Assembly: GCA_003194525.1 (NCBI GenBank) | Contig: NBIV01000176.1 | Coordinates: 1-64,000 of the forward strand | Source: Gracilariopsis chorda | Taxonomy: Eukaryota; Rhodophyta; Florideophyceae; Gracilariales; Gracilariaceae | Direction of reading: 5' to 3' | Length of the DNA stretch: 64,000 nt | In this document: positions 1 through 64,000 of the stretch, piece after piece | Position numbering within the stretch: position 1 is the stretch's first letter | Layout: each line of letters opens with the position of its first letter | The notes under the pieces: generated by a model | What the model saw: the letters and a program-made list of their open reading frames with translations, nothing else | Databases searched by the model: none | What the model was told of the DNA's origin: nothing | Program-made: the position numbers and the translations under genes

Positions 1-661
1 CGGGTTCGTTCTTCACATCTCCATAGGTGGGTGGCTTCTCGTCATGGATCGGCGTAGTGCCGGAAACACTCCTCCTGCCATCGCGTCATGCTCTTATCTT
101 CGCACAGCACTTTTCGCGATCTCTCAACCAGTGACCAGATTTGTCGCATGCTCGGCATTTTTTTCCTCTTTCAGTCTTTTCATATCCCTTCTGCCACTTT
201 GTAGAGGGACATTTCTCCGTTTTCTGAGCATTGCGTCGTGGCGTTTGGTACCTGGGGTACTCGAATTCTGTTGTTTTTTACCCTGTACATGTGAGAGATA
301 TTCTGCTGCAACGCATAAAGTAAACATTGGCACTTTGTGAAAACGCTGGTCTTCTATCTTCTTTGCCTCGTCCTGAATTTTAAGTTGGAGCGACTTGGCT
401 GCTGCCTCTTTCGAAGCAGAAGGTGATTTCAATAGGTACAGCATGAGAATGTGTTCTTCGTTCGTGGCCAGAACTTGGCCCAAGTGATCCGTTTTTGCTA
501 CAAGCGGCTGACGACGTGAGTTGGAATACAAGGGAGTTCATTGTGTCTGGAGTCAGGTGTGCGTGTCATAGCATCAAGATGGCCAATTTTCTGCTTGTCT
601 CGTCGCTGATACCTGCCGTATGGTTCGTATATCTCGCCACAGCGCGCCCGTAAATCGAGTA
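1..661. other. Decayed segment, no gene assigned
   Basis: A lysine- and arginine-rich reading frame of 135 codons runs on the minus strand at 124-531, but I recognise no domain in it. It may be the remnant of a mobile element. The structured repeat copy 1 begins directly after it. Confidence 0.3.
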
Positions 662-1492
662 GTGTGGTGCAATGCCCCAAAGGGGAAAAACACCGAAAGA
701 CGTTCGGGATCTTCCTCTCACGAGGTAAACACAGTTGGGTAGAGCCCTCCCAGAGGTGTCACGGCGAAGCCGGTTTGTAAGACCAGGGACACCTGTCGCG
801 ACTTGCGCAGGGAGGTGAGGGCGAAGAATCGGTATCCGCGTGAGCGGGGTGTGATCCTCAGTAGAGGTATGTTTCCACGTAAGTGGGGGTGTGTGAGCGG
901 ATGCGCACACGAGAACCGCGGATAGCGGGAGGTGCTACCCTAAAAAGGGGAAAAAGGAAGGGCGAAGAGGAGGAAAGAAGGACAAAGTGAGTCGCGAGAG
1001 CGACGAACAGATACGGCAATGCCGGTGGACAGGACTCCCTATACAGGGCGAAACACCAATATGATTGGAACAATTATACTCCCAAGAATGGGCTTCTTTA
1101 GATGTGCAAGGGGGTTAGATGTCCCGTGGTTTACGGCGTTTCCCTCCAAGGAGGAGTAGAGTACGCGCGCAAGCGGCAACAACTAGAGCCAATTTCCCAG
1201 GTTGGGGTCCCTTGTTGGGGAAGGTTTACTGGTGCGACGGCAGTGCGCCGTCACACTAAGTACTAGCTTCCCAGAAATGGGTGTGAAAATAATAAATAAT
1301 ATTAACTAAAATACTCCACATTTCGTGGCAACATCCACTACTGTGGCCAACGGCCAATTGGCCCAAAACCGTGTCCCACGTGTCCATACCCACCATTGTG
1401 GGGCGTAGTTCATACACACACTACACAACCGATACTATCGGGAAAACGATCAAGTACCAAGAATCCCTCCCTGAGGGCGTTGCACTACACAA
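662..1492 (+). repeat. Structured non-coding element, copy 1
   Basis: This segment is collinear with 61293-62151 over its whole length. Both copies start GTGTGGTGCAATG, share the hairpin CCTC-TCAC-GAGG, contain an AT-rich spacer near position 600 of the element, and then a motif around CCACGTGT. Between conserved single-stranded stretches lie many short stems whose two sides have changed together: CGGC-GAA-GCCG at 762-772, TCGC-GAGA-GCGA at 992-1003, CCCT-ATAC-AGGG at 1037-1048 and GACGGC..GCCGTC at 1236-1252. The segment has no protein-coding signature. The 3' limit is set by where similarity to copy 2 stops, so it is approximate, and I found no clear target duplication. I read it as an old copy of a mobile element made as, or acting as, a folded RNA. 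The family is not recognised. Confidence 0.7.
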
Positions 1493-1759
1493 TACAATGT
1501 CTTCATAATTAGATCATGGCACTCTTCAATCATCATTGTATTAGGAAATACAACATCTCTGTATTCAGCATGCAGCATTCTTCTAGTGCTGTGTTCAATC
1601 CCCATGTATCTTACACTTCCCGAAATTCAAATAGGTCGAACAGACCAGCGGCCTTGCCCGTGAAGAGCAAGGGCAGTGATGATCTGTTGAGTAGCTCAGA
1701 ACATGTCCAAGAGTAGATTTTTTGCATTGGTAGTAGCAAAAAGACAAATTAGAACTCAA

Positions 1760-3040
1760 ACAACAACATATTTAGACTTTACGTTGTGAAATGTAGCATA
1801 CATCCACGAAATTCAATAAGTCCAAAAACAACTTTGTAGACAAAACTACACAATCAATTGCCAGAAGGGCCACCATTTACATCCAGCACGCATAGTAGAA
1901 GATTATTGATAGAACGGGAGAGTTTTTGTATAAACCTTCCTCATTATTGTTCCACACTGATTCGATTTGAGCACCAACCTCGTCCACAGTATCAGAAGTC
2001 TTAGAAACTTGATAAAAGTCCCTTACCATACACCCCCACACATTTCCAATTAAATGAAAGTCCAGACTAGTGGCCAGCCACTGTAAAATATCAACTTTCT
2101 TGCGTACAATCCACTCTTTTGTAACCTTAGAACGATGGATAGATGCACCATCGTGCAATAAAGTCCAAGTTTCACCTAGTGTTTCTGCAGAAAAAGGTTA
2201 AAAATTCTCTTCAAGTAGTTTCACATAGTCTGTAGAGTTCTGGTTACCATTCGATTCCACTAAGTGCAGCGCAACAAAGTACGAAATACCTCCCCAAACC
2301 ATGACCGAACCACCTCCCATACTCTCCTTAGAACTTCATCTTATTTTGGTACCTAAATCGTGCCAATACATGCAGTTCCCATCGGATCCGTCGAAATATA
2401 ACTTTTTCTCATCCATAAAAATAACTTTCTTCCAATCAATAGCCTCAAATTGAAGGTGCTTTCTAGCAAACTCTATCCGTTTAATTTTGTGTGCCTCTTT
2501 CATGTTAGGCCGTTGTATCATTTTTTATAGTTAAGTTGTGGGCCTTTTTGAAGTATCTGCTGTACTTTACGAGTTGTTACGAGGAGTGGTATGTGTCGAG
2601 TAATATAATTTGCACTGAGGTTTTTGGTTAGAAATTTGCAAACTTTCCGTCATTTTATGCTTTTTGTAAGCTTTTGGTTATTAGCTTGCGAATAATTTTG
2701 ACTGGATTTATTCCAAGTGTTTAAGAAAAGTTTCAGCGCTCCCCTATAGTGGTTAATAGCCTCTGCAATGTCTCTTTGGGTGACTTGCTCGTGATTTAGA
2801 GCTAAAATCATGCTTTTTTTTCTGTCCGGAAGGGCTTTGCAACTGGACTTTTTTTGCAACTGTTGTTTTGACATTCTTTGTTCAGAACTGTGAAACCGTT
2901 TGGTGTTCTTCTAGTAGGCTTGGTTTCATTTACAAATGGCAAAAAAGGTCGCCAAAGTACAGTAAACAAGTGTTTGGATTTATTGAATTTCGTGGATCTA
3001 TTTTGCATTTCACATTGTATAGTCTACATAAGTTCTTACT
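1760..3040 (-). mobile_element. Tc1/mariner-type transposon, broken
   Basis: Transposase pieces lie in several minus-strand frames. An N-terminal helix-turn-helix part is at 2650-2874. The first catalytic block, containing VIFMDEKKLYFDGSDG, is at 2336-2521. A C-terminal part with HDGASIHRS and the region normally reading NPIENVWG is at 1877-2158; here it reads HLIGNVWG, so the last catalytic acidic residue appears to be lost. Inverted arms of about 60 bp flank the gene at 1767-1826 and 2973-3030 and match at most positions, so the element has long terminal or subterminal inverted repeats. The outermost ends and the TA target duplication were not resolved. The several frame breaks mean it is inactive. 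Confidence 0.8.
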
Positions 3041-3595
3041 AGGGTCTACTCTGCACTTTGGGTCTTGGTGCAGTTAACTATAACAGTCTTTACGCTCAGA
3101 CGCACTACTCCACCGTCGATCGGCCTTAGTATTCACGAGCAAGGGTGGCTTGGTGGATTTATTTGATTTTCAGGGACTGTACAACAGTACAGACATCAAC
3201 GCACGTGCGTCGTGTGTAACGGTAACGCGTTTAGGTTACACAGAACGAAAACAATGCAACTCGCAAGATGCAAGAACGACCTAGGCGTTATTCATTATCA
3301 TAGAAGTACAGTACATGCAACAGGCAACTTCCCCCGCAGCACGCTAGGCGTTCGTTCGAAAGTCATCGAATCGTTACTGGGGCTACACATCTCTTCCTAT
3401 TCTGTGATTGCTTTCGTTCACAAGGGAAAGCTGAAGCTATGGCACTTCAAATCGAGAAAAAATCGTTACATTGGTACACATCGCAGCGTACAGAAATACA
3501 TGACAAAACATATACTGGAGGAGAGAACCTCCTCTCGAAAACCCCAAAGGATCAGTCAACACACAGCCAAACAGGCGCATTTGTCATAGCGTACA
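3041..3595. other. Intergenic, downstream of PPR gene
   Basis: This segment lies between the mariner remnant and the end of the PPR gene, and probably holds the PPR 3' UTR. Short open frames on the plus strand have no recognisable domain. Confidence 0.4.
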
Positions 3596-5548
3596 TTAGA
3601 AGCCATTATTACCAGAATCATAAGGCGACCTTTCAACGCACTCTTCAACAAGTTCAGCCATCTTCTTCACATTGGAGCGATTCTTACCAGCTGTCAACAA
3701 ATCCAGTCTACCCAAAAAGTCCTCTACCCACGCTAATCTGCGCTTGTCCACCCGCTCATCCGAGTGCATCTCTTCCAGAACATGCTCAACAATTTCTTTC
3801 TTGCCAATCTTCATAGCAAGCTGCAACAGCATCGTGTACGTGATAGAGCTCGGCTGTACACCCTCGGACTGCATCATGTCAAGAATCTCCATGGCACAGT
3901 CAAAGTCACCCCGTTTGGCCGCACCGTTAATCAAGCTTGAGAACGTGTACACATTGGGTTGCACGCCGTGAAGCTTCATGTCATGCAAGATACGAATGGC
4001 CTCTTCAAGCCGGCTGGTGCGCGTCATGGCCGCAATCATGCTGGTATAGGTAACCAAATTAGGCTTGATACCGTCCTCTTGCATTTCCTTAAACAACCGC
4101 TTCATCTCATCAAACCGTTCATTCCGTCCGAGCACATCAATGATCGTAGAGTACGTAATGACATCCGGCGCGCAGCGCGGGGTGTTTCTCATAATCTGCA
4201 ACAAGTCCAGCGCGCGGTCAATGTTACCATCCTCACATCCTCTACAAACGGTGAGCAAGGCGTTGTATGTAATCACGTTGGGCTTGATATCCGAAGCCAG
4301 CATATGTTCATGGACCTGAAAAGCCTTGTCCAACAAATTCGCTCGGCCACAAAGAGTAATGAGAGTGGTAAAGCATTCACAGTTCGGTTTCAACCCCCTC
4401 GAAATCATTTCGTCATAAATCTCGAATGCCTCTGCCACGCGGTCCGACTTGGCAGCGGTAGCCATGAGCGCATTATAAGAAACCTCATTACAATTCAGGC
4501 CACGTTGCTCCATATGGTTCTTGACGCGAATTGCGCGTTCAAAGTTCGGTTTGTCCAATGCAGCTAAGGCAGAGAGGAGAGTATTGTAAGTAACCAAATC
4601 TGGTGCGACACCGAGCCCATTCTCCACAATGGAACCCTCTGTAGACCTAGACTCTCTCTCCATCTGCGCAACCAATTCAAAGGCCTCATCCAACATATTA
4701 TTCTTCCGTAATCCGTTAATGACGGAGTTATAGGAATAGATATCCGGCTGAATTTGCCAGTCCTTCATGCGCGACAAAATGTTAAGAGCAATATCGACCG
4801 AACCCGCACGCACACAACAAGAAATGAGCACGTTGAACGAAACAACGTCTGGTGAAACATTGTGTTCAGCCATTTCACGTAATGTAGCAAGGGCGACATC
4901 CAAACGTTGTTCCTTTGCGCAAGCATTAAGCAATGCATTGTAAGAATAGCGATTGAGATAATATCCAGCATGGTAACACATCCGCGCCACTTGTTGAGCC
5001 TCATCGATCATGGCCACACGACTAAGCGCGACAAATACAAAGTTGAACGCACGTGGTCCAAGCATAGTAGATACGTCCATATGACGCACAATATGGTCCA
5101 AGGAGGAAAAGGCACGCGCTGCATGAGAACGTGTACCGAGTTTCATGAGCGACAGGAAGAAAAACGAATATATACGGGCTGTGAACCGTGCGTAAAGGGG
5201 AGGATGAGCTGCTGCCGCATCGATGAGACGTACTGCGGCTGCATAGCGGCGGGAATTGACACAGGATTCGACCGCTCGTAGCAAGTTCGGGTAGGTAGTT
5301 CGTGCGGCGTCGGCATCTGATAAATCAGCTGCCAGGGCCAAAGACGAAGGTTGACTGGGGGCGGGCTTGAGATGGGCACGCGGACGAGCACGTTTCACAG
5401 ATGGGGTTCGACGCGCCGAAGCCGGAGCTGTGGAAGAAGTGGACGGAGAAGGATTGGTGGTTGGTGAAGAAGTAACCGAGGCAGGACGACGGGGACCGGA
5501 AGGTGTAGCCAAAGCGCGTGGCGGTGCCACTACGAAGGCGAGCGGCAT
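3596..5548 (-). CDS. P-class pentatricopeptide repeat (PPR) protein
   Basis: A 650-residue intact reading frame starts at ATG 5548. The first 80 or so residues are rich in Ala, Pro, Ser and Arg and poor in acidic residues, as in an organelle transit peptide. The rest is about twelve consecutive 35-residue PPR motifs, each opening with a signature such as YSYNALL, VVSFNVLI, IYSYNSVI, LVTYNTLL or VITYSTII and closing with P-D or P-N. No E, DYW or SMR domain follows, so it is the P class. Such proteins bind organellar transcripts and control their processing, stability or translation; which organelle and which RNA cannot be told here. It is divergent from the secreted-protein gene at 6096, with about 550 bp between the two starts, so the two may share a promoter region. 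Confidence 0.93.
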   Translation of the reverse strand: MPLAFVVAPPRALATPSGPRRPASVTSSPTTNPSPSTSSTAPASARRTPSVKRARPRAHLKPAPSQPSSLALAADLSDADAARTTYPNLLRAVESCVNSRRYAAAVRLIDAAAAHPPLYARFTARIYSFFFLSLMKLGTRSHAARAFSSLDHIVRHMDVSTMLGPRAFNFVFVALSRVAMIDEAQQVARMCYHAGYYLNRYSYNALLNACAKEQRLDVALATLREMAEHNVSPDVVSFNVLISCCVRAGSVDIALNILSRMKDWQIQPDIYSYNSVINGLRKNNMLDEAFELVAQMERESRSTEGSIVENGLGVAPDLVTYNTLLSALAALDKPNFERAIRVKNHMEQRGLNCNEVSYNALMATAAKSDRVAEAFEIYDEMISRGLKPNCECFTTLITLCGRANLLDKAFQVHEHMLASDIKPNVITYNALLTVCRGCEDGNIDRALDLLQIMRNTPRCAPDVITYSTIIDVLGRNERFDEMKRLFKEMQEDGIKPNLVTYTSMIAAMTRTSRLEEAIRILHDMKLHGVQPNVYTFSSLINGAAKRGDFDCAMEILDMMQSEGVQPSSITYTMLLQLAMKIGKKEIVEHVLEEMHSDERVDKRRLAWVEDFLGRLDLLTAGKNRSNVKKMAELVEECVERSPYDSGNNGF

Positions 5549-6095
5549 TGTGACAGCGGGAGAGTGTTGGGAATCAACTTCGCCAACTGATTGTCAACGA
5601 CGGGAGGATTCGAAGATATATACCAGGCGGAGCGTGCATGGGAAGGGTTGTACAAGTGAAAGATGATATGCGGTGCACAGCCGCTTGGCCAAAGCGAAGC
5701 GGGCAAAGCAGCAGGCGCGCGTGCACCTCGCGCACAGCCGCCTGTGGCGCTTAGAGCACGCGACGCTCCACGCGCCGGAACAGCGCCGGAACAGCGCCAT
5801 CGGCTCACAAAAAAATCTCGTTCGCTCTCGCGAGCTGCAACGCGGGCATACAATCACACGTGGCCAGCATTTTCGCCACGTGTGTACGCGTGGATGCGGG
5901 GTGAACGGCGATGCGGATGAAGTGAAGTTGTTGATTGGGACTCGTGAATCGGAGGGCTATGACGATGGCGATGTGCGATGCGATTGTGGCGGTGCGCGAC
6001 GCGCTCAGTTCTGCGGCGGTGAACGCGCAGGCGCGGTTATGGGGAGACCGCGCCGGCGTCGCCGGTGAGCGCCTGCTCACCGCGCGAAGCACACC
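5549..6095. promoter_or_regulatory. Shared upstream region of divergent genes
   Basis: This 547-bp GC-rich segment separates the divergent starts of the PPR gene and the secreted-protein gene. It must hold both promoters if both genes are real. I see no clear TATA box. Confidence 0.35.
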
Positions 6096-7112
6096 ATGAA
6101 GTCGTTTTCTCCGCCGCTAATAGCCGCGATAGCGCTTGTTGCTGTCCACCTCATTCACGCCGCGCCGCTTCCGCTCACAACGTCCATACACACGCTACAG
6201 TCGTCCAACAAAAGCACCTTATCAATCACGGCAACCGTAAATGTCACAGCTACAATGGAGCTTCCCGCCCATGTGATCCGAACTCTCCGCAATCACTCGC
6301 GCCACAACGGCCCATGGAGCCTGTCTACAAGTGTGGATATCACCGCTTCAAACGGTCCATTACAACTTTCTCTCAGTGGTGCCACGGCGTCCGCCGCGCA
6401 CAATCGAACGGCAATAGCGCGGTCCTCCCGCGCGCTGGCCTTTGTAGACGCCGCTTCAACCGCAGCAAACGGCTCTGCGCACGCATTACAAGCATCTGTA
6501 CACATGAACAGCAAACCGATAACGCACGTAACTGACATGCGTAGCAGAACTCACCACATAGCTGCCGCCGCCGCAACAGCCGCTTCAAACGGCTGTATAA
6601 CGACTGGAACAACAGTGTCATCCAATTCATCGCGTCTTTCAATTGCCTGTTCCCATCCGACCGGGTACAATCAAACACAACGAATACAACCAGCTACGCA
6701 GCATTCAGGTGCGTTTAGCACCGCCTCTTCAAATGATCCATTTTCCAATGCTGCGTCCGTGGTATCCGCCAGTGCGGCAGGATCAGTTGCTAATGCATTT
6801 GGAAACGGTACATCTACGTCGAGACGAGGTAAACGAGGCGCTACTGTAGCGCGTGCCGCAGCTGTGCAGAACGGAGCCGCGTCGGGTATTGGTATATCGG
6901 CCGATCGTGTCGAAACTGAGTCCAAGGCGAAGGGAGAGCCTCTTGGAGATGCAAAGGGACTTGCGCTTGGATTTGGACGGGCGCGGTATGGAAGTGGAAG
7001 CGGAGCCGCTGCAAGTGGACGTAGCATTGCGCGAGGAAGAGGAGCACAAATGGCTCGTTGGCAACCTGCGCATCGTCGTGGTGCTGTTGCCGTTGTACCA
7101 CGTTCCAGGTGA
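6096..7112 (+). CDS. Predicted secreted Ser/Ala/Asn-rich protein
   Basis: The frame of 338 residues starts at ATG 6096 in the context CACACC-ATG. Residues 1-25 form a signal peptide: MKSF, then a hydrophobic core AAIALVAVHLI, then HAAP. The mature part is low complexity and rich in Ser, Ala, Thr and Asn, with many N-glycosylation sequons (NKS, NVT, NHS, NRT, NGS, NSS, NQT, NGT). A basic Gly/Arg-rich C-terminus follows from about residue 235. No enzyme domain is visible. A role in the cell wall or extracellular matrix is only a guess. The frame is long for this GC content, but low complexity weakens the coding evidence. Confidence 0.5.
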   Translation: MKSFSPPLIAAIALVAVHLIHAAPLPLTTSIHTLQSSNKSTLSITATVNVTATMELPAHVIRTLRNHSRHNGPWSLSTSVDITASNGPLQLSLSGATASAAHNRTAIARSSRALAFVDAASTAANGSAHALQASVHMNSKPITHVTDMRSRTHHIAAAAATAASNGCITTGTTVSSNSSRLSIACSHPTGYNQTQRIQPATQHSGAFSTASSNDPFSNAASVVSASAAGSVANAFGNGTSTSRRGKRGATVARAAAVQNGAASGIGISADRVETESKAKGEPLGDAKGLALGFGRARYGSGSGAAASGRSIARGRGAQMARWQPAHRRGAVAVVPRSR

Positions 7113-7515
7113 TGTCCGCCTATATCGTAGAGAGATAAGCCTTAACTTGTGACCCGCAATCATTGTTCCGTTTTCGTCTCGCGAATGTAAACAGAGAGCA
7201 CTCCACTTTTCTTTCGTGGACAGAGCACAAGTGTGCTGTGTCGTGTCGCTGCCACACGTGTGCGCGATCAGCGCCTCACAAAGTGTTGTGCTCGCACCGT
7301 GCAGTACGTGCCGATCGATGCATTCTGCATTCCCGGCACACCAAGGCGCGTTGTCTTGTCGCCCGAATCAACCAATCTGCTAAACCCCTAAACACAAAAA
7401 ACCCTCGTCCTGCACCCGAATCCATCTCGCCTTGGCCGTAAGCCTTTCTCCCGCGCCTTTCCCCCCCCTCGCTCCCTTTCCTCTTCCACGGTTGCCCTCC
7501 CCCGTGCCGCCCATC
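7113..7515. promoter_or_regulatory. Upstream region and leader of desaturase
   Basis: The last 80 bases before the desaturase ATG are a near-pure pyrimidine tract (7440-7510) and are probably part of the 5' leader. I see no other gene. Confidence 0.35.
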
Positions 7516-9114
7516 ATGCAGCCTGTCGTTCGTCGAAATCTGGTCGCTGCTGCCTGTTTCACCGCCTCTTCCTTCATCATAGCCGCCCTTCTCGTCACGC
7601 GTACCGTCCTGCCTTTCTACCTTTTCCTACCCATCTTCGCAGCCGTTCTAGAGCTTATCGCCCGTCTCTACGACCTGCGAATTCTCGGAAGATTTTCTAA
7701 GCGCCCTTCCGAGACATCTTCTTCTAGACGCCCCCAAAACGACGTTTACACCTGGCAACAACTCGCCGCTCACAACCATCAAGAATCCGCTTGGATCGCC
7801 ATTCACGGTCGTGTCTACGATGTTACCCACTTTGTAGATCGTCATCCAGGCGGTCGTGAACTTCTCTTACTAGCCGTTGGTAGAGATGCCACTGATCTTT
7901 TCACTTCGTATCATCCCTTCACCGACCGTCCTGCAAAAGTCCTCGAGCGATATGCGATAGGCTCCTTGGCTACTTTTGAGCACCCGGTGTACAAGCCGGA
8001 TTCAGGATTCTACAAGGATGCCAGTGACGCTGTTAAGCGCTATTTTGAAACTACCGGCTATGATTCCAAAGCTTGGGGTACCGGTTTCATCAGAATGTTG
8101 CCAGTTTATGTCGTCTTCTTCGCGGCGTATTATGGTGTCTATGTCGTTCCTGGACTTTCGTTTGCTGTGAGGGCGTTGCTGTGCGTTCTCATGGGTGCGT
8201 GTCAGGGAATGCCGCTTACGGGATGGATGCACGATGCTTCTCACGCTTCTATTGGACGGACGGAACGTTGGTGGTGGAATGTTGGTCGTTTTGCCCTTGA
8301 CTACGTCTCCGGCTCGTCTATGCTCTCGTGGCGCAACCAGCACGTCATCGGACATCATGTCTACACAAATGTTATGGGAGCTGATCCCGACCTGCCTGTG
8401 TCTCTAGTGAACGACCCGAGAAGACTGGTGCCGCAACAAGTGTGGGCCCGGTTTTACCGGTGGCAACACATCTATCTTCCTCCCCTATATGGTATTCTCG
8501 GCATTAAGAGTCGCATGCAGGATCTGACTGAAGTGTTTTCCCGACTGATGAACGGTCCCATTCGGGTCAACCCGATCATTGTGCAGGACTACTTACGAAT
8601 GGTTTCCTCAAAGGCGGTATGGGCGTTTTACCGCATTGTTGTGCCGTTAGCGCTGCTTCGGACAGTCACTGTTTCACAATTTTGGGTGCTTTTGTTCGTC
8701 ACAGAAATGACTACCGGCTACTGGTTGGCGTTTAACTTCCAGGTTAGCCATATTTCTAGTGACGCGGACTTCTTGTTCTCGGATGTGTCAAAGAGGGAAA
8801 GTGGAAAATGTCCCGCTGTCATTGACGAGGAATGGGCGCACACGCAAATCAAGACTACGGTCGATTACGCGCACAACAGCCCTCTGGCGGCGTACTTTTC
8901 AGGGGCACTGAACTACCAGACAGTGCATCACTTGTTCCCTACGGTGAGTCAGTATCATTACCCGGCTATTACTCCGATTGTTATGGAGGTGGCTAAGAAG
9001 CATGGTCTTGAGTTTAATGTTTTGTCGACTTTCAAGGATGCGCTTGGGGCGCATGTGCGACACTTGAAGGATATGGGTGAGCAAGGCAAGTGCGCCGAAT
9101 TGAAGCTGGAGTAA
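7516..9114 (+). CDS. Front-end fatty acid desaturase with N-terminal cytochrome b5
   Basis: The reading frame opens upstream at a TTG, but the first ATG is 7516, giving 532 residues. It has a hydrophobic N-terminus, then a cytochrome b5 domain with the haem-binding HPGG at about residue 110. The membrane desaturase part follows, with three histidine boxes: HDASH near 239, HVIGHH near 276 and QTVHH near 468. The glutamine opening the third box and the fused b5 are the marks of front-end desaturases, which put a double bond between an existing one and the carboxyl end (delta-5, delta-6 or similar) in ER or plastid lipids. In red algae such enzymes make arachidonic and eicosapentaenoic acids. 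The regioselectivity cannot be read from the sequence. The gene has no introns. Confidence 0.94.
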   Translation: MQPVVRRNLVAAACFTASSFIIAALLVTRTVLPFYLFLPIFAAVLELIARLYDLRILGRFSKRPSETSSSRRPQNDVYTWQQLAAHNHQESAWIAIHGRVYDVTHFVDRHPGGRELLLLAVGRDATDLFTSYHPFTDRPAKVLERYAIGSLATFEHPVYKPDSGFYKDASDAVKRYFETTGYDSKAWGTGFIRMLPVYVVFFAAYYGVYVVPGLSFAVRALLCVLMGACQGMPLTGWMHDASHASIGRTERWWWNVGRFALDYVSGSSMLSWRNQHVIGHHVYTNVMGADPDLPVSLVNDPRRLVPQQVWARFYRWQHIYLPPLYGILGIKSRMQDLTEVFSRLMNGPIRVNPIIVQDYLRMVSSKAVWAFYRIVVPLALLRTVTVSQFWVLLFVTEMTTGYWLAFNFQVSHISSDADFLFSDVSKRESGKCPAVIDEEWAHTQIKTTVDYAHNSPLAAYFSGALNYQTVHHLFPTVSQYHYPAITPIVMEVAKKHGLEFNVLSTFKDALGAHVRHLKDMGEQGKCAELKLE

Positions 9115-10372
9115 CGATTTGATTATTGTTTCTTGTTTCAATCGGCAATCTTGGCGGAAGATCTTGGGATGTGGCGTTTGTTTGTTTTTCTTTTTGACGC
9201 AAACCTGTTTACCGTGGGATTTGTCCGTTCTTGTTCCCGCGTGGTGGCTTCGGTTTGTATAGATATCAATGAATTGCTGTTGCAATAACAAATGCAGCAT
9301 CTCTGCTCCACGTTTGTAATGGTACGATGGAACGATGGTACGTGCAGGTTAGTAGGATGTGGTGGCCTTCGTATGTTTGCATTCAACCGGAGCTAGGCGG
9401 TAAACTGTCGCTTTCCTTTGCGCGCCCAATGGTCGCAGCTAAGAATCTCTATTTTTGTGTCGCGCGGGCGCGCTCAGTGTAAATGGTCTACCTTATGTGC
9501 GCTCGTAAAACGTCTGCCTCCGGCCCGTGGTCGGGCGCTTGGCAAATTGCTCTGAGAACCCCTACTCCAAATTCTTAGCGCTTTCTCGTGCCCACTGTTA
9601 GTGTCGAATGTACACGCCTCGTGTGGGAGAGAGTGGCTTTGCATTGGGCCTGCGATGGCCACGGGGCGTGGACATGGTGCATGAATTGCAAAGCGAGGCG
9701 CGCCGTGGGATGATTTTTGGTTTGACGCTTAATTGCAGCGGAACACGGTGCTTGGGGGGAACGGAGAACGTCTTTTTGCGTGGTTGGTTGGGGGAGCGTG
9801 TTGCTTTGTGAAAGCTTTTGCTGACAGCCCTTTGGTAGACGGCGTGCTGATGATTGTGCATTGTGGAGAGCGCGGTGGATGTGTTTATTGTACCACAAAG
9901 TACAACTGGGCCAGGGGGGTGGAGACGGGCCGGTGAGCGCAAGGCATTTGCTCAAGGGTGTGAACGCGAGCTAGTTTTACTTGCTTTTGTTTCACCAATT
10001 GCTCTGCAGTTGAAACAACAGACGTCTGTTGATTGTGCTTTTCGTGTTGGTTTTGCTCGGTCTGTTTTGTACGAGCGTGTTGTTGGCGATTTGGTTTGGT
10101 TTGGATGGAGAAGGGCTTCAGTATTTAGGTGAACTTTTGTGGATGAACGAGTTGCTTGCTTGTTTGTGAAACGGTTTGAAAACACCTTTTTTGTGCTGTT
10201 CTGGCTAACGACCGTTTTGGAAAAGACGTTTACCCGACGGTCGGTTCCGTTCTTTGTTCTTGGTTGTTCTTGAGAGGTTGTCGCTCGGGAAGAGTTGGAC
10301 ACATTTTTTGAACGCTTCGCGACGAGTGCTTTCTGTCGAGAGTGTTGAACCTATATTTGAGTGGTGGTCGAA
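9115..10372. other. Intergenic, no gene seen
   Basis: This holds the desaturase 3' UTR and about 1.2 kb without a credible gene. From about 9600 to 10340 the plus strand is markedly rich in G and T. Confidence 0.4.
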
Positions 10373-10813
10373 ATGGGGGTGATTATATCTCGGTATATGG
10401 ATCCCAGTTGTAATGAAGGAGCCATCGTGAAATTCATCATCGATAGCATTCGGTTGGTGAAGACGGTATGTACGTCCGATACGTACTTCACAGACCTGAC
10501 ACCGTGGAACGTGATAAACTTTAACGACGACGATCCATCTACGACGGAGCCGTTGCTGCGTGGACTACCATGGTACAATTGGAATGAAGCAAGTTACATG
10601 ACAGACGGCGTGCAGCTTGATATGGAACACGGGGAACAAGACTGGTACGAGGGTGTGCAGGACGCGGAGGTGCAGCGACTGTATTATGAGATGCGGTCAT
10701 CTGGTAAGCTTGTGGATGAGGAAGGGGATGGTGTGGAGTCTGCGGAAGATCACACGAGACATGACTTGTTGTATCTGTGCAGGGGCTATGAGGAGGTGAA
10801 CGGGTCGGTGTAG
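10373..10813 (+). CDS. Small acidic hypothetical protein
   Basis: The frame gives 146 residues from ATG 10373; the upstream GTG at 10361 is unlikely to be used. The protein is acidic, with many Asp, Glu, Tyr and Trp residues, and has no signal peptide, membrane segment or domain that I recognise. The mixed composition, unlike the low-complexity shadow frames around it, favours a real gene. It is an isolated plus-strand gene between the desaturase and bZIP genes, and it could also be one exon of a longer gene. Confidence 0.4.
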   Translation: MGVIISRYMDPSCNEGAIVKFIIDSIRLVKTVCTSDTYFTDLTPWNVINFNDDDPSTTEPLLRGLPWYNWNEASYMTDGVQLDMEHGEQDWYEGVQDAEVQRLYYEMRSSGKLVDEEGDGVESAEDHTRHDLLYLCRGYEEVNGSV

Positions 10814-11178
10814 GGCAGGGACAGGTCGTCGCGTCTCGCGAAATCAGAAGGTCATCTGCAATCTGCAAGCTGCAATCGTGACTACGAATCCTTCAAACGC
10901 GCCAGTTGTTTGACAAAGCGTCGCGTGAGGGATGCGTACAGGTACGGCAACAAGTGTGCGCTGCACAAACAACAAAAAATCGGAACAAAAAAAGAGTTAT
11001 TCTGTATTCAGTTGTGTACCACAATCATTGTGTAATAAAAACGGCCAGCGCACGAAAAGCAAAAAAAGAGCTGGGGTGGGGAACCGGAGTGGGGGGGAAA
11101 CGGAGTGCGGGGAAAACAAGGGTACACACAAGGTTGTTTCACCTTGGGCTTCCCGTAGCAGAGGCTCCGCTTCTGCTC
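10814..11178. other. Intergenic between convergent genes
   Basis: This lies between the small plus-strand gene and the end of the minus-strand bZIP gene. It contains several A-rich tracts that would suit 3' UTRs, and no gene. Confidence 0.35.
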
Positions 11179-12363
11179 CTACAGCACTTGCTGTTCCCGT
11201 TTTTGCCCGCTCTTCTGCTGGGTGGAGACGGCGGCGGCGGCGGCGGCTGCGGCGGCAGCAGCAGCAGCTGCTGCCGCCATGCCAGCAGCCGTGGACGCAG
11301 GCGTCTGCGTCTGTTGCGCAGGCGAAACCATATGTTGCACAAGTGCATCTTCACTATCTGGATGGGCGGCAGCGGCGGCTGCAGCTGTACTAATAGCAGC
11401 ACGCGGTGTGCTAAAAGGTGAAGCAATGCATTGTACAAGCGAAGGATCGGCTCCGATTTGTCTAGAGATGTGTTGAATGACGCCTTCCAATCGAACAATA
11501 GTTCGTTGGTACTGCTGCGCCATAGCAACCAAACGTTCATTCTCGACCTGCATTTGACGGATGCGAGATTCCAGTTGTGAGGCTTGTTGCATGCGTCGAA
11601 GACGACAACGCTCGGCAGACTCTCTGTTTCGAAGCCTGCGAAGAATTCTGCGTTCTGCATCGGTGAGTTTTGCATCTTTGCGACGCCCTTCTCGAATGGC
11701 CTTTTCTCTTCGCTCTAGAATGCTCTTTGCGGAGGGGGGCATGACTGCGGTAGCATTAAGCGTGGACTTTTGCCTCTTAGTTGGCGGTTGCTGATGTTGT
11801 GGTGGTTGTGGGGGATGGGACGGAGTGGGGATTATTGTTGCGGTGGTGGTGGTTGTTGTAGTGGTTGACGGAGCAGTGGTTAAGTTTGTGGCGGAGGAGG
11901 TGAAGGGCGGGAATCGGTTGGTTAGGGCGGGGGAGGAAGAGGAGGTGGAGGTGGAGGTAGTGGTGGTACATTCGGGGTTCGGGCGCTTTCGAGAGGACGG
12001 ATGGCGTGGGGATGGGGCGGTGGGGGCGCGTTGCGGGATGGGGGGACTGGGTGGTGGAGCAAACACGGAGGAGAAGTGACAGTGCGGGTGGGATAAGGGC
12101 GAAGGCGGATGGAGTGGTTGGGATGCAGGGTGATCTATGTCGGCGACGGCGGCGACGGCGGCGGAGATGGCTTGATGTTCGTCATGGGGCGAAGGCTTGG
12201 CGAAGGCGAACGGTGCAGGAACGACGCCGTCGTCCAAGAGGCCGAAGGGGGCAAAGTCGTGCTGCACACCGCGTGGAGAGGGGAAGACCGGGTGCTGTTG
12301 GAGAAGGGCGGCGGTGGTCTTGCTCTGAGTTGCGGCGAGGATTTCGTCGACTATATCCGCCAT
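11179..12363 (-). CDS. bZIP transcription factor
   Basis: The frame is open upstream, but the first ATG is 12363 (protein begins MADIVDEILAATQ), giving 394 residues. A Pro/Ser/Thr-rich low-complexity N-terminal half is followed by a basic-leucine zipper at about residues 231-295. The DNA-contact basic region shows the invariant N-x7-R (NRESAERCR) from residue 246, followed by a heptad-like coiled coil (LESRIRQMQVENERLV). The C-terminal tail carries a long alanine run encoded by GCN repeats at about 11222-11275. It is probably a nuclear dimeric DNA-binding protein. Targets and regulation are not visible. The alanine run is a possible site of length variation. Confidence 0.9.
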   Translation of the reverse strand: MADIVDEILAATQSKTTAALLQQHPVFPSPRGVQHDFAPFGLLDDGVVPAPFAFAKPSPHDEHQAISAAVAAVADIDHPASQPLHPPSPLSHPHCHFSSVFAPPPSPPIPQRAPTAPSPRHPSSRKRPNPECTTTTSTSTSSSSPALTNRFPPFTSSATNLTTAPSTTTTTTTTATIIPTPSHPPQPPQHQQPPTKRQKSTLNATAVMPPSAKSILERREKAIREGRRKDAKLTDAERRILRRLRNRESAERCRLRRMQQASQLESRIRQMQVENERLVAMAQQYQRTIVRLEGVIQHISRQIGADPSLVQCIASPFSTPRAAISTAAAAAAAHPDSEDALVQHMVSPAQQTQTPASTAAGMAAAAAAAAAAAAAAAAVSTQQKSGQKREQQVL

Positions 12364-13234
12364 TGGAAGAAGAGGGGGAGATAAAGGGGGACGCGAAGGA
12401 GTCAGAACTGGTGGATAGAGGGGGGGGGGGGTGGAGGAGTGGAGGAGTGGGGCGGGGGTGGTGATGGTGTGGAGGTGATTACCGGGGGCGTGGTGCGCTT
12501 TAGTAGGGAGGCGTGACGAGAAGAGGCTATGAACTTTTTTGGTGGGGGGGAGGGGGGGGGGGGGGGCTTGGGTGGGCGCGGGGTGGGGCAGAACGTTGAG
12601 CGCGCGCCACGGCGGCGCGTGACTTGAGGCGTGATGGGACGCGCGCTCGCTGTGCGGGGGGGGCTTACATTTGAGGTGCGTGCAGCCGGTTGTCGGCAAC
12701 GCATGTAAGCAGCTGAAAGCGGAGTGGGCTGCCGCAGATCACTATTTACAGTGAGCAGCTCCATAACGCGGTCACGTCAGCGCGCGTGCCAGAAGCCACT
12801 GACACGAAGTTGCTGCTGCGCGCGGCGCTGTGATGGAAGTGCTCGCGTCAGCCGGCGGCGGCGGCGCCGTTCACAATTTCTTTTTCTTTTTTGGTGGCGC
12901 GCGGGCGCAAGTTGAATCTCAAAGCTGTTGAGCAGCGAGCGTGCGACTTGGTGCGCTTTCTTTTCTTCGCGTTGTACGCCTCGCCATGGTGACACCGGCG
13001 CCGCTTGTTACATGCATTGTTGCACTCAGCGCTGCGCCGCTCTTCCCCTTCCGCCCCCCCCAACTCCATTATCTGCCGTGCTTGCTTTTTGCGCGCCTGT
13101 AATCTGCCAGCTTTTCGCTCCGTCGCTGCGCGCGCCTGTTTGCTTGCTCACCTTCCTCTACCTTTGTGTCGTTTTCTTTGTTCTCGTCGCGCAAGCTTGC
13201 CGCTGGTCTGCCCTCCCGTTCCTTGTGCATCCAC

Positions 13235-13279
<45 letters not shown>

Positions 13280-16200
13280 CACGCGTTTGTCCTCTTCGGC
13301 CGGGCGACACTGCGCAGCCTGCGCCCCTTCCAATCGCATCGACGCACACCGTCCGAGCCGCTCTCGAGACTCTCTCTCTCCGCCGCACCCCACCGTCACC
13401 TACCCCCGCTCCGCCGCTCAATTCGGCTATAATCGTTATACGGCAGCAGTGCATTGCCACCCCCCCTGCCGTCCACCACCCGCCGGCGTGAATCTGTGTT
13501 CTCGCCGCGCGAATATAGAAAAGGCGCCGCGCTTTCATTCCGTTGCACAACTTTTGCTCACCCGCCACGGCGTATGTACGAAGGTACGCGCACACACAGG
13601 GAGAGAGCACAGCGTGCGATGGATTTTTTGGAGGCGGCGATAGCCGCGGGCAACGATCCTCACATCGTGAAGCACGACAACCTGTTGTGCTAAGGTGGTC
13701 GCAGCGCGCGCTTTTGTTGAGATGCAACGACGTGATTGCGTGGTTGCGATTCGGCGCTGCAAGCCGGGCGAAGAAGAAGAAAAAAAAAAATTGGCACATC
13801 AGAATGGCACACCATTGCGAGCAGCAATGCACATGCGTTCAAGCTTTGTGTTTGTGCATAAGGTGGAAGTGGTGGTATGGTTTTGCAAATTTGGTTGACG
13901 AACCAACGGTAGCACTGCTGCTACCACTCATGTATGTAACGAACTGTTAGACTGAGAACGCAAGAGAAGTGTTTTGTGGGGGGTGGGCAGCCGTTCCATT
14001 TGATGTTTACACTTGTTGGTTGCCGTGCTGCGGCGGTGCGAAGCTGTGTCATGCGGCGCATGTTGGTGTTGTCGCATACTGGGTGCGAGCACGTGACGGC
14101 GCGCGCCGTTTTAGATTGGTGCTTTTTGGGGGTTTTAAGTTTTGTGGCTGCGCCCAAAGTGCGCCAAAGTGCGCCAAAAAGTTGCTTGCTTTTTGGGCGC
14201 TTGGCACGGCACAGCGCGTGTCACCAAAACGCGCGCTAAAGATACATATCGCTACGGCGCCTTTGCACCGAAGCGCGGCCGTGGGGTGTGAACGGTGCAT
14301 GCTAAAAGAGCTGCAAAGGGGCCAAAGCTGAAGGTGGAACACGCCTGCGCGCTGCGCGCAAAGCGAGAACAACGTGACCAGCGAGCACCAAAGTGTAACT
14401 GCAGCGCTGCGTACCGGTAAGCATACGGCGTAAGTGACTCTCGAACGCTGACGCGCGTTGGAAGGGAGCGCGGCGTGGCTAACGCGCCCTCCAAGCGTAC
14501 TGTATTCGCTGCCCCCCGACAAACGCCGCTTGGTCAGTGTTTGCGTTCCACCCAGGGGCCCCAATTGCGCACTGCCGCTGACGAGCCATCAGCGCCAATA
14601 CGTATTGCATGGCGGTCATGGCTCGCAATCCAACTTAAAACTTAACTTCAACTTCACCCTCGGCACGTTCTGAATTCGTCGCCAAACAAAAAGGAACAAC
14701 GCGTCTAAAATCTCGTTATTCGCCGTTTTACAGCACCCGCTGACGCGTTTGGGCCAACCATGATCGTCATACAGTGCTTGTTGCCCCTTCCCCCCTCTTC
14801 CCCCACTCTCAACGCTCATTCCATTCCACACCCTTGCCCTTGAATTTTCGTTTTCCCTTCCAACCCCCCGCTCCACCGTCTGTAAAGTTACCAAAACGAC
14901 CAAAACAGCGCTTAGCGCCGCACTCTGTCCAGCAAAACCACAATACATGCAACAAACAGTTCGTGCAGCGCACGTTTCGCAACCTGCCCTGTCTATTCTC
15001 AAACCAAGCTCCACATCAAGTAACGTTCTCCGTGCGCGATGCTACCCTACAAAACGTGCCCTTCGCTTCACCATCCCCTCTCCTACTCATTCACACACAA
15101 CACACCACACAACAGCCTTTCAACACAGCAACCATCGCATGCTTGCTCTTGAGCTCTTCATTTACGATAGCTACCAAATCCCGTCATCTTCAACACACCC
15201 CTCCTCCTTCACTTTGTATTTCGCCGCTTTTCTTTTCATCCGATGCACATGCCATGCACTGTCAATATGCTGTCACGCTCGTGGCGTGTGCCTTTTCATG
15301 CTGCAACACCACGTATCACTCATTTCAGTACCAAAGGTACACAAAGTTACACAAATCTACCCATGCGTTTGCTTTCGCCGCTTTCAAAGCATGCAGTGGG
15401 GCACAATCAATTTTCAACTCCCCTTTGCTTTCTTCTTCTCAGCTCTTCTCCGTAATTTCTCTCCCGTCGTGCCATCTGCACTTTAATTCAACTAACCATC
15501 AACGCCAACACCAAACCTGTTGCTGCCCAGTGTAAGCATTGCAAAACTTTACCGAGTACAGATACACAACCTAAAAGCGCCGTATCCACCATCTCGTCTG
15601 CAACCAATTTCATTTCTTCAGCCGTTCCAATCTCGCAACACGTGCACCTCTCCCTCTTGCTATAAATATCACTTCACAACCTTCCTCATTCTTGTGCGCC
15701 CGTCCAGTGCACCAACCTCTCAAATCGATAAACACCGAACCATGTTTTCCCGCCGCCTTGATCTCTGTATCATCAAGATGCCCATTTTGCGCCCGTTTTC
15801 GTCGAGGTAAACAAAAAGCGCCCCCATTCTCCGCCTCGCGAATGAGCGTCCATATTTGTTGCTTTAAAAAAAAAGGAAAACAGCAAACCGTAGCGCTACA
15901 TCAAACACACGCACACTGCAATCGTTACGTTACAGTTTTCGACACCACCCACAATATGAGCATCCACCCACTGCATGGAATTCACTGTATTATCGAAGCC
16001 GTCGGACACATGCCCCTAACATTTACTTTAGTGCTTCTTTTTTTAACGCACACACATAACTACAGAACAACTTCTTACCGTTCCTTGCAAACCCCCCATT
16101 TGATTCACATCTCCACCTCATCCGGATGTGCGCCCCCTCTTCCCCTTATCTTTGCGTCTTACCTTCCTCTCATTCATTCTACACGCCCTGACTACAATAT

Positions 16201-17223
16201 GCGAACCGCCACCTCAGCAGCATCCAATAAAAGCCTCACAACCTTCCAAAACATCTGTTCATATCTTAAATTTTGTGAATGTGTATTGCTGTTTCTCCCG
16301 CTCCCACCCCGAAATGTGAGACCAACGACATGTACCATATCCACGTACAGCCAGTGTACTACTCCAAACGAACGACTACTGTGGGTCACTCATAGGAGAG
16401 CTGTTTGTTCGGGACAGAGCTCAACTCGAGCTTTTTATTTTTGTGACTCCGAATCTCATTTGTTCACGTACCTTTCGACGGTGTGCTGGCGTGCCAGGTC
16501 AACATAAGGAAAGGCTAGCACGTTGTTCGCTATCTTATCGACACGCGACCACTTGACAAGCTTATTCCTGCCCACGTCCATTCCATGCAGGACGTTATCA
16601 ACAGCAGCGAGTATGCTACGCGATATTTGAGGTGCTATCAATGTCAGCAATGTTTTGATACACAGCTTCTCGTTCATGTTGTTAACACTAGCCCTACCCC
16701 GGTGTATCTACTCGTAGCGAGCAACCCTACAGCTGCGGTATAACTACCAAAGGTACAATTGCTACCCATTCACCGCAGAAAATGGCAGACGCAGCTTCAT
16801 GTTTCGAGGACGAAGCTTCTCCGTTGTAACATTGGTGTACGCTTGTTCCCAGTCCAAAATTAAACAAAAAGACTATTAATTTTTGCACAGAAACGTGGCG
16901 GACAAAACGCGAAAGAGGGATATATTCGCGGCGAGGCGAGATGGATTCGTTCCTAGATGCAAGTCCTGTGAGTACACTACGGACGGTAATTAGGCAGTCA
17001 CGTGCGGAAAAGCATAGCGCAGCAAGTCGCTCGTTATTGTTGCATGCCATCCACCCTCTCCCTGTAACTTTGCAAATAGCGCTCATACCTCGCTTGCTAC
17101 ATCACACATGTGCATTCGCATCGACCGTTGCTTCGTGTACAATACACCCAGTCTGCTAACCGGTTTGCTCACCGAGTATCTTCACCGCTTGACACTTCCT
17201 ATGCAATCGCGCCCACACGTTCC
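12364..17223. other. Long intergenic region with microsatellite and strand skew
   Basis: This is nearly 5 kb between the divergent bZIP and glycosyltransferase genes. The part nearest the bZIP gene is G-rich on the plus strand, with G runs at 12421-12430 and 12541-12567, and is probably its leader and promoter. From about 14760 to 16330 the plus strand is very poor in G and rich in C and A. This removes most stop codons and creates long frames with no protein-like pattern. A TATAAATA sits at 15661-15668. I see no supported gene, but an untranslated or spliced transcript is possible. Confidence 0.45.
13238..13275. repeat. (TG)n microsatellite
   Basis: A run of about 19 TG dinucleotides lies in the intergenic region. 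Open frames across it reading Cys-Val repeats, or Thr-His repeats on the other strand, are artefacts. Confidence 0.95.
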
Positions 17224-20200
17224 ATGACGCGTGGTATTGTTCGCCATGACTCTCGCCCGTCCATGAGCTTTCAACACAGGAAAAAGCATCTTCTTCGACT
17301 CGTCCGTCTCGCAAGACGATGGCAGCTTCATCATCCCTCGTTCTCAAACTTTGCCGCCTTTGCCGCCTTTCTTGTCGTCCTTTTCGTACTGCTATTGGCG
17401 TATAAGCGTGCAAATCGCACCCAATTCACCCTTTCACCAGCTTCAATTCCCGCCACACTTCGCCTTCCCGAAAATGAGGTACTGTCTTCCCAGTTAGAAC
17501 ACGCTCTCGCCGCCAAACTATGTGGTCGCCGACTCATATCGACCCACGTTGAAGAGCTGCGTCCATGCAATAAGTTTGTTTCCGAATCCGCTGCGAAAGT
17601 TGTCGGCCTGGTCGAACTGCGAAACGTCCGTGTCGTGTTGTCATCGTTTTTGTCCTCATTGTCAAAGTTCACGCATTCCATAGTCGTGCTTGACGATCAC
17701 AGCACGGATGGCACGCGCCTGCAATTACTACAATCGCCCCACATTGAACTCATTTTAAATCGCACTGGTCCTTGGCAGCGTGACGAGTTAACAGATCGTC
17801 AGTTGCTGCTCGAGGCAGGTCGAAGGGTTGGAGGTACACACTTTGTTCTGCTCGACTACGATGAGTTTCTTTCGCACAATTGTTTACCGTGGATGAGAGG
17901 CGAAATCATCAAGTTGAAACCGGGGCAAAGCATGTTCATACCGTGGGTTGAGGCGTGGAGGTCACCTTTGGTTCAACGAGTGTTGAAGCACGACCGCCAG
18001 ATGAACTTTTTGACAAGGCGTCAGATGATCATTTTCGCAGATAATCGATCCGTCTCCTACACAGAGGAGAATGCTCTTGCTAGAAAACTGTCAGACAATG
18101 CTACCTTGCACGTTTTGCGATGCCCGCGAGCCATCTGTCCCTCTCTTGGTCGTTACAACGGCGCGGCTGATCCCCCTCACTTACCTGAGTCTGTGAAGTT
18201 TATGCCAGAGTGCCGCATTCTCGAGCTGAGATTTCTTGACATTAATAATGTCTTGCTAAAATCCGCATGGTACGAAGCCCTGGGAAGAGTGGTGGGTGCG
18301 AAAGACGGTGTCACGAGCGGTAAAATGATGTCTCGCATGTTTGGCACGCCAGATAACTCCGCAGAGTCGGAGCAAGACGTCTATCTGGCACCAATAGACG
18401 CTAAATGGCTGGGATCAGATGGGGGGAAGATATCAAGCATATATCAATCTATTGAAACTTGGCGGGCGTCCGAGTTGCTGCAGTGGATAGAATCCTATGG
18501 CGCGGGGCATTTCAAAAACCTAACCGTCATGAACTCCATTCATTTTGGGGAGCTCCGAGGGGCGATGCGACGAGCACTTGTCGATGGAAGTCGGTTGCGT
18601 TTCCTTCCCAAAAAGAAAACTGGAATTGTTGTCTTTGCAGCCGAGAATCCCTCATTTCCGGCTTTGTCTCGCCTACTGCTCTTTGCAAACTTCACACTGC
18701 TGGATATGTCCAGCTTAAAGGATCAGATGATCAACTACAAGACAAAGACATCGGTGTGTGAGAAAGCACAACAGTACGAGGAGTTAAAAGTTGCTTTGAA
18801 CAAGCTCTTCCACTCCAGGCCTTACACCGGACACTATCGACGCATATTTGTTACGACATCGAATATCCCCCATGTCCTTCAGAGTGCTTTGCTAGAATAT
18901 ATCTCTCAAGAGCTATCTGATATGCATTGCGTTGTAGCGTTTGCAGACTGGGTACCGAATCAAGACAACACTGAATTGTATTCACTGGCTCGAGATTACG
19001 CAAACCATCCGGGTAGTCATCTCCGAGTAGTTGACATCCCCCTACAAGCGTTTGGGTCATACGCCGCTCTCCGGTGGCTTTGGAAACGCCTCTCTGACCA
19101 GCTAAATACATCTGCTTCATTGTTCACAGAAGAAAGATTGATTAAAATGGCAGAAAACAATCATGTGGAGTTCGCAGCAACTGGACTGAGCCCGGGGAAC
19201 ACGGGACTACTACCAGTGGCCCGCTTGATTTTCTCACTGAATGTTGGTCGCTCGGGCTCTCGGTATCTCGCGGATGTTTTAAAAACGGCAGCTAACCCGA
19301 TTTGGTCTGTTCATGAGCCTTCTTGTCCCCACAAAGCTTGCTCTGGCGGCGGCGCGATGCGAATGCAGGACAACCGTCTAGATCGATCGTATACGCAGAG
19401 AGAAGCTATAAAGATCCCGATGGTCATGGCAGGCATTGCATCTGTATACAACATCACCAGCTTCCCAGATTCTACTTTACGAACTGTCGATTGTTCTGTT
19501 TTCAATCGCAAACGCTGGGGAGAGTTCGCATCAGCCACCGATCTTGAGCACTTTCGCCCTATATTTGAAGTTGACGGTCAGCGTAGCTGTGTGGTTCATG
19601 TTGTCAAAGACGTAGTCTATGCTGAAACGAACCCGAATTTCAAGTCATGGATCTACGACGTTGTGCTTGATCACTTTTTGTCGACGGGCTACCAAACAAC
19701 CATAGTCGTAGTACGGAAGTATATTGCGGCCGTTTTAAGAAGCCTATATCTGACCGGATACTTCTCGTCCAGAGATGGTTATAACTGGATGGAAACGGCA
19801 GCAAGCGTGAATTCTAAACTATCAATGCGGGAAATTCAAGACGATGACAGACTCCAAAGTTTTGAAAAACTAGTTTCGTACGTTGCAAACTCTGAAGCGG
19901 TGTTCCGATATGTTAAGAGCACCTACACGAATAAGCCAGGAGTTTCCCATGTTAAGCAGAGATTGAGCTTTATTGATATCAAAGCAGAGGAACTATATTC
20001 CCCTGAAGGAACAATGTCTCTCGTAGAACAATTAGATCTGAAGAGCACATCAAATACCTCCAATCTTGCTGGAGTTGTCAGTGATAAGTATTCGGAGAAC
20101 ATAAGGGTAGCTTCTGGGCAGAAATTGTCTTTAGATGAATGCGAGCAGCTTCTCAAGACATTCACCGAGCGACTTTCTCCATCAAGCAAAGCGAAGTTGG

Positions 20201-20253
20201 CCGACTTATTTCGTGACTGGGACAAAACGGAGGGTTATAGATATAGAGAATGA
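17224..20253 (+). CDS. Glycosyltransferase-sulfotransferase fusion, type II membrane protein
   Basis: The first ATG of a frame open from 17110 is 17224, giving 1009 residues. A basic cytosolic stub is followed by one membrane anchor at about residues 43-62, the layout of Golgi type II enzymes. Residues of about 125-330 resemble a GT-A glycosyltransferase (family 2-like): VVLDDHSTDGT near 157 and LLDYDEF near 210, the latter as the likely metal-binding DxD site. A middle region of no clear family follows. The C-terminal third resembles a P-loop sulfotransferase: NVGRSGSRYL near 674 for the 5'-phosphosulfate loop, YAETNP near 800 and a 3'-phosphate-type segment IVVVRKYIAAVLRS near 826. One chain could add a sugar and sulfate it, which would suit sulfated galactan synthesis. 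The domain calls are by motif only and the pathway is inference. Confidence 0.78.
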   Translation: MTRGIVRHDSRPSMSFQHRKKHLLRLVRLARRWQLHHPSFSNFAAFAAFLVVLFVLLLAYKRANRTQFTLSPASIPATLRLPENEVLSSQLEHALAAKLCGRRLISTHVEELRPCNKFVSESAAKVVGLVELRNVRVVLSSFLSSLSKFTHSIVVLDDHSTDGTRLQLLQSPHIELILNRTGPWQRDELTDRQLLLEAGRRVGGTHFVLLDYDEFLSHNCLPWMRGEIIKLKPGQSMFIPWVEAWRSPLVQRVLKHDRQMNFLTRRQMIIFADNRSVSYTEENALARKLSDNATLHVLRCPRAICPSLGRYNGAADPPHLPESVKFMPECRILELRFLDINNVLLKSAWYEALGRVVGAKDGVTSGKMMSRMFGTPDNSAESEQDVYLAPIDAKWLGSDGGKISSIYQSIETWRASELLQWIESYGAGHFKNLTVMNSIHFGELRGAMRRALVDGSRLRFLPKKKTGIVVFAAENPSFPALSRLLLFANFTLLDMSSLKDQMINYKTKTSVCEKAQQYEELKVALNKLFHSRPYTGHYRRIFVTTSNIPHVLQSALLEYISQELSDMHCVVAFADWVPNQDNTELYSLARDYANHPGSHLRVVDIPLQAFGSYAALRWLWKRLSDQLNTSASLFTEERLIKMAENNHVEFAATGLSPGNTGLLPVARLIFSLNVGRSGSRYLADVLKTAANPIWSVHEPSCPHKACSGGGAMRMQDNRLDRSYTQREAIKIPMVMAGIASVYNITSFPDSTLRTVDCSVFNRKRWGEFASATDLEHFRPIFEVDGQRSCVVHVVKDVVYAETNPNFKSWIYDVVLDHFLSTGYQTTIVVVRKYIAAVLRSLYLTGYFSSRDGYNWMETAASVNSKLSMREIQDDDRLQSFEKLVSYVANSEAVFRYVKSTYTNKPGVSHVKQRLSFIDIKAEELYSPEGTMSLVEQLDLKSTSNTSNLAGVVSDKYSENIRVASGQKLSLDECEQLLKTFTERLSPSSKAKLADLFRDWDKTEGYRYRE

Positions 20254-20684
20254 CTATTTGTGGCGTTTTCAGAGAACGTTGAGTCGGGGTGCATGAAAAC
20301 AGCTCCGGACTGTGAAATGGGCTTTCGAATGCTCGGAAGGGGCTCACCCATTAGTATCACGAATCGAAAGTACATGTACATACTACTTAACAGATTCCTA
20401 TAGTTTTGTGCAAGAGATTCTTAACTCGAACATAGTCAGGCTAAATGAACAGAAGTCAAAATGGAACTAGCAGTTCCCTGGCAGTTGAAAGGATATCCTT
20501 ACCCTGGGAAAACCACAAAGCATTCCATTGCGTGACATTGTGAACCCTATGCAAAGATATTCAGGGATACAAAGAAAGGCGCCATGGTCTAGCTGAGATA
20601 TCGTTGTAAGAAATTTTTGTTCAAATGTTCACAGACGCCTCGCCAGGTGCAGCTATTGTACCACAAACCTGAACATTGCGGGAT
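20254..20684. other. Intergenic, no gene seen
   Basis: This lies downstream of the fusion gene. There are no credible frames; it probably holds the 3' UTR followed by sequence flanking the LINE insertion. Confidence 0.35.
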
Positions 20685-21190
20685 GTATCTCTCTCTCTCT
20701 CTTTTACAGGCACACTAGTCTAATTCCTACGTAGTGTAGACCGCTTCATGTGGAAGAAGCGTTCTCTCGCTAGGAAGACCAGCATACTTTCAGGCCACTT
20801 CTTGATGATATCGTTAACCGTCATTCCTTGCCCTTCTCGCATACTCGGCAGGCAGATACGACGAGACCTCGTTCTCAGTGGACATCTGAGAACAAAGTGG
20901 TCCACGTCGTTAAGCACTCCTGGTCGACAGGCGCACACGATTCTTCGCCTGAGCAGGTGCGAACCAAGTGGGTGCAACTGCGGGGTATGTCCCACTGCAA
21001 ATTGCGCCAAAGTAACCTCCGCTTCTCTTCTTGTTACTACGTTTGCTAACTCCTCCGGAATGGACTGGATGATGCTTCGACAGTGTGCTCGGTTGCTAAC
21101 TCTTCGCTTAACATCCCTGTAATCGATAGGCACCTGTAGATGCATTTCCTGTGGCAATTCCAAGGCTTCTTTGTATCTACATGAAGTATT
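20685..21190 (-). mobile_element. LINE 3' end, 5'-truncated
   Basis: The minus-strand frame at 20720-21163 is the C-terminal end of a LINE polyprotein. GHTPQLHPLG is followed by a zinc-knuckle-like stretch DVDHFVLRCPLRTRSRR and a conserved ending FLARERFFHMKRSTLRRN before the stop. The same ending recurs at 63602-63771. Past the stop the element ends in a (GA)n tail (TC repeats at about 20690-20705 on the plus strand). No reverse transcriptase remains, as is usual for truncated target-primed insertions. Confidence 0.85.
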
Positions 21191-21251
21191 GAGAATTCTG
21201 CAGGCTCACAAGCACAAAAAAGAGGTTTGCTTTACGGATGCTTCTTTTGCA

Positions 21252-22118
21252 CTAAATGGATTCATACGGAACCCATTTGAACTCTCCGCTTGCTCTAATA
21301 GTGCATTGGAGTGGATCAGTATTTGAAAGAGGTACAATCTTCTCCGCAACGTATCGCCTGATGCACATAGTCGGTGCGTTCTCAACGCAATGATATGATC
21401 GTTTGCACGGTCTAGAAACACAATAACCTGCCTTCAGATTGTGATTAAGAAAGGCGTAACATCTTCCCTTCCTCTCAGGGGCCAGCTCACAGTTGCATAC
21501 TGTACGTCGGTCTTGCTCGTTGGCACCACTGATGAGGTCTGAAGGCTTTTGATGAGACTGAGAGAAGTCATCTACCGGGAGGGCGGAATTCAGTGAGCTG
21601 TCACAGTCATCGCCGCCAACGACAATGCGTAGTAAAGTGCTATCCTTAGACCCAGGGCTTAAACTGGAAGCCCAAACATATCTAGCTCCATTCTCGTAAG
21701 GAAAGTCAAGTGACTTTTCCTGATTGCGTTCCGGGGACAAAATGGGGGCATCCCAACAGAATCCCGTCTTCGATGTCATCCATGCGTTAGTTGTGATACC
21801 CGCTTGTCTCGCTCTCCATCCTTGACCGCCAGTATAGTAATGAACCCCATTGATCTCTATGTCGACTATGACGCCGTACCATCCACGAATGTTGATTGCC
21901 TTAACAGCTACGACATCCCCGCTCTTAAGTTTTGTGACCACGCTCTCCGTTCTCATATTGTTGAACACGGATATCTTTCGAATACCGTTGACGTACAACT
22001 TTGCAGCATCATTCGCAGCCATGTGTATTTTTGCATCGTACCCTGCTTCAAATTGGCCGTCGGCTCCTACTCTTGTGGCCATCAGTAACGCAAAGGAAAG
22101 CAAATACAAGCATCTCAT
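21252..22118 (-). CDS. Secreted cysteine-rich protein with beta-sandwich-like module
   Basis: The first ATG of the frame is 22118, giving 288 residues. MRCLYLLSFALLMATRVGADG is a clear signal peptide. Residues of about 25-160 have the rhythm of an extracellular beta-sandwich (AAKLYVNGIRKIS, GDVVAVKAINIRGWYGVIV, YYTGGQGW), like galactose-binding-type modules. From about residue 205 there is a second part with at least ten cysteines (CNCELAPERKGRC, CVSRPCKRSYHC), likely disulfide-bonded. There are no transmembrane or GPI signals. It is probably an extracellular or cell-wall protein, and sugar binding is only suggested by fold resemblance. It lies next to a LINE fragment. Confidence 0.7.
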   Translation of the reverse strand: MRCLYLLSFALLMATRVGADGQFEAGYDAKIHMAANDAAKLYVNGIRKISVFNNMRTESVVTKLKSGDVVAVKAINIRGWYGVIVDIEINGVHYYTGGQGWRARQAGITTNAWMTSKTGFCWDAPILSPERNQEKSLDFPYENGARYVWASSLSPGSKDSTLLRIVVGGDDCDSSLNSALPVDDFSQSHQKPSDLISGANEQDRRTVCNCELAPERKGRCYAFLNHNLKAGYCVSRPCKRSYHCVENAPTMCIRRYVAEKIVPLSNTDPLQCTIRASGEFKWVPYESI

Positions 22119-23229
22119 GTCTAGTCCGAGCAAAGCAGACCTTCGATAAAGCTAGTTGAATGTTCTGTTTCTGATAGTAATATTGTTACCGCAGCGCGTA
22201 TCCAGACTGGAGGTGAACCAAGAAGGCAAATGCTTCTCGACGAAGACTGGCTTGTTAAACTTTGCCCATCACGTCAGAAACGTTAGGCGTATCTTGAGAA
22301 TGAAGTGCTTTTAAGATACAGTGCCATGGTTTTCTCACATACTCTTCGAATGTTTCAAACGTCGTTATGTGTTCCTCTCTTTTGAATCTGATTATTTTGC
22401 TTCCCTTCTCTTCTTTATGTTTTTATCTGCAGCGCCTCGAAAACCAAGAAGTCAAATTGAGTTGACCGTAATACATTTACGGATCAATAGTTCGTTTACA
22501 TGAACTAAGATTTGTCGAGCAGATTGCCGTGAACACTCTTTTCATGATTTTCCTTGAGAAGCGGATATTACATTTTTTATATTTCGTGATGGAGTGCTTG
22601 TCTTTGCGATATTTAGAACGCAGCTGGATTTACATGCGTGTGACGTACCGGCGGTACAGACTTTGCCGATGTTAGTCTTGTATAAAGAATGGACCAAGAG
22701 CTACCGTTAAGAGAAACGCTACCCACTAGGAACTGCGTTTTAGAACCCTGCCCTGATTTAAGTCACATCAACGATAACAAGGGGTCGTGCTCGGGAGGAG
22801 ATGGGACACCCCTACCAGTTTACCGTTTTGTATGTCGGTACTCCATATAATTCTTGTCACGACCGCCATGGTCGCATGGAGAATAGTTCAAGAGCACCTT
22901 TCCATCGGCACGTTGTTGACCTGCGCCCTGCACGTGTCTGGTGATCGCGGTTTGACTGAACCCTTTAACCCTTACCGCAGTACAGTAACTACGGTTTACT
23001 AACCCTTTACCTTCGATGCAGAATAGAGAGAATAGAGAACACGATCGCCGCAGCCTTGTGAATAACCTAATTTATTTTTGGGGTAATTAGTTTAGTAATT
23101 GACACCGGCGGCGATCATCGGCGGACATTCCTTGACGGGACGGGGTCGCTCTTCGTCGGCGAGACGTCGCTGTCGATGCGTCCCAAGATAATCAGTCCGC
23201 AGAATCTTATCTAACTCACCAACTCCACT
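22119..23229. promoter_or_regulatory. Shared upstream region, secreted protein and RPL8
   Basis: This 1.1-kb region lies between divergent starts. The last 150 bases before the RPL8 ATG are likely its 5' leader. No motif can be named with confidence. Confidence 0.3.
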
Positions 23230-23991
23230 ATGGGAAGAGTGATTCGCGGGCAGAGAAAGGGTGCGGGAGGTATCTTCAAATCTCATACCTCGAAGAGGAA
23301 GGGTGCTGCAAAGCTTCGCACGCTCGACTACTCTGAACGCCATGGGTACATTCGCGGTACCGTGAGGGATATCATCCACGATCCTGGTCGCGGAGCTCCC
23401 CTTGCGAAGGTTGTTTTCCGTGAACGTGTGCGCTACAAGAAAAGTGCAGAGCTCTTTATTGCTGCGGAGGGCATGTACACTGGCCAATTTCTGTATTGCG
23501 GTCGCAAAGCCAACCTAACGATCGGTAACGTTATGCCACTGTCTGAAATGCCCGAGGGTACTATCGTTTGCAACGTAGAGGCAAAGATGGGTGATCGCGG
23601 AAAGCTTGCCCGTGCGAGTGGAGACTACGTCACCGTCATCGGTCATTTGGATGACAACAAGACAAGGATCCGTCTGCCTTCAGGATCGAGGAAGACCGTT
23701 CCCAGCACATGCAGAGCAATGGTTGGAATCGTTGCGGGCGGTGGAAGAACGGACAAGCCATTGTTGAAGGCTGGTGCCGCCTACCACAAGTATCGCGTGA
23801 AGAGGAACTCATGGCCGAAGGTCAGAGGTGTGGCTATGAACCCAGTTGAACATCCTCACGGTGGTGGTAACCATCAGCACGTTGGACATCCTACAACGGT
23901 TCGTCGCGATGCTCCAGCCGGTAAGAAGGTTGGTCTCATTGCCGCTCGTCGTACAGGTCGTATCCGTGGTGGAAAGCCATCCAAGGAGTAA
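23230..23991 (+). CDS. RPL8: 60S ribosomal protein L8 (uL2)
   Basis: The 253-residue frame is complete, from ATG 23230 in the context CCACT-ATG to a stop after GGKPSKE. It matches cytosolic uL2 throughout: start [13 protein letters not shown], the conserved core [13 protein letters not shown], and the highly conserved [14 protein letters not shown] segment that lies at the peptidyl-transferase centre. The protein helps hold 25S/28S rRNA for subunit joining and peptide-bond formation. Its length is normal for eukaryotes and no intron is seen. It converges with PSMA4, with about 450 bp between. Confidence 0.98.
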
Positions 23992-24442
23992 TCATCTTAT
24001 ATGTGCTTGCTCACACAGCATGGACCTGCGTACGTCTTATCGTGTAGAACCAATAGAGGAAGGCACTACTTTTTATGTGGTTGTAGTGCTTTAGTTTCTG
24101 CATCTACGCGATTAAGGACAGATATAAACATGTGCGCGAGTGCTATGAAGTTTCGCCATTTCGTTGTGACCACCCGGACGAGTCCATGTGGTTAGCCTAG
24201 GCTAGTCTTCCATGCGCGGTTTCATATTCCACGAACCGGATAGACTACCTGTTTAACGTCGAGCTGAACACAGCCCAGAGATAGGTCGATACTGTCACTA
24301 GCATGATACAAAAAGATTGGCTCGTGATCACGGGCAGTAATACCTGCTGAAGAGCTTTGCCCTTTTGGACTACTGCTTCATGCCGACATTCAACGAAACG
24401 TACTCATGGGACCTAAGTGGTGTCATGTGGAATCATTTTACT
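23992..24442. other. Intergenic between convergent RPL8 and PSMA4
   Basis: These 451 bases probably contain the two 3' UTRs. No gene seen. Confidence 0.4.
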
Positions 24443-25261
24443 TTACGAGTCTGACTTGTCAGATGCTAGGACACCAGCCTTGTTGAGCAGTGACTCGAGT
24501 TCCTTATCTGTTAGTTGATGGTGGACCACGCTTCCGTCCTTGAGGCAAACCGTTGAGATTTCCAACTTTTCTGGAGAGAGGGTTGCGCTATCCATGGTCT
24601 TCGTCAAAACCTTGATTGCCAGTGAAAGCGCATCCGTGAGCTTCATGTCGTCTTTGTAGTCGCTCTTCAAGATGCTGCTCGCCGCATTCGAGTTGGCGCC
24701 GATGCTTGTAGCCTTCCAGCCTCCATAATTGCCACTTGGATCACTTTGGTACAACTGGAAACCGTAGTGGACGTCCCATCCGGCGAACAAGAAGCTGACG
24801 CCAAATGGACGTAGCCCACCGAATTGAGTGTACGTTTGCTTTGTATCACAAATCTGCTGCAACAAATGCTCAACAGGAATCGGTTCCTGGTACGAGAACG
24901 CGTATCTCTGGGCGGCAAGGCGAGCCTGGTTAATGAGGATGTTCGCATCCGCTGTGATTCCGGCGACAGCGCACATGATATGGGAGTCGATCTTGTACAT
25001 CTTCTCAGATCGCTTCATAGTGTCGAGTAGCTTGGAAGCAGTCTTCTTCTCCGCTGCGAGAACTACCCCTTCGGTAGACAGTACACCGACAGCAGCTCCA
25101 GCATTTCCAATAGCTTCCATTGCATATTCGACCTGAAAAAGACGCCCTTCTGGGGAAAAGGTTCTGTTTGTGTGTTAGTGCTAATCGAAACTCTGACATG
25201 TTATGCTTGGTGTACGTTAGCATGCATCTTACGTTGTTCTGGAATCGTAGCGGCGCGCCAT
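24443..25261 (-). CDS. PSMA4: 20S proteasome subunit alpha type-4 (alpha-3), two exons
   Basis: Exon 1 is 25261-25233 ([12 protein letters not shown] plus two bases). The intron is 25232-25164 (69 nt, GTAAGA donor, ACTAAC branch-like site, CAG acceptor). Exon 2 is 25163-24443. The joined product is 249 residues and begins with the alpha-subunit N-terminal signature [17 protein letters not shown] followed by [12 protein letters not shown], which gates the 20S channel. The core shows [11 protein letters not shown], the [10 protein letters not shown] strand and the acidic Lys/Asp-rich tail usual for this subunit. Without the small first exon the protein would seem to start at MEAIG and lack the gate. 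The gene is divergent from the SEL1-repeat gene. Confidence 0.95.
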
Positions 25262-25778
25262 TTCTGATCCAAGTTTGAGACAGACTCAGTCGTAACCGAT
25301 GAAGAAGTGGACGATAACTGCGAATGTGTCTACGCAGATCGGTGGACGAGGGATCTACCGAAGGGCACGATGGTATTGGCCTCTTCGTCTGAGCCACTAT
25401 TCCCACATGACGGGAAGACTCCAGCTTTGTACTGTTTTAATAGAACTGTACCGTTAATACAGAGACGTGCTGCAAAATATTGAAAGGCAATGGATCAAAG
25501 TTTGATCATCAAACCATAGGCAAAAGGCAGATTCAGAAATGTTTCACAACCTCTCCACACCGACAGCAACGGCGCTCCATCGTGTCTAGCTCTGAAGCCG
25601 TCCAAGAAATGACATACCAAGCCGGTCAAGCAATGCGCCACAACCCACAGAACTCGCGTACAAAGTACAACATCCAAAGCGAAGGTGGGAGTAGGGCCCC
25701 TGGAGTGGTTTCAGGCTTGAGCTCCCCTTAAACGGGGTGAATCTACGGCGATACCAGCTACAACCATTGGTGGCAGAT
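25262..25778. promoter_or_regulatory. Shared upstream region, PSMA4 and SEL1 protein
   Basis: These 517 bases lie between divergent starts. I see no distinct motif and no tRNA. Confidence 0.35.
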
Positions 25779-28700
25779 ATGGAGAAACTTCGCAGCGCTC
25801 ATCAAGATGCTTTAGCATCTTCAGTGGCCTTGGGGCTTCATCGCTTTGCTATCTTAACAGCTCAGGGCGGGCATGGGGCTGCCCCAAACCCGGCTGCCTC
25901 CATCTCAATATACCATCGCGCTGTGGATGCAAATCATGTACCAAGCATGCACAATCTTGCAGAGATGTATGAGCACGGAATAGGAACCGAAAAGAAACCT
26001 GAACTTGCTTTTCACTATTACGCTCGTGCTGTCAGTCGCGGTCATGCACCCAGCAAGAAGGCGCTTGCCAACTGCTATCGATGGGGAACTGGGGTTGAGA
26101 AGAATCCTCAGAAGTGTCTCAAACTACTACAAGAAGCTGTTGAAGCAGGTTGTACAAACGGTCTGGTTGACCTCGGAGATTGCCATCGTGACGGGTTCGG
26201 AGTTAGTGTTGATTTTAGTACAGCCGTCGAGCTTTACAGAAAAGCCGCTGATGTAGGTTGCTCGAAAGCTCATAATCGCCTCGGGGATTGTTATCGTGAT
26301 GGCAAAGGTGTGCGCCAGGATTTTAAGGAAGCCTTCAGGCATTTCAAGGCTGCGGCGAGTAAAGGCGAGTCATCAGCATATATGAAAATAGCTCGATGTT
26401 ATCAGCGTGGAGAGGGAATCCGTAAAGATATGCATTCCGTTTTCTTTTGGTCAAAGAAGGCGGCCGATGAGACTAAAGACAATTCTGCAATGTATATTGT
26501 GGGGGTCCTATATGGTGCCGGTACTGTCGTACGGAAAGATCTTTCTGCGATGTACTCCTATTTTCGAAAGTCTGCACAGCTAGGGCTTCCACGAGCGAAG
26601 ACAGCGCTTGCCGAATGTTATCTTCATGGTTATGGCACCGAAATCAATCGCGCGAAAGCTGTAACACTTTATCTGCAAGCAGTGGACTCAGGAGAGAGTG
26701 ATGCGTTTGTGGGGCTGAGTGATTGTTATTTCGATGCGCTCGGTGTTGATAAAGATCTAGAGAGAGCATTCTCCCTCGTCGAGAGAGCTGTGTCGGCTGG
26801 AAACCATTACGCAAGCTTCTTGCTCGGTACTCGATTTGCTAAAGGGACCGGGGTTGACCGGTCGGATAGCAACGCTCTATTTCATTTTACCCGAGCGGCC
26901 AAAGGTGGAGTGAGCCAAGCTCATGTTGAAGCTGCAAAGTTTCTCTTGAGAGGCCGCGGTACGACAAGTGACCCCGCTCGCGCAGTTGAGCATCTTCGGG
27001 CTGCCTCTGAAGACTCGAACCCAGAAGGAACTGTAATGCTGGCGGCGTGCTATCGTTTAGGTATGGGTGTGCCGGCTAGCGCAGAAACTGCGTACGCATT
27101 GTATGGTAAAGCAGCAGGATTCGGAGACCATGAGGGAATGCTTGAGCTTGCACTCTGTAACATTTACGGTGATGGTTGTCTAAAGAATTTTGCTGAAGCG
27201 CGTAACATACTGCAGGAGCTTTCGGATCAAGATCATGCAGAGGCCACACGCCTGTTAGCGCTGTTTTATTACAATGGTGAAGGCATTCCCGTGAACTATA
27301 GTCGTGCTGCACAGCTATACCGCAAGTCGTATGAACTGGGTGACATGGAAGCTTGCTGTCGTCTAGCTACATGTTATCGATTAGGCCGGGGTGTGGTTAA
27401 GGATCTAAAGGAAGCATTTGGCCTGTATGAACAAGCAACAATCGCCGGTTATCTTCCTGCTGGAGCACATGTTGCTCTTTGCTACGAAAAAGGAATTGGA
27501 GTTGATGTAGATCTCGAGGCGGCTTTTAAACAATACGAAGATGTCATAGAACAGAGTGGCACCTATCCGATTCAAGAAGACCGACAGTTTTTCAGTCGCC
27601 ATTTGATTCGCAACTTCCTTCTTTGTTGTGAACGCGTCAAAGGAAGTGCGAAGCAGGCGGGGAAGGAAACACATGTTTTGAAAAAGTTGCACAAGCGTCG
27701 ACCCCCGTACATTTCGCTGAGGTTGGCTCATAACTATCTCAAGGGACACGGTGAGCCGACTAGGGCTGAGAAGGCCTTTACCATGGCCAAGGAAATTGCA
27801 GAAGAAGGCAAATCGGCTTATGCGCTCCGACTGCTGGCACATTGTTACAAGCATGGGAAAGGGACTTCTCCGGATGAGAAGATGGCGGTTTCTCTCCTAA
27901 AGAAAGCAATGGAAAAGGGTTCACGAAAGGCAAGAATAACTTTAGCCGTCTGGCTCATGAAAGCGGGTGATGAGACAAAGAACCCCGAGATACTTGGGCT
28001 CCTGGGAGATGCTGCAAAGAAAGGTTCCACAACAGCCACCATCATGCTTGGTGATTTGCACTACGATGGATGTTTTCGTTTTGGAGAAAAGAGATACTGC
28101 GAACGAGAAATAGATTATTGCCGTGCACTGGAATTGTACAAATCTGCTGGTGATCGACCGGAAGTGATGTACAGGAAATCCCGTTGCTTTCGTCACGGGC
28201 ATGGCGTATCCAAAGACAGCGATATATCATTCCAGTTGCTGAAGAGATCCTCTGAAAAAGGTTATCCTCATGCCCAAATACAGCTGGCGAAGATATACGA
28301 ACAAGGGGGCGCAGGTGTTGAAAGAGATCTATATCGGGCTCTAGATCTGCTCCAGAAGGCGGTATTACATCTTGGTGGTGCCTCGAGAGGGGTCGCATTG
28401 CACAGTTTAGGCGTCTTTCTTCAACACCATGGACCGTCTTTGCAATTGCGGATTAGTGACCCTACAATTTTCTCCAAAGAATCTATACGAGCGCTCTTCG
28501 AAGACGCTGAAAAGGCAAACAACCTGAAATCCGCGAATGATCTTGCTGTTTTGCTTGAAAGTCGAAGGCAGGCTGAAGGTGATCTTGAAGAAGAGGATAC
28601 TGATTCCACCACACACGCGTTCCAGCTCTTTCAAAAGGTGGCAGAGTTTATTCCACGCGCGCAGGCGAACCTCGGTATTTGCTATGAAATGGGTATCGGG

Positions 28701-29114
28701 ACATGTCGCGATATGCAGCGTGCCAGATCATGCTATGAGAAAGCTGCCATGAAGCATGATATGGTAGGGATGAACAATTTGGCTCTATGTTTAATAGACG
28801 AAAAAGAGTATGATCGTGCTGCGGAATTGTTGCGAGAAGCTGCTAAGTCGGAGGATAGTATCCCGATACTGAACATGGGTTGGCTCTATGAAAGAGGTTT
28901 TGGAATAGCTCAGGACTCGAAACGAGCATTTGTGCTGTATCGGCAAGCTGCTAAGAAGAACGATGCCACTGGTCTGCTTAATCTTGGTACTTGCTATGAA
29001 CGAGAGATTGGCACTGGCTACGATGCAAAGCTGGCCGAGAGACACTTTCGAATGTCCGAAGAACTCGGTTGTGCGGAAGCCACCCAAAGACTTGATCTAT
29101 ACCGAAGTAGATAG
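25779..29114 (+). CDS. Large SEL1-repeat (TPR-like) protein
   Basis: The frame is open from a GTG at 25737, but the first ATG is 25779, giving 1111 residues without an intron. Nearly the whole chain is about 25 SEL1-like repeats of 36-38 residues, with the pattern A..LG.CY..G.GV.KD...A...Y..AA..G; typical units are LGDCYRDGKGV, LATCYRLGRGV and LGTCYEREIG. A less regular stretch near residues 600-660 divides the repeats into two blocks. SEL1 repeats form alpha-solenoid scaffolds for protein complexes, as in ERAD (SEL1L/Hrd3) or chitin-synthase regulators. Unlike SEL1L this protein has no signal peptide and no transmembrane segment, so it is more likely a cytosolic scaffold. Its partner is unknown. 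Confidence 0.9.
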   Translation: MEKLRSAHQDALASSVALGLHRFAILTAQGGHGAAPNPAASISIYHRAVDANHVPSMHNLAEMYEHGIGTEKKPELAFHYYARAVSRGHAPSKKALANCYRWGTGVEKNPQKCLKLLQEAVEAGCTNGLVDLGDCHRDGFGVSVDFSTAVELYRKAADVGCSKAHNRLGDCYRDGKGVRQDFKEAFRHFKAAASKGESSAYMKIARCYQRGEGIRKDMHSVFFWSKKAADETKDNSAMYIVGVLYGAGTVVRKDLSAMYSYFRKSAQLGLPRAKTALAECYLHGYGTEINRAKAVTLYLQAVDSGESDAFVGLSDCYFDALGVDKDLERAFSLVERAVSAGNHYASFLLGTRFAKGTGVDRSDSNALFHFTRAAKGGVSQAHVEAAKFLLRGRGTTSDPARAVEHLRAASEDSNPEGTVMLAACYRLGMGVPASAETAYALYGKAAGFGDHEGMLELALCNIYGDGCLKNFAEARNILQELSDQDHAEATRLLALFYYNGEGIPVNYSRAAQLYRKSYELGDMEACCRLATCYRLGRGVVKDLKEAFGLYEQATIAGYLPAGAHVALCYEKGIGVDVDLEAAFKQYEDVIEQSGTYPIQEDRQFFSRHLIRNFLLCCERVKGSAKQAGKETHVLKKLHKRRPPYISLRLAHNYLKGHGEPTRAEKAFTMAKEIAEEGKSAYALRLLAHCYKHGKGTSPDEKMAVSLLKKAMEKGSRKARITLAVWLMKAGDETKNPEILGLLGDAAKKGSTTATIMLGDLHYDGCFRFGEKRYCEREIDYCRALELYKSAGDRPEVMYRKSRCFRHGHGVSKDSDISFQLLKRSSEKGYPHAQIQLAKIYEQGGAGVERDLYRALDLLQKAVLHLGGASRGVALHSLGVFLQHHGPSLQLRISDPTIFSKESIRALFEDAEKANNLKSANDLAVLLESRRQAEGDLEEEDTDSTTHAFQLFQKVAEFIPRAQANLGICYEMGIGTCRDMQRARSCYEKAAMKHDMVGMNNLALCLIDEKEYDRAAELLREAAKSEDSIPILNMGWLYERGFGIAQDSKRAFVLYRQAAKKNDATGLLNLGTCYEREIGTGYDAKLAERHFRMSEELGCAEATQRLDLYRSR

Positions 29115-29449
29115 CACGACTTTTGATGTCCTTTTGGTTGCTGTTACTGTTATCTGTGTCTGATGTATAGTTAGATTCAGAGTTCACTTACAGACAATCT
29201 TTGCTTCTGGTTGAAGACTGGTGGTTTCTATATTGTCCAATGTTCATAACCCTAGGAGAACGGGGAACGGGGAACGGGGAGAATCCATGTGAAGGGTGAT
29301 GGTGTGTTTTTGGACATTCAATCGAGTACAAATTTCGTGTTGGCAAGACGTATGCATTACAGCAATATGTTATGGTACAAGAGGTTGACGAAACAACATC
29401 ATGGAAGCCCTGACGGATCCATAGACATAAAAACCGGTACAGAGGTAGA
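29115..29449. other. Intergenic, no gene seen
   Basis: It contains a short tandem repeat of GGGGAAC (three units, about 29262-29280) and nothing else recognisable. It marks the change from gene-rich to transposon-rich DNA. Confidence 0.4.
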
Positions 29450-30110
29450 AGTCTAATAATCCTCCCGGCGGCTTAAGCGGTACGACTGGCGCAAACATGG
29501 TTGACACCGTCTCCCAACACGCACGTAGTGCGCCCCGTTACTTAGTGGACGGACTTCGAAGAGAGAAAGAACCCTACTGTTGCAACCAGCGCAGCGGCAA
29601 AGTCCGTGACACATACAAATGATCCACTCGTCAGATGTCTGCTGCACTCTGCGCGCCGTGCCCATGGGTACGATGGGTGTCTCCACGAAACCAAACCCAC
29701 CGCCCTCCTTCTTCTTCATTGTGGGTTCAGCATGCCTGATTACGGCACGCTGATAGTGGTTTCTCATTTGAAAAACTTCTCTCTCCTCAAGAAAGCTAAC
29801 AACTTTTGTGGCCACTGGCGGACTATCTCCGCTAAAGTCTTACCTCTTCTTTCTGCAGGAGCAGGGAGCTCGCGTCTTCTAGATTCCGTCCGCTTGGCGC
29901 AACGCAGCACAAAATGTTCCACATCATTGTAGCGTGTGTGTTGCAGTCGCACTGTGACGGCTTTCTTTCTGTGTAGGTAGCAACCGGATGAAGCTTGGGA
30001 GTGTGCCCTACGTAGATTTGCGACAGCGTAACTTCTGCTTTTCGAAACGATATGATGTCCTTATAGTTGTCCTGGGACATCACTGATGAAGGGTTTGGCT
30101 TTCGAAACCG
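29450..30110 (-). mobile_element. LINE 3' end, broken, with long 3' tail
   Basis: Minus-strand frames encode VGHTPKLHPVATY (29832-30083) and then, in another frame, DVEHFVLRCAKRTESRR to FLRREKFF (29764-29952), the C-terminal end of the same LINE family as at 20685. At least one frameshift separates them. DNA after the stop, around 29690-29760, is similar to 59470-59540, suggesting a shared LINE 3' region. No simple-repeat tail was found. Confidence 0.7.
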
Positions 30111-30464
30111 CCATTAGTGTTTTTGCGTCCTCAAACCGCCCTCCTGTTTGCGTGCACTTCACCAAGCGCCTAGCTTAGGCTAGATATCGAGTGTAGCATC
30201 TCTCTTGAGCAGGCCGATACCAATAGGCCCCTCTGAGGGCATAGTAGTGGTACCATAGAGGCGAAGATGAGCACGACAGAAGCAAGTTGCAACGAAGCAC
30301 CTGGCTCATCCGCCAACACGGAACCCAAATCGAAGCTCACGAAGAATGTGACCCTAAGGCAATGAATGGTAGTCTTGAAAAAACTGTGCGCGTAGCGTTC
30401 CTTTCACATTTCACGGCCTTCGAGAAATTCTTTCACCAAACACGGGCTCTTGAAGTCCTTCTGT

Positions 30465-31235
30465 GTATGTATGTATGTATGTATGATTATGGGCGCACGC
30501 CACTAATTCCGACAGCGTGGTAGGTACTCTTGTTGATGAATCCCTCTCTCCACAAGAATTCCAACCTTTCCGGCCATTTCTTCACTATTTCTAGTACTCC
30601 AACTCCTTGTCTTTCTCGTGCAGACGGATACGTGTCCCGTCTGGACTTGGAGGGTTTTCTACACCTCATGACAAAGTGATCAACGGTATTTCTAACTCTA
30701 TGTCTTAGCTCTACAGGGCAGTAGCTCTTTCTACAAATCAAGTAGGTAGAAACAGGGTGTAACTCTGGCGCGTGTCCCACAAAAACCTATCAGAGAGCCG
30801 TCTGTGCAGACATAATAGTGACGTCTTCTTAGAGTGATTCTGGCACCTTCTGAACTGGCGGTTGAGTAACAAGATGGGGCGTAAGCCTCTGCTAAAATTC
30901 AAGGAAGTCCAACGGAACCTTCTCTTGGTCTGCCAGCGGTATCGGTGGCCAGCTTGTTTGCCGTCTCGTTTCGATCAATTCCGCAATTTGCAGGGACTCA
31001 GACCACCTGGACTGGACACAAACTACCAATCATTGTTAGCAACTCTGTTACTTCTTGCAAGTATCTGGTCTGGCGCCTTGCTGATTTCTGGAGTCCATTT
31101 ACTGCGCGTTTTCGGTCTGTTACTAACCTCACCAATCCTCTCCGGCCAAAGCAAGTCCTAGTAGAAACCTCAGAAAGAGCTCTTCTTATTGTCGCCATCT
31201 TTGCGGTATAGGAACAAAAAAATCCCACTCCTACA
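30465..31235 (-). mobile_element. LINE 3' fragment with RNase H and (CATA)n tail
   Basis: The minus-strand frame at 30998-31228 looks like a LINE RNase H domain (IRRALSEV, LVTDRKRAVNGL, VTELLTMIG). The frame at 30487-30780 is the C-terminal end (GHAPELHPVSTY, VDHFVMRC, WPERLEFLWRE). The 3' end carries a tetranucleotide tail, visible as GTAT repeats at 30466-30484 on the plus strand. The 5' part including reverse transcriptase is missing. The different tail from the (GA)n copies suggests either another subfamily or tail turnover. Confidence 0.75.
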
Positions 31236-31704
31236 GGAACGGTTCGAGTATGAGGTTCGTTTCTGTCATCCCAGAATATGAAAAGCCTCCGCCACCGACT
31301 TTGCCGGTCTTCAAAAACTTTGCCTACAGAGTATGTTCGTCGCTGTCGGTAATGGGTGACTCCAAAAACATAAAATGTTTACAGACACATGTTACTCAGT
31401 TTTTGTTCCTTTGCGTAATTTGCATACCAATCATGTACGAAAAACACAAAGACACATTCCTTTATCTCCGAGGCACAAAGCACCGTGTGGTTGCACCATC
31501 TACATGATCAGACCGTCGTCGTCTTCATTCACTTTAAACACACTGAGATTGAAACCAACTTCAAAAACGGTGTTTTCAAGATGATGCCTTTCCTGATGAT
31601 ATTACACCAACAACGCTGCATAACCAAAATCGGAATGCACTTTCAAAAAAACCATAACGTCAAATGCTTGACGCCGTCGTGACCGTCGTATTAATTGTAG
31701 GGCC
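31236..31704. other. No gene seen
   Basis: This lies between the LINE fragment and Harbinger-1 and holds only short frames without domains. Confidence 0.3.
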
Positions 31705-32208
31705 TTAGGGCGTTCCCAACCGTTACCGTAAACCCCAAATCCAACATAGCAGTCCAGTATTTGCTCAAAATTTGACCCCCAACCGTTGACGCAATTCTCA
31801 AAACTCGGCCTAAAAATTTTAGTCCACCCTAAATCCCACACGTTTTGGGCCAGCTCCCTAAAAGCTCTGGTAGCTCTGCATGGTTACCCGCCCCATCTCC
31901 GGTCGTATCGTCTTCGTCACCCCCCTCCGGGGTGACGCCGCGTTGTTTGGCATTCGCGCACTCCATCTTGGCACAACCTTGTTTTGTTTTGCACGGAACA
32001 TTTTGGCGCCAAGAACGACGAAATGCAAACACTTTGTTGGCTTGCGCATGGCGCCAAAAGACCTATTACGGTCTGTCCATCGACCAACGGAGCCCAAATT
32101 GCAATGATTGCACTGATTACCCGCCTTTGAACGCCTTAGACATACCTTGACGGTAACCTTTTGAGGTGTGCACCTTAAGACTTTGGCAGTCGGTTGCTTG
32201 TTAAAGTA

Positions 32209-33264
32209 ATGAGTGGGGAGGAATCAGCTTGTGCGCAAACTGGTTTGGAAGAAGGAGGCAGCCCAAGTAGAGGGAAGAATCTGACATGGGACGAAAAAGA
32301 AACGCAGGCGTTAGTGCGTGCGGCTGCTGCCGTTTGTACCGATCCGGCTGTGGGCTCTAGCATGTCAGGAGCGGAGCTCGGGCGTCGCATTCGCAGTGTC
32401 TTTATCAAAGACAATGGACGCCCGCAACATGCATGCTCACTACGGCGCACTGGGTGTGAACTGGACCAAAGGAGGTGGGACGGACGATCAGCAGATGGGT
32501 GTAGGAAGTATTGGGACAGGATTCGTGCGGAGTGCACACGCTTCAAGGCTTGTTACGACAGAGTTATAGCGATGAATCTAACTGGAAATGTAGGACCGGA
32601 GGACTTGATTCGATGTGCAGCCTTAATTTACAGTGATGGAAGTAACTCCGTATCCCACCTCTACGACTGCGTGAGAAATCCAAATTACCACATAGCGAAG
32701 CGATTCAAATTCAAAACCTCGTTTACCTTCTTAAACGAAAACACTATTCTACTACAGGCTAATGGTATTGATGAGGTTAAAAAGAGTGGTGATGTTTTGT
32801 TGGAGAGGCCAATGGGGAGAAAGAAGGCCAAGAAATTGAAGGAGGGAAAAGTCGATGGAGCACGAAGTGGACAGGACGGGTTTGCGGATTCAATTCGCCG
32901 CATTGAAAGTATACTGTCTGACTCAGTGCGAGAGAAGGCACTCATGGCAAAAGAGAAGGTGGCACTACAGAGAGAAAAGCTGGACTGGGAAATGGCAAGC
33001 AAACTGTTGGCATCGGAATCTGGAGTATCCCTTGAAGAGAAAAGAGAAATACGAAGTCTCTTAAAATGTCGTTTACTTCGCAGACTTGCGTGCGGTGGCG
33101 AGAATAATACGCACCCCAACAAGAAGAGGCGTATGTCGCTAGAAGAACATGAAGAGATGCACACTGTCCAGGCAAAAGTTTCCGGGAACAATCAAACTGC
33201 TGAGGCACTACTGCAGCTGTCGACAAGAATGGAAAACACCGTGAACACGGACGTTGAGCAATAA
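32209..33264 (+). CDS. Harbinger-1 Myb/trihelix-like accessory protein
   Basis: The complete frame is 351 residues from ATG 32209 (upstream TTG ignored). A trihelix or Myb/SANT-like region at about residues 25-120 has spaced tryptophans (LTWDEKETQALVRAA, RRWDGRSADGCRKYWDRI). It is followed by a segment shared with plant NAM-associated proteins (DLIRCAALIYSDG, F-rich stretch), then RPMGRKKAKKLKEG and a long charged coiled coil (about residues 225-300). In the family this protein binds the transposon ends and carries the transposase into the nucleus. It is convergent with the transposase gene, with 27 bp between the stops. Confidence 0.85.
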   Translation: MSGEESACAQTGLEEGGSPSRGKNLTWDEKETQALVRAAAAVCTDPAVGSSMSGAELGRRIRSVFIKDNGRPQHACSLRRTGCELDQRRWDGRSADGCRKYWDRIRAECTRFKACYDRVIAMNLTGNVGPEDLIRCAALIYSDGSNSVSHLYDCVRNPNYHIAKRFKFKTSFTFLNENTILLQANGIDEVKKSGDVLLERPMGRKKAKKLKEGKVDGARSGQDGFADSIRRIESILSDSVREKALMAKEKVALQREKLDWEMASKLLASESGVSLEEKREIRSLLKCRLLRRLACGGENNTHPNKKRRMSLEEHEEMHTVQAKVSGNNQTAEALLQLSTRMENTVNTDVEQ

Positions 33265-33291
33265 AATAACCGTCTTTGTTACTGCATTGTC

Positions 33292-34626
33292 TTACACATC
33301 TCCTTCATTATCACCATGCGTGTTCCAAATGTTCGAGATTAGTGCATCTTGCAGTCTCAAATGGTTTTGGAAATCGTCCACAGGGTCTAGCAGTTCTCTC
33401 CAAATATTTGCTTGTTCATAACTACAGTTAGGATGTGAAACAGTATCATAAAGAGTACCACTTGTCTGCACCTCGTGTTCGCCCACACGAAATTTTGCGG
33501 TTCCGTTGGAACCGCGCTCTTCTGCAACCATATTATGTAGAATCGAACAGCACAATACAATATTATTCAAATCCTCCCGATTTCCCAACCGCGCGGGACG
33601 ATCCAAAATTTCAAACTGTCCGAAGAGCGCAGCAAAGACCCTTTCAACACTCTTGCGCGCCGATGAGTGCACTGCAGTATACAGACGCTGTTTTTTCGAC
33701 TTTGCATCAGGATGCGGTTTTGCAAAGAATCTCAGACGAGGGTATATCCCGTCTGACAAGTAAAAGAACCACTCAATGGGAATGCCAGAAATGTTTGTAC
33801 TAGGTTTGATCAGTGGCCATTTTCCATTTCGAATATCATTAAACAAAGAACTTTGTGACATAATAGATATATCATTCTTAGCTCCCGGGCTGCCAAACAT
33901 CATGTGCCAAATATGTAGCTTATCGTCACACACAACCTCCATCCGTAACATCGGCTTGTTCTCCTTACCCTTATACTGTCCATGCCAAGCTACAGGACAG
34001 TTCCTCCACTCCTAACCTGAACAGTCTACAGCACCAAGGCATCCAGGGAAGCCTAGTCTAGAATAATCACTTTCAATCTTCTTAATATCACTCTCCGATG
34101 GGCGTCTTAGATGTTCATCTCGAAAGCACTCCACAACCGTTCTGCAGAATTCTTTCAGAGTAGAAAGCAATGTGGACTCATGCAGTCGAATATACGACAC
34201 TAAATGATCTGCAGAAACACCAGAACTGAGCTGCAAAAGTGCACCAGTCATTTTCTGATCAGTCGTTGCTCCAAATGTCCAACTTGCATCTTTGCGCTGT
34301 AGAAAGAAGGAGTTTGCCTGGCAAAGAGCGGATCGCAGTTTTTCGTATATTGGTCTTGTTATTGCAAAGCGACGTTCAAATTCTGCAACACTAAACATCG
34401 GCGAGCGGTGAATATGAATTCGACAGAAGTAATCTAAATCAATTTGGTGTGCTCCTTTTTTACGGCCAATCTTACGGTTCTTTTGTCGACCGGCATACGA
34501 GCCTCCTTTCTTTGTTATCAGGGGTCCATCGGAAAGTTTGCGGTACATGCCGTTGAGGATGTACAAAATTGAGTGATGAATAATGTCCTCATCAGAGGAA
34601 GACGAAGAAGAAGAATCGGTTGACAT
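33292..34626 (-). pseudogene. Harbinger-1 DDE transposase with one in-frame stop
   Basis: First ATG inside the element is 34626, giving 444 codons. The protein has a serine-rich start, a DNA-binding-like N-terminal half, and the DDE nuclease with GAVDC (first Asp), YLSDGIYP (second Asp) and SVERVFAALFGQF (Glu). All three catalytic residues are kept. A TAG at 34012-34014 follows GAVDCSG, at a place where the sister reads Trp (CKWHWKNC); the frame continues past it unchanged (EWRNCPVAWHGQY). A single Trp codon changed by one base is the simplest explanation. Read-through could still give full-length enzyme, but this is untested. Confidence 0.9.
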
Positions 34627-34804
34627 GCTCTGGTTCTTCTGCAACCACCGAAGGATTTCGGTTCTTAGTCGAGTTAAGTTTTTGCGACCATTCGGAGTGC
34701 CAATGGTGCCGGGCAGCCTATATTGAGCTGGTGTTTGTCGTCCAATGAGGTTTGCGCATTTGGCCTCGTTTTTTTGCGATTTGGGCAGATGGTTGGGAAC
34801 GCCC

Positions 34805-35816
34805 TTACAACACCCTTCATGTTCTGCATTCAATGTATTGTACGGATCTTGATGCGACCAATCGCTGATAACATTTTGTGTCTTTGACCAAAAAAAACAT
34901 TCTTTTATCTTCTTACATCTTTCCAGCCTGTTTACGAGAGCTACGCGCCTTATAGAACAAATGAAAACATTCAGGTTATTAGATCAAGAGCTAAATTTCG
35001 TGTTCGCACTCGTTCTCTCAATGCTATCTGTGAGTGTCATGTTGCACGTTGTCACGACACCGGACGATGACAGTCCTTTTTGTACCCTTGTTCACTGGAG
35101 TGCAGGTCAGAAATGGAATCGTAGCTCGAGAGTACCAGCACAGGCGTGCAATGCCAATGTAGTAAACAGAAACAAACTGCGTCAAATAACCAATGTACTA
35201 CGTAGCAAAGGAACCAGGTAGTGATTGTATAACAAGCGAACAAGCTTGGGACAATGTAGCGTAGAGACTGCACCAGCGGATAACCTACGCGATCAAAACC
35301 TTAGATCTAGCGTAGTGCTGATGACCACTCCTGATATAGCACCACGGCCAACACGCACGATCAAGACTTTAGGTCTAGTATGCGGCCGAAGTGCACCGTG
35401 CCACAGATGATGAGCCCAAACAAGGGCGGTGTTAGTAAAAGCACGTTTAAAGGTGCGGGAGACCAAGCCGCACCAAGTGAAAGAGTAGATGGGGAAAAGT
35501 GTGATTCATGGCAGGGAGGAGCAGACTGCTCTAAGAGAAGGTGGGGTTTGCCAAAGAGAGGAGAAGTGGTCTGGCCAGAGTTGGCTTGGAGGCCACCGAA
35601 CTCGGGCTTTTATAGACAATCGTTCTATATGAATACCCTCTAGTTTCGCATACTAGGTTTAAGTAACAACTCATAACAATCGGTCATGGGACAATTCCTC
35701 GCCATGACGGACCAGTTTGGCGAAAGGCATTGTACCTCCTAGGGTATTTTTGAGTCTATATAGTACGTTGTTCCCGCACCAGATGATTCCAGCAACATTG
35801 TTCCAACCACCCCACT
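34805..35816. other. No supported gene
   Basis: This kilobase downstream of Harbinger-1 contains only short frames. Two imperfect 25-bp repeats around GATCAA.AC.TTAG.TCTAG occur near 35290 and 35360. Confidence 0.35.
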
Positions 35817-36245
35817 ATGCCTAAACATCCACGTCCGAATGTCACCAGGCTTGTTCGAGAGATATCCGACGATTCGTCCCCGGAACCACCTTGTAAACGC
35901 AATCGTTTCATCGATGACGAAGCTTCCGAGGCCGGGCCTTCCACCGAAGAGGCGCTCTCAATTCAGGCAGAGTATGGTCTGATGCCTGAGGACAGCGCCA
36001 TCAATCCATCTCACGATGTTGCCCAGTTTGGTGGCCTACTCCTGGCTCTAGCGGATGGCCATCAGAAAGTAGGTGAGCTGCAGACTTCCCTTCAATATCG
36101 TTTGGAGCGCCTTCCCCTTTTATATATACAAGGGATTCTCGAAGGAATGGTATTCGTGGCGCGGATTCGTCGGCGTCCCCTTGTGAGGGGTGTTATGCTT
36201 GCGGTGGCCACAGCAATAGATGAAGAATTGCAGAGGGAGGACTAA
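35817..36245 (+). CDS. Hypothetical protein, 142 aa
   Basis: The ATG frame at 35817 starts MPKHPRPNVTRLVREISDD with a basic then acidic N-terminus resembling a nuclear localisation patch (PPCKRNR), followed by a helical-looking, Leu/Ala-rich C-terminal half. No known domain is recognised. An AATAAA-like signal (AATAAA at 36275-36280) lies about 30 bases after the stop. The composition looks coding, but it may be a remnant of a mobile-element accessory gene. Confidence 0.4.
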   Translation: MPKHPRPNVTRLVREISDDSSPEPPCKRNRFIDDEASEAGPSTEEALSIQAEYGLMPEDSAINPSHDVAQFGGLLLALADGHQKVGELQTSLQYRLERLPLLYIQGILEGMVFVARIRRRPLVRGVMLAVATAIDEELQRED

Positions 36246-37380
36246 TATATGCTACCATCTTTCCTTATGATGTCAATAAACTGCTTCTTCTTGCGTGTAT
36301 ACGTTGCAATAGAGATGCGGTACTGCGAATGGTGGCGGCGGTGGTGAGACGACATGGCTGCGCGATCGCGCGCGGTGGCAGCTAGCGTGTCTCTTCTGTT
36401 TCTACACACGATGACAAAAGCTCAAAGAGACTTCAAAATGGGCAATCGATAACTTGGGCTGTATTCCTGTCTGCTCCGTATACTCTTCGCTTTGGTAGAA
36501 CCGGGCCTATTGGTGTGACTACCAAGACTACGTAGGTGTAGAACAGAGAAGTTTCTCTCACACCGTTCGCGGACGTCTACGTCCACTTCACGCTGACGTC
36601 GGGTCGGTAGCAAAAACTTGCCCTCGTTCCATGTGGGCGACGTTCACGACTCCATGGCTGGTCGCCTCACTAATGCTTTTGCCGCCCTGGTGCTCTCAAT
36701 CGTCCTAGCGCTTTTCATTTCCACGGGTATCCTTGGTGTTCCAGGCAGGAGAGGCAGGTGGCGAAGGTTGGGAGCGAAGGCAAATGGTTTTGACTCGAAC
36801 TGAAAGGTTTCCAAGCGCAAGCGAAGCAATGCGGACAGAGATGTACATGCGCAGTAATGTGACGTTGGGATACGGGGTGTGAGGATAGCGCTTGCTGATA
36901 TGGCGGCTAGTTGGACTTGGCAAGATGAGGGAAGCAGTCGGTGAATTGATGCTTGGGATACTTGCTCTCAGCGTGCTGGCACAGGGAGGCTTCTTTCATA
37001 GTGCACATGAAGGTGGCGCGATAAATGTTGCAAATGATGTTCATGGCGGACTGATTGGAATCGATCTGAGAGCCCTTGGCCTTCTTGTTCTTTGCGGCAT
37101 TGCACTCGCGGTTGGTGGTGGCTTTAGCTCCGTTTCCTCCTCTCATGACGAAGTTCAGCGTTTGCTGTCGTTGGGCTGCAGGTGAGTGAGAAAGGCGGGG
37201 GCGGTTTACAAGGTAGCGTTGGACGGCGGCGTTCCACACGACAAAGCTGAACAACCGTGTTGCAGCGCGCGCATCTGCTGAGGCGGACGCGCCTGGGGTG
37301 GAAGCGGCGAGAGGGAGTTGGCCCTTAAAATGAGATCGAATCTTATAGGGACTCTACCCCCTCCCAGTCTTTTTCACTTA
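36246..37380. other. No firm gene; short hydrophobic frames
   Basis: Two short plus-strand frames encode membrane-like segments: one from ATG 36654 with LVLSIVLALFISTGILGV, and one from ATG 36925. They might belong to a small spliced membrane protein, but no convincing splice pair was found. Confidence 0.25.
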
Positions 37381-38925
37381 GGGCAACAGTTGGGGGGGGA
37401 ATGCCTAACACTACCGAATTTTTAGCTCTAACTCTATCATGGTATCGCACCAGGGGATCAAATATGATTTTTTGTATGATATTCGGAGTAACTTTCTTTA
37501 TGTGCGCAATCCTTTTACGGTGTGGAAGAGAAATTCTTCTAGGAGCCCTGCGAGAAGATAAATATGCGAAGATATGCATGCCGACGGCTTTGGAGATTGC
37601 TCAATACAGGGATGTCATGTAAGACAAATTCTCACTCCTTGACGACGTTTTTGCCATGGAAGATGGTTTGAAGCTTTATTTACAGCAAAGCGGCCATGCA
37701 GTCATACAAAATATGCTCTACAATGCTTGGACACACGATCAATATGTAGGAAATGTTTTTGTCTTTATCTGTGCTGGAGTGGTCATTGCCGCAGCTTTTA
37801 ATGCACCTGAATCTATGCATGACTCCATCATCGCAGAATAGGGTAAGATATATGAAAAACTTGAACTGGTGTACAACGATTTTGGTACTACATGTGTTGT
37901 CGATTCAGCATTCAGTAAAGGTGGCTATCCATTTTTGGTAAATTCTGCGCAGCTGCTGCCGATGACAAACAGCAGAACTGAACTATTGAAGTTATGCCAG
38001 ACGACATCTGTAATACAAGCTTCAGAGTTGGGCATGAGGGCTTTTCAGGGATCCTTTCCTCATTTAAACGAGCGTTTTGTTTACGAAGAACCGGAAAGCG
38101 AAAACTGATTCTCAACTTAGTCTTTGGACTCTTCAATGTTCGCACACGTCTTGTCGGCATCAAGCAAATACTGCACACGTTTATGCCCTTCTTGAGTGTT
38201 GAGACCAACTCCATTTTACAATGTTAACTAGTGCGGGAGACTTCCTGTATCCTTTTTAGCATTCTTATGGCCTTTGGCTATAAACATCATAAAACTTTGC
38301 ATGAATGACTCTCGATTTTGACGGTTCTCATCACGTTGCCTGCAAGCGTCATCCCTCTCTTCCTGACGAGCTGTTAATTCCTCTTCAAATTTGTTCTTTA
38401 CGTAGCTTCGCCTCTTCCATCCTTCGCGCCCTTTCCACTTCCCTTTCTACCTGTACACCGCTATCATCATCGTCCCCCAAATCAACTCGCTCTGTCATAT
38501 CCCTCCTAGTTTTCTTCGCTCGCTACACGGTCTCGGGAATTCTCGGGTCTCCAGTCAGAGCATTTCTACGGTACAGAGATGCAAATTCTCTCCTCATCGA
38601 AGCGGTTGTACGATTTTCATTTGGAAACTTGGCCTTGTGTAGGTCTGTTATAGCGTCTTACTCTTCGCCGCAAACCAGTAAACTGGTTTCAAATACGTCC
38701 AGCAAACTGTTAAGTTCAGGTACTGTAAATGCAGCTCCTCTGCCAACCCCAGTGCTTCCTTTTCTTGTAACCTTTCTGCCTTGTTTCTTTCGAACAGTTC
38801 CTGGAAATGCAGTACGGTTTTTTCTTTGCTTTTTTTTGCAAACGGTTTTTCGTGGTGCATTGTTGCGTATAGTTTCCGCATGAGAACCACGTTGGTATAC
38901 TGGAGTTACATCGGTGCCCACAGAA
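37380..38925. mobile_element. PIF-like element with DUF6818-type partner, broken
   Basis: Plus-strand transposase pieces at 37401-38227 read MEDGLKLYLQQSGHAVIQN, VFVFICAGVVIAAAFNAPES with MHDSIIAE, VVDSAFSKGGYPFLVNSAQ and RAFQGSFPHLNERFVYEE, a DDE_Tnp_4-like nuclease. On the minus strand at 38300-38921 lies a DNA-binding partner resembling DUF6818 (GRGAAFTVPELNSLLDVFE, LHKAKFPNENRTTASMRRE, ALTGDPRIPETV). The two are convergent, as in Harbinger. Several stops and frame shifts break both genes. The terminal repeats were not located. Confidence 0.7.
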
Positions 38926-40080
38926 CGATCCTACGACGCAGAAGGGCGATTCGAGAACATGCTGCTCTGATCGGGTGTTCTGTATGGTGGTAATGATCCT
39001 GAATTCGTTGTTTGCTCACAAGAAGCATGCAACTATGATGATTGAGCTGGGGTCATTTCTCCACTAAAGTCTTCACACCCTTCCTTTTGCATTGCAGATG
39101 GCTGCAAGCAAAATTCCGCACACGTTAAGGTAATACAAACTGTTTTTGTATGTCTGGAATGGCCACTCAAATCGCTTGGAGACTGCAGTAAAATCAAATC
39201 GTGAACCCAAAAAACCGTTGCATCTATCCCACAACTGCAGCAGTTTGATTTTTGAATGCAGTGTAGAGATAGTTTGCCACTGCAAAATGTAGTCATTGCG
39301 TCACAAGAATCTGATCTTGTATCAGCGCGCGGTGCCGGCTGACAGAAGGTGTGCTTCTCATTGGAAACTCTTGTTCCACGATCTCTTATCTCTTCACGCG
39401 GTGGTGGCTTACTACCTGAAGAGCAAGGTGGTGAGGGTGAGGAGAATTGTTCATTTGCAATCGCGGAGGCCTTGATTTTAAAAGCAATGCGAAGAAAGAA
39501 GCGAAAGCAAAGCGCAATAACAAGCAAAGAATTGTTCAGTCCCGACCGCGGAGGCCTTAAGTTCGAAAGCGAAGCAGCATAGAAAGCGAAAGCACAGTGC
39601 AATAGCAAACCGAGGCCTAGGTCAAAGGTAGAGGTTTGGGTGGGAATCCTTCCAGAAAATGTCGCTGTGAGGTGCAGGTACGAAGTGGGAGGGGTGCGGA
39701 GAGTTGGGGGATGCCGTGGAAGCCATGGCCAGTACCAAGGGTATGTGAGTTTGTGCGCACGTGCACCCAATTACATCCGTGGTCGAACGGTGACCAAATG
39801 TGCTGTTTGTGTACACACAAATACAACAGTTTGGCCTCCAATGTGCACACAAGAATTGTGTCTTTGTGTTTTTCGGAGTCGCCCAATATTTGCGTCACTA
39901 TTGACTGTGTAGAACATGCTGTATCCATTAGGGGATTTTGGCATGCACAGTTCAGTACATTATTCTGTACTTATCACAAGATGTAAACTAGTGAAATATT
40001 AGACACATATTTTTCTTTGGCAGAGAGTTCGGTAACAAGTCGTGGGGAGGAGGATCTTGCACCCTCGTACTCGATCATAC
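38926..40080. other. No supported gene; tandem repeat inside
   Basis: A 245-codon minus-strand frame at 39033-39770 has no domain and crosses the tandem repeat, so I do not call it. Confidence 0.35.
39453..39616. repeat. Two-unit tandem repeat, about 82 bp
   Basis: Two consecutive units each contain CCGCGGAGGCCTT or CGCGGAGGCCTTG followed by GCGAAG..GAAAGCGAAAGCA. They differ at roughly a quarter of positions, so the duplication is old. Confidence 0.6.
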
Positions 40081-42425
40081 CAAAATGGGCATTCGCGACA
40101 AGACCATCTCTAAAGAGAGAACGGGAACTATAAACGCTCTCCTTCTTCTTGCAAGAGCACGACGGGCGGATATTACTAATGCACTAACTGGCTTAGCTCT
40201 GAGACAGATCCACAAGTCAATTTTAGAAAAAGCGCTTCATATAGAGCGCATTTTAAGTGTGGCTTGCTTCGCGTTTTCTCTGTAAAAACTCGATGACAGC
40301 GAGAGCCTTAAGTGCTCTCGTTTTTCTAAAAGCGATATATACCGCATTGTTCGTCTGATGGAATGGCCTTGTAGGCGTAACGTGACAGCTTGAGGACGTT
40401 ACAGAACACATGCGGTTCTCTCGTTCTGTGTACTATGCAGAAGACTTGGTACTGTTTGTCGATGGTGGGATCTGGAGGCAGAGTTTGGTTGTACGACTTC
40501 AGTTTTAAACAAAATCTTCTACGAAGCTTTAGACTACTTTTATTCTAAGTTTTCTACTTTAGTCTCACTTTATCGGCAGTCATTTCTTTCATCAAAAGCA
40601 TCCACATACGCTGCAGCGGTGCGCAGTGCTGTGCACCATTAGATAAATGCGTTGGATTTATCGATGGAACGAACATATATATATCAAGAACCAAAGGCAG
40701 TGCCCAACGTGTTACCTACAATGGCCACAAGCGGAGAAACTGCCTCAAGTTCCAATCACTGAGCACTCCAGATGTCTGGTATTTCACATCTTCGGCTTTG
40801 TTGAAGGTCGGAGGCACGATATGACGGTTTATCGTCATTCCAATATCGATGAAGAACTCAGCACTACATTGTACATAGAGGGTACTCAGTATTACATTTA
40901 CGGAGATCCTGCTTACTTCATCAGGCCATACCTGATAATAAGATACGACGGAGCTCTTTTTACGAAAGAACAAAAACAATTTAACAAGGAAATGTCGGCA
41001 TGTCGTCTTGCCATAGAATGGGCTTTTGAAGACATCAAGAAGTACTTGTCACGTGTTTCGAGCGCGAGAAGGATTCGAATTGGCTACACACCCTCAGCGT
41101 TATGGTATTTTGTGTCCACCCTGTTGTGAAACTTCCGTGCATGCCTGTACGGTAGTCAAAGTGCAACTGACTTTACCTGTGTAGTGCCTACCTTATAGGA
41201 ATACATTGCAACGATACCGCAGGATTAAAGACTGGAAACGATTTACGGAAACTGTGCATGAGCAATAAGTCTGCCCTATGGTAGGGAATTCAATGCCTTG
41301 GTTTGACCTCCCTCCATACCAACTTTTGTGGCGCAGTTCTCTTATTAACTTCAACATACTACGTTGAAATTCCATCCCTAGCCTTTGTTCTGCCGCTGTC
41401 TCTTGCCCTTGCTAATTGTTTTCTTCCGCTTTGCTCCTTACGCCCTCCAATTTACGTTCTTCTAAGTCCGCACGTCTCTGCTCTATTTTAATGCGATCGT
41501 CTGCAGCACTAGCTGCATTGTTGATGCGCTGTTCCTCAAGAGCCAAAAGCTTTTCCTCGCACACGACCCGGGACATGTCCAAGCTGAGACGTTCCTGATC
41601 TTGGACATCTTGGCGCTCTCCTATTTTATTTCGTAGTTCTTCAGCTTTCTCCACCGCTAAGATTGCCTTATCCATGTCCTGACGGGTCTTTCGCGGCGAG
41701 ATTCTCCTCCTCTTGCCCCTTGTATCCGTACTTCCCTCTTCTTCATCATTCGCATCGCCACCATCATGCGATCAAGAGCTACGTCTTGACATAGACATGT
41801 CCTGCACATTACGAACTACATCCAATAGGGCATCTTCCTTCCATTGTAATTCCATCCTTGATGCCTCCTTTTCAACGTTAAAGTGTTCTATTTCAATGAC
41901 TATATCTTGGGCAAGCTGCTCAAAATCACCGTATGTCTCCCCGCCACCCGATGCATTGGCTTTCTCGCGATTCTCGCATCTGAATTTCGCGATCAAGAGC
42001 TTAAATTGATCTTAACAGTGTTTACCGTAAGTTTTCTATGTGGCCGTATTAGCTTCATTGAATTTCTACGCTGCAGTGGCGAAACGAACAAGTGTTGAAC
42101 CATGCTTCGGCCTGTGGGTGTTTGCTGCCTGAACTTCCTTTAGCAGCGCCAAATCAAGGAAGTCGTTGAATTTGCACCTTGGGTTAGAAGATGGACGGGA
42201 TGATGGTCTGTGTGGTTGAGGCTGCTGCAATTGATCCAGAGGCCGTGGGTCTGGGGAAGACGGAAGGGAAGGTGCAGTGATTGGCGCTGTGGTTTCAGGA
42301 GTTGCAGGGATGTCCTGAGTGATCACCTCTGCATCTGATGGTGGCTGTTGTCGTAAAGGCATGGTTGTGGTAGCGCTTGTGTGTCGATGTTGGCAGGAGA
42401 AGGATAGCACAATTTGTGTCATACT
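40081..42425. mobile_element. Second PIF-like element with coiled-coil partner, broken
   Basis: Plus-strand pieces at 40085-41129 form a DDE transposase: CVGFIDGTNIYIS (about 40650-40690), YIYGDPAYFIRPYLI and CRLAIEWAFEDIKKYL supply the three acidic positions. A convergent minus-strand gene at 41412-42360 encodes a partner with KFNDFLDLALLKEVQAANTH and a long charged coiled coil (MSRVVCEEKLLALEEQR). Sequence is unlike the Harbinger-1/2/3 family and the element at 37380, so it is a separate lineage with the same two-gene convergent plan. Both genes have frame breaks. Ends not resolved. Confidence 0.68.
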
Positions 42426-42699
42426 TGGACAGTATTCCCGCTATTTTGTACAGAAATAAGCTTCGGTACCAAGCACTGACTACCGAAGTTCCTTTTCTTT
42501 ATTCGGTGCAGACCGCCTACACCTTACAGCTCGACCGAAATTTGGACCGAAAAAACACAGTTCTTTCCTTGCCAAAACCCACTATTGTCATATTCTATAA
42601 GCAAGTCGGGCGCTTTGTCCCGTCTAGCTAGAAATGTATCATACGGTCAGGCACTTTGGATCTGCGCCCCTTTCCTAGCTGTACCTGTAAACTAGCCAT

Positions 42700-45600
42700 C
42701 ATTCCGCTTCATTGCGACACGCTATGTTTGTCGTTGAGCAAGTTGCTCTTAGGGCTCTCCTACCGAGCCGCCACTCCAAACTTCGCAGTCAGCATTTTCT
42801 AAAATTCTCGGCAGGTGTATTGCTGCTGCAGTTCGTTCTGATATCGTGTCGTTTTTTCTGCAAGGAGAAAGTGAGACTGTACGTCGGCGACCGTTCCCAG
42901 TCCTGGTTTAACCGGTAATTGCATCCTTTGCAACTGTAATATTTCAAGCTTTGCCAGCTTCTCCTGTGCAACCATCTTCATCATGGACCATCTGTTCCTA
43001 GTTCGGGGGGTGGATAGGCGTGGTATGCTTTTCCTTAGCGGCGTGGTTTCCTCCCTTCTCATGGCTTTTTCGTACAGTTTTGCCGCCTGACATGCGGCAT
43101 TCTGTTTCATTTCAAGGAGAGGGGCAAGCGTGTGAAGCTTCTAAACTGGAAATGAGCGTAAGAATCCGGTCTGGATACGTAAGGCTTCATTTCTCGCAGT
43201 GTGCTGGTTTGCAAGCCCCACCTTTGCCGCGTTAGGGATAATCATGCTGGCTGCATATGCTGCGATGCATTCTGCGAAACCAACTTGCACCACTTGCAGT
43301 GTGCCCCAGTCCGCCCTCCAATCTCTTCCTGCGAATTGCCGGAGAATACTACAACGCTCTACATAACGTGCTGCAACGGAAGATATATGTTGACAGAAAT
43401 TGAGCTGCAAGTCCATGTACAACCCAAAAGTTTCTCTGCGTCTGAAAGGCTGACTCTCTCCCCGCATACCGATACAAAGTGATCAATGGGTCCTATTGGC
43501 GTTGAGAGTACGTAAACACCACCATTTCAACTTTTGAGGGATCCAAACGAGCTCTTGAGTCACTGCAATACTGCCCGAGACGCTCCAAGGCTTGCAGAAG
43601 CATATTTATGCATTGCATAATACCTTTCTCTGCGAAACACATGGTCGTGTCGTCGGCAAAGCTGTTGAAGTGCAGGCTGTCTTTCTCTTTCCATCCGTCA
43701 TCGCCAGTCTGCAAAACTTCCATTTCATCATATTGTGGGGCATGCCTTGCAGTCAAGGCTTCATCCCGATCCAATATATAGGCTATCCATAGCCCTGGTG
43801 ACATTTTTCTTCCTAGAAGGAGTCCTTGACTCACTACTCGTTCCCTGCTGAGGGCACCGTTCCATCTGCACCGCCACCTACGCTCCATTATGAGCGCCTG
43901 GATCCACCTCAACAAGTGCACAGGACAGTTTTGTTTTCCTAGCTTTACCAGCAGTTTTTGATATGGAAAGTGGTCATATGACGAGCTGGAGTCACAGAGA
44001 ACTGCCACAAAATGCTGCTTTTTGTTCCATGCCGTGGTGATATTTTCGCACAGAGCCAATATTTGCTTTTCTGTAGACCTGCCAGGCCTAAACCACGCCT
44101 GGCTTCCCAGAAGAATGGGCTTCAACCAGTTAATGAAGATTTTATATATCATTCGCTCGGCAGTCCTTTCTATGACAGATGTCAACGAGATGGGCCTGAA
44201 TCTGGGCTGGTGCCCCGACTTCGGGATCCGTATGAGAGTGGACTTTCTCCATACCACAGGGGTCTTTTACTTGGCGTAGCTTCTGTTCACTAGGGACAGG
44301 AGCCTCATCTTTCCAGTCATATGTAGGTTGTGCAAGAACATTATTTCCACTTTATCCGGCCCTCCCAACTTTTTGGCATCCATCTCCTGGAGTGCGGCTT
44401 CAAGATGTCCCAATATAAAGACTGAGGGTGGCGCAGTTTTAGAATTTGCTTGGTGTTGGTCTAGGTATTTCCTGTATCCATTTCGACTTCGCCTGTCTAC
44501 CCTGACATGTTTTTTCCTCAATTCTTCCTTCAGGAACCAGTTAGCGCACTGGGAGTCGGTCCATTCCTGTCCACCTGGGGCATAGTCTTCTAGTCGATCG
44601 TTTCCTTTCATCCATTGCTTTGGTTAAGATTCAATCCTTTCCACATCCTACTCTCCTCTCCAAGTGTGACGCCAGGCCCCGCCACTCTTCTCGCCAGAGC
44701 CAATTCAGGGTTGCTTCAGATTTCTTCGACATTTGCTGGTATCTGAACTCCAATGCTTCTGCTCTGTGTACCTGGTGTTCCTTCCAACCCTCCTTTCTCT
44801 CCTCAACCGCCTTGTTGGCTTCTTCACACCACCACGGCGTCTCCTCTTTCCTTCTCTCTCTTGGTATTGTACGAGAAGCAGCCTTGAGCACTGCCTGGGT
44901 AAATATATTGTTCTGTCTGTCTATCGTCCAGCTATCTTCAGCTTTATTGTATCTAACTGTACTTGTACTTCTGTTCCGAACTTTTCCCTGTCCAACTTAT
45001 CCCATTTGCATTTTTCCGCAGTTCCTCCACTACACGATGTTTTCCGTTTGCCACCGTGATTATGCATACGTGGAGATCCGAGAAGGGCTGTTCTTCTGCC
45101 ATCCAGCTTGCATATGGCTCCCAATTCACTGGTACATATGTTGGTGCCACTTTGGGTCCTTGTGGTACAAATAATCAGATGTCAAGTACCAGCGGGGTAG
45201 TCCGTCTGGAAAATCTTTGGCGGGAGCGCGACAAGGGCTCAACCTGAAGGGTGGAAGTTGGGTAACCGAATGGGTGTGGCAGCACAAACTCAATAGAGGC
45301 GCAAGATAACCAGGCGGGCTTACCGTAGCCAATTGGTAGTGTTGATAGTACGGCACAAACGGGTTAGTAAAGCCTGACTAGTCTTAGCTAAATCCAGAGG
45401 TTGAATGCAGAAACCAGTTGGTATCACACTTAGCCAAGAGGTGGTTGCCTTTACCTTGCTTGGTAAATGAGCGCTGCATCCAATTTATGGTGAGCAAGGC
45501 TTAACCTCAGGTGCACTCGACTACGTGGCATACCTTGGGCGCGGCGATAGTGGCACGGCCCTACACCACAGTAGCGGGGTTTCATTACCTATCCAAAATA

Positions 45601-46890
45601 ATTAAATATATTAGTAGACTAAGTAGTTAGCGGCTCTAACCCACGTGGCACACTCACCAATTCATCCAGCGCGCGTTGCACTGCCCATATTGTAGTATAG
45701 TGAGCACGGGTGACTAACCACGGGAGAAAACCAAAGGAAATGGGCCAGTGGCAAGACCACTGGTACAAAACGCGCAGTCAGGCGGGGTTAACTCTCCCGC
45801 CTACAGCAGGGGGTGAGCGACGTAACACCGACGTTGAATCCTTCAGAAATGGAGTAAAACTAACCAAAGGTAGGCTAGTAGATTCAAGAGGGTCTCTGAC
45901 TTTACCTCTGGAGGGAGGCTAACCTCGAGCAGCCTAAGTATCGACTGAGAAGCGCCTCTACCTCAGATGCAGTGCACTGTAACGCAGTGCCCTACGTGTT
46001 CCATCTACTCCACCTATGGTGCAAATATTATAAATTAGAACTTAGCGTACCGCTCAGGCTTGCCAATGGTCACGTGTACCACTGCCATTGGCATGCCAGC
46101 AATATGACCAGCACAGGAAGGAGCCATGGCAACAGCAGCGCGAACCATATACGATCACAATGCTACACATATGGTCAGATCTCACTGTATCAAAGTCCTG
46201 CTTGACGGTTCTGTGGTAGTATGAACAATATTATCGTTGAAAACGGTCTTGTCCGTGGTGTGAAGACACTGTTCCAAAGCCATGCCCACGGGCTTCATTT
46301 TCTGACGGTACCATGAGCTGCATATGCTGCAATCGTCAACCACCGCCTCTTCTTGGGGCAACTTTGATATCCAGTTATAAATTCTTTGCCGTGGTGGTAC
46401 GTAGAAGTTTGATGTACGCGAAAAGATTTTGTCTGCGTTCAGGCCAAGTGTCACTGAGTCTATTGAGGGCTCGAGGTGCTTTGCTTCAATAAGGTCTGCC
46501 TAAAGAAATCTTCGTTAATAAGTGGCAACTTCTACTCCCCTGCCTCCTGCAAGACTATATTTATCTTCTCGGTTACATCTTCCGATTATGACAAAACCCA
46601 GGATTTCCTGGGTTTTGTGGCTTGATCGGAGATGCGTTTCCTCTATACATATCAGATCGACGTTGTGGGCGTGCGCGATCTTGGCTATATGTGCACACTT
46701 TCCTGTCACGAGAACACTGCGGCAGGGGACCTGCATGATGGTCAGTGTGTTGTTGATCTTTTGCTTTTTGTCATTTCGAACGGTAGATTGGTTATCCATC
46801 TCTCTTGGAGACCGAATTGCCGGTCCATTTGGCTTCCCCGCTCGGAGCAGGGGAGGAAGGGCACATTTCATGTAGGCGGATCAGCTTCTG
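42700..46890 (-). mobile_element. Large LINE, 3'-incomplete and broken, with foreign insert
   Basis: Read on the minus strand, in order: an APE-type endonuclease N-terminus (46515-46871, DLICIEETHL), an endonuclease middle (46182-46454, TSNFYVPPR and NDN), an interrupting segment at about 45190-46166, an endonuclease C-terminus (about 44920-45190, NWEPYASW and SDL), a linker (44631-44891), reverse transcriptase (43493-44611, RPISLTS, GRSTEKQ, FADDTTM) and the post-RT region (42799-43467). Several frame breaks occur. The RNase H and zinc-knuckle end seen in the other fragments is absent. This is the only copy here with endonuclease and reverse transcriptase. Confidence 0.85.
45190..46166 (+). 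repeat. Hairpin-rich segment inserted in the LINE endonuclease
   Basis: This segment of roughly 970 bases separates the two halves of the LINE endonuclease. It is flanked by imperfect 22-23 bp direct repeats (45167-45188 and 46167-46189). It contains many stems: CCAGTGG..CCACTGG at 45745-45763, GGCGGG..CCCGCC at 45781-45801, and a 9-bp stem TGCCAATGG..CCATTGGCA at 46061-46093. It shares with structured copies 1 and 2 a GTGTGG (45274), an AT-rich spacer (45590-45620), CCCACGTG and CGGGAnAAA, but overall similarity is weak. It may be a distant relative or an unrelated SINE-like insert. Confidence 0.5.
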
Positions 46891-49442
46891 CCCTCATTCT
46901 GTGGTTTTTAATTGCATCATTGTTTGAAAAGAGTGGAGTTCCGAATTTGAGTTCTTAGTTCTCACCAATTGGAAGACAACAGGCGAATTTAATGATCAAA
47001 GTGGTAAAGCGTTATCATTTTCGCTAAACATAATGTTTGAGAGATTGATGTCATTATGGGAATATCTCAGACAGTGAAGATGCACAGTCCCGCTTTCGAT
47101 TCCATCCAAGCATTGATCTGGGTGCAAAGATCTAGTTATAGAGCGATATTAATGCAGCAAAGCATTTCCGCAAGAGTTTCTGAATATTTCTTAAAGCACA
47201 ATAGATCCACACGATTTCCTTGCTCAAAGCACCATGATACAGAGGTTCTTAGCAAAACCTTTCGCTAGCAGTGATTAATGCATGCGCGTTCGTAAAACAG
47301 AGAGGAAGAGACCATGATACTTCTGATACTCAGATATAGGCTTAGTACTTGCAATAAAATGAAAAACAGCTGAATATACATATGTTTTATACTGCGTCCC
47401 TAAAACATTCCTTTCATAAACCTGTATTAGGATTTTATGAGTTTTTAAAAGATAACTTGCATACCTTTTTTGGAGATACTATGTTTGGATGCTGAATTTC
47501 TTTCAATGCTTCCAATACGTGTAGTTCATGAATAGTAAGTTTTTTTGGGTTCTTCTCACCAGCTTCAGATAGAAGTAAACTTTGCTTTTCTAATTTATCA
47601 CTCTCAGAGAAATTACATGGCACCTGGAAAACTGAAGGGTCGTCAATGCTCAAAAATGCATTCGTGTGGATCCTTGAATCTGCATAGCTCATCGAAATTG
47701 CTTAATACCTTTGAAACCTTACCCAAGCAGCGTTCATGAACGCAACAAAGAAACTATCGCCATTCTCACACTCCATCATGACACAACGCGATAATTGTGG
47801 CGTCCATAAACTTGATTCCATCTTTATTGTCTTTGAATGCTTTCCTTCTCTCCATTACTTTCAAAATATTTATTCCCATTCAGGACGGGCATCTCTGAGA
47901 AGTAGCTAACCATGAGAAAAACTGAGATCTTCGTGTCAGGCATTTTACGAGGTCGAAAACGAGGCGTTTTATGTTCTCTTTGATGTCATCTGTGATAAAC
48001 AGGGGGTGTATAGAGCGGTCTGCAGAGTTTTAAGCCTTCCCTGATGATTAAAGGGTGTTGAATTGGAAATGCTAGCATTTCGAAAGCGGTGGTGGCATTT
48101 TTTCATCCCTTTCGTCTTTGCCCGTAGCACGTTTGGGCGTTAGAATCAGCTATCAATCCACTCGTTTCGGAGATTCTTGCTTTCGATTCACAAGTACCGT
48201 GTTAAGACCATGCTAGGCCAATTGAGGCCAAAGCGGGCGCTGCGTTCTCTTTCAAGGCACTAGTTTCATATATCCGCAATTTTCTGAGTAAGTTACTCTT
48301 GTAATTCTAAATAAAGGGTGAATTGTATGAAAAATGGTTAGGTAAAAAACTGCGGAGCATGTACACAGGGGTTTTCAGTTCTTTTTTTTGAACTGTACAG
48401 ATTAGGGAATCTTCACTCATGATCAACTCTTAGCCGGGGCGAGGTTAACGAAATTTGGAAAAAAAATTTGCTTCCTCAGCAAGAAGACATATGCCACAGA
48501 TCAGAACCAGAACGGGGCGTCCAAGTTGTCGTAATCCATCTGGGATCAAGATTCTATATCGCTTTGGGCGGGATTCCTTTGTGGTGTGGGACCACTGCAT
48601 GATACTAGCAAGTCACGCTCAGGGCGCATGCATTTTCCCCCGTGGAGGCGTGTCGACCTTGCTAAAAGGCTATGAAACACTATAAAGGAATATAAGCATT
48701 TTCAATTCTAATATAACTCCACCTACGCCGGATAAGGAAGGCAACTGGAGATATGATTGGGTCTATTAGAGGAACACAGCGGTCAAATAGATAATTAGCA
48801 TTCTACTTGTACAAAGCGAATACCATTGCCTTGGACTTGGAGGCAAGTGCTGGTAACCACACATACACACAAAAGTAGAACCATATTATGTTTTACTATA
48901 AGAAACAGTTCCGTTGTATATGCTCAATCATGGGCTAGGATTGCAATCAATTATTGGTGTTCTTAATGCATTCTTGTATAGCGAGAGGCTAAGAATGGAA
49001 ATCGAATCGGTTGGTAGTGACTGCTGTACGAGTGAAGGCTTCGGCGACCATGCGGTAACCAATTTGCCTTCAATGATCCAGTTTTTAAAGACAGCACACT
49101 TTTAATCCTACAGAAAACGTAGAATTTAGCTTCTTGACATTATTGGTGATGATCACTGGTTGGCAAATATGTGAACGTGTTTGTATTGTTAATTGTAGCG
49201 GCTTTTCACCTGATTGTACGATACTTCATTTCCCGGGACGAGACACAGCCCTGCAGAGCCCTATTTAAAGTGGTTAGATCGAGTGTGGGCACGATTCAGC
49301 TGCCTCTGCGTGCTCATTGCGTGTCAGCTCTCCTCCAAAATCGCGGGAGGAGAGTTTTGTACCTATTACTCTAAGGATAATGACCATTCTACAAAACACC
49401 GGTCATAAACGTCCTTTCCCGAAAGGTTGCGGGTAGGAGAGT
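46891..49442. other. No gene seen
   Basis: About 2.5 kb of AT-richer DNA with only short frames. The longest minus-strand frame (47435-47692) has no domain that I know. Confidence 0.4.
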
Positions 49443-52400
49443 TTACATTTTGTGTACAGTGTGTATGCTGATGAAGATATGTTGGGAATTAGCGTGGAGC
49501 TGGTCGTAAAGTACAACTACCACACGTGTCGAGGCACGGCAGTCGGTACTAAGCGACGAGCTACGCTCGTAACCGGCGGCGCCCGACTCCCTCTTCATGT
49601 CTATTTCTCTCTTAGAAATTCCCCCATCACTCTTGGGCGGTGACAACTTCAGTATACGTGCGGTCGTAGCGCGAAGCATGAGCGACAGTGCTAACTCGTC
49701 TGCCCCGGCCGCCCTCCGTGGTATGTGGGCAACTGCCAAGCCCACCCGGCACAACTTCGCCACGGTGGTGAACGAGTGAATGCAGCAAAACTCGTCGGAG
49801 AAGGAAGCGTCTTTGAGCGCGCGCCTTATGTCCCGATCACGCACATGGCGTACTTCAAACCGTCCAGGGACGCTTTTGCCGTCGAGTTGAAGACTAAGGA
49901 CTGACGCTCGGTCAAAGAATGGGAGTACATCAACGGCGCAGGGGTTTGCCTTGAGACCGGACTTGCCGCCCTCATGCTGTGCAAGGAGGGAACCGACGAC
50001 CTCGACACCATCACGCGCCTTCTAGCACTTGTGGAGACGTCTTTGAAGGCATATCTGGAGCTTCTTCTCATGAGAGCTCAGTACTTTCGGGACATCACGG
50101 AACATGGCATGGAGGAGGCAAAGCAGATGGCGTTTCTCGTCGAGCAGGGCCACGATGCCGTACACTCCGAGTCGTACCGCACCGCCCGAGAGGCCTTGTC
50201 CACTAAGTTGGAGTTCGAGGCCGCCACGCAACTCCCCAAGAATCGCCTGGAGAAGGCGAACAAAACAGCCCAGAAGGGCAAGAAGGGAGGCAGCGCGAAA
50301 GGCAGCGCTGTCGATACGGAATGATTGCGCCCACCGGGGCGTGATCCGTCGAAGTGACTGTCGGAGGACGGTCTCTTTGGCGCGGGAGGTCGTTGAGGGC
50401 GGGCGCCTGGCGCTCAGTCCTCGGGACGTCGGAGTACCTCTGCCGGATGATCAAGTTCGGTATCCAGGACATGCCGGAAGTGGCATTCACGGAGGGCGAT
50501 GTACTTCCCCCGATCCCCCAAACAGAGGAAGACAGGGCGTTCGGTCTGGCCGATCTGGCGAAGGGCCTGAAGGAAGGTGTGTACGAGGAAGTCGGGCGTG
50601 AACATGCCATGGAGATGGTCGCACGTGGTCGGCTGGTCTCATCAGCGATCGTCGTCTGGCAAGGGGACAAAATCGGGAAGAGGGGCCGGTTCGTCGTGAA
50701 TCTGGCGAAGCAGAGCAAACACTGCCCGAAAGGCAGCATCAAGACGGAGACCATTCCGCCCTTCGCGGTGGAGGCGGAGCCAGGCGACTATCTGCTTTCG
50801 TTCGACATCAAGGCGGGGTACCGGCACTTCTACCTGCACCCGGATATGCGGGACTTCTTCCTCTCCCATTACGAAGGGCGCTTCTACCGCTGTGTTGCGC
50901 TCCCGTTTGGGTGGGGGCGATCCCCACGGTGGTTCACGAAGATGCTTCGCGGCTTCGTACGGCACCTACGCGACAAGTGCGGGTACCGCGCCCTCCCGTA
51001 TCTGGACGACTTTCTGATAGCACTGTCGAGGCCCGGGAGAGCCGCGACCTTGAAGGACGTGACCGCCGCACAGGGTGTGCTAGACCGACTCATGCGTCGG
51101 TTAGGAATCGTGCGACACAAGGAGAAGGGCTGTTGGACTGGTGCACAGCGACTGGACCACCTGGGAATGAACTTGGACACCGTGGATATGCGCGTTTAAG
51201 TTGCCGATCGCAAGGTGGCGCATGTAAGGCGGCTCGCAAAGAAGGTGCTGCTCCTATCGCAACTGAATCGGAGGCATGTGTCGCTCGCACTGCTACGACA
51301 CTTCTGCGGTGTCTGTGTCTCGCTGACGTTGGCGCTACCGCTCGCTCGCTTCTACAATCGGTCCCTTTTCTTCGATATGGCTGGGGCGGAGTGCGAGGCA
51401 CGCCCGAAAAAGTCCTCATGGAGCGCCGTGGGCCGAGCCTGCGAGGCCCAGGCGCTACCACGCGGCGTTTTCCGCAGTACCACAGCACGGAAGTCGTCTG
51501 TGCGGCTGTCGCACCAGTCCATCCGCGGCTTGCGCTTCTGGCGCTCTTTGACCCGGGGAGAGGGTCGGGATATACAGCCGTCGAGTCCGGACCTCTCCAT
51601 GCACAGCGACGCAGCGGACGTCGGCTATGGTGGAACCCTCGGAACGAGCATGGCCCCCGGTTCCCCGGGTTCGTGGGTGGCTCAAGGTTTGTGGAGCGCG
51701 GCCGACCGCGCCAAGTCCATCACCCTGCGAGAGCTTCGCGCAGTTCGACTTCTTCTGGCCCGATCCTTTGCCGCCTACGTGTCCGACCGCCGAATAAGAC
51801 GCCTGCTACTCCACGGGGACAATCAGGCGGTCGGGTACATCCTGAAAAGTATGGTATCTGCCAGCCCGGCGATGATGGCAGAGCTGCGCAAGTTGCAGAA
51901 GATGTTGCACGCCTTGAACGTGCGCTTGGACGCGCGTTGGACACCTTCAGTGGTCAACCGCTATGCCCAAGCGCTGTCTCGGACCCGGGCGACGTTCAAG
52001 TCTCGCAGCAGCTGCTGGCGTCCATACCGGAGCATTATCATCTCGACTCACCCGCATTCTACCACCGGCACATGAACGAAACTCGTCGGGCCCGACTCAA
52101 GCAGGTCCGCGACCAGCTGCAGACATACTGGGGCGACGGCAAAGCGCGCCTTTGGAACCCGCCCTTCGACTTCCTCCAGATCACCGTCCGCAAGATCGAG
52201 ACCGAGTCGGCATGAGGAGTTCTCATCGCAGCCTTTTGGCCACCCCAGGCCTGGTTCGCATGATTGAGAGGCTTAGCATCAGCGATGCATCTGCTAGACG
52301 GCAGCCTAGACCACCTCACCAGAAACCAGTCCAATCCAGACTGGCGTCCGGTGTTGGCCGAAGTCGGACTTGAGGGGAATGGGCGAGTGTTATTCGGGCA

Positions 52401-53560
52401 GCTGTGCTAGGTCGGACAGGTTTTACTACCAATACCGGTGGTGGAGAAGAGGCAGCATGGCTCTTGTCCGAGTTGGGGTGGTCCGAGAATACAAGGACCA
52501 TAATCGCAAGTCAAGTTGCAAAATGGTTGCGCTTCTGTGACGAGGACATGCGCATCGTTCCAGCCACAGAAGGGGACGTGCTCGCCTACATCGGGTTTCT
52601 TTCTAACGAAGGACAGGTCTCTCACAACTCTCTTCCACAGTACATTTCAGCCGTCTCAAGGTATCATGAGCTTCACTTCCTTCCGTTACCTACCAAGACA
52701 CCGATGGTACGCGCAGTTATGAAGGCTTATGCAAGACGTATGGAGACTGATGGTTCTGTTCGAGCGATCCGTGTGGGCTGCCCTGCGTCCCTCATGGCAA
52801 AAGTTGTGGCCGCTGGCCTGACCTCCAACGACCAGATCGATCTCGATGCTTGCGCAGCTACAGTTTTAGCCTTTGTGTTTCAGCTTCGAGCAGTGAGCGT
52901 CAACAATCTGCATCGTCGAGACGTGGTTATCTCCGATGGCCTCATTGTGGCGTCAATATTCCGGCGCAAGGGGAAATCCATAAGGCGACCTTCAATGCTT
53001 CGCTACGCAAGTGCCGAGACTTGGGAACCGGAGAACCCATTTGCTCTTATCAAGAAATGGGTTTGCTCGCATACGGACCCCAAAGCAGTGATGAATCTAA
53101 GTCTCTCGGACGCACTGGACCGCTCCATGGCGCTGGTCAACGGGGTTCCTTCCACTGGTTGCCGGTTTACTTCGCACACCCCTCGCATCGGGGGATACAA
53201 CGAGCTGCTCGGCCTTGGCCTCTCTAAGGAGTGGATAATGCGCCGCTTAAACTGGGAAAGCGAAGCCATGCTTCGCGTGTATCTGGACAGTTCAATTGTC
53301 CCTACTGACCACTCGCGATGGTTCTTTGCTCATCTCCGTCCTTCCTGAGATTCGCACCTCCGCCTGTTTTGGTACTTCATTTTCAATTTGTGTACAGTGT
53401 GTATGCTGATGAAGATATGTTAGGAAGTAGCGTGGAGTTGGTCGTGCAGTACAGCTACCACACGTGTCGAGGCGCCACAGTCGGTACTTAGCGACGAGCT
53501 ACGCTCGTAACCGGCAGCGCCCGATTCCCTCCTCATGTCTATTTCTCTCCCCCCTCACCC
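49443..53560 (+). mobile_element. DIRS/Ngaro-like tyrosine-recombinase retroelement (fossil)
   Basis: The parts in order are: a 5' direct repeat (about 49450-49617), a possible gag-like frame (about 49974-50324), reverse transcriptase (50354-51199, YLDD-type), RNase H (51215-52075), tyrosine recombinase (52404-53348) and a 3' direct repeat (about 53389-53556). The two repeats are about 165 bp and differ at roughly 8 percent of positions, suggesting an insertion of moderate age. Flanking direct rather than classical long terminal repeats, together with a recombinase in place of a DDE integrase, place it in the DIRS group, closest to Ngaro or PAT types. The layout looks complete, with perhaps one to three breaks. 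It is treated as an old copy. Confidence 0.85.
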
Positions 53561-53833
53561 GCCCCGCATGCACACTGACACTCTTCGGCTCGCCAACGGG
53601 CCTCAGTTTGGTTCCTCAACATGTCTATCTCTCTTCTTTGTGGTCCCTCGGGACCTTGGGGTATTTCTTTCTTTCTTTCCAGCTTCAATTGGCCGAAATC
53701 TTTACTCAAATAAATAGTACTTGAATCTTCATTTTCATATAATATCAGAAACCCTCTTTCTGATGTGCTATTGTGAACTTTGTCGTCACTCACTCCACTC
53801 CCTGTCAGATCGTACTCAAAGCGGAGTGCTTTG
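53561..53833. other. Short flank between elements
   Basis: No gene. It probably contains the distal end of the DIRS-like element and its flank, up to the Harbinger-2 target site. Confidence 0.35.
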
Positions 53834-54059
53834 TAAGAGCGTCTCCATGGGCAGAATGAAATGAGGACAAAAAACGCAAATATTATGTCGATTTGTAAGC
53901 TTCTGATTGGCTGGGGTATGGTCGCTGGCAAAATTACCTCACAGGAAATTTTATGTGCTCTTTATACAAAGGACATTGTCCAAGCTCGCCGCTGAAAAGT
54001 CGGTGTCCTCACGGAGAATACCCGTGAGGCATCCATTCTACCCCCTTTTCTATGGCCAA

Positions 54060-55365
54060 CATATGGGAACACGAGCTCCACGTAGACGATTTCGAACCTA
54101 CAGCACAGCTTTAGAACAGCAGCAGCAGCGAAGAAAGCATTTCACCGCAACGCGGAGGCTCATGGCCATGCCAATCAGCCAAAATTGACCGTGGAACACA
54201 AGCTGCCGCGGAGCGCCTCTATTACGATTACTTTGCCGCGACGCCCGTGTAAGGCGAAATTAAATTTAAGCGCCGCTTTCGGTTGACTCGTTCAGTTTTT
54301 CTGCGCATCATGGATGCTCTGGAAACGCACGACACTTATTTAACTCAGCGAAAAGACTGCACCGGACGTGCAGGATTGTCGATGTTGCAGAAAGGGACGG
54401 CTGGTATACGCATGTTAGCATATGGAGGTACTGCTGACTCGATAGACGAGTACATACGAATCAGAGAATCTACCACGCTGCTCTGTGTATAACATTTTTC
54501 CCACGGCGTCGTCCACTGCTTCGAGAAAAAATATTTGCGCACGCCAACTGAGGGCGATCTGACGGCCATTCTCTATCGTCCATAAATAAGGGGGTTCCCT
54601 GGAATGCTCGGAAGTATTGACTATTGTTAGTCGCGTAGGAAAAATTGTCCAGCTGCACTACATGGATAATAACAGGGAAAGTAGGCTGTAACCACTGTGA
54701 CCCTTGACGCTATATGTGACGATAGCTTGTGGATTTGGCAAGCTTTCTTTGGCATACCTGTAAGGGCAAATGACATAAATGTACTGGAGGCTTCAACACT
54801 GAGTAAAAAAATCGCAATTGGTTCCTACCCGCCAGCTATGTCGTACAAGATTGCAGGGGTAACACGTTCTATACCGTTCTTCTTGGCCGACGGGATATAC
54901 CCAAAGTGGCCCCTGTTCTTGCAAAGCATTTCAAATCCGACTACGGCACGGGAAAGATTGATGGCAAAGAGCCAGGAGGCTTGCCGTTAAGATATAGAAC
55001 GAGCGTTCGGGGTACTGCAAGCTCGATGGCATATTTTATCAAGGCCAGGCTGTTCCTGAAACAAAACTTCTATGCACATCATAATGAGAGCATGTATCAT
55101 CATGCATAATATGATGGTTGAGCAACGCATATTGGGTGTTGATGACGATTGGATGCGAAGTAAGGAAACAATCGTCGGACAATGCATGCAAGTATATGCC
55201 ACGCAAACGGTTAATAGTGATGACTCCTCTGTCGCTACCCTTGGTGGAACGATTGCTGCACTCTGTGCTAAACACCGGCTAATGCAGAATGAGCATGAGT
55301 ACGTCAAAATTCGCAGACAGGTGATGGATCATTTGTGGGAAAGAAAAGACAACGAGAGGAGCTGA
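54060..55365 (+). pseudogene. Harbinger-2 transposase, multiply broken
   Basis: Pieces in several plus-strand frames align with the Harbinger-3 enzyme. They are an Arg-rich N-terminus, ALETHDTYLTQRKDCTGRAG (54283-54492), GSIDYC with the first Asp at about 54610, LWIWQAFFGIP and FFLADGIYPKWPLF (54697-54990), the Glu region, and a C-terminus YVKIRRQVMDHLWERK ending at 55365. This C-terminus is the reference that shows what the structured element interrupts in Harbinger-3. At least four breaks are present. Confidence 0.85.
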
Positions 55366-55462
55366 TAAAACTGGGTACTACATGAAGTTAAAATTGTTTA
55401 GAGTTGAATCAAGAAAATGTGCAACGATAGATTGATTACTAGTCTTCACTGTAAATCTAAAC

Positions 55463-56549
55463 TCATATCTCGCCTAGTTGGTCCTCAGTCGTCGTCTCCA
55501 ATGTTTCGGTTAAGTGGCGGCCCTGCTGCTTATCTTTTCCAGACTCCTTCCATACCTCACTAAGAGCACGTGCGCGCATGGTATTGAAATACTCCACAGA
55601 CTCTTCTCCGCTGCATCCAGGAGGAGCAGAAGTAAACAGCATTATCTCAAAATGCCACTTCAGAGCATTGTTTCTCACGTTTAACAGCGACAGCCTCCGC
55701 TGCTGGAGACAGTTGTTTCTCCTTCTGCTTCACTTTAAAATCTTCTTTTTTGGCTTTCTTCTTGCCCACTGGATGCGTTTCACTTCTTTGACGCTCTGCA
55801 GACTTTTCATTCTTTGTTGAAAGAGTTCCACTATTATTGGAATCTCCAAGTTCGTCAAGCGACGATTCCGCGCTACTCTGCCCAACATCGCCGTTTCCAG
55901 CAGGCATAAACTTTGCGTGCGTCAAAGATACATCCCAGGCCAGTCGAAAGCGAAACGGTTTACCGCAATCGTTCTTCGCATCATTGAAATTGACGCCGTT
56001 GTACAGTGCAGTAGCCAAGTAGACGATTTCATCCGCTGATACCCCTGTCGGGTTCATGCGAGCTACCTCGGCAAAAAAGACTGAGAACGCAACGCAAAAT
56101 TTGATAACAAGCTTGACGCGTGACTTGATGGACTAAACAGAGCGATGTTCGCGATTTGCGGGCTTGAAAGTGGTGTCGTAAATTTTTAGAATTTTTGAAT
56201 AGAATTTGTTGGCCTTCTGCTCTCTGCCAGGTATTGCATTCTCGGAGATAGCAATCTAAGCTTTGGCGAGAGCAACATCTTCTGACGGGGTGAAACTTGC
56301 TCCCCGTTTCGGCTTTTTGTGCTCTGTAGCACCATTCTGCGCTCTCTCTTGTTTCAGTACAGGGCTTGATAGAGTTGCCAGACCGCTGTTTGCAGAGCAA
56401 TAAGACGTGCCGGCAGCCAACAAAGATGAAATTTGTGGCATGCCAGAGGTTAGTGCGGCTTGATGATCGTTTGAACTTGGTGGTGAGCTGGAGGTGCCGC
56501 TGTTGTTGGGAGGCACGTTGCCATATGCGAGCAATCTGGGCAGCTCCAA
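55463..56549 (-). pseudogene. Harbinger-2 trihelix-like partner, broken
   Basis: An N-terminal piece (56256-56549) with KRGASFTPSEDVALAKA, a middle piece (55647-56057) with NPTGVSADEIVYLATALYNG and KPFRFRLAWDVSL, and a charged tail (55463-55678) match the Harbinger-3 partner in order. They lie in different frames, so the gene is inactive. Confidence 0.75.
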
Positions 56550-57009
56550 AATGCAGATTTGACGGGTAGGGAGTGGGAGCGTGTGGATTGAATCTGTGGG
56601 GACGGCTTGTCTATGTTAGGAGCGGGAATGAAGATGCCCGGGCTTCTATGTAGTTCGGAATGCTGCTGTTTCGGTCTTCACGCCAAATATTCTTCCAATG
56701 GGCGACGTTCATGTGTTTGGTTGGATGACACCCGGGGCTATTTGTCGTGAGCAAATCAAGGTGATTTGATCTCACGATTTAACCCCGGGCTTTTCGGGGC
56801 TAAATTTTTTCCTCATTTGCTCACCCCGTGGGGCACCTTGGAACGAGAGCAAAAAGGGAAAACGCCCAAATTTGCTAATTTGGTAATTTGCCCGCCAGCC
56901 CGTGGAGACGCTCTAAGAAATTATTGTTGCATAAAGGGTTTGTTTTTAATTCTGAAGACATACTACTAGGGCTAGCGGTCAGAAGGGCGTAAGTTGAGAC
57001 AAAAAATGA

Positions 57010-59010
57010 GCTTGAAAAACCAGCATTTTTAGGCTGCATTTCCAGAAAATATCCTCTCATGCAGGGCCAAAGCAAGACCCTGCGTGGTTCCGGGCTTTAC
57101 TTGAGACAATGCTCTTGCCGTCCCCATCACACAAACTTGCCTCTTATCGAGGCAAGCGCAAACTATAGGAAGCTTCCGGGACTCGTGATGTTTTCTCTTT
57201 TTGAGTGCACACATTTCTACGTCTGAATCTGGCCTCACGACGCCTGAATAACTTGTTCAACACAACGTCATCATCATCCTCAGCGCAAAACAACGGCGGC
57301 CTATTTTCTTTTTCATAAAGCACTTGCGAAGCGACTTTCGTATTCTTTGCCCTACTCTTGGAACTGAGGCACTTCCTAATAACCTTCGCTGTACTATTGA
57401 AACTATTTCTTACATTGAATGTGCTCGGAGTAAGTCAAAGTGCCGGAGTCCCACCCTGTTTAGAAAAAATATTCCGAACTACGCGAACAGGTGCTTTCAA
57501 TGGCGCAGCCTCCCACAAAACTCGGTTTCTCGAACGCTCGTTCTGAAGAATATTCTCGATTGCTGTTAACGCAGATGTAGGATTCTTATGAGCTGTGAGG
57601 GCCTCCTCAATGTTTTTTTCAATAACGTTGTCACCGTTGCGAAGTCTAAGTGACTGTCTAACCTCCAATGATTTGCTTTCACTTTCCCTGTCTTCACCAA
57701 TGTTGCAGATCCCAAACCGTTCGCAAAACTTGTCCACAAACAAATTGTCCAGTTGCCATAAGCCAACGTCGACGAAACTCTTTTTGACAACCTCCGCAGT
57801 GATTGCGCGATAGCCTGCCATTGCTAATTTCATCTTGAAACTCATGTTCACATGTGAGAGCTCCCCAGATGCCAAAAGAGTATCACGTAGCGATCTAGTT
57901 TCTTCTTTGAAGTGCTTGTTCATATGAGAGTCGCAGGGCTGTAGGAAATGAGACATATTTGCTGGAAGCTGGATAACATGTATTTTGAACGTTTTTCATT
58001 CGTCTAATCACGCTGTTCCTTTGTGTGAGCTGTGAGCATCCAGCAAAAGCAGGAGGGACTTCGATTTTGACACGAACTGACGTGCGTAGCTTGCGAGATG
58101 TTCAACGACGTTCTTCAACAGGTTGCGATCCATAGACCCTTTTGGACTACATCGAACTACTGTTTTGCTTGTAATCTAGTTTGAATATTCGAGCCATCTG
58201 TACCCTAAAGGTAGGAGACTCATAACTTTCTCGTCAATTGCATCCATCCACTTGGGCATGGCTTTCTTTCCTTCTACAACAAGAAACGGTGGAGCGAGCT
58301 TTCCGGACACGGATCTATTCACCACCGCCGTCATATGCTTTCCGTTCTCGTTCAGATCGTACCGTCAACCAGAATAATGCGAATTGGATGCTGAAGACAC
58401 CTTGAATTTGCGGCCATGCTGTGCATTCACAGCAGTTTCATCAAGATTCCAGATACGGTCTGGGTCTTGAAATAACTCATCGTCTTTCTTCTGCAGATCT
58501 GTGAGAACAGTACTAAGTGTTCGAACGTGATCGATGTTTTCGCCTTCGAAGTACTTATGAGACATGTTATCGGCGCAACGAAATGTTATTGAGCGGTTTC
58601 TTGCACGAAAGGACCGAAGGGCGGCATCAGAAGGGACACCTCGATGGTATCCATTACGACCATCGCCGGCTATTTCAGCTATGAGACTCTTTATGTTGTT
58701 GTTATCGAAGGCAAATCCGTGCTTACCTGCATAAGTCAAGCGTTGGACAATTGCGGCTTCTTCTGCGCTGGTGAGAATCGTTGGTCTACTGGGCTTGAAA
58801 TCTACTTGGTGGAGAAGTTTGTAAAGTTCATTGTCACATGTGAACTTCATGGCTTTGAACAAACGATAGGTTGTTGCTCTAGAAAGCTTGCATGCCGACG
58901 CAACATTACGGGGTTTGCAGCCTTGGTGGAAGAGTTCTACCGCGTGGATTCTGTTTGCTTGGTCTTCGCTTCTACGCTGTGTTGGACGTTTCAGTCTAGC
59001 GGTTTAGCGT
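57010..59010 (-). mobile_element. pogo/Tigger-like (DDE_1) transposon, broken
   Basis: The minus-strand gene begins near 59000 with a pipsqueak-type helix-turn-helix (ANRIHAVELFHQGCKPRNVA, LSRATTYRLFKAM), then a DNA-binding region and the first catalytic motif NLDETAVN (58365-58862). The central part at about 57960-58365 has stops and shifts. The C-terminal catalytic part (57435-57956) reads SHFLQPCDSHMNKHFKEE and GLWQLDNLFVD. Further C-terminal coding DNA extends to about 57030. The terminal repeats and TA duplication were not found. Confidence 0.75.
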
Positions 59011-59584
59011 CTCATTGACAGAGGCATTGCATAGAGAATGGCGTATTTGGGTAAAAAGGGGCCAGATGGGTGTGCTGTTCAAGGGTGGGGGAATATTAAG
59101 AAAGGGTGAAGTGGAAGCTTGGAAATACGAGATCACGTCATTTACAGTAGGGCAGTCTCAAGTAAAGCACTTTCTCAAGTTAAGCCCTTCTGACTGCGAC
59201 TTACTGATAAGCAGTCTACCCCAGGAGTGCGTTTTAGGGCGATGTAATTGCCATCGATGCCGATCCCAAAGTCAACAATTTCCGATTGCTCACTTCGCAA
59301 GGGATTGCAATTCGATGGCACACTCAGAAGAAATTCTCACATCCAATTGCGCGATGGAAGCAATGAATATTGAGAATCTGAACTTGAGATCAACTATGCA
59401 GATAGTATCCGTTTCTAAGGATCCAGCAAACTTCTACCGCTATGGACTTGAAGATTTGCCTTTCTTGGGAGAGAGAGGTATCTATCAATATTCCATAATC
59501 AGGCAGACTGAACCCACAATAAAGAAGAATAATATCCGAAGATTGAATATCAGATTGCTATTCCAGGGCATTTCGCAGATGTGA
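59011..59584 (+). other. Unassigned segment with LINE-like 3' sequence
   Basis: A 189-codon plus-strand frame (59015-59584) has no clear domain. Its last part (about 59450-59545) matches at DNA level the region around 29690-29790, which spans the end of a LINE coding region and the sequence after it. It may therefore be another diverged LINE end. Confidence 0.35.
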
Positions 59585-59804
59585 AATGAAGAGGGACAAA
59601 GAAACAACGGTGTTTATCGATTATACGATGTGTTCTATGGAAATCGAAAGGACTGTGTCTCAACGAGATGCGAAATTGCTTTGTCGCAATTAGCAATCGG
59701 TCGTACACCATGCTTGCATCCTTTGGGGTCTTCTTTAACAAAACGGCAAATGGTTCGCAGATGTAGCTCGGCTGTACTAAGCGACGTAGAGCATTACGTT
59801 CTAA
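59585..59804 (+). mobile_element. LINE 3' end, 5' half (split by Harbinger-3)
   Basis: The plus-strand frame reads CEIALSQLAIGRTPCLHPLG and then DVEHYVL, colinear with the LINE at 20685 (VTLAQFAVGHTPQLHPLG, DVDHFVL). It stops matching exactly at the TAA target site at 59802-59804 and resumes at 63602. Confidence 0.88.
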
Positions 59805-60037
59805 GAGCATCTCCACCCGCGACAGGACAATATGCCAAAGTGCTATTATCGAGAGGCCTCGTGTATGGTGCTTAGTGGCCAAGCAAGATAAAAGAATTTG
59901 CACATTTGATCATCAGGTCTTCCACAATCCCAACTCTCTACCGGTTCACGTGGAACTTCATGTGATCCTTCTGACATCCTGTCACTTTTCCTTCACCTCG
60001 CTCATTGAGAGCTCCTCCACACCTCAAGAGCATCACC

Positions 60038-62205
60038 ATGGCGGACCTCTGGTGGAACGAAGCGACAGCGACAGCGGAAGATGTGGACATTGAGTATCTT
60101 CTCGACAGCAGCAGTGATGACTCCCAGCCGAGCTGGGGCGGTTCAAAGCCCGGAAAAGCACCAAACATCAACCGCAGATCCGACCAAGCAGCTCAAAGAC
60201 TGGACATGCGGTACTTTGCGAATAGTCCCATATACGATGACGCCGCATTCCAGAGACGATATCGCACTTCGCGTCAAGTATTCCAAAGAATCTTCGACAA
60301 GATTACTGAACATGACCCCTTCTTCCAACAAAGAAGACATTGTACAGGGCCTATGGGGTTGAATCCTTATCTAAAGATTACTGCAGCCTTCCGCATTCTG
60401 GCGTACGGCATAGCAGCTGACGCGATTGATGAAACTTTCGCGATGAGCGAAACGACAGCCCTACTATGCCTCGAACACTTCGTACAGTCTGTCATTGCTT
60501 GCTTTTCAGGTGAATACATGCGAGCGCCTACCGAAGCGGACATGAAAAAACATTCTGTTGCACTCGGCCAAGCGTGGATTTGCTGGCATGCTGGGGAGCA
60601 TCGAATGTTGCAAATGGCATTGGAAGAATTGCCCAACCGCTTGGCATGGGCAATATGAAGGGAAAGAAGGGGTTCCGGTTGTAACTTTTGAAGCAATCTG
60701 TGACCATTCACTCTGGATATGGCACGCCTTCTTCGGCTTCCCAGGCTTGGGAAATGACATTAATGTTGTTGAGGCCTCTACACTGAAGGGGAAAATAAGC
60801 AATGGGACCTATCCACCGCACTTAGAGTACGTCATAAACGGGGTGAGACGGAACAAGCCGTATTGGCTCGCTGACGGCATCTATCCCAATTGGCCAGTGT
60901 TCATACAAACCGTAGCTTTCCCAGCAAACAAGAAAGAGGAATGTTTAGCAAAGCATCAAGATGCATGCCGAAAAGATGTTGAAAGAGCATTTGGTGTTCT
61001 TCAAAGTAACTGGCATATTGTAGCAATGCCGGCACGTTTCTGGGCTAAAGAGACGATGAAAGATGTCATGCAGTGCTGTACAATTTTACATAACAAGATG
61101 GTGGAGGATCGAGGAGGGCTGGCAGTCGAAGCAGACGCTGCGGCTGATGATGTGACTCCGCGTATTTCCAATGGAGCCGAGCCTATGGGGGGTGGTCTAA
61201 AAGGAATACCCGGACGTACACCACCGCCTGTTGGGAGCTTGGCGGCAATGTACGAGACCCAAGTTTACTTTAAAGATAGCACTGAGTACTTCGTGTGGTG
61301 CAATGTCCAGTGATGGGAAAACACGCCGAAGACGTTCGGGATCTTCCTCTCACGAGGGTAGCACAGCGAAAGAGCCCTTCCAAGGATGACACGACGAAGT
61401 CGGGTGTAAACCGAGGTCAACCTTCGCGACTAGCGCAGGAAGGTGAATAGGTAAACCTGTAACACAATGCAATACTCCGGTGAGGAGGGATGACTCCACA
61501 CAGTGGCGCACACACGACAGATGTCGGTATGAGCCGCGGGTAGCGAGAACTATCCCAAATAGGAAAGGGGAAATATAAAGGAATATGGAGGGAATGGGAC
61601 AAAGGAAAGGGACGAAAACGAGTCACGCGAGTGGCTCGGGGGAGGCCCGGCACTGCCGAGAAATATACCGTATACACGGGCGAAACCACAACAATGGGAA
61701 CAATCCTCAAGAGGGGTATCTTGGCGAGCAAGGGGGTTGAGCACACCGTACGCAACGGGATATTTCTCCTAAATGGAGTCGAGTACCGCCGAAGGCGAAT
61801 GAGCTCAGAGCCAAGTTCTTGGAGTAGAACACCCTTGGTGGGGAAGATTTAATGGTGCAGCGGCCGTGAGGCCGGCGCACTAAGTAGTGTAGCTTCCCTA
61901 GTGTAATAACTAATTAAATAGATAATTAAATAAATATATAACAACCACCCGTTCACTATCTATCCTTGCCTGCAACCCTTGCCAACGCCCGTATTCCACG
62001 TGTACCACCGGTGTACCGGGCCAACTCCTGCTCGCAGGCAGTGCCACCTGGCACGGGGAAAAGTCATGTATGAACATGTATGAAAGCCGGTGCGACCGGG
62101 AAAATTAACAAGTCCCCAGATGTCCCTCTTACGAGGCATGCTCTTCACTTCGAAACGCGAAGATTGGTCATGGAACACTTATGGCATCGGGAGGGTACAA
62201 TCTAA
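60038..62205 (+). pseudogene. Harbinger-3 transposase, frameshifted and interrupted
   Basis: The gene starts at ATG 60038 (MADLWWNEATATAEDVD). The frame is lost at an A6 run (60545-60550) after EADMKK and continues in the next frame as AKRGFAGMLGSIECC. Nuclease blocks are GSIEC (Glu where the sisters have Asp), WLADGIYPNWPVF and RKDVERAFGVLQ. After STEYF at 61292 the structured element intervenes. The C-terminus ETRRLVMEHLWHREGTI resumes at 62152 and stops at 62205. This tail aligns without gap to the Harbinger-2 end (KIRRQVMDHLWERK). The one homopolymer shift suggests recent decay or a sequencing slip; the Asp-to-Glu change would probably weaken catalysis. Confidence 0.92.
61293..62151 (+). 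repeat. Structured non-coding element, copy 2, nested in Harbinger-3
   Basis: The 859-bp insert begins GTGTGGTGCAATG and is bounded by ACTTC at 61288-61292 and 62147-62151. It is homologous to 662-1492 along its length. Stems with compensatory change include CGAC-GAA-GTCG (61392), CTCC-GGTGA-GGAG (61475), TCAC-GCGA-GTGG (61623), CCGT-ATAC-ACGG (61668), CCTC-AA-GAGG (61705), CGCC-GAA-GGCG (61787) and CGGCC-GTGA-GGCCG (61861). It has no open frame of note and no terminal inverted repeat. The 3' end lacks AG, so it does not look like a spliceosomal intron, and group II boundary rules are only half met (GTGTG start, TTC end). I read it as a mobile structured RNA or its DNA copy. Confidence 0.85.
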
Positions 62206-62233
62206 ACAATGCTGCTGTGATCCTTTTAGTCGG

Positions 62234-63294
62234 TCACGGACAATTCTCAGGGCACACTACAGCCCCGGAATCATTATCGAGACCGGCCGAAGGACTTGTA
62301 ACATCCGTAAGTAAATCGATAGACGGCGCAGTGGGGTGCTCTTCGACAGTGGCGGGCTCTTCCTGGATTTCATCCACAACACTTCCCTCAGACAGCTCAG
62401 TGAAAGCCTTCTTCGCTTTCCGGGAGGCCGCCCTGTCCTGCAGAGTCTCTAACGCTTCCTTCTGCATCAGCAAAAAGAACTCTTGCGTCTGCTTGGAATG
62501 CACCCCACCAGGGCCATTTGTGAACACCAGGATGTCGTTGTGTCGTGACAAAGCAGTGTTTCGATTCTGCTGAGCTTTGACAGCCTCCTGCGCGATTTTA
62601 ATCTTCTTGTTAGCGTTATGCTGTTTCCGCGCAATCTCCTTTGCTTTGTGAGGCCCCAAAGGCCTCTTTGTGGATCGGAAGGGGTGGGCCTGACATCGGA
62701 CGAAGACGATGGTTTGGAACCATCTAAGACTTCGTCAGCAAACGGCACCGTAGATGGTGTTGCTGCGTTTCCCGTCGGAAACTGGCGTTCTGTGGCGCTA
62801 TCCCCACCCGCGCAAAACTTTTCATGAAAAAGAAGGATTCCCCAAGCGTCTAGAAACTTGAATGGCCTGCAGATATCTTCCTGCGGATCCTTGATCTTCT
62901 TGCCGTTGAAAAGAGCAGTGGTGATACAAATTATATCAACATCATTGACGCCAGTTGGCTTGCTTCCAACTACAGTGCTGTGGCAGGCCGAAAAACGCAC
63001 ACAGTGCTTTAAAATCGTCTTTAATCGAGTAAAGGTTGATGCAAGCGAACGGAGTGGAAGCTCTCCTGGTTTCGCCTGCGTGTACTCGTTCTACACGTTT
63101 GTGTATAATGGGTTGCCTTTCTGCTCTGAACCTACAATACGGTTTTCAGAAAGACGAACCCATACCTTTGCAAGCACGACATCTTCTTCTGTTGAATAGT
63201 TGAACCCGCGCACGTTCTTGCCTGACATTTCGAGGCGCGCTTGGCACGACCTCGGCAAAGGAGGCGAGCAGAGCACTGAGGAGATAAATGGCAT
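62234..63294 (-). pseudogene. Harbinger-3 trihelix-like partner, frameshifted
   Basis: The gene starts at ATG 63294 (MPFISSVLCSPPLP). It has a DNA-binding part GFNYSTEEDVVLAKVWVRL (63091-63294), then in other frames GVNDVDIICITTALFNG and CRPFKFLDAWGILLFHEKF (62467-63000), and GPHKAKEIARKQHNANKKIK with a coiled coil (62234-62659). At least two frame shifts separate the pieces. It matches the whole Harbinger-1 partner in order. Its stop lies 28 bp from the restored transposase stop. Confidence 0.82.
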
Positions 63295-63601
63295 TGTGGC
63301 GTCTTTGGCGGGGGCTCGACGGGGATGCAGAATAGTTTCTGTTTGCTTTTCGTTTCCCGCGACGACCTAGACTCTCCGCGCCAAGTCCTCGCCAATGAGA
63401 AGGCAGCGCTTGGATAGAACCGAGGCAAATCGAGGTGGCAAAAACAGCCGGATTTGCCACCCGGGTTTACCATTTGGTGCGATGCGAAAGTGCGTTTGTG
63501 TTTTGGTTTCTTCCGGTGGGGACGGTGCAATTGTCATCAAACGCTAAACTGAGGGACATTTTTTTATTTTGTGCTTTTGTTTTGCACGAGTGGAGATGCT
63601 C

Positions 63602-63815
63602 TAAGATGCCCTTTGAGGACCACATCAAGAAGACTTTTTTTGCCAACTATGCATGAACGACATGGACTAGGTGTTCAAGATACCATCAGAAAAAGGCCTG
63701 AACGAATGCCGGTTTTCCTAGCGAGAGAAAACTACTTTCAATTGAAGCGTTCTGCACTAAGTAGGAATTGAACTAGCGTACCCGTAAAAGAGAGAGAGCG
63801 AGAAAAAAAAAGAGT
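63602..63815 (+). mobile_element. LINE 3' end, 3' half with (GA)n tail
   Basis: After the TAA site the LINE frame resumes as RCPLRTTSRR and ends FLARENYFQLKRSALSRN before the stop at 63771. The non-coding end matches that of the LINE at 20685 (ACTAG, GTAAAAGAGAGAG) and finishes in a GA-rich tail at about 63790-63812. Confidence 0.9.
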
Positions 63816-64000
63816 CCTTAAACGTTTCATGTCGTCATAGCGTATTCTAAAAGAGCCACTATTCAAATCTACTTAAGATATATCTTGGTACTCGAGAGCC
63901 GCTCCAGAGTTTGGGATGGATGTCGGGATTGCATTTTAGGTACAGAGATTGCTACGCGATGGCAAATGCTATGCGCCTTGGGATTGCGTGATGGGATTGT
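63816..64000. other. No gene seen
   Basis: Short flank at the window end, without recognisable features. Confidence 0.3.

Follow-up and report, generated by a model that had tools for sequence, protein, structure and literature searches.

A Ty3/gypsy chromovirus of the red alga Gracilariopsis chorda tiled with CC...GG mini-hairpins that appear to be kept by selection

Introduction

Two diverged copies of one repeat, both rich in short hairpins, lie near the two ends of a 64,000-nucleotide stretch of the Gracilariopsis chorda genome (contig NBIV01000176.1, positions 1 to 64,000; hereafter the window). The original prediction, made from the letters of the window, took them for a mobile structured RNA whose hairpins had changed on both arms while pairing was kept. 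The locus raises the question of what kind of element the repeat belongs to, how far its hairpins extend and what maintains them.

Results

The repeats are LTRs of a Ty3/gypsy chromovirus

The two copies are diverged and full-length, as predicted, with exact ends at 663-1489 and 61294-62147, slightly inside those first quoted. Both are solo LTRs from two diverged families (A and B) of one Ty3/gypsy chromovirus, an identity that follows from paired LTRs, a primer binding site (PBS), a polypurine tract (PPT), 5-bp duplications and RT, RNase H, integrase and chromodomain between the pairs. LTR A (663..1489, minus strand) reads TGTAGTGCAA...TTGCACCACA on the minus strand, with its U3 side at 1489 and its U5 end at 663; LTR B (61294..62147, minus strand) is ~57% identical to it in the multiple alignment. 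The repeat ends are TG...CA, and several copies form same-direction pairs ~9-11 kb apart, with ends inspected in sequence (family A on C57, C81, C117 and C139; family B on C146, C532, C700, C1, C42, C69 and C71). In paired copies, the PBS TGGTCTCCCGAC stands 3 nt downstream of the LTR and the PPT is a G-run upstream of the 3′ LTR, both on the gag-pol strand. Duplications of 5 bp were seen by eye at the window's LTR B, where the sequence CTTCG stands on the left (61289..61293) and on the right (62148..62152), and at L044, L053, L054, L066, L069, L071 and L072. Unlike the other solo copies inspected, LTR A has no visible target-site duplication and is possibly a recombinant or rearranged copy. 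A transposase ORF (Pfam Plant_tran, DDE_Tnp_4) occupies window positions 60005-61313, and LTR B is inserted at its end.

Between the LTR pairs, a Gag-like ORF, RT, RNase H, integrase and chromodomain are encoded in the sense of the window minus strand. In copy L059 the Pfam matches are RVT_1, RT_RNaseH, Integrase_H2C2, rve and Chromo, in gypsy order, and the best PDB sequence match of pol is Ty3 Gag-Pol. A protease-like motif, DTGAG, and a zinc-knuckle motif, CX2CX4HX4C, in the Gag-like ORF were noted by eye; Pfam gave no aspartic protease or zinc-knuckle match; for the Gag-like ORF, the negative for a zinc knuckle extends to an E of 1. The element, ~10 kb in length, comprises gag, pol, an antisense gene and LTRs. 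It shares LTRs, PBS, PPT, the RT-RNase H-integrase order and the chromodomain with Ty3/gypsy chromoviruses, to which it adds a genome-wide CC...GG hairpin array and a conserved antisense-direction gene adjoining the 3′ LTR. A hairpin array of this kind was not found in those parts of the open-licence chromovirus literature that were searched.

This anatomy (LTRs with PBS, PPT and 5-bp duplications, and the pol domains and chromodomain between pairs) displaces the ribozyme-like or SINE-like RNA that had been proposed. Rfam gave no match at cut-off in the window; below the cut-off, copy A had three weaker matches (best E 0.01), none a ribozyme, and copy B had none to E 1. ARAGORN found no tRNA within the window. 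Readings as a group I/II intron, ribozyme or SINE were set aside in view of the LTR anatomy together with the lack of an Rfam match at cut-off.

Families and genomic setting

Copy numbers in the 91-Mb host genome were taken from the best 40 candidates scored per search, out of 1920 for family A. The family A LTR has at least 40 near-identical full-length copies, the window copy included, and the 39 others scored are 96-97% identical over nearly their whole length. Among the 40 scored for family B, again with the window copy, 33 lie at 93-100% identity and 7 at 82-85%. Two further families, A′ and D, were found using relatives inside retrieved loci as queries; all 40 scored copies lie at 94-100% for A′ and at 89-100% for D. 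The B′ LTRs (L079-L085) look like old decayed copies. Internal regions were taken from L059, L061 and L062 (A), L099 (B) and L100 (D).

The element RT is 74% identical to an Agarophyton chilense protein, and a scan of viral contigs for this RT returned no match. The host genome contains at least 150 copia and at least 150 gypsy-type RT matches. On the short contigs C883, C573, C819, C509, C755, C530 and C383, RT matches from other gypsy and copia elements recur at constant steps (~5.68, 6.35, 6.04 and 2.68 kb), a pattern that suggests tandemly arrayed LTR elements. At C132:108200-108347 and C5:339591-339825, a full LTR is adjoined by a partial LTR copy in inverted orientation, which creates a palindromic junction; two related LTRs abut exactly at C1068:10679-12278 (an A2-type and a D-type), C729:8556-9835 and C757:2090-3368. 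The window also carries a fatty-acid desaturase (7432-9114), 70% identical to Chondrus crispus and 68% to Agarophyton chilense, with another database protein at 76% over part of the length only.

A putative gene runs antisense beside the 3′ LTR

An open region opposite to gag-pol adjoins the 3′ LTR (L062:18-1900, plus strand; the first 2.6 kb of L099 and L100) and, judged from its sequence, looks like a real gene. Its protein is conserved among families A, B (by tblastn) and D. Over two pieces, dN/dS is 0.31 and 0.22 between A and B and 0.29 and 0.26 between A and D, with 0.09 and 0.15 in pol for comparison; when two A copies are compared, the values are 0.70 and 0.61, as for copies after insertion. 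A 51% identical protein, BWQ96_03215, is annotated in Gracilariopsis chorda. The protein matches no Pfam family, and its AlphaFold model, made from a two-sequence alignment, has a mean pLDDT of 30.

The whole element is tiled with CC...GG hairpins

The hairpins had been described as a property of the repeat; the whole retrotransposon carries them, coding regions included. LTRs, gag, pol and antisense gene are tiled with perfect Watson-Crick mini-hairpins of the form CC-N2/3-loop(3/4)-N2/3-GG, 11-13 nt long with a 4-5-bp stem, at 10-17 per kb. The CC...GG base is fixed, and the inner stem and the tri- or tetraloop are free in sequence. Such CC-capped hairpins stand ~10-13 times above dinucleotide shuffles: CC-outer counts are 150 against 11.2 expected in L059, 176 against 16.3 in L061, 163 against 14.5 in L062, 140 against 10.4 in the B copy and 108 against 11.3 in the D copy. 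GG-outer hairpins are at or below expectation in the same copies, and CT-outer (21/3.6) and CG-outer (22/11.2) hairpins in L059 are raised less than CC-outer ones. Four internal regions contain 99-172 CC-capped cores each; short hairpins of all kinds are in about three-fold excess in the internal regions of three A copies, and every 500-nt window of L059 (16) and L062 (19) lies above expectation, with z of at least 3.2.

The enrichment depends on inner pairing. With all inner bases paired, CC and GG at a distance of 7, 8 and 9 nt occur at observed/expected values of 156/18.8, 238/18.4 and 148/5.2, falling to 33/4.8 at 10 nt and 8/1.6 at 11 nt; at 7-9 nt and with the inner bases unpaired, CC...GG reaches merely 1.3-1.5 times expectation (263/202.5 at 7 nt). 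Coding sequence accommodates the array throughout. The pol ORF contains 71 CC hairpins, whereas 100 synonymous-codon permutations that keep the protein average 9.2 and never exceed 15; the hairpins of the ORF occur at 3-8 per 100 codons along its whole length and in all three codon phases.

Hairpins take up 31-42% of the bases in A, B, D and the related C15 family against 13-15% in shuffled sequence; in one A copy (42% against 15%), the share of hairpin-free 21-nt windows falls from 0.66 to 0.18. Gaps of 0-2 nt between neighbouring CC cores are avoided (2 against 24.6 expected) and gaps of 6-11 nt preferred (90 against 50.5), and a second, smaller excess lies at 27-32 nt (47 against 33.6); taken together, the gaps are spread in a manner near random placement. 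A-T and T-A pairs immediately outside the cap are avoided (28 against 71 expected). Linkers no longer than 14 nt are rich in A when read on the gag-pol strand (0.38, against 0.16 for G). The accessible parts of the open-licence literature gave no account of a comparable array; as far as that literature was searched, the element is of a known kind and the hairpin array on it is new.

The array is clade-specific among the elements sampled

Window host DNA, in 20 pieces of 3 kb, contains 39 CC hairpins against 29 expected, with 0-4 per piece. The flanks of LTR copies, taken as 76 pieces of 1.4 kb, divide into 44 with 0-8 hairpins and 32 with 10-31, some of the latter overlapping an LTR. CC hairpins number 0-2 in eight samples of other LTR retrotransposons from the same genome (two copia and six gypsy, each 1.5-2.5 kb long); some of these samples show a mild excess of non-CC hairpins, e.g. 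14 against 8.1. The six gypsy samples without the array are 31-44% identical to this RT, and the C15 gypsy family, 74.7% identical over RT-INT, has the array: one copy, over 2.5 kb, contains 64 hairpins against 25.1 expected, and its cap is less strict (CC 17/1.9, TC 12/1.9, outer base C 37/8.1). The array is thus clade-specific among the elements sampled. Of the 600-nt segments of the window that lie beyond the LTR regions, 39601-40200 alone has a hairpin z above 4 (11 against 4.5); its CC-capped hairpins number fewer than 5 per 500 nt.

Hairpins and paired changes in the LTRs

Hairpins in the LTRs are well beyond chance. Against dinucleotide shuffles, LTR A has 28 short hairpins where 7.7 are expected (z 9.8), LTR B 23 where 7.6 are (z 6.1) and LTR D 22 where 7.3 are, and 202 other 600-nt windows have a mean z of 0.23. 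Whole-LTR folding energy gives z of -4.27 for A and -2.81 for B (20 shuffles each). On the minus strand, LTR A has 17 CC-capped cores (675-685, 714-725, 746-756, 836-847, 856-867, 875-886, 938-949, 1037-1048, 1056-1068, 1081-1092, 1143-1154, 1196-1206, 1270-1281, 1335-1346, 1389-1402, 1429-1441 and 1465-1477) and LTR B has 9 (61326-61339, 61346-61357, 61496-61506, 61668-61679, 61811-61822, 62008-62019, 62027-62038, 62087-62099 and 62125-62136); by a wider definition, CC-outer hairpins number 20 against 1.0 expected in LTR A and 9 against 0.8 in LTR B.

Seven hairpins had been quoted as changed in both arms between the two window copies, and five of them fit at one aligned place (A/B: 762-772/61392-61402, 992-1003/61623-61634, 1037-1048/61668-61679, 1166-1175/61787-61797 and 1236-1252/61861-61874). 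The other two do not stand as quoted. The CCGC-to-CTCC pair is not aligned, the B hairpin 61475-61487 lying opposite the CCTC hairpin 856-867 of A, and the place in B aligned with CCCA reads CCTC-AAGA-GGGG, with one T-G, and not CCTC/GAGG. The more general claim of paired change is weak in most comparisons that involve B: double Watson-Crick changes number 8 against 7.0 expected from A to B (188/500 re-pairings), 9 against 5.8 from A′ to B (47/500), 9 against 6.6 from D to B (87/500) and 10 against 7.1 from B to D (50/500), and of these five comparisons only B to A is significant (11 against 6.0; 7/500). Between A or A′ and D the claim is clearly borne out, with 5-8 double changes against 0.8-1.5 expected in four comparisons (0-2 of 500 re-pairings). 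Covariation becomes clear once D and the internal region are added, and not above chance in the A-to-B LTR comparison alone.

In thirteen fixed-column helices, chosen by eye over 16 LTRs, 80.8% of cells are paired and 51 cells show a double change; slid helices give 33-40% and 9-22. The number of pairs in which a double change occurs (13 against 10.0 shuffled, 34/500) and of pair types (28 against 32.4) is not clearly raised. In the hairpin 1037..1048 (minus strand), the third pair, in plus-strand letters, is C-G in A, T-A in D and G-C in B, with the ATAC loop kept; the corresponding columns 412/419 show three standard pair types, and 15 of the 16 sequences are paired. The hairpin 1429..1441 (minus strand) reads CCGAT-ACT-ATCGG, with CCGAA/TTCGG in D and CCGGT/ACCGG in B; within its columns 844-856, both sides have changed at 847/853 in 8 of 16 sequences and at 848/852 in 4 of 16. 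Consensus folding of the B/B′ set alone gives z of -2.3 and -2.7 (two strands), against -5.4 to -14.9 in the other sets.

The array appears to be kept by selection

In the internal region, inner-pair double Watson-Crick changes exceed expectation in all three family comparisons (A to D 15 against 3.8, A to B 25 against 9.8, B to D 21 against 8.8; 0/300 each). Double changes of cap pairs are raised from A to B (12 against 3.8) and not clearly so from A (L059) to D (3 against 1.2; 35/300) or from B to D (5 against 4.1; 116/300). Between two A copies there are no double changes, and 18 of the 23 hairpin differences listed between two A copies are single-base. Positions turn over: of 139 A hairpins, 50 are fully kept in D and 40 in B.

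Hairpins shared by two families were judged by changes in the third. For those shared by D and B and judged by A (L061), 7/244 stem sites, 19/76 loop sites and 554/4189 outside sites have changed (p 8e-8, stem against outside); the values are 36/394, 12/105 and 615/4250 for A and B judged by D (p 0.003) and 116/547, 44/154 and 1216/4851 for A and D judged by B (p 0.047). Two extra runs with L059 agree (p 7e-5 and 0.005). Shared stems are thus less changed than outside sites in five of five comparisons, 4.6-fold at most and 1.2-fold at least. Private mutations of individual LTR copies provide a control: per 1000, stems have 7.7 against 6.2-7.6 elsewhere in A and 6.9 against 9.1-10.3 elsewhere in B. 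In A, stems thus take about as many of these mutations as the rest of the LTR, and in B somewhat fewer, so the conservation of stems is mostly due to selection acting while elements are active, rather than to reduced mutability. The array appears to be kept by selection, and template-switch mutation without selection, the alternative named in the original prediction, is unsupported because shared stems change less than non-hairpin sites. With the hairpin counts and covariation above, the original view of a mobile, hairpin-rich sequence with paired changes and selected structure is upheld, now for an LTR retrotransposon.

Strand signals lean to the genomic RNA

Selected RNA structure usually favours G-U over A-C. 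In these stems, G-U is tolerated no better than A-C, both in one-sided inner changes from A to D (13 against 16) and by a second measure (24/8.8 against 29/12.3), and because G-T and A-C come out about equal, wobble pairs permit no strand call. Stems of 4-5 bp are only marginally stable, and one wobble pair may be enough to disrupt them.

On the gag-pol strand, A beside the cap exceeds baseline (p 4.5e-4 after GG and 2.5e-5 before CC, values that pool A, B and D as independent although the families are related), with no antisense equivalent (p 0.95). The raw polarity is partly baseline, as GG outside hairpins is already followed by A at 0.40-0.50, and for A after GG, B and D taken singly are not significant after baseline control. 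In family A, the antisense-gene region shows the same gag-pol lean (0.62 against 0.33, p 0.018; 0.61 against 0.35, p 0.05), and LTR B shows no strand lean. In 150-nt windows (17-28 each), mean folding z is -1.58 for A sense, -0.94 for A antisense, -0.96 for B sense and -0.79 for D sense, against 0.05 for host DNA and -0.12 for other LTR elements; the cap pairing probability in the predicted ensemble is ~0.36-0.46.

GNRA-like loops, cited in the original prediction, are common among the plus-strand tetraloops of certain LTR families (5/11 in A′, 4/13 in A, 2/10 in D and 2/10 in B). They are not a rule across the element: of the 91-120 tetraloops in each of four internal copies, 6-13 are GNRA on the gag-pol strand and 2-6 on the other. 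The plus strand first taken as the RNA is antisense to gag-pol; LTR GNRA loops point to it, and the strand signals lean to the minus strand. Together these signals lean to the genomic-RNA (gag-pol) strand, short of proof. An antisense leader or IRES for the antisense gene, an idea that rested on plus-strand GNRA loops and A-rich single-stranded stretches in the LTR, was rejected, since the same hairpins fill gag and pol and the whole-element strand signals, the antisense-gene region of A included, lean the opposite way.

Discussion

The preference for CC...GG over GG...CC is unexpected from stacking energy, as the two kinds of stem stack equally, so something probably reads the cap. We infer that the array works at the level of the genomic RNA, where it would present a single recognition unit in many scattered copies, with the element's own Gag/nucleocapsid as the most likely binding protein. 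Taken whole, with the LTR identity, the array and the selection on it included, this reading has a probability of roughly 0.4. Gag or another protein would bind the hairpins as many weak units, and Gag binding would lead to the element's RNA being chosen, condensed and packaged into particles. Gag-binding units are favoured because the array covers all of the genomic RNA, is clade-specific among the sampled elements, is spaced and has a cap that varies by lineage. The cap is CC in A, B and D and CC, TC or other C-bases in one C15 copy, as would be expected if cap and protein co-evolve. The putative zinc-knuckle motif of the Gag-like ORF counts as support for a Gag reader, as do the steric signs (the avoidance of very short gaps and of A-T/T-A pairs next to the cap) and the lean to the sense strand. 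Counting against Gag reading are the equal tolerance of G-U and A-C, the modest folding gain (z -0.8 to -1.6) with its middling cap pairing probability, the absence of a strand lean in LTR B, LTR GNRA loops on the opposite strand, the baseline share in the raw polarity, the negative Pfam result for a zinc knuckle, cap pairs without clear covariation in two comparisons and the turnover of hairpin positions. More tentatively still, a second, protein-read code may overlie gag, pol, the antisense gene and the LTRs, by which the particle protein would select and wind up its own RNA.

The main rival, itself rather unlikely, is shielding: general selection on folding in which short local hairpins avoid long double-stranded RNA with an antisense transcript or block small-RNA silencing, with no single reader protein. 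The sharp loss of hairpin-free 21-nt windows in the A copy agrees with it, as do the short and bounded stems; the conserved antisense gene (dN/dS 0.22-0.31 between families) means that an antisense RNA probably exists, and a need to fold both strands would fit the behaviour of G-U and A-C. Shielding leaves the CC...GG cap, without any rise of GG...CC, unexplained, and overall folding energy is only modestly low. A functionless, mutational origin, in which template switching within imperfect hairpins during reverse transcription completes palindromes, is improbable. It would account for perfect Watson-Crick pairing without wobble tolerance, for restriction to one retrotransposon clade among those sampled and for an even spread over coding and noncoding parts; it is opposed by the lower change of shared stems in every comparison, by private LTR mutations on stems, by the avoidance of pairing immediately outside the cap and by the predominance of single-base hairpin differences between A copies.

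Slightly less probable again are sites at the DNA level, where a protein dimer would recognise dyad-symmetric CC...GG sequences on the integrated or the complementary DNA, for instance in chromatin or silencing. Strand-symmetric stems, equal loss of G-T and A-C and a fixed outer CC/GG suit such sites. A dimer site has no need of inner letters that are free yet complementary, and the tight 3-4-nt loops and the A-rich flanks on one strand also speak against it; CC...GG with unpaired inner bases would be predicted to be equally enriched, far from the slight excess found. A new ribozyme-like or SINE-like structured RNA limited to the repeat would explain covarying hairpins within it and some GNRA loops on the window plus strand, and is left with almost no probability by LTRs with PBS, PPT and pol between pairs, by the same hairpins filling gag and pol and by the lack of any Rfam family at cut-off. 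Recognition units bound by Gag thus remain our preferred reading.

Genome-scale ordered RNA structure (GORS) of RNA viruses is pervasive local structure over a coding genome. This element likewise has pervasive local structure over its coding genome, and differs in that its units are sequence-capped, bounded and uniform, with folding energy only modestly low; in the accessible parts of the open-licence literature, no paper was found on GORS in retrotransposons. The dispersed packaging signals of single-stranded RNA viruses (PS-mediated assembly) comprise many genome-wide copies of a short sequence-structure unit with a common recognition feature (PMC6281560). This element too has genome-wide stem-loops with one common feature; here they occur in a retrotransposon, the common feature is the stem base, and Gag would take the place of the coat protein. 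Retrozymes are retrotransposons with structured RNA (PMC4918200), a likeness to this element, which differs in carrying its own gag-pol and in that the window has no hammerhead or other Rfam family at cut-off.

If the proposed role is correct, this would be, as far as the partly accessible literature was searched, the first genome-wide packaging array in a retrotransposon. Our analysis reveals a constraint at the nucleotide level that extends from end to end of a retrotransposon and that synonymous choices reconcile with the encoded proteins. Should the hairpins prove to be packaging units, a principle of genome-wide assembly that has until now been discussed for RNA viruses would apply to retrotransposons too, and the subfamilies A, A′, D, B and C15 would form a natural set for studying the evolution of code and reader together. 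Whatever the function, the density of CC...GG hairpins provides a simple signature to seek in other red-algal and LTR elements.
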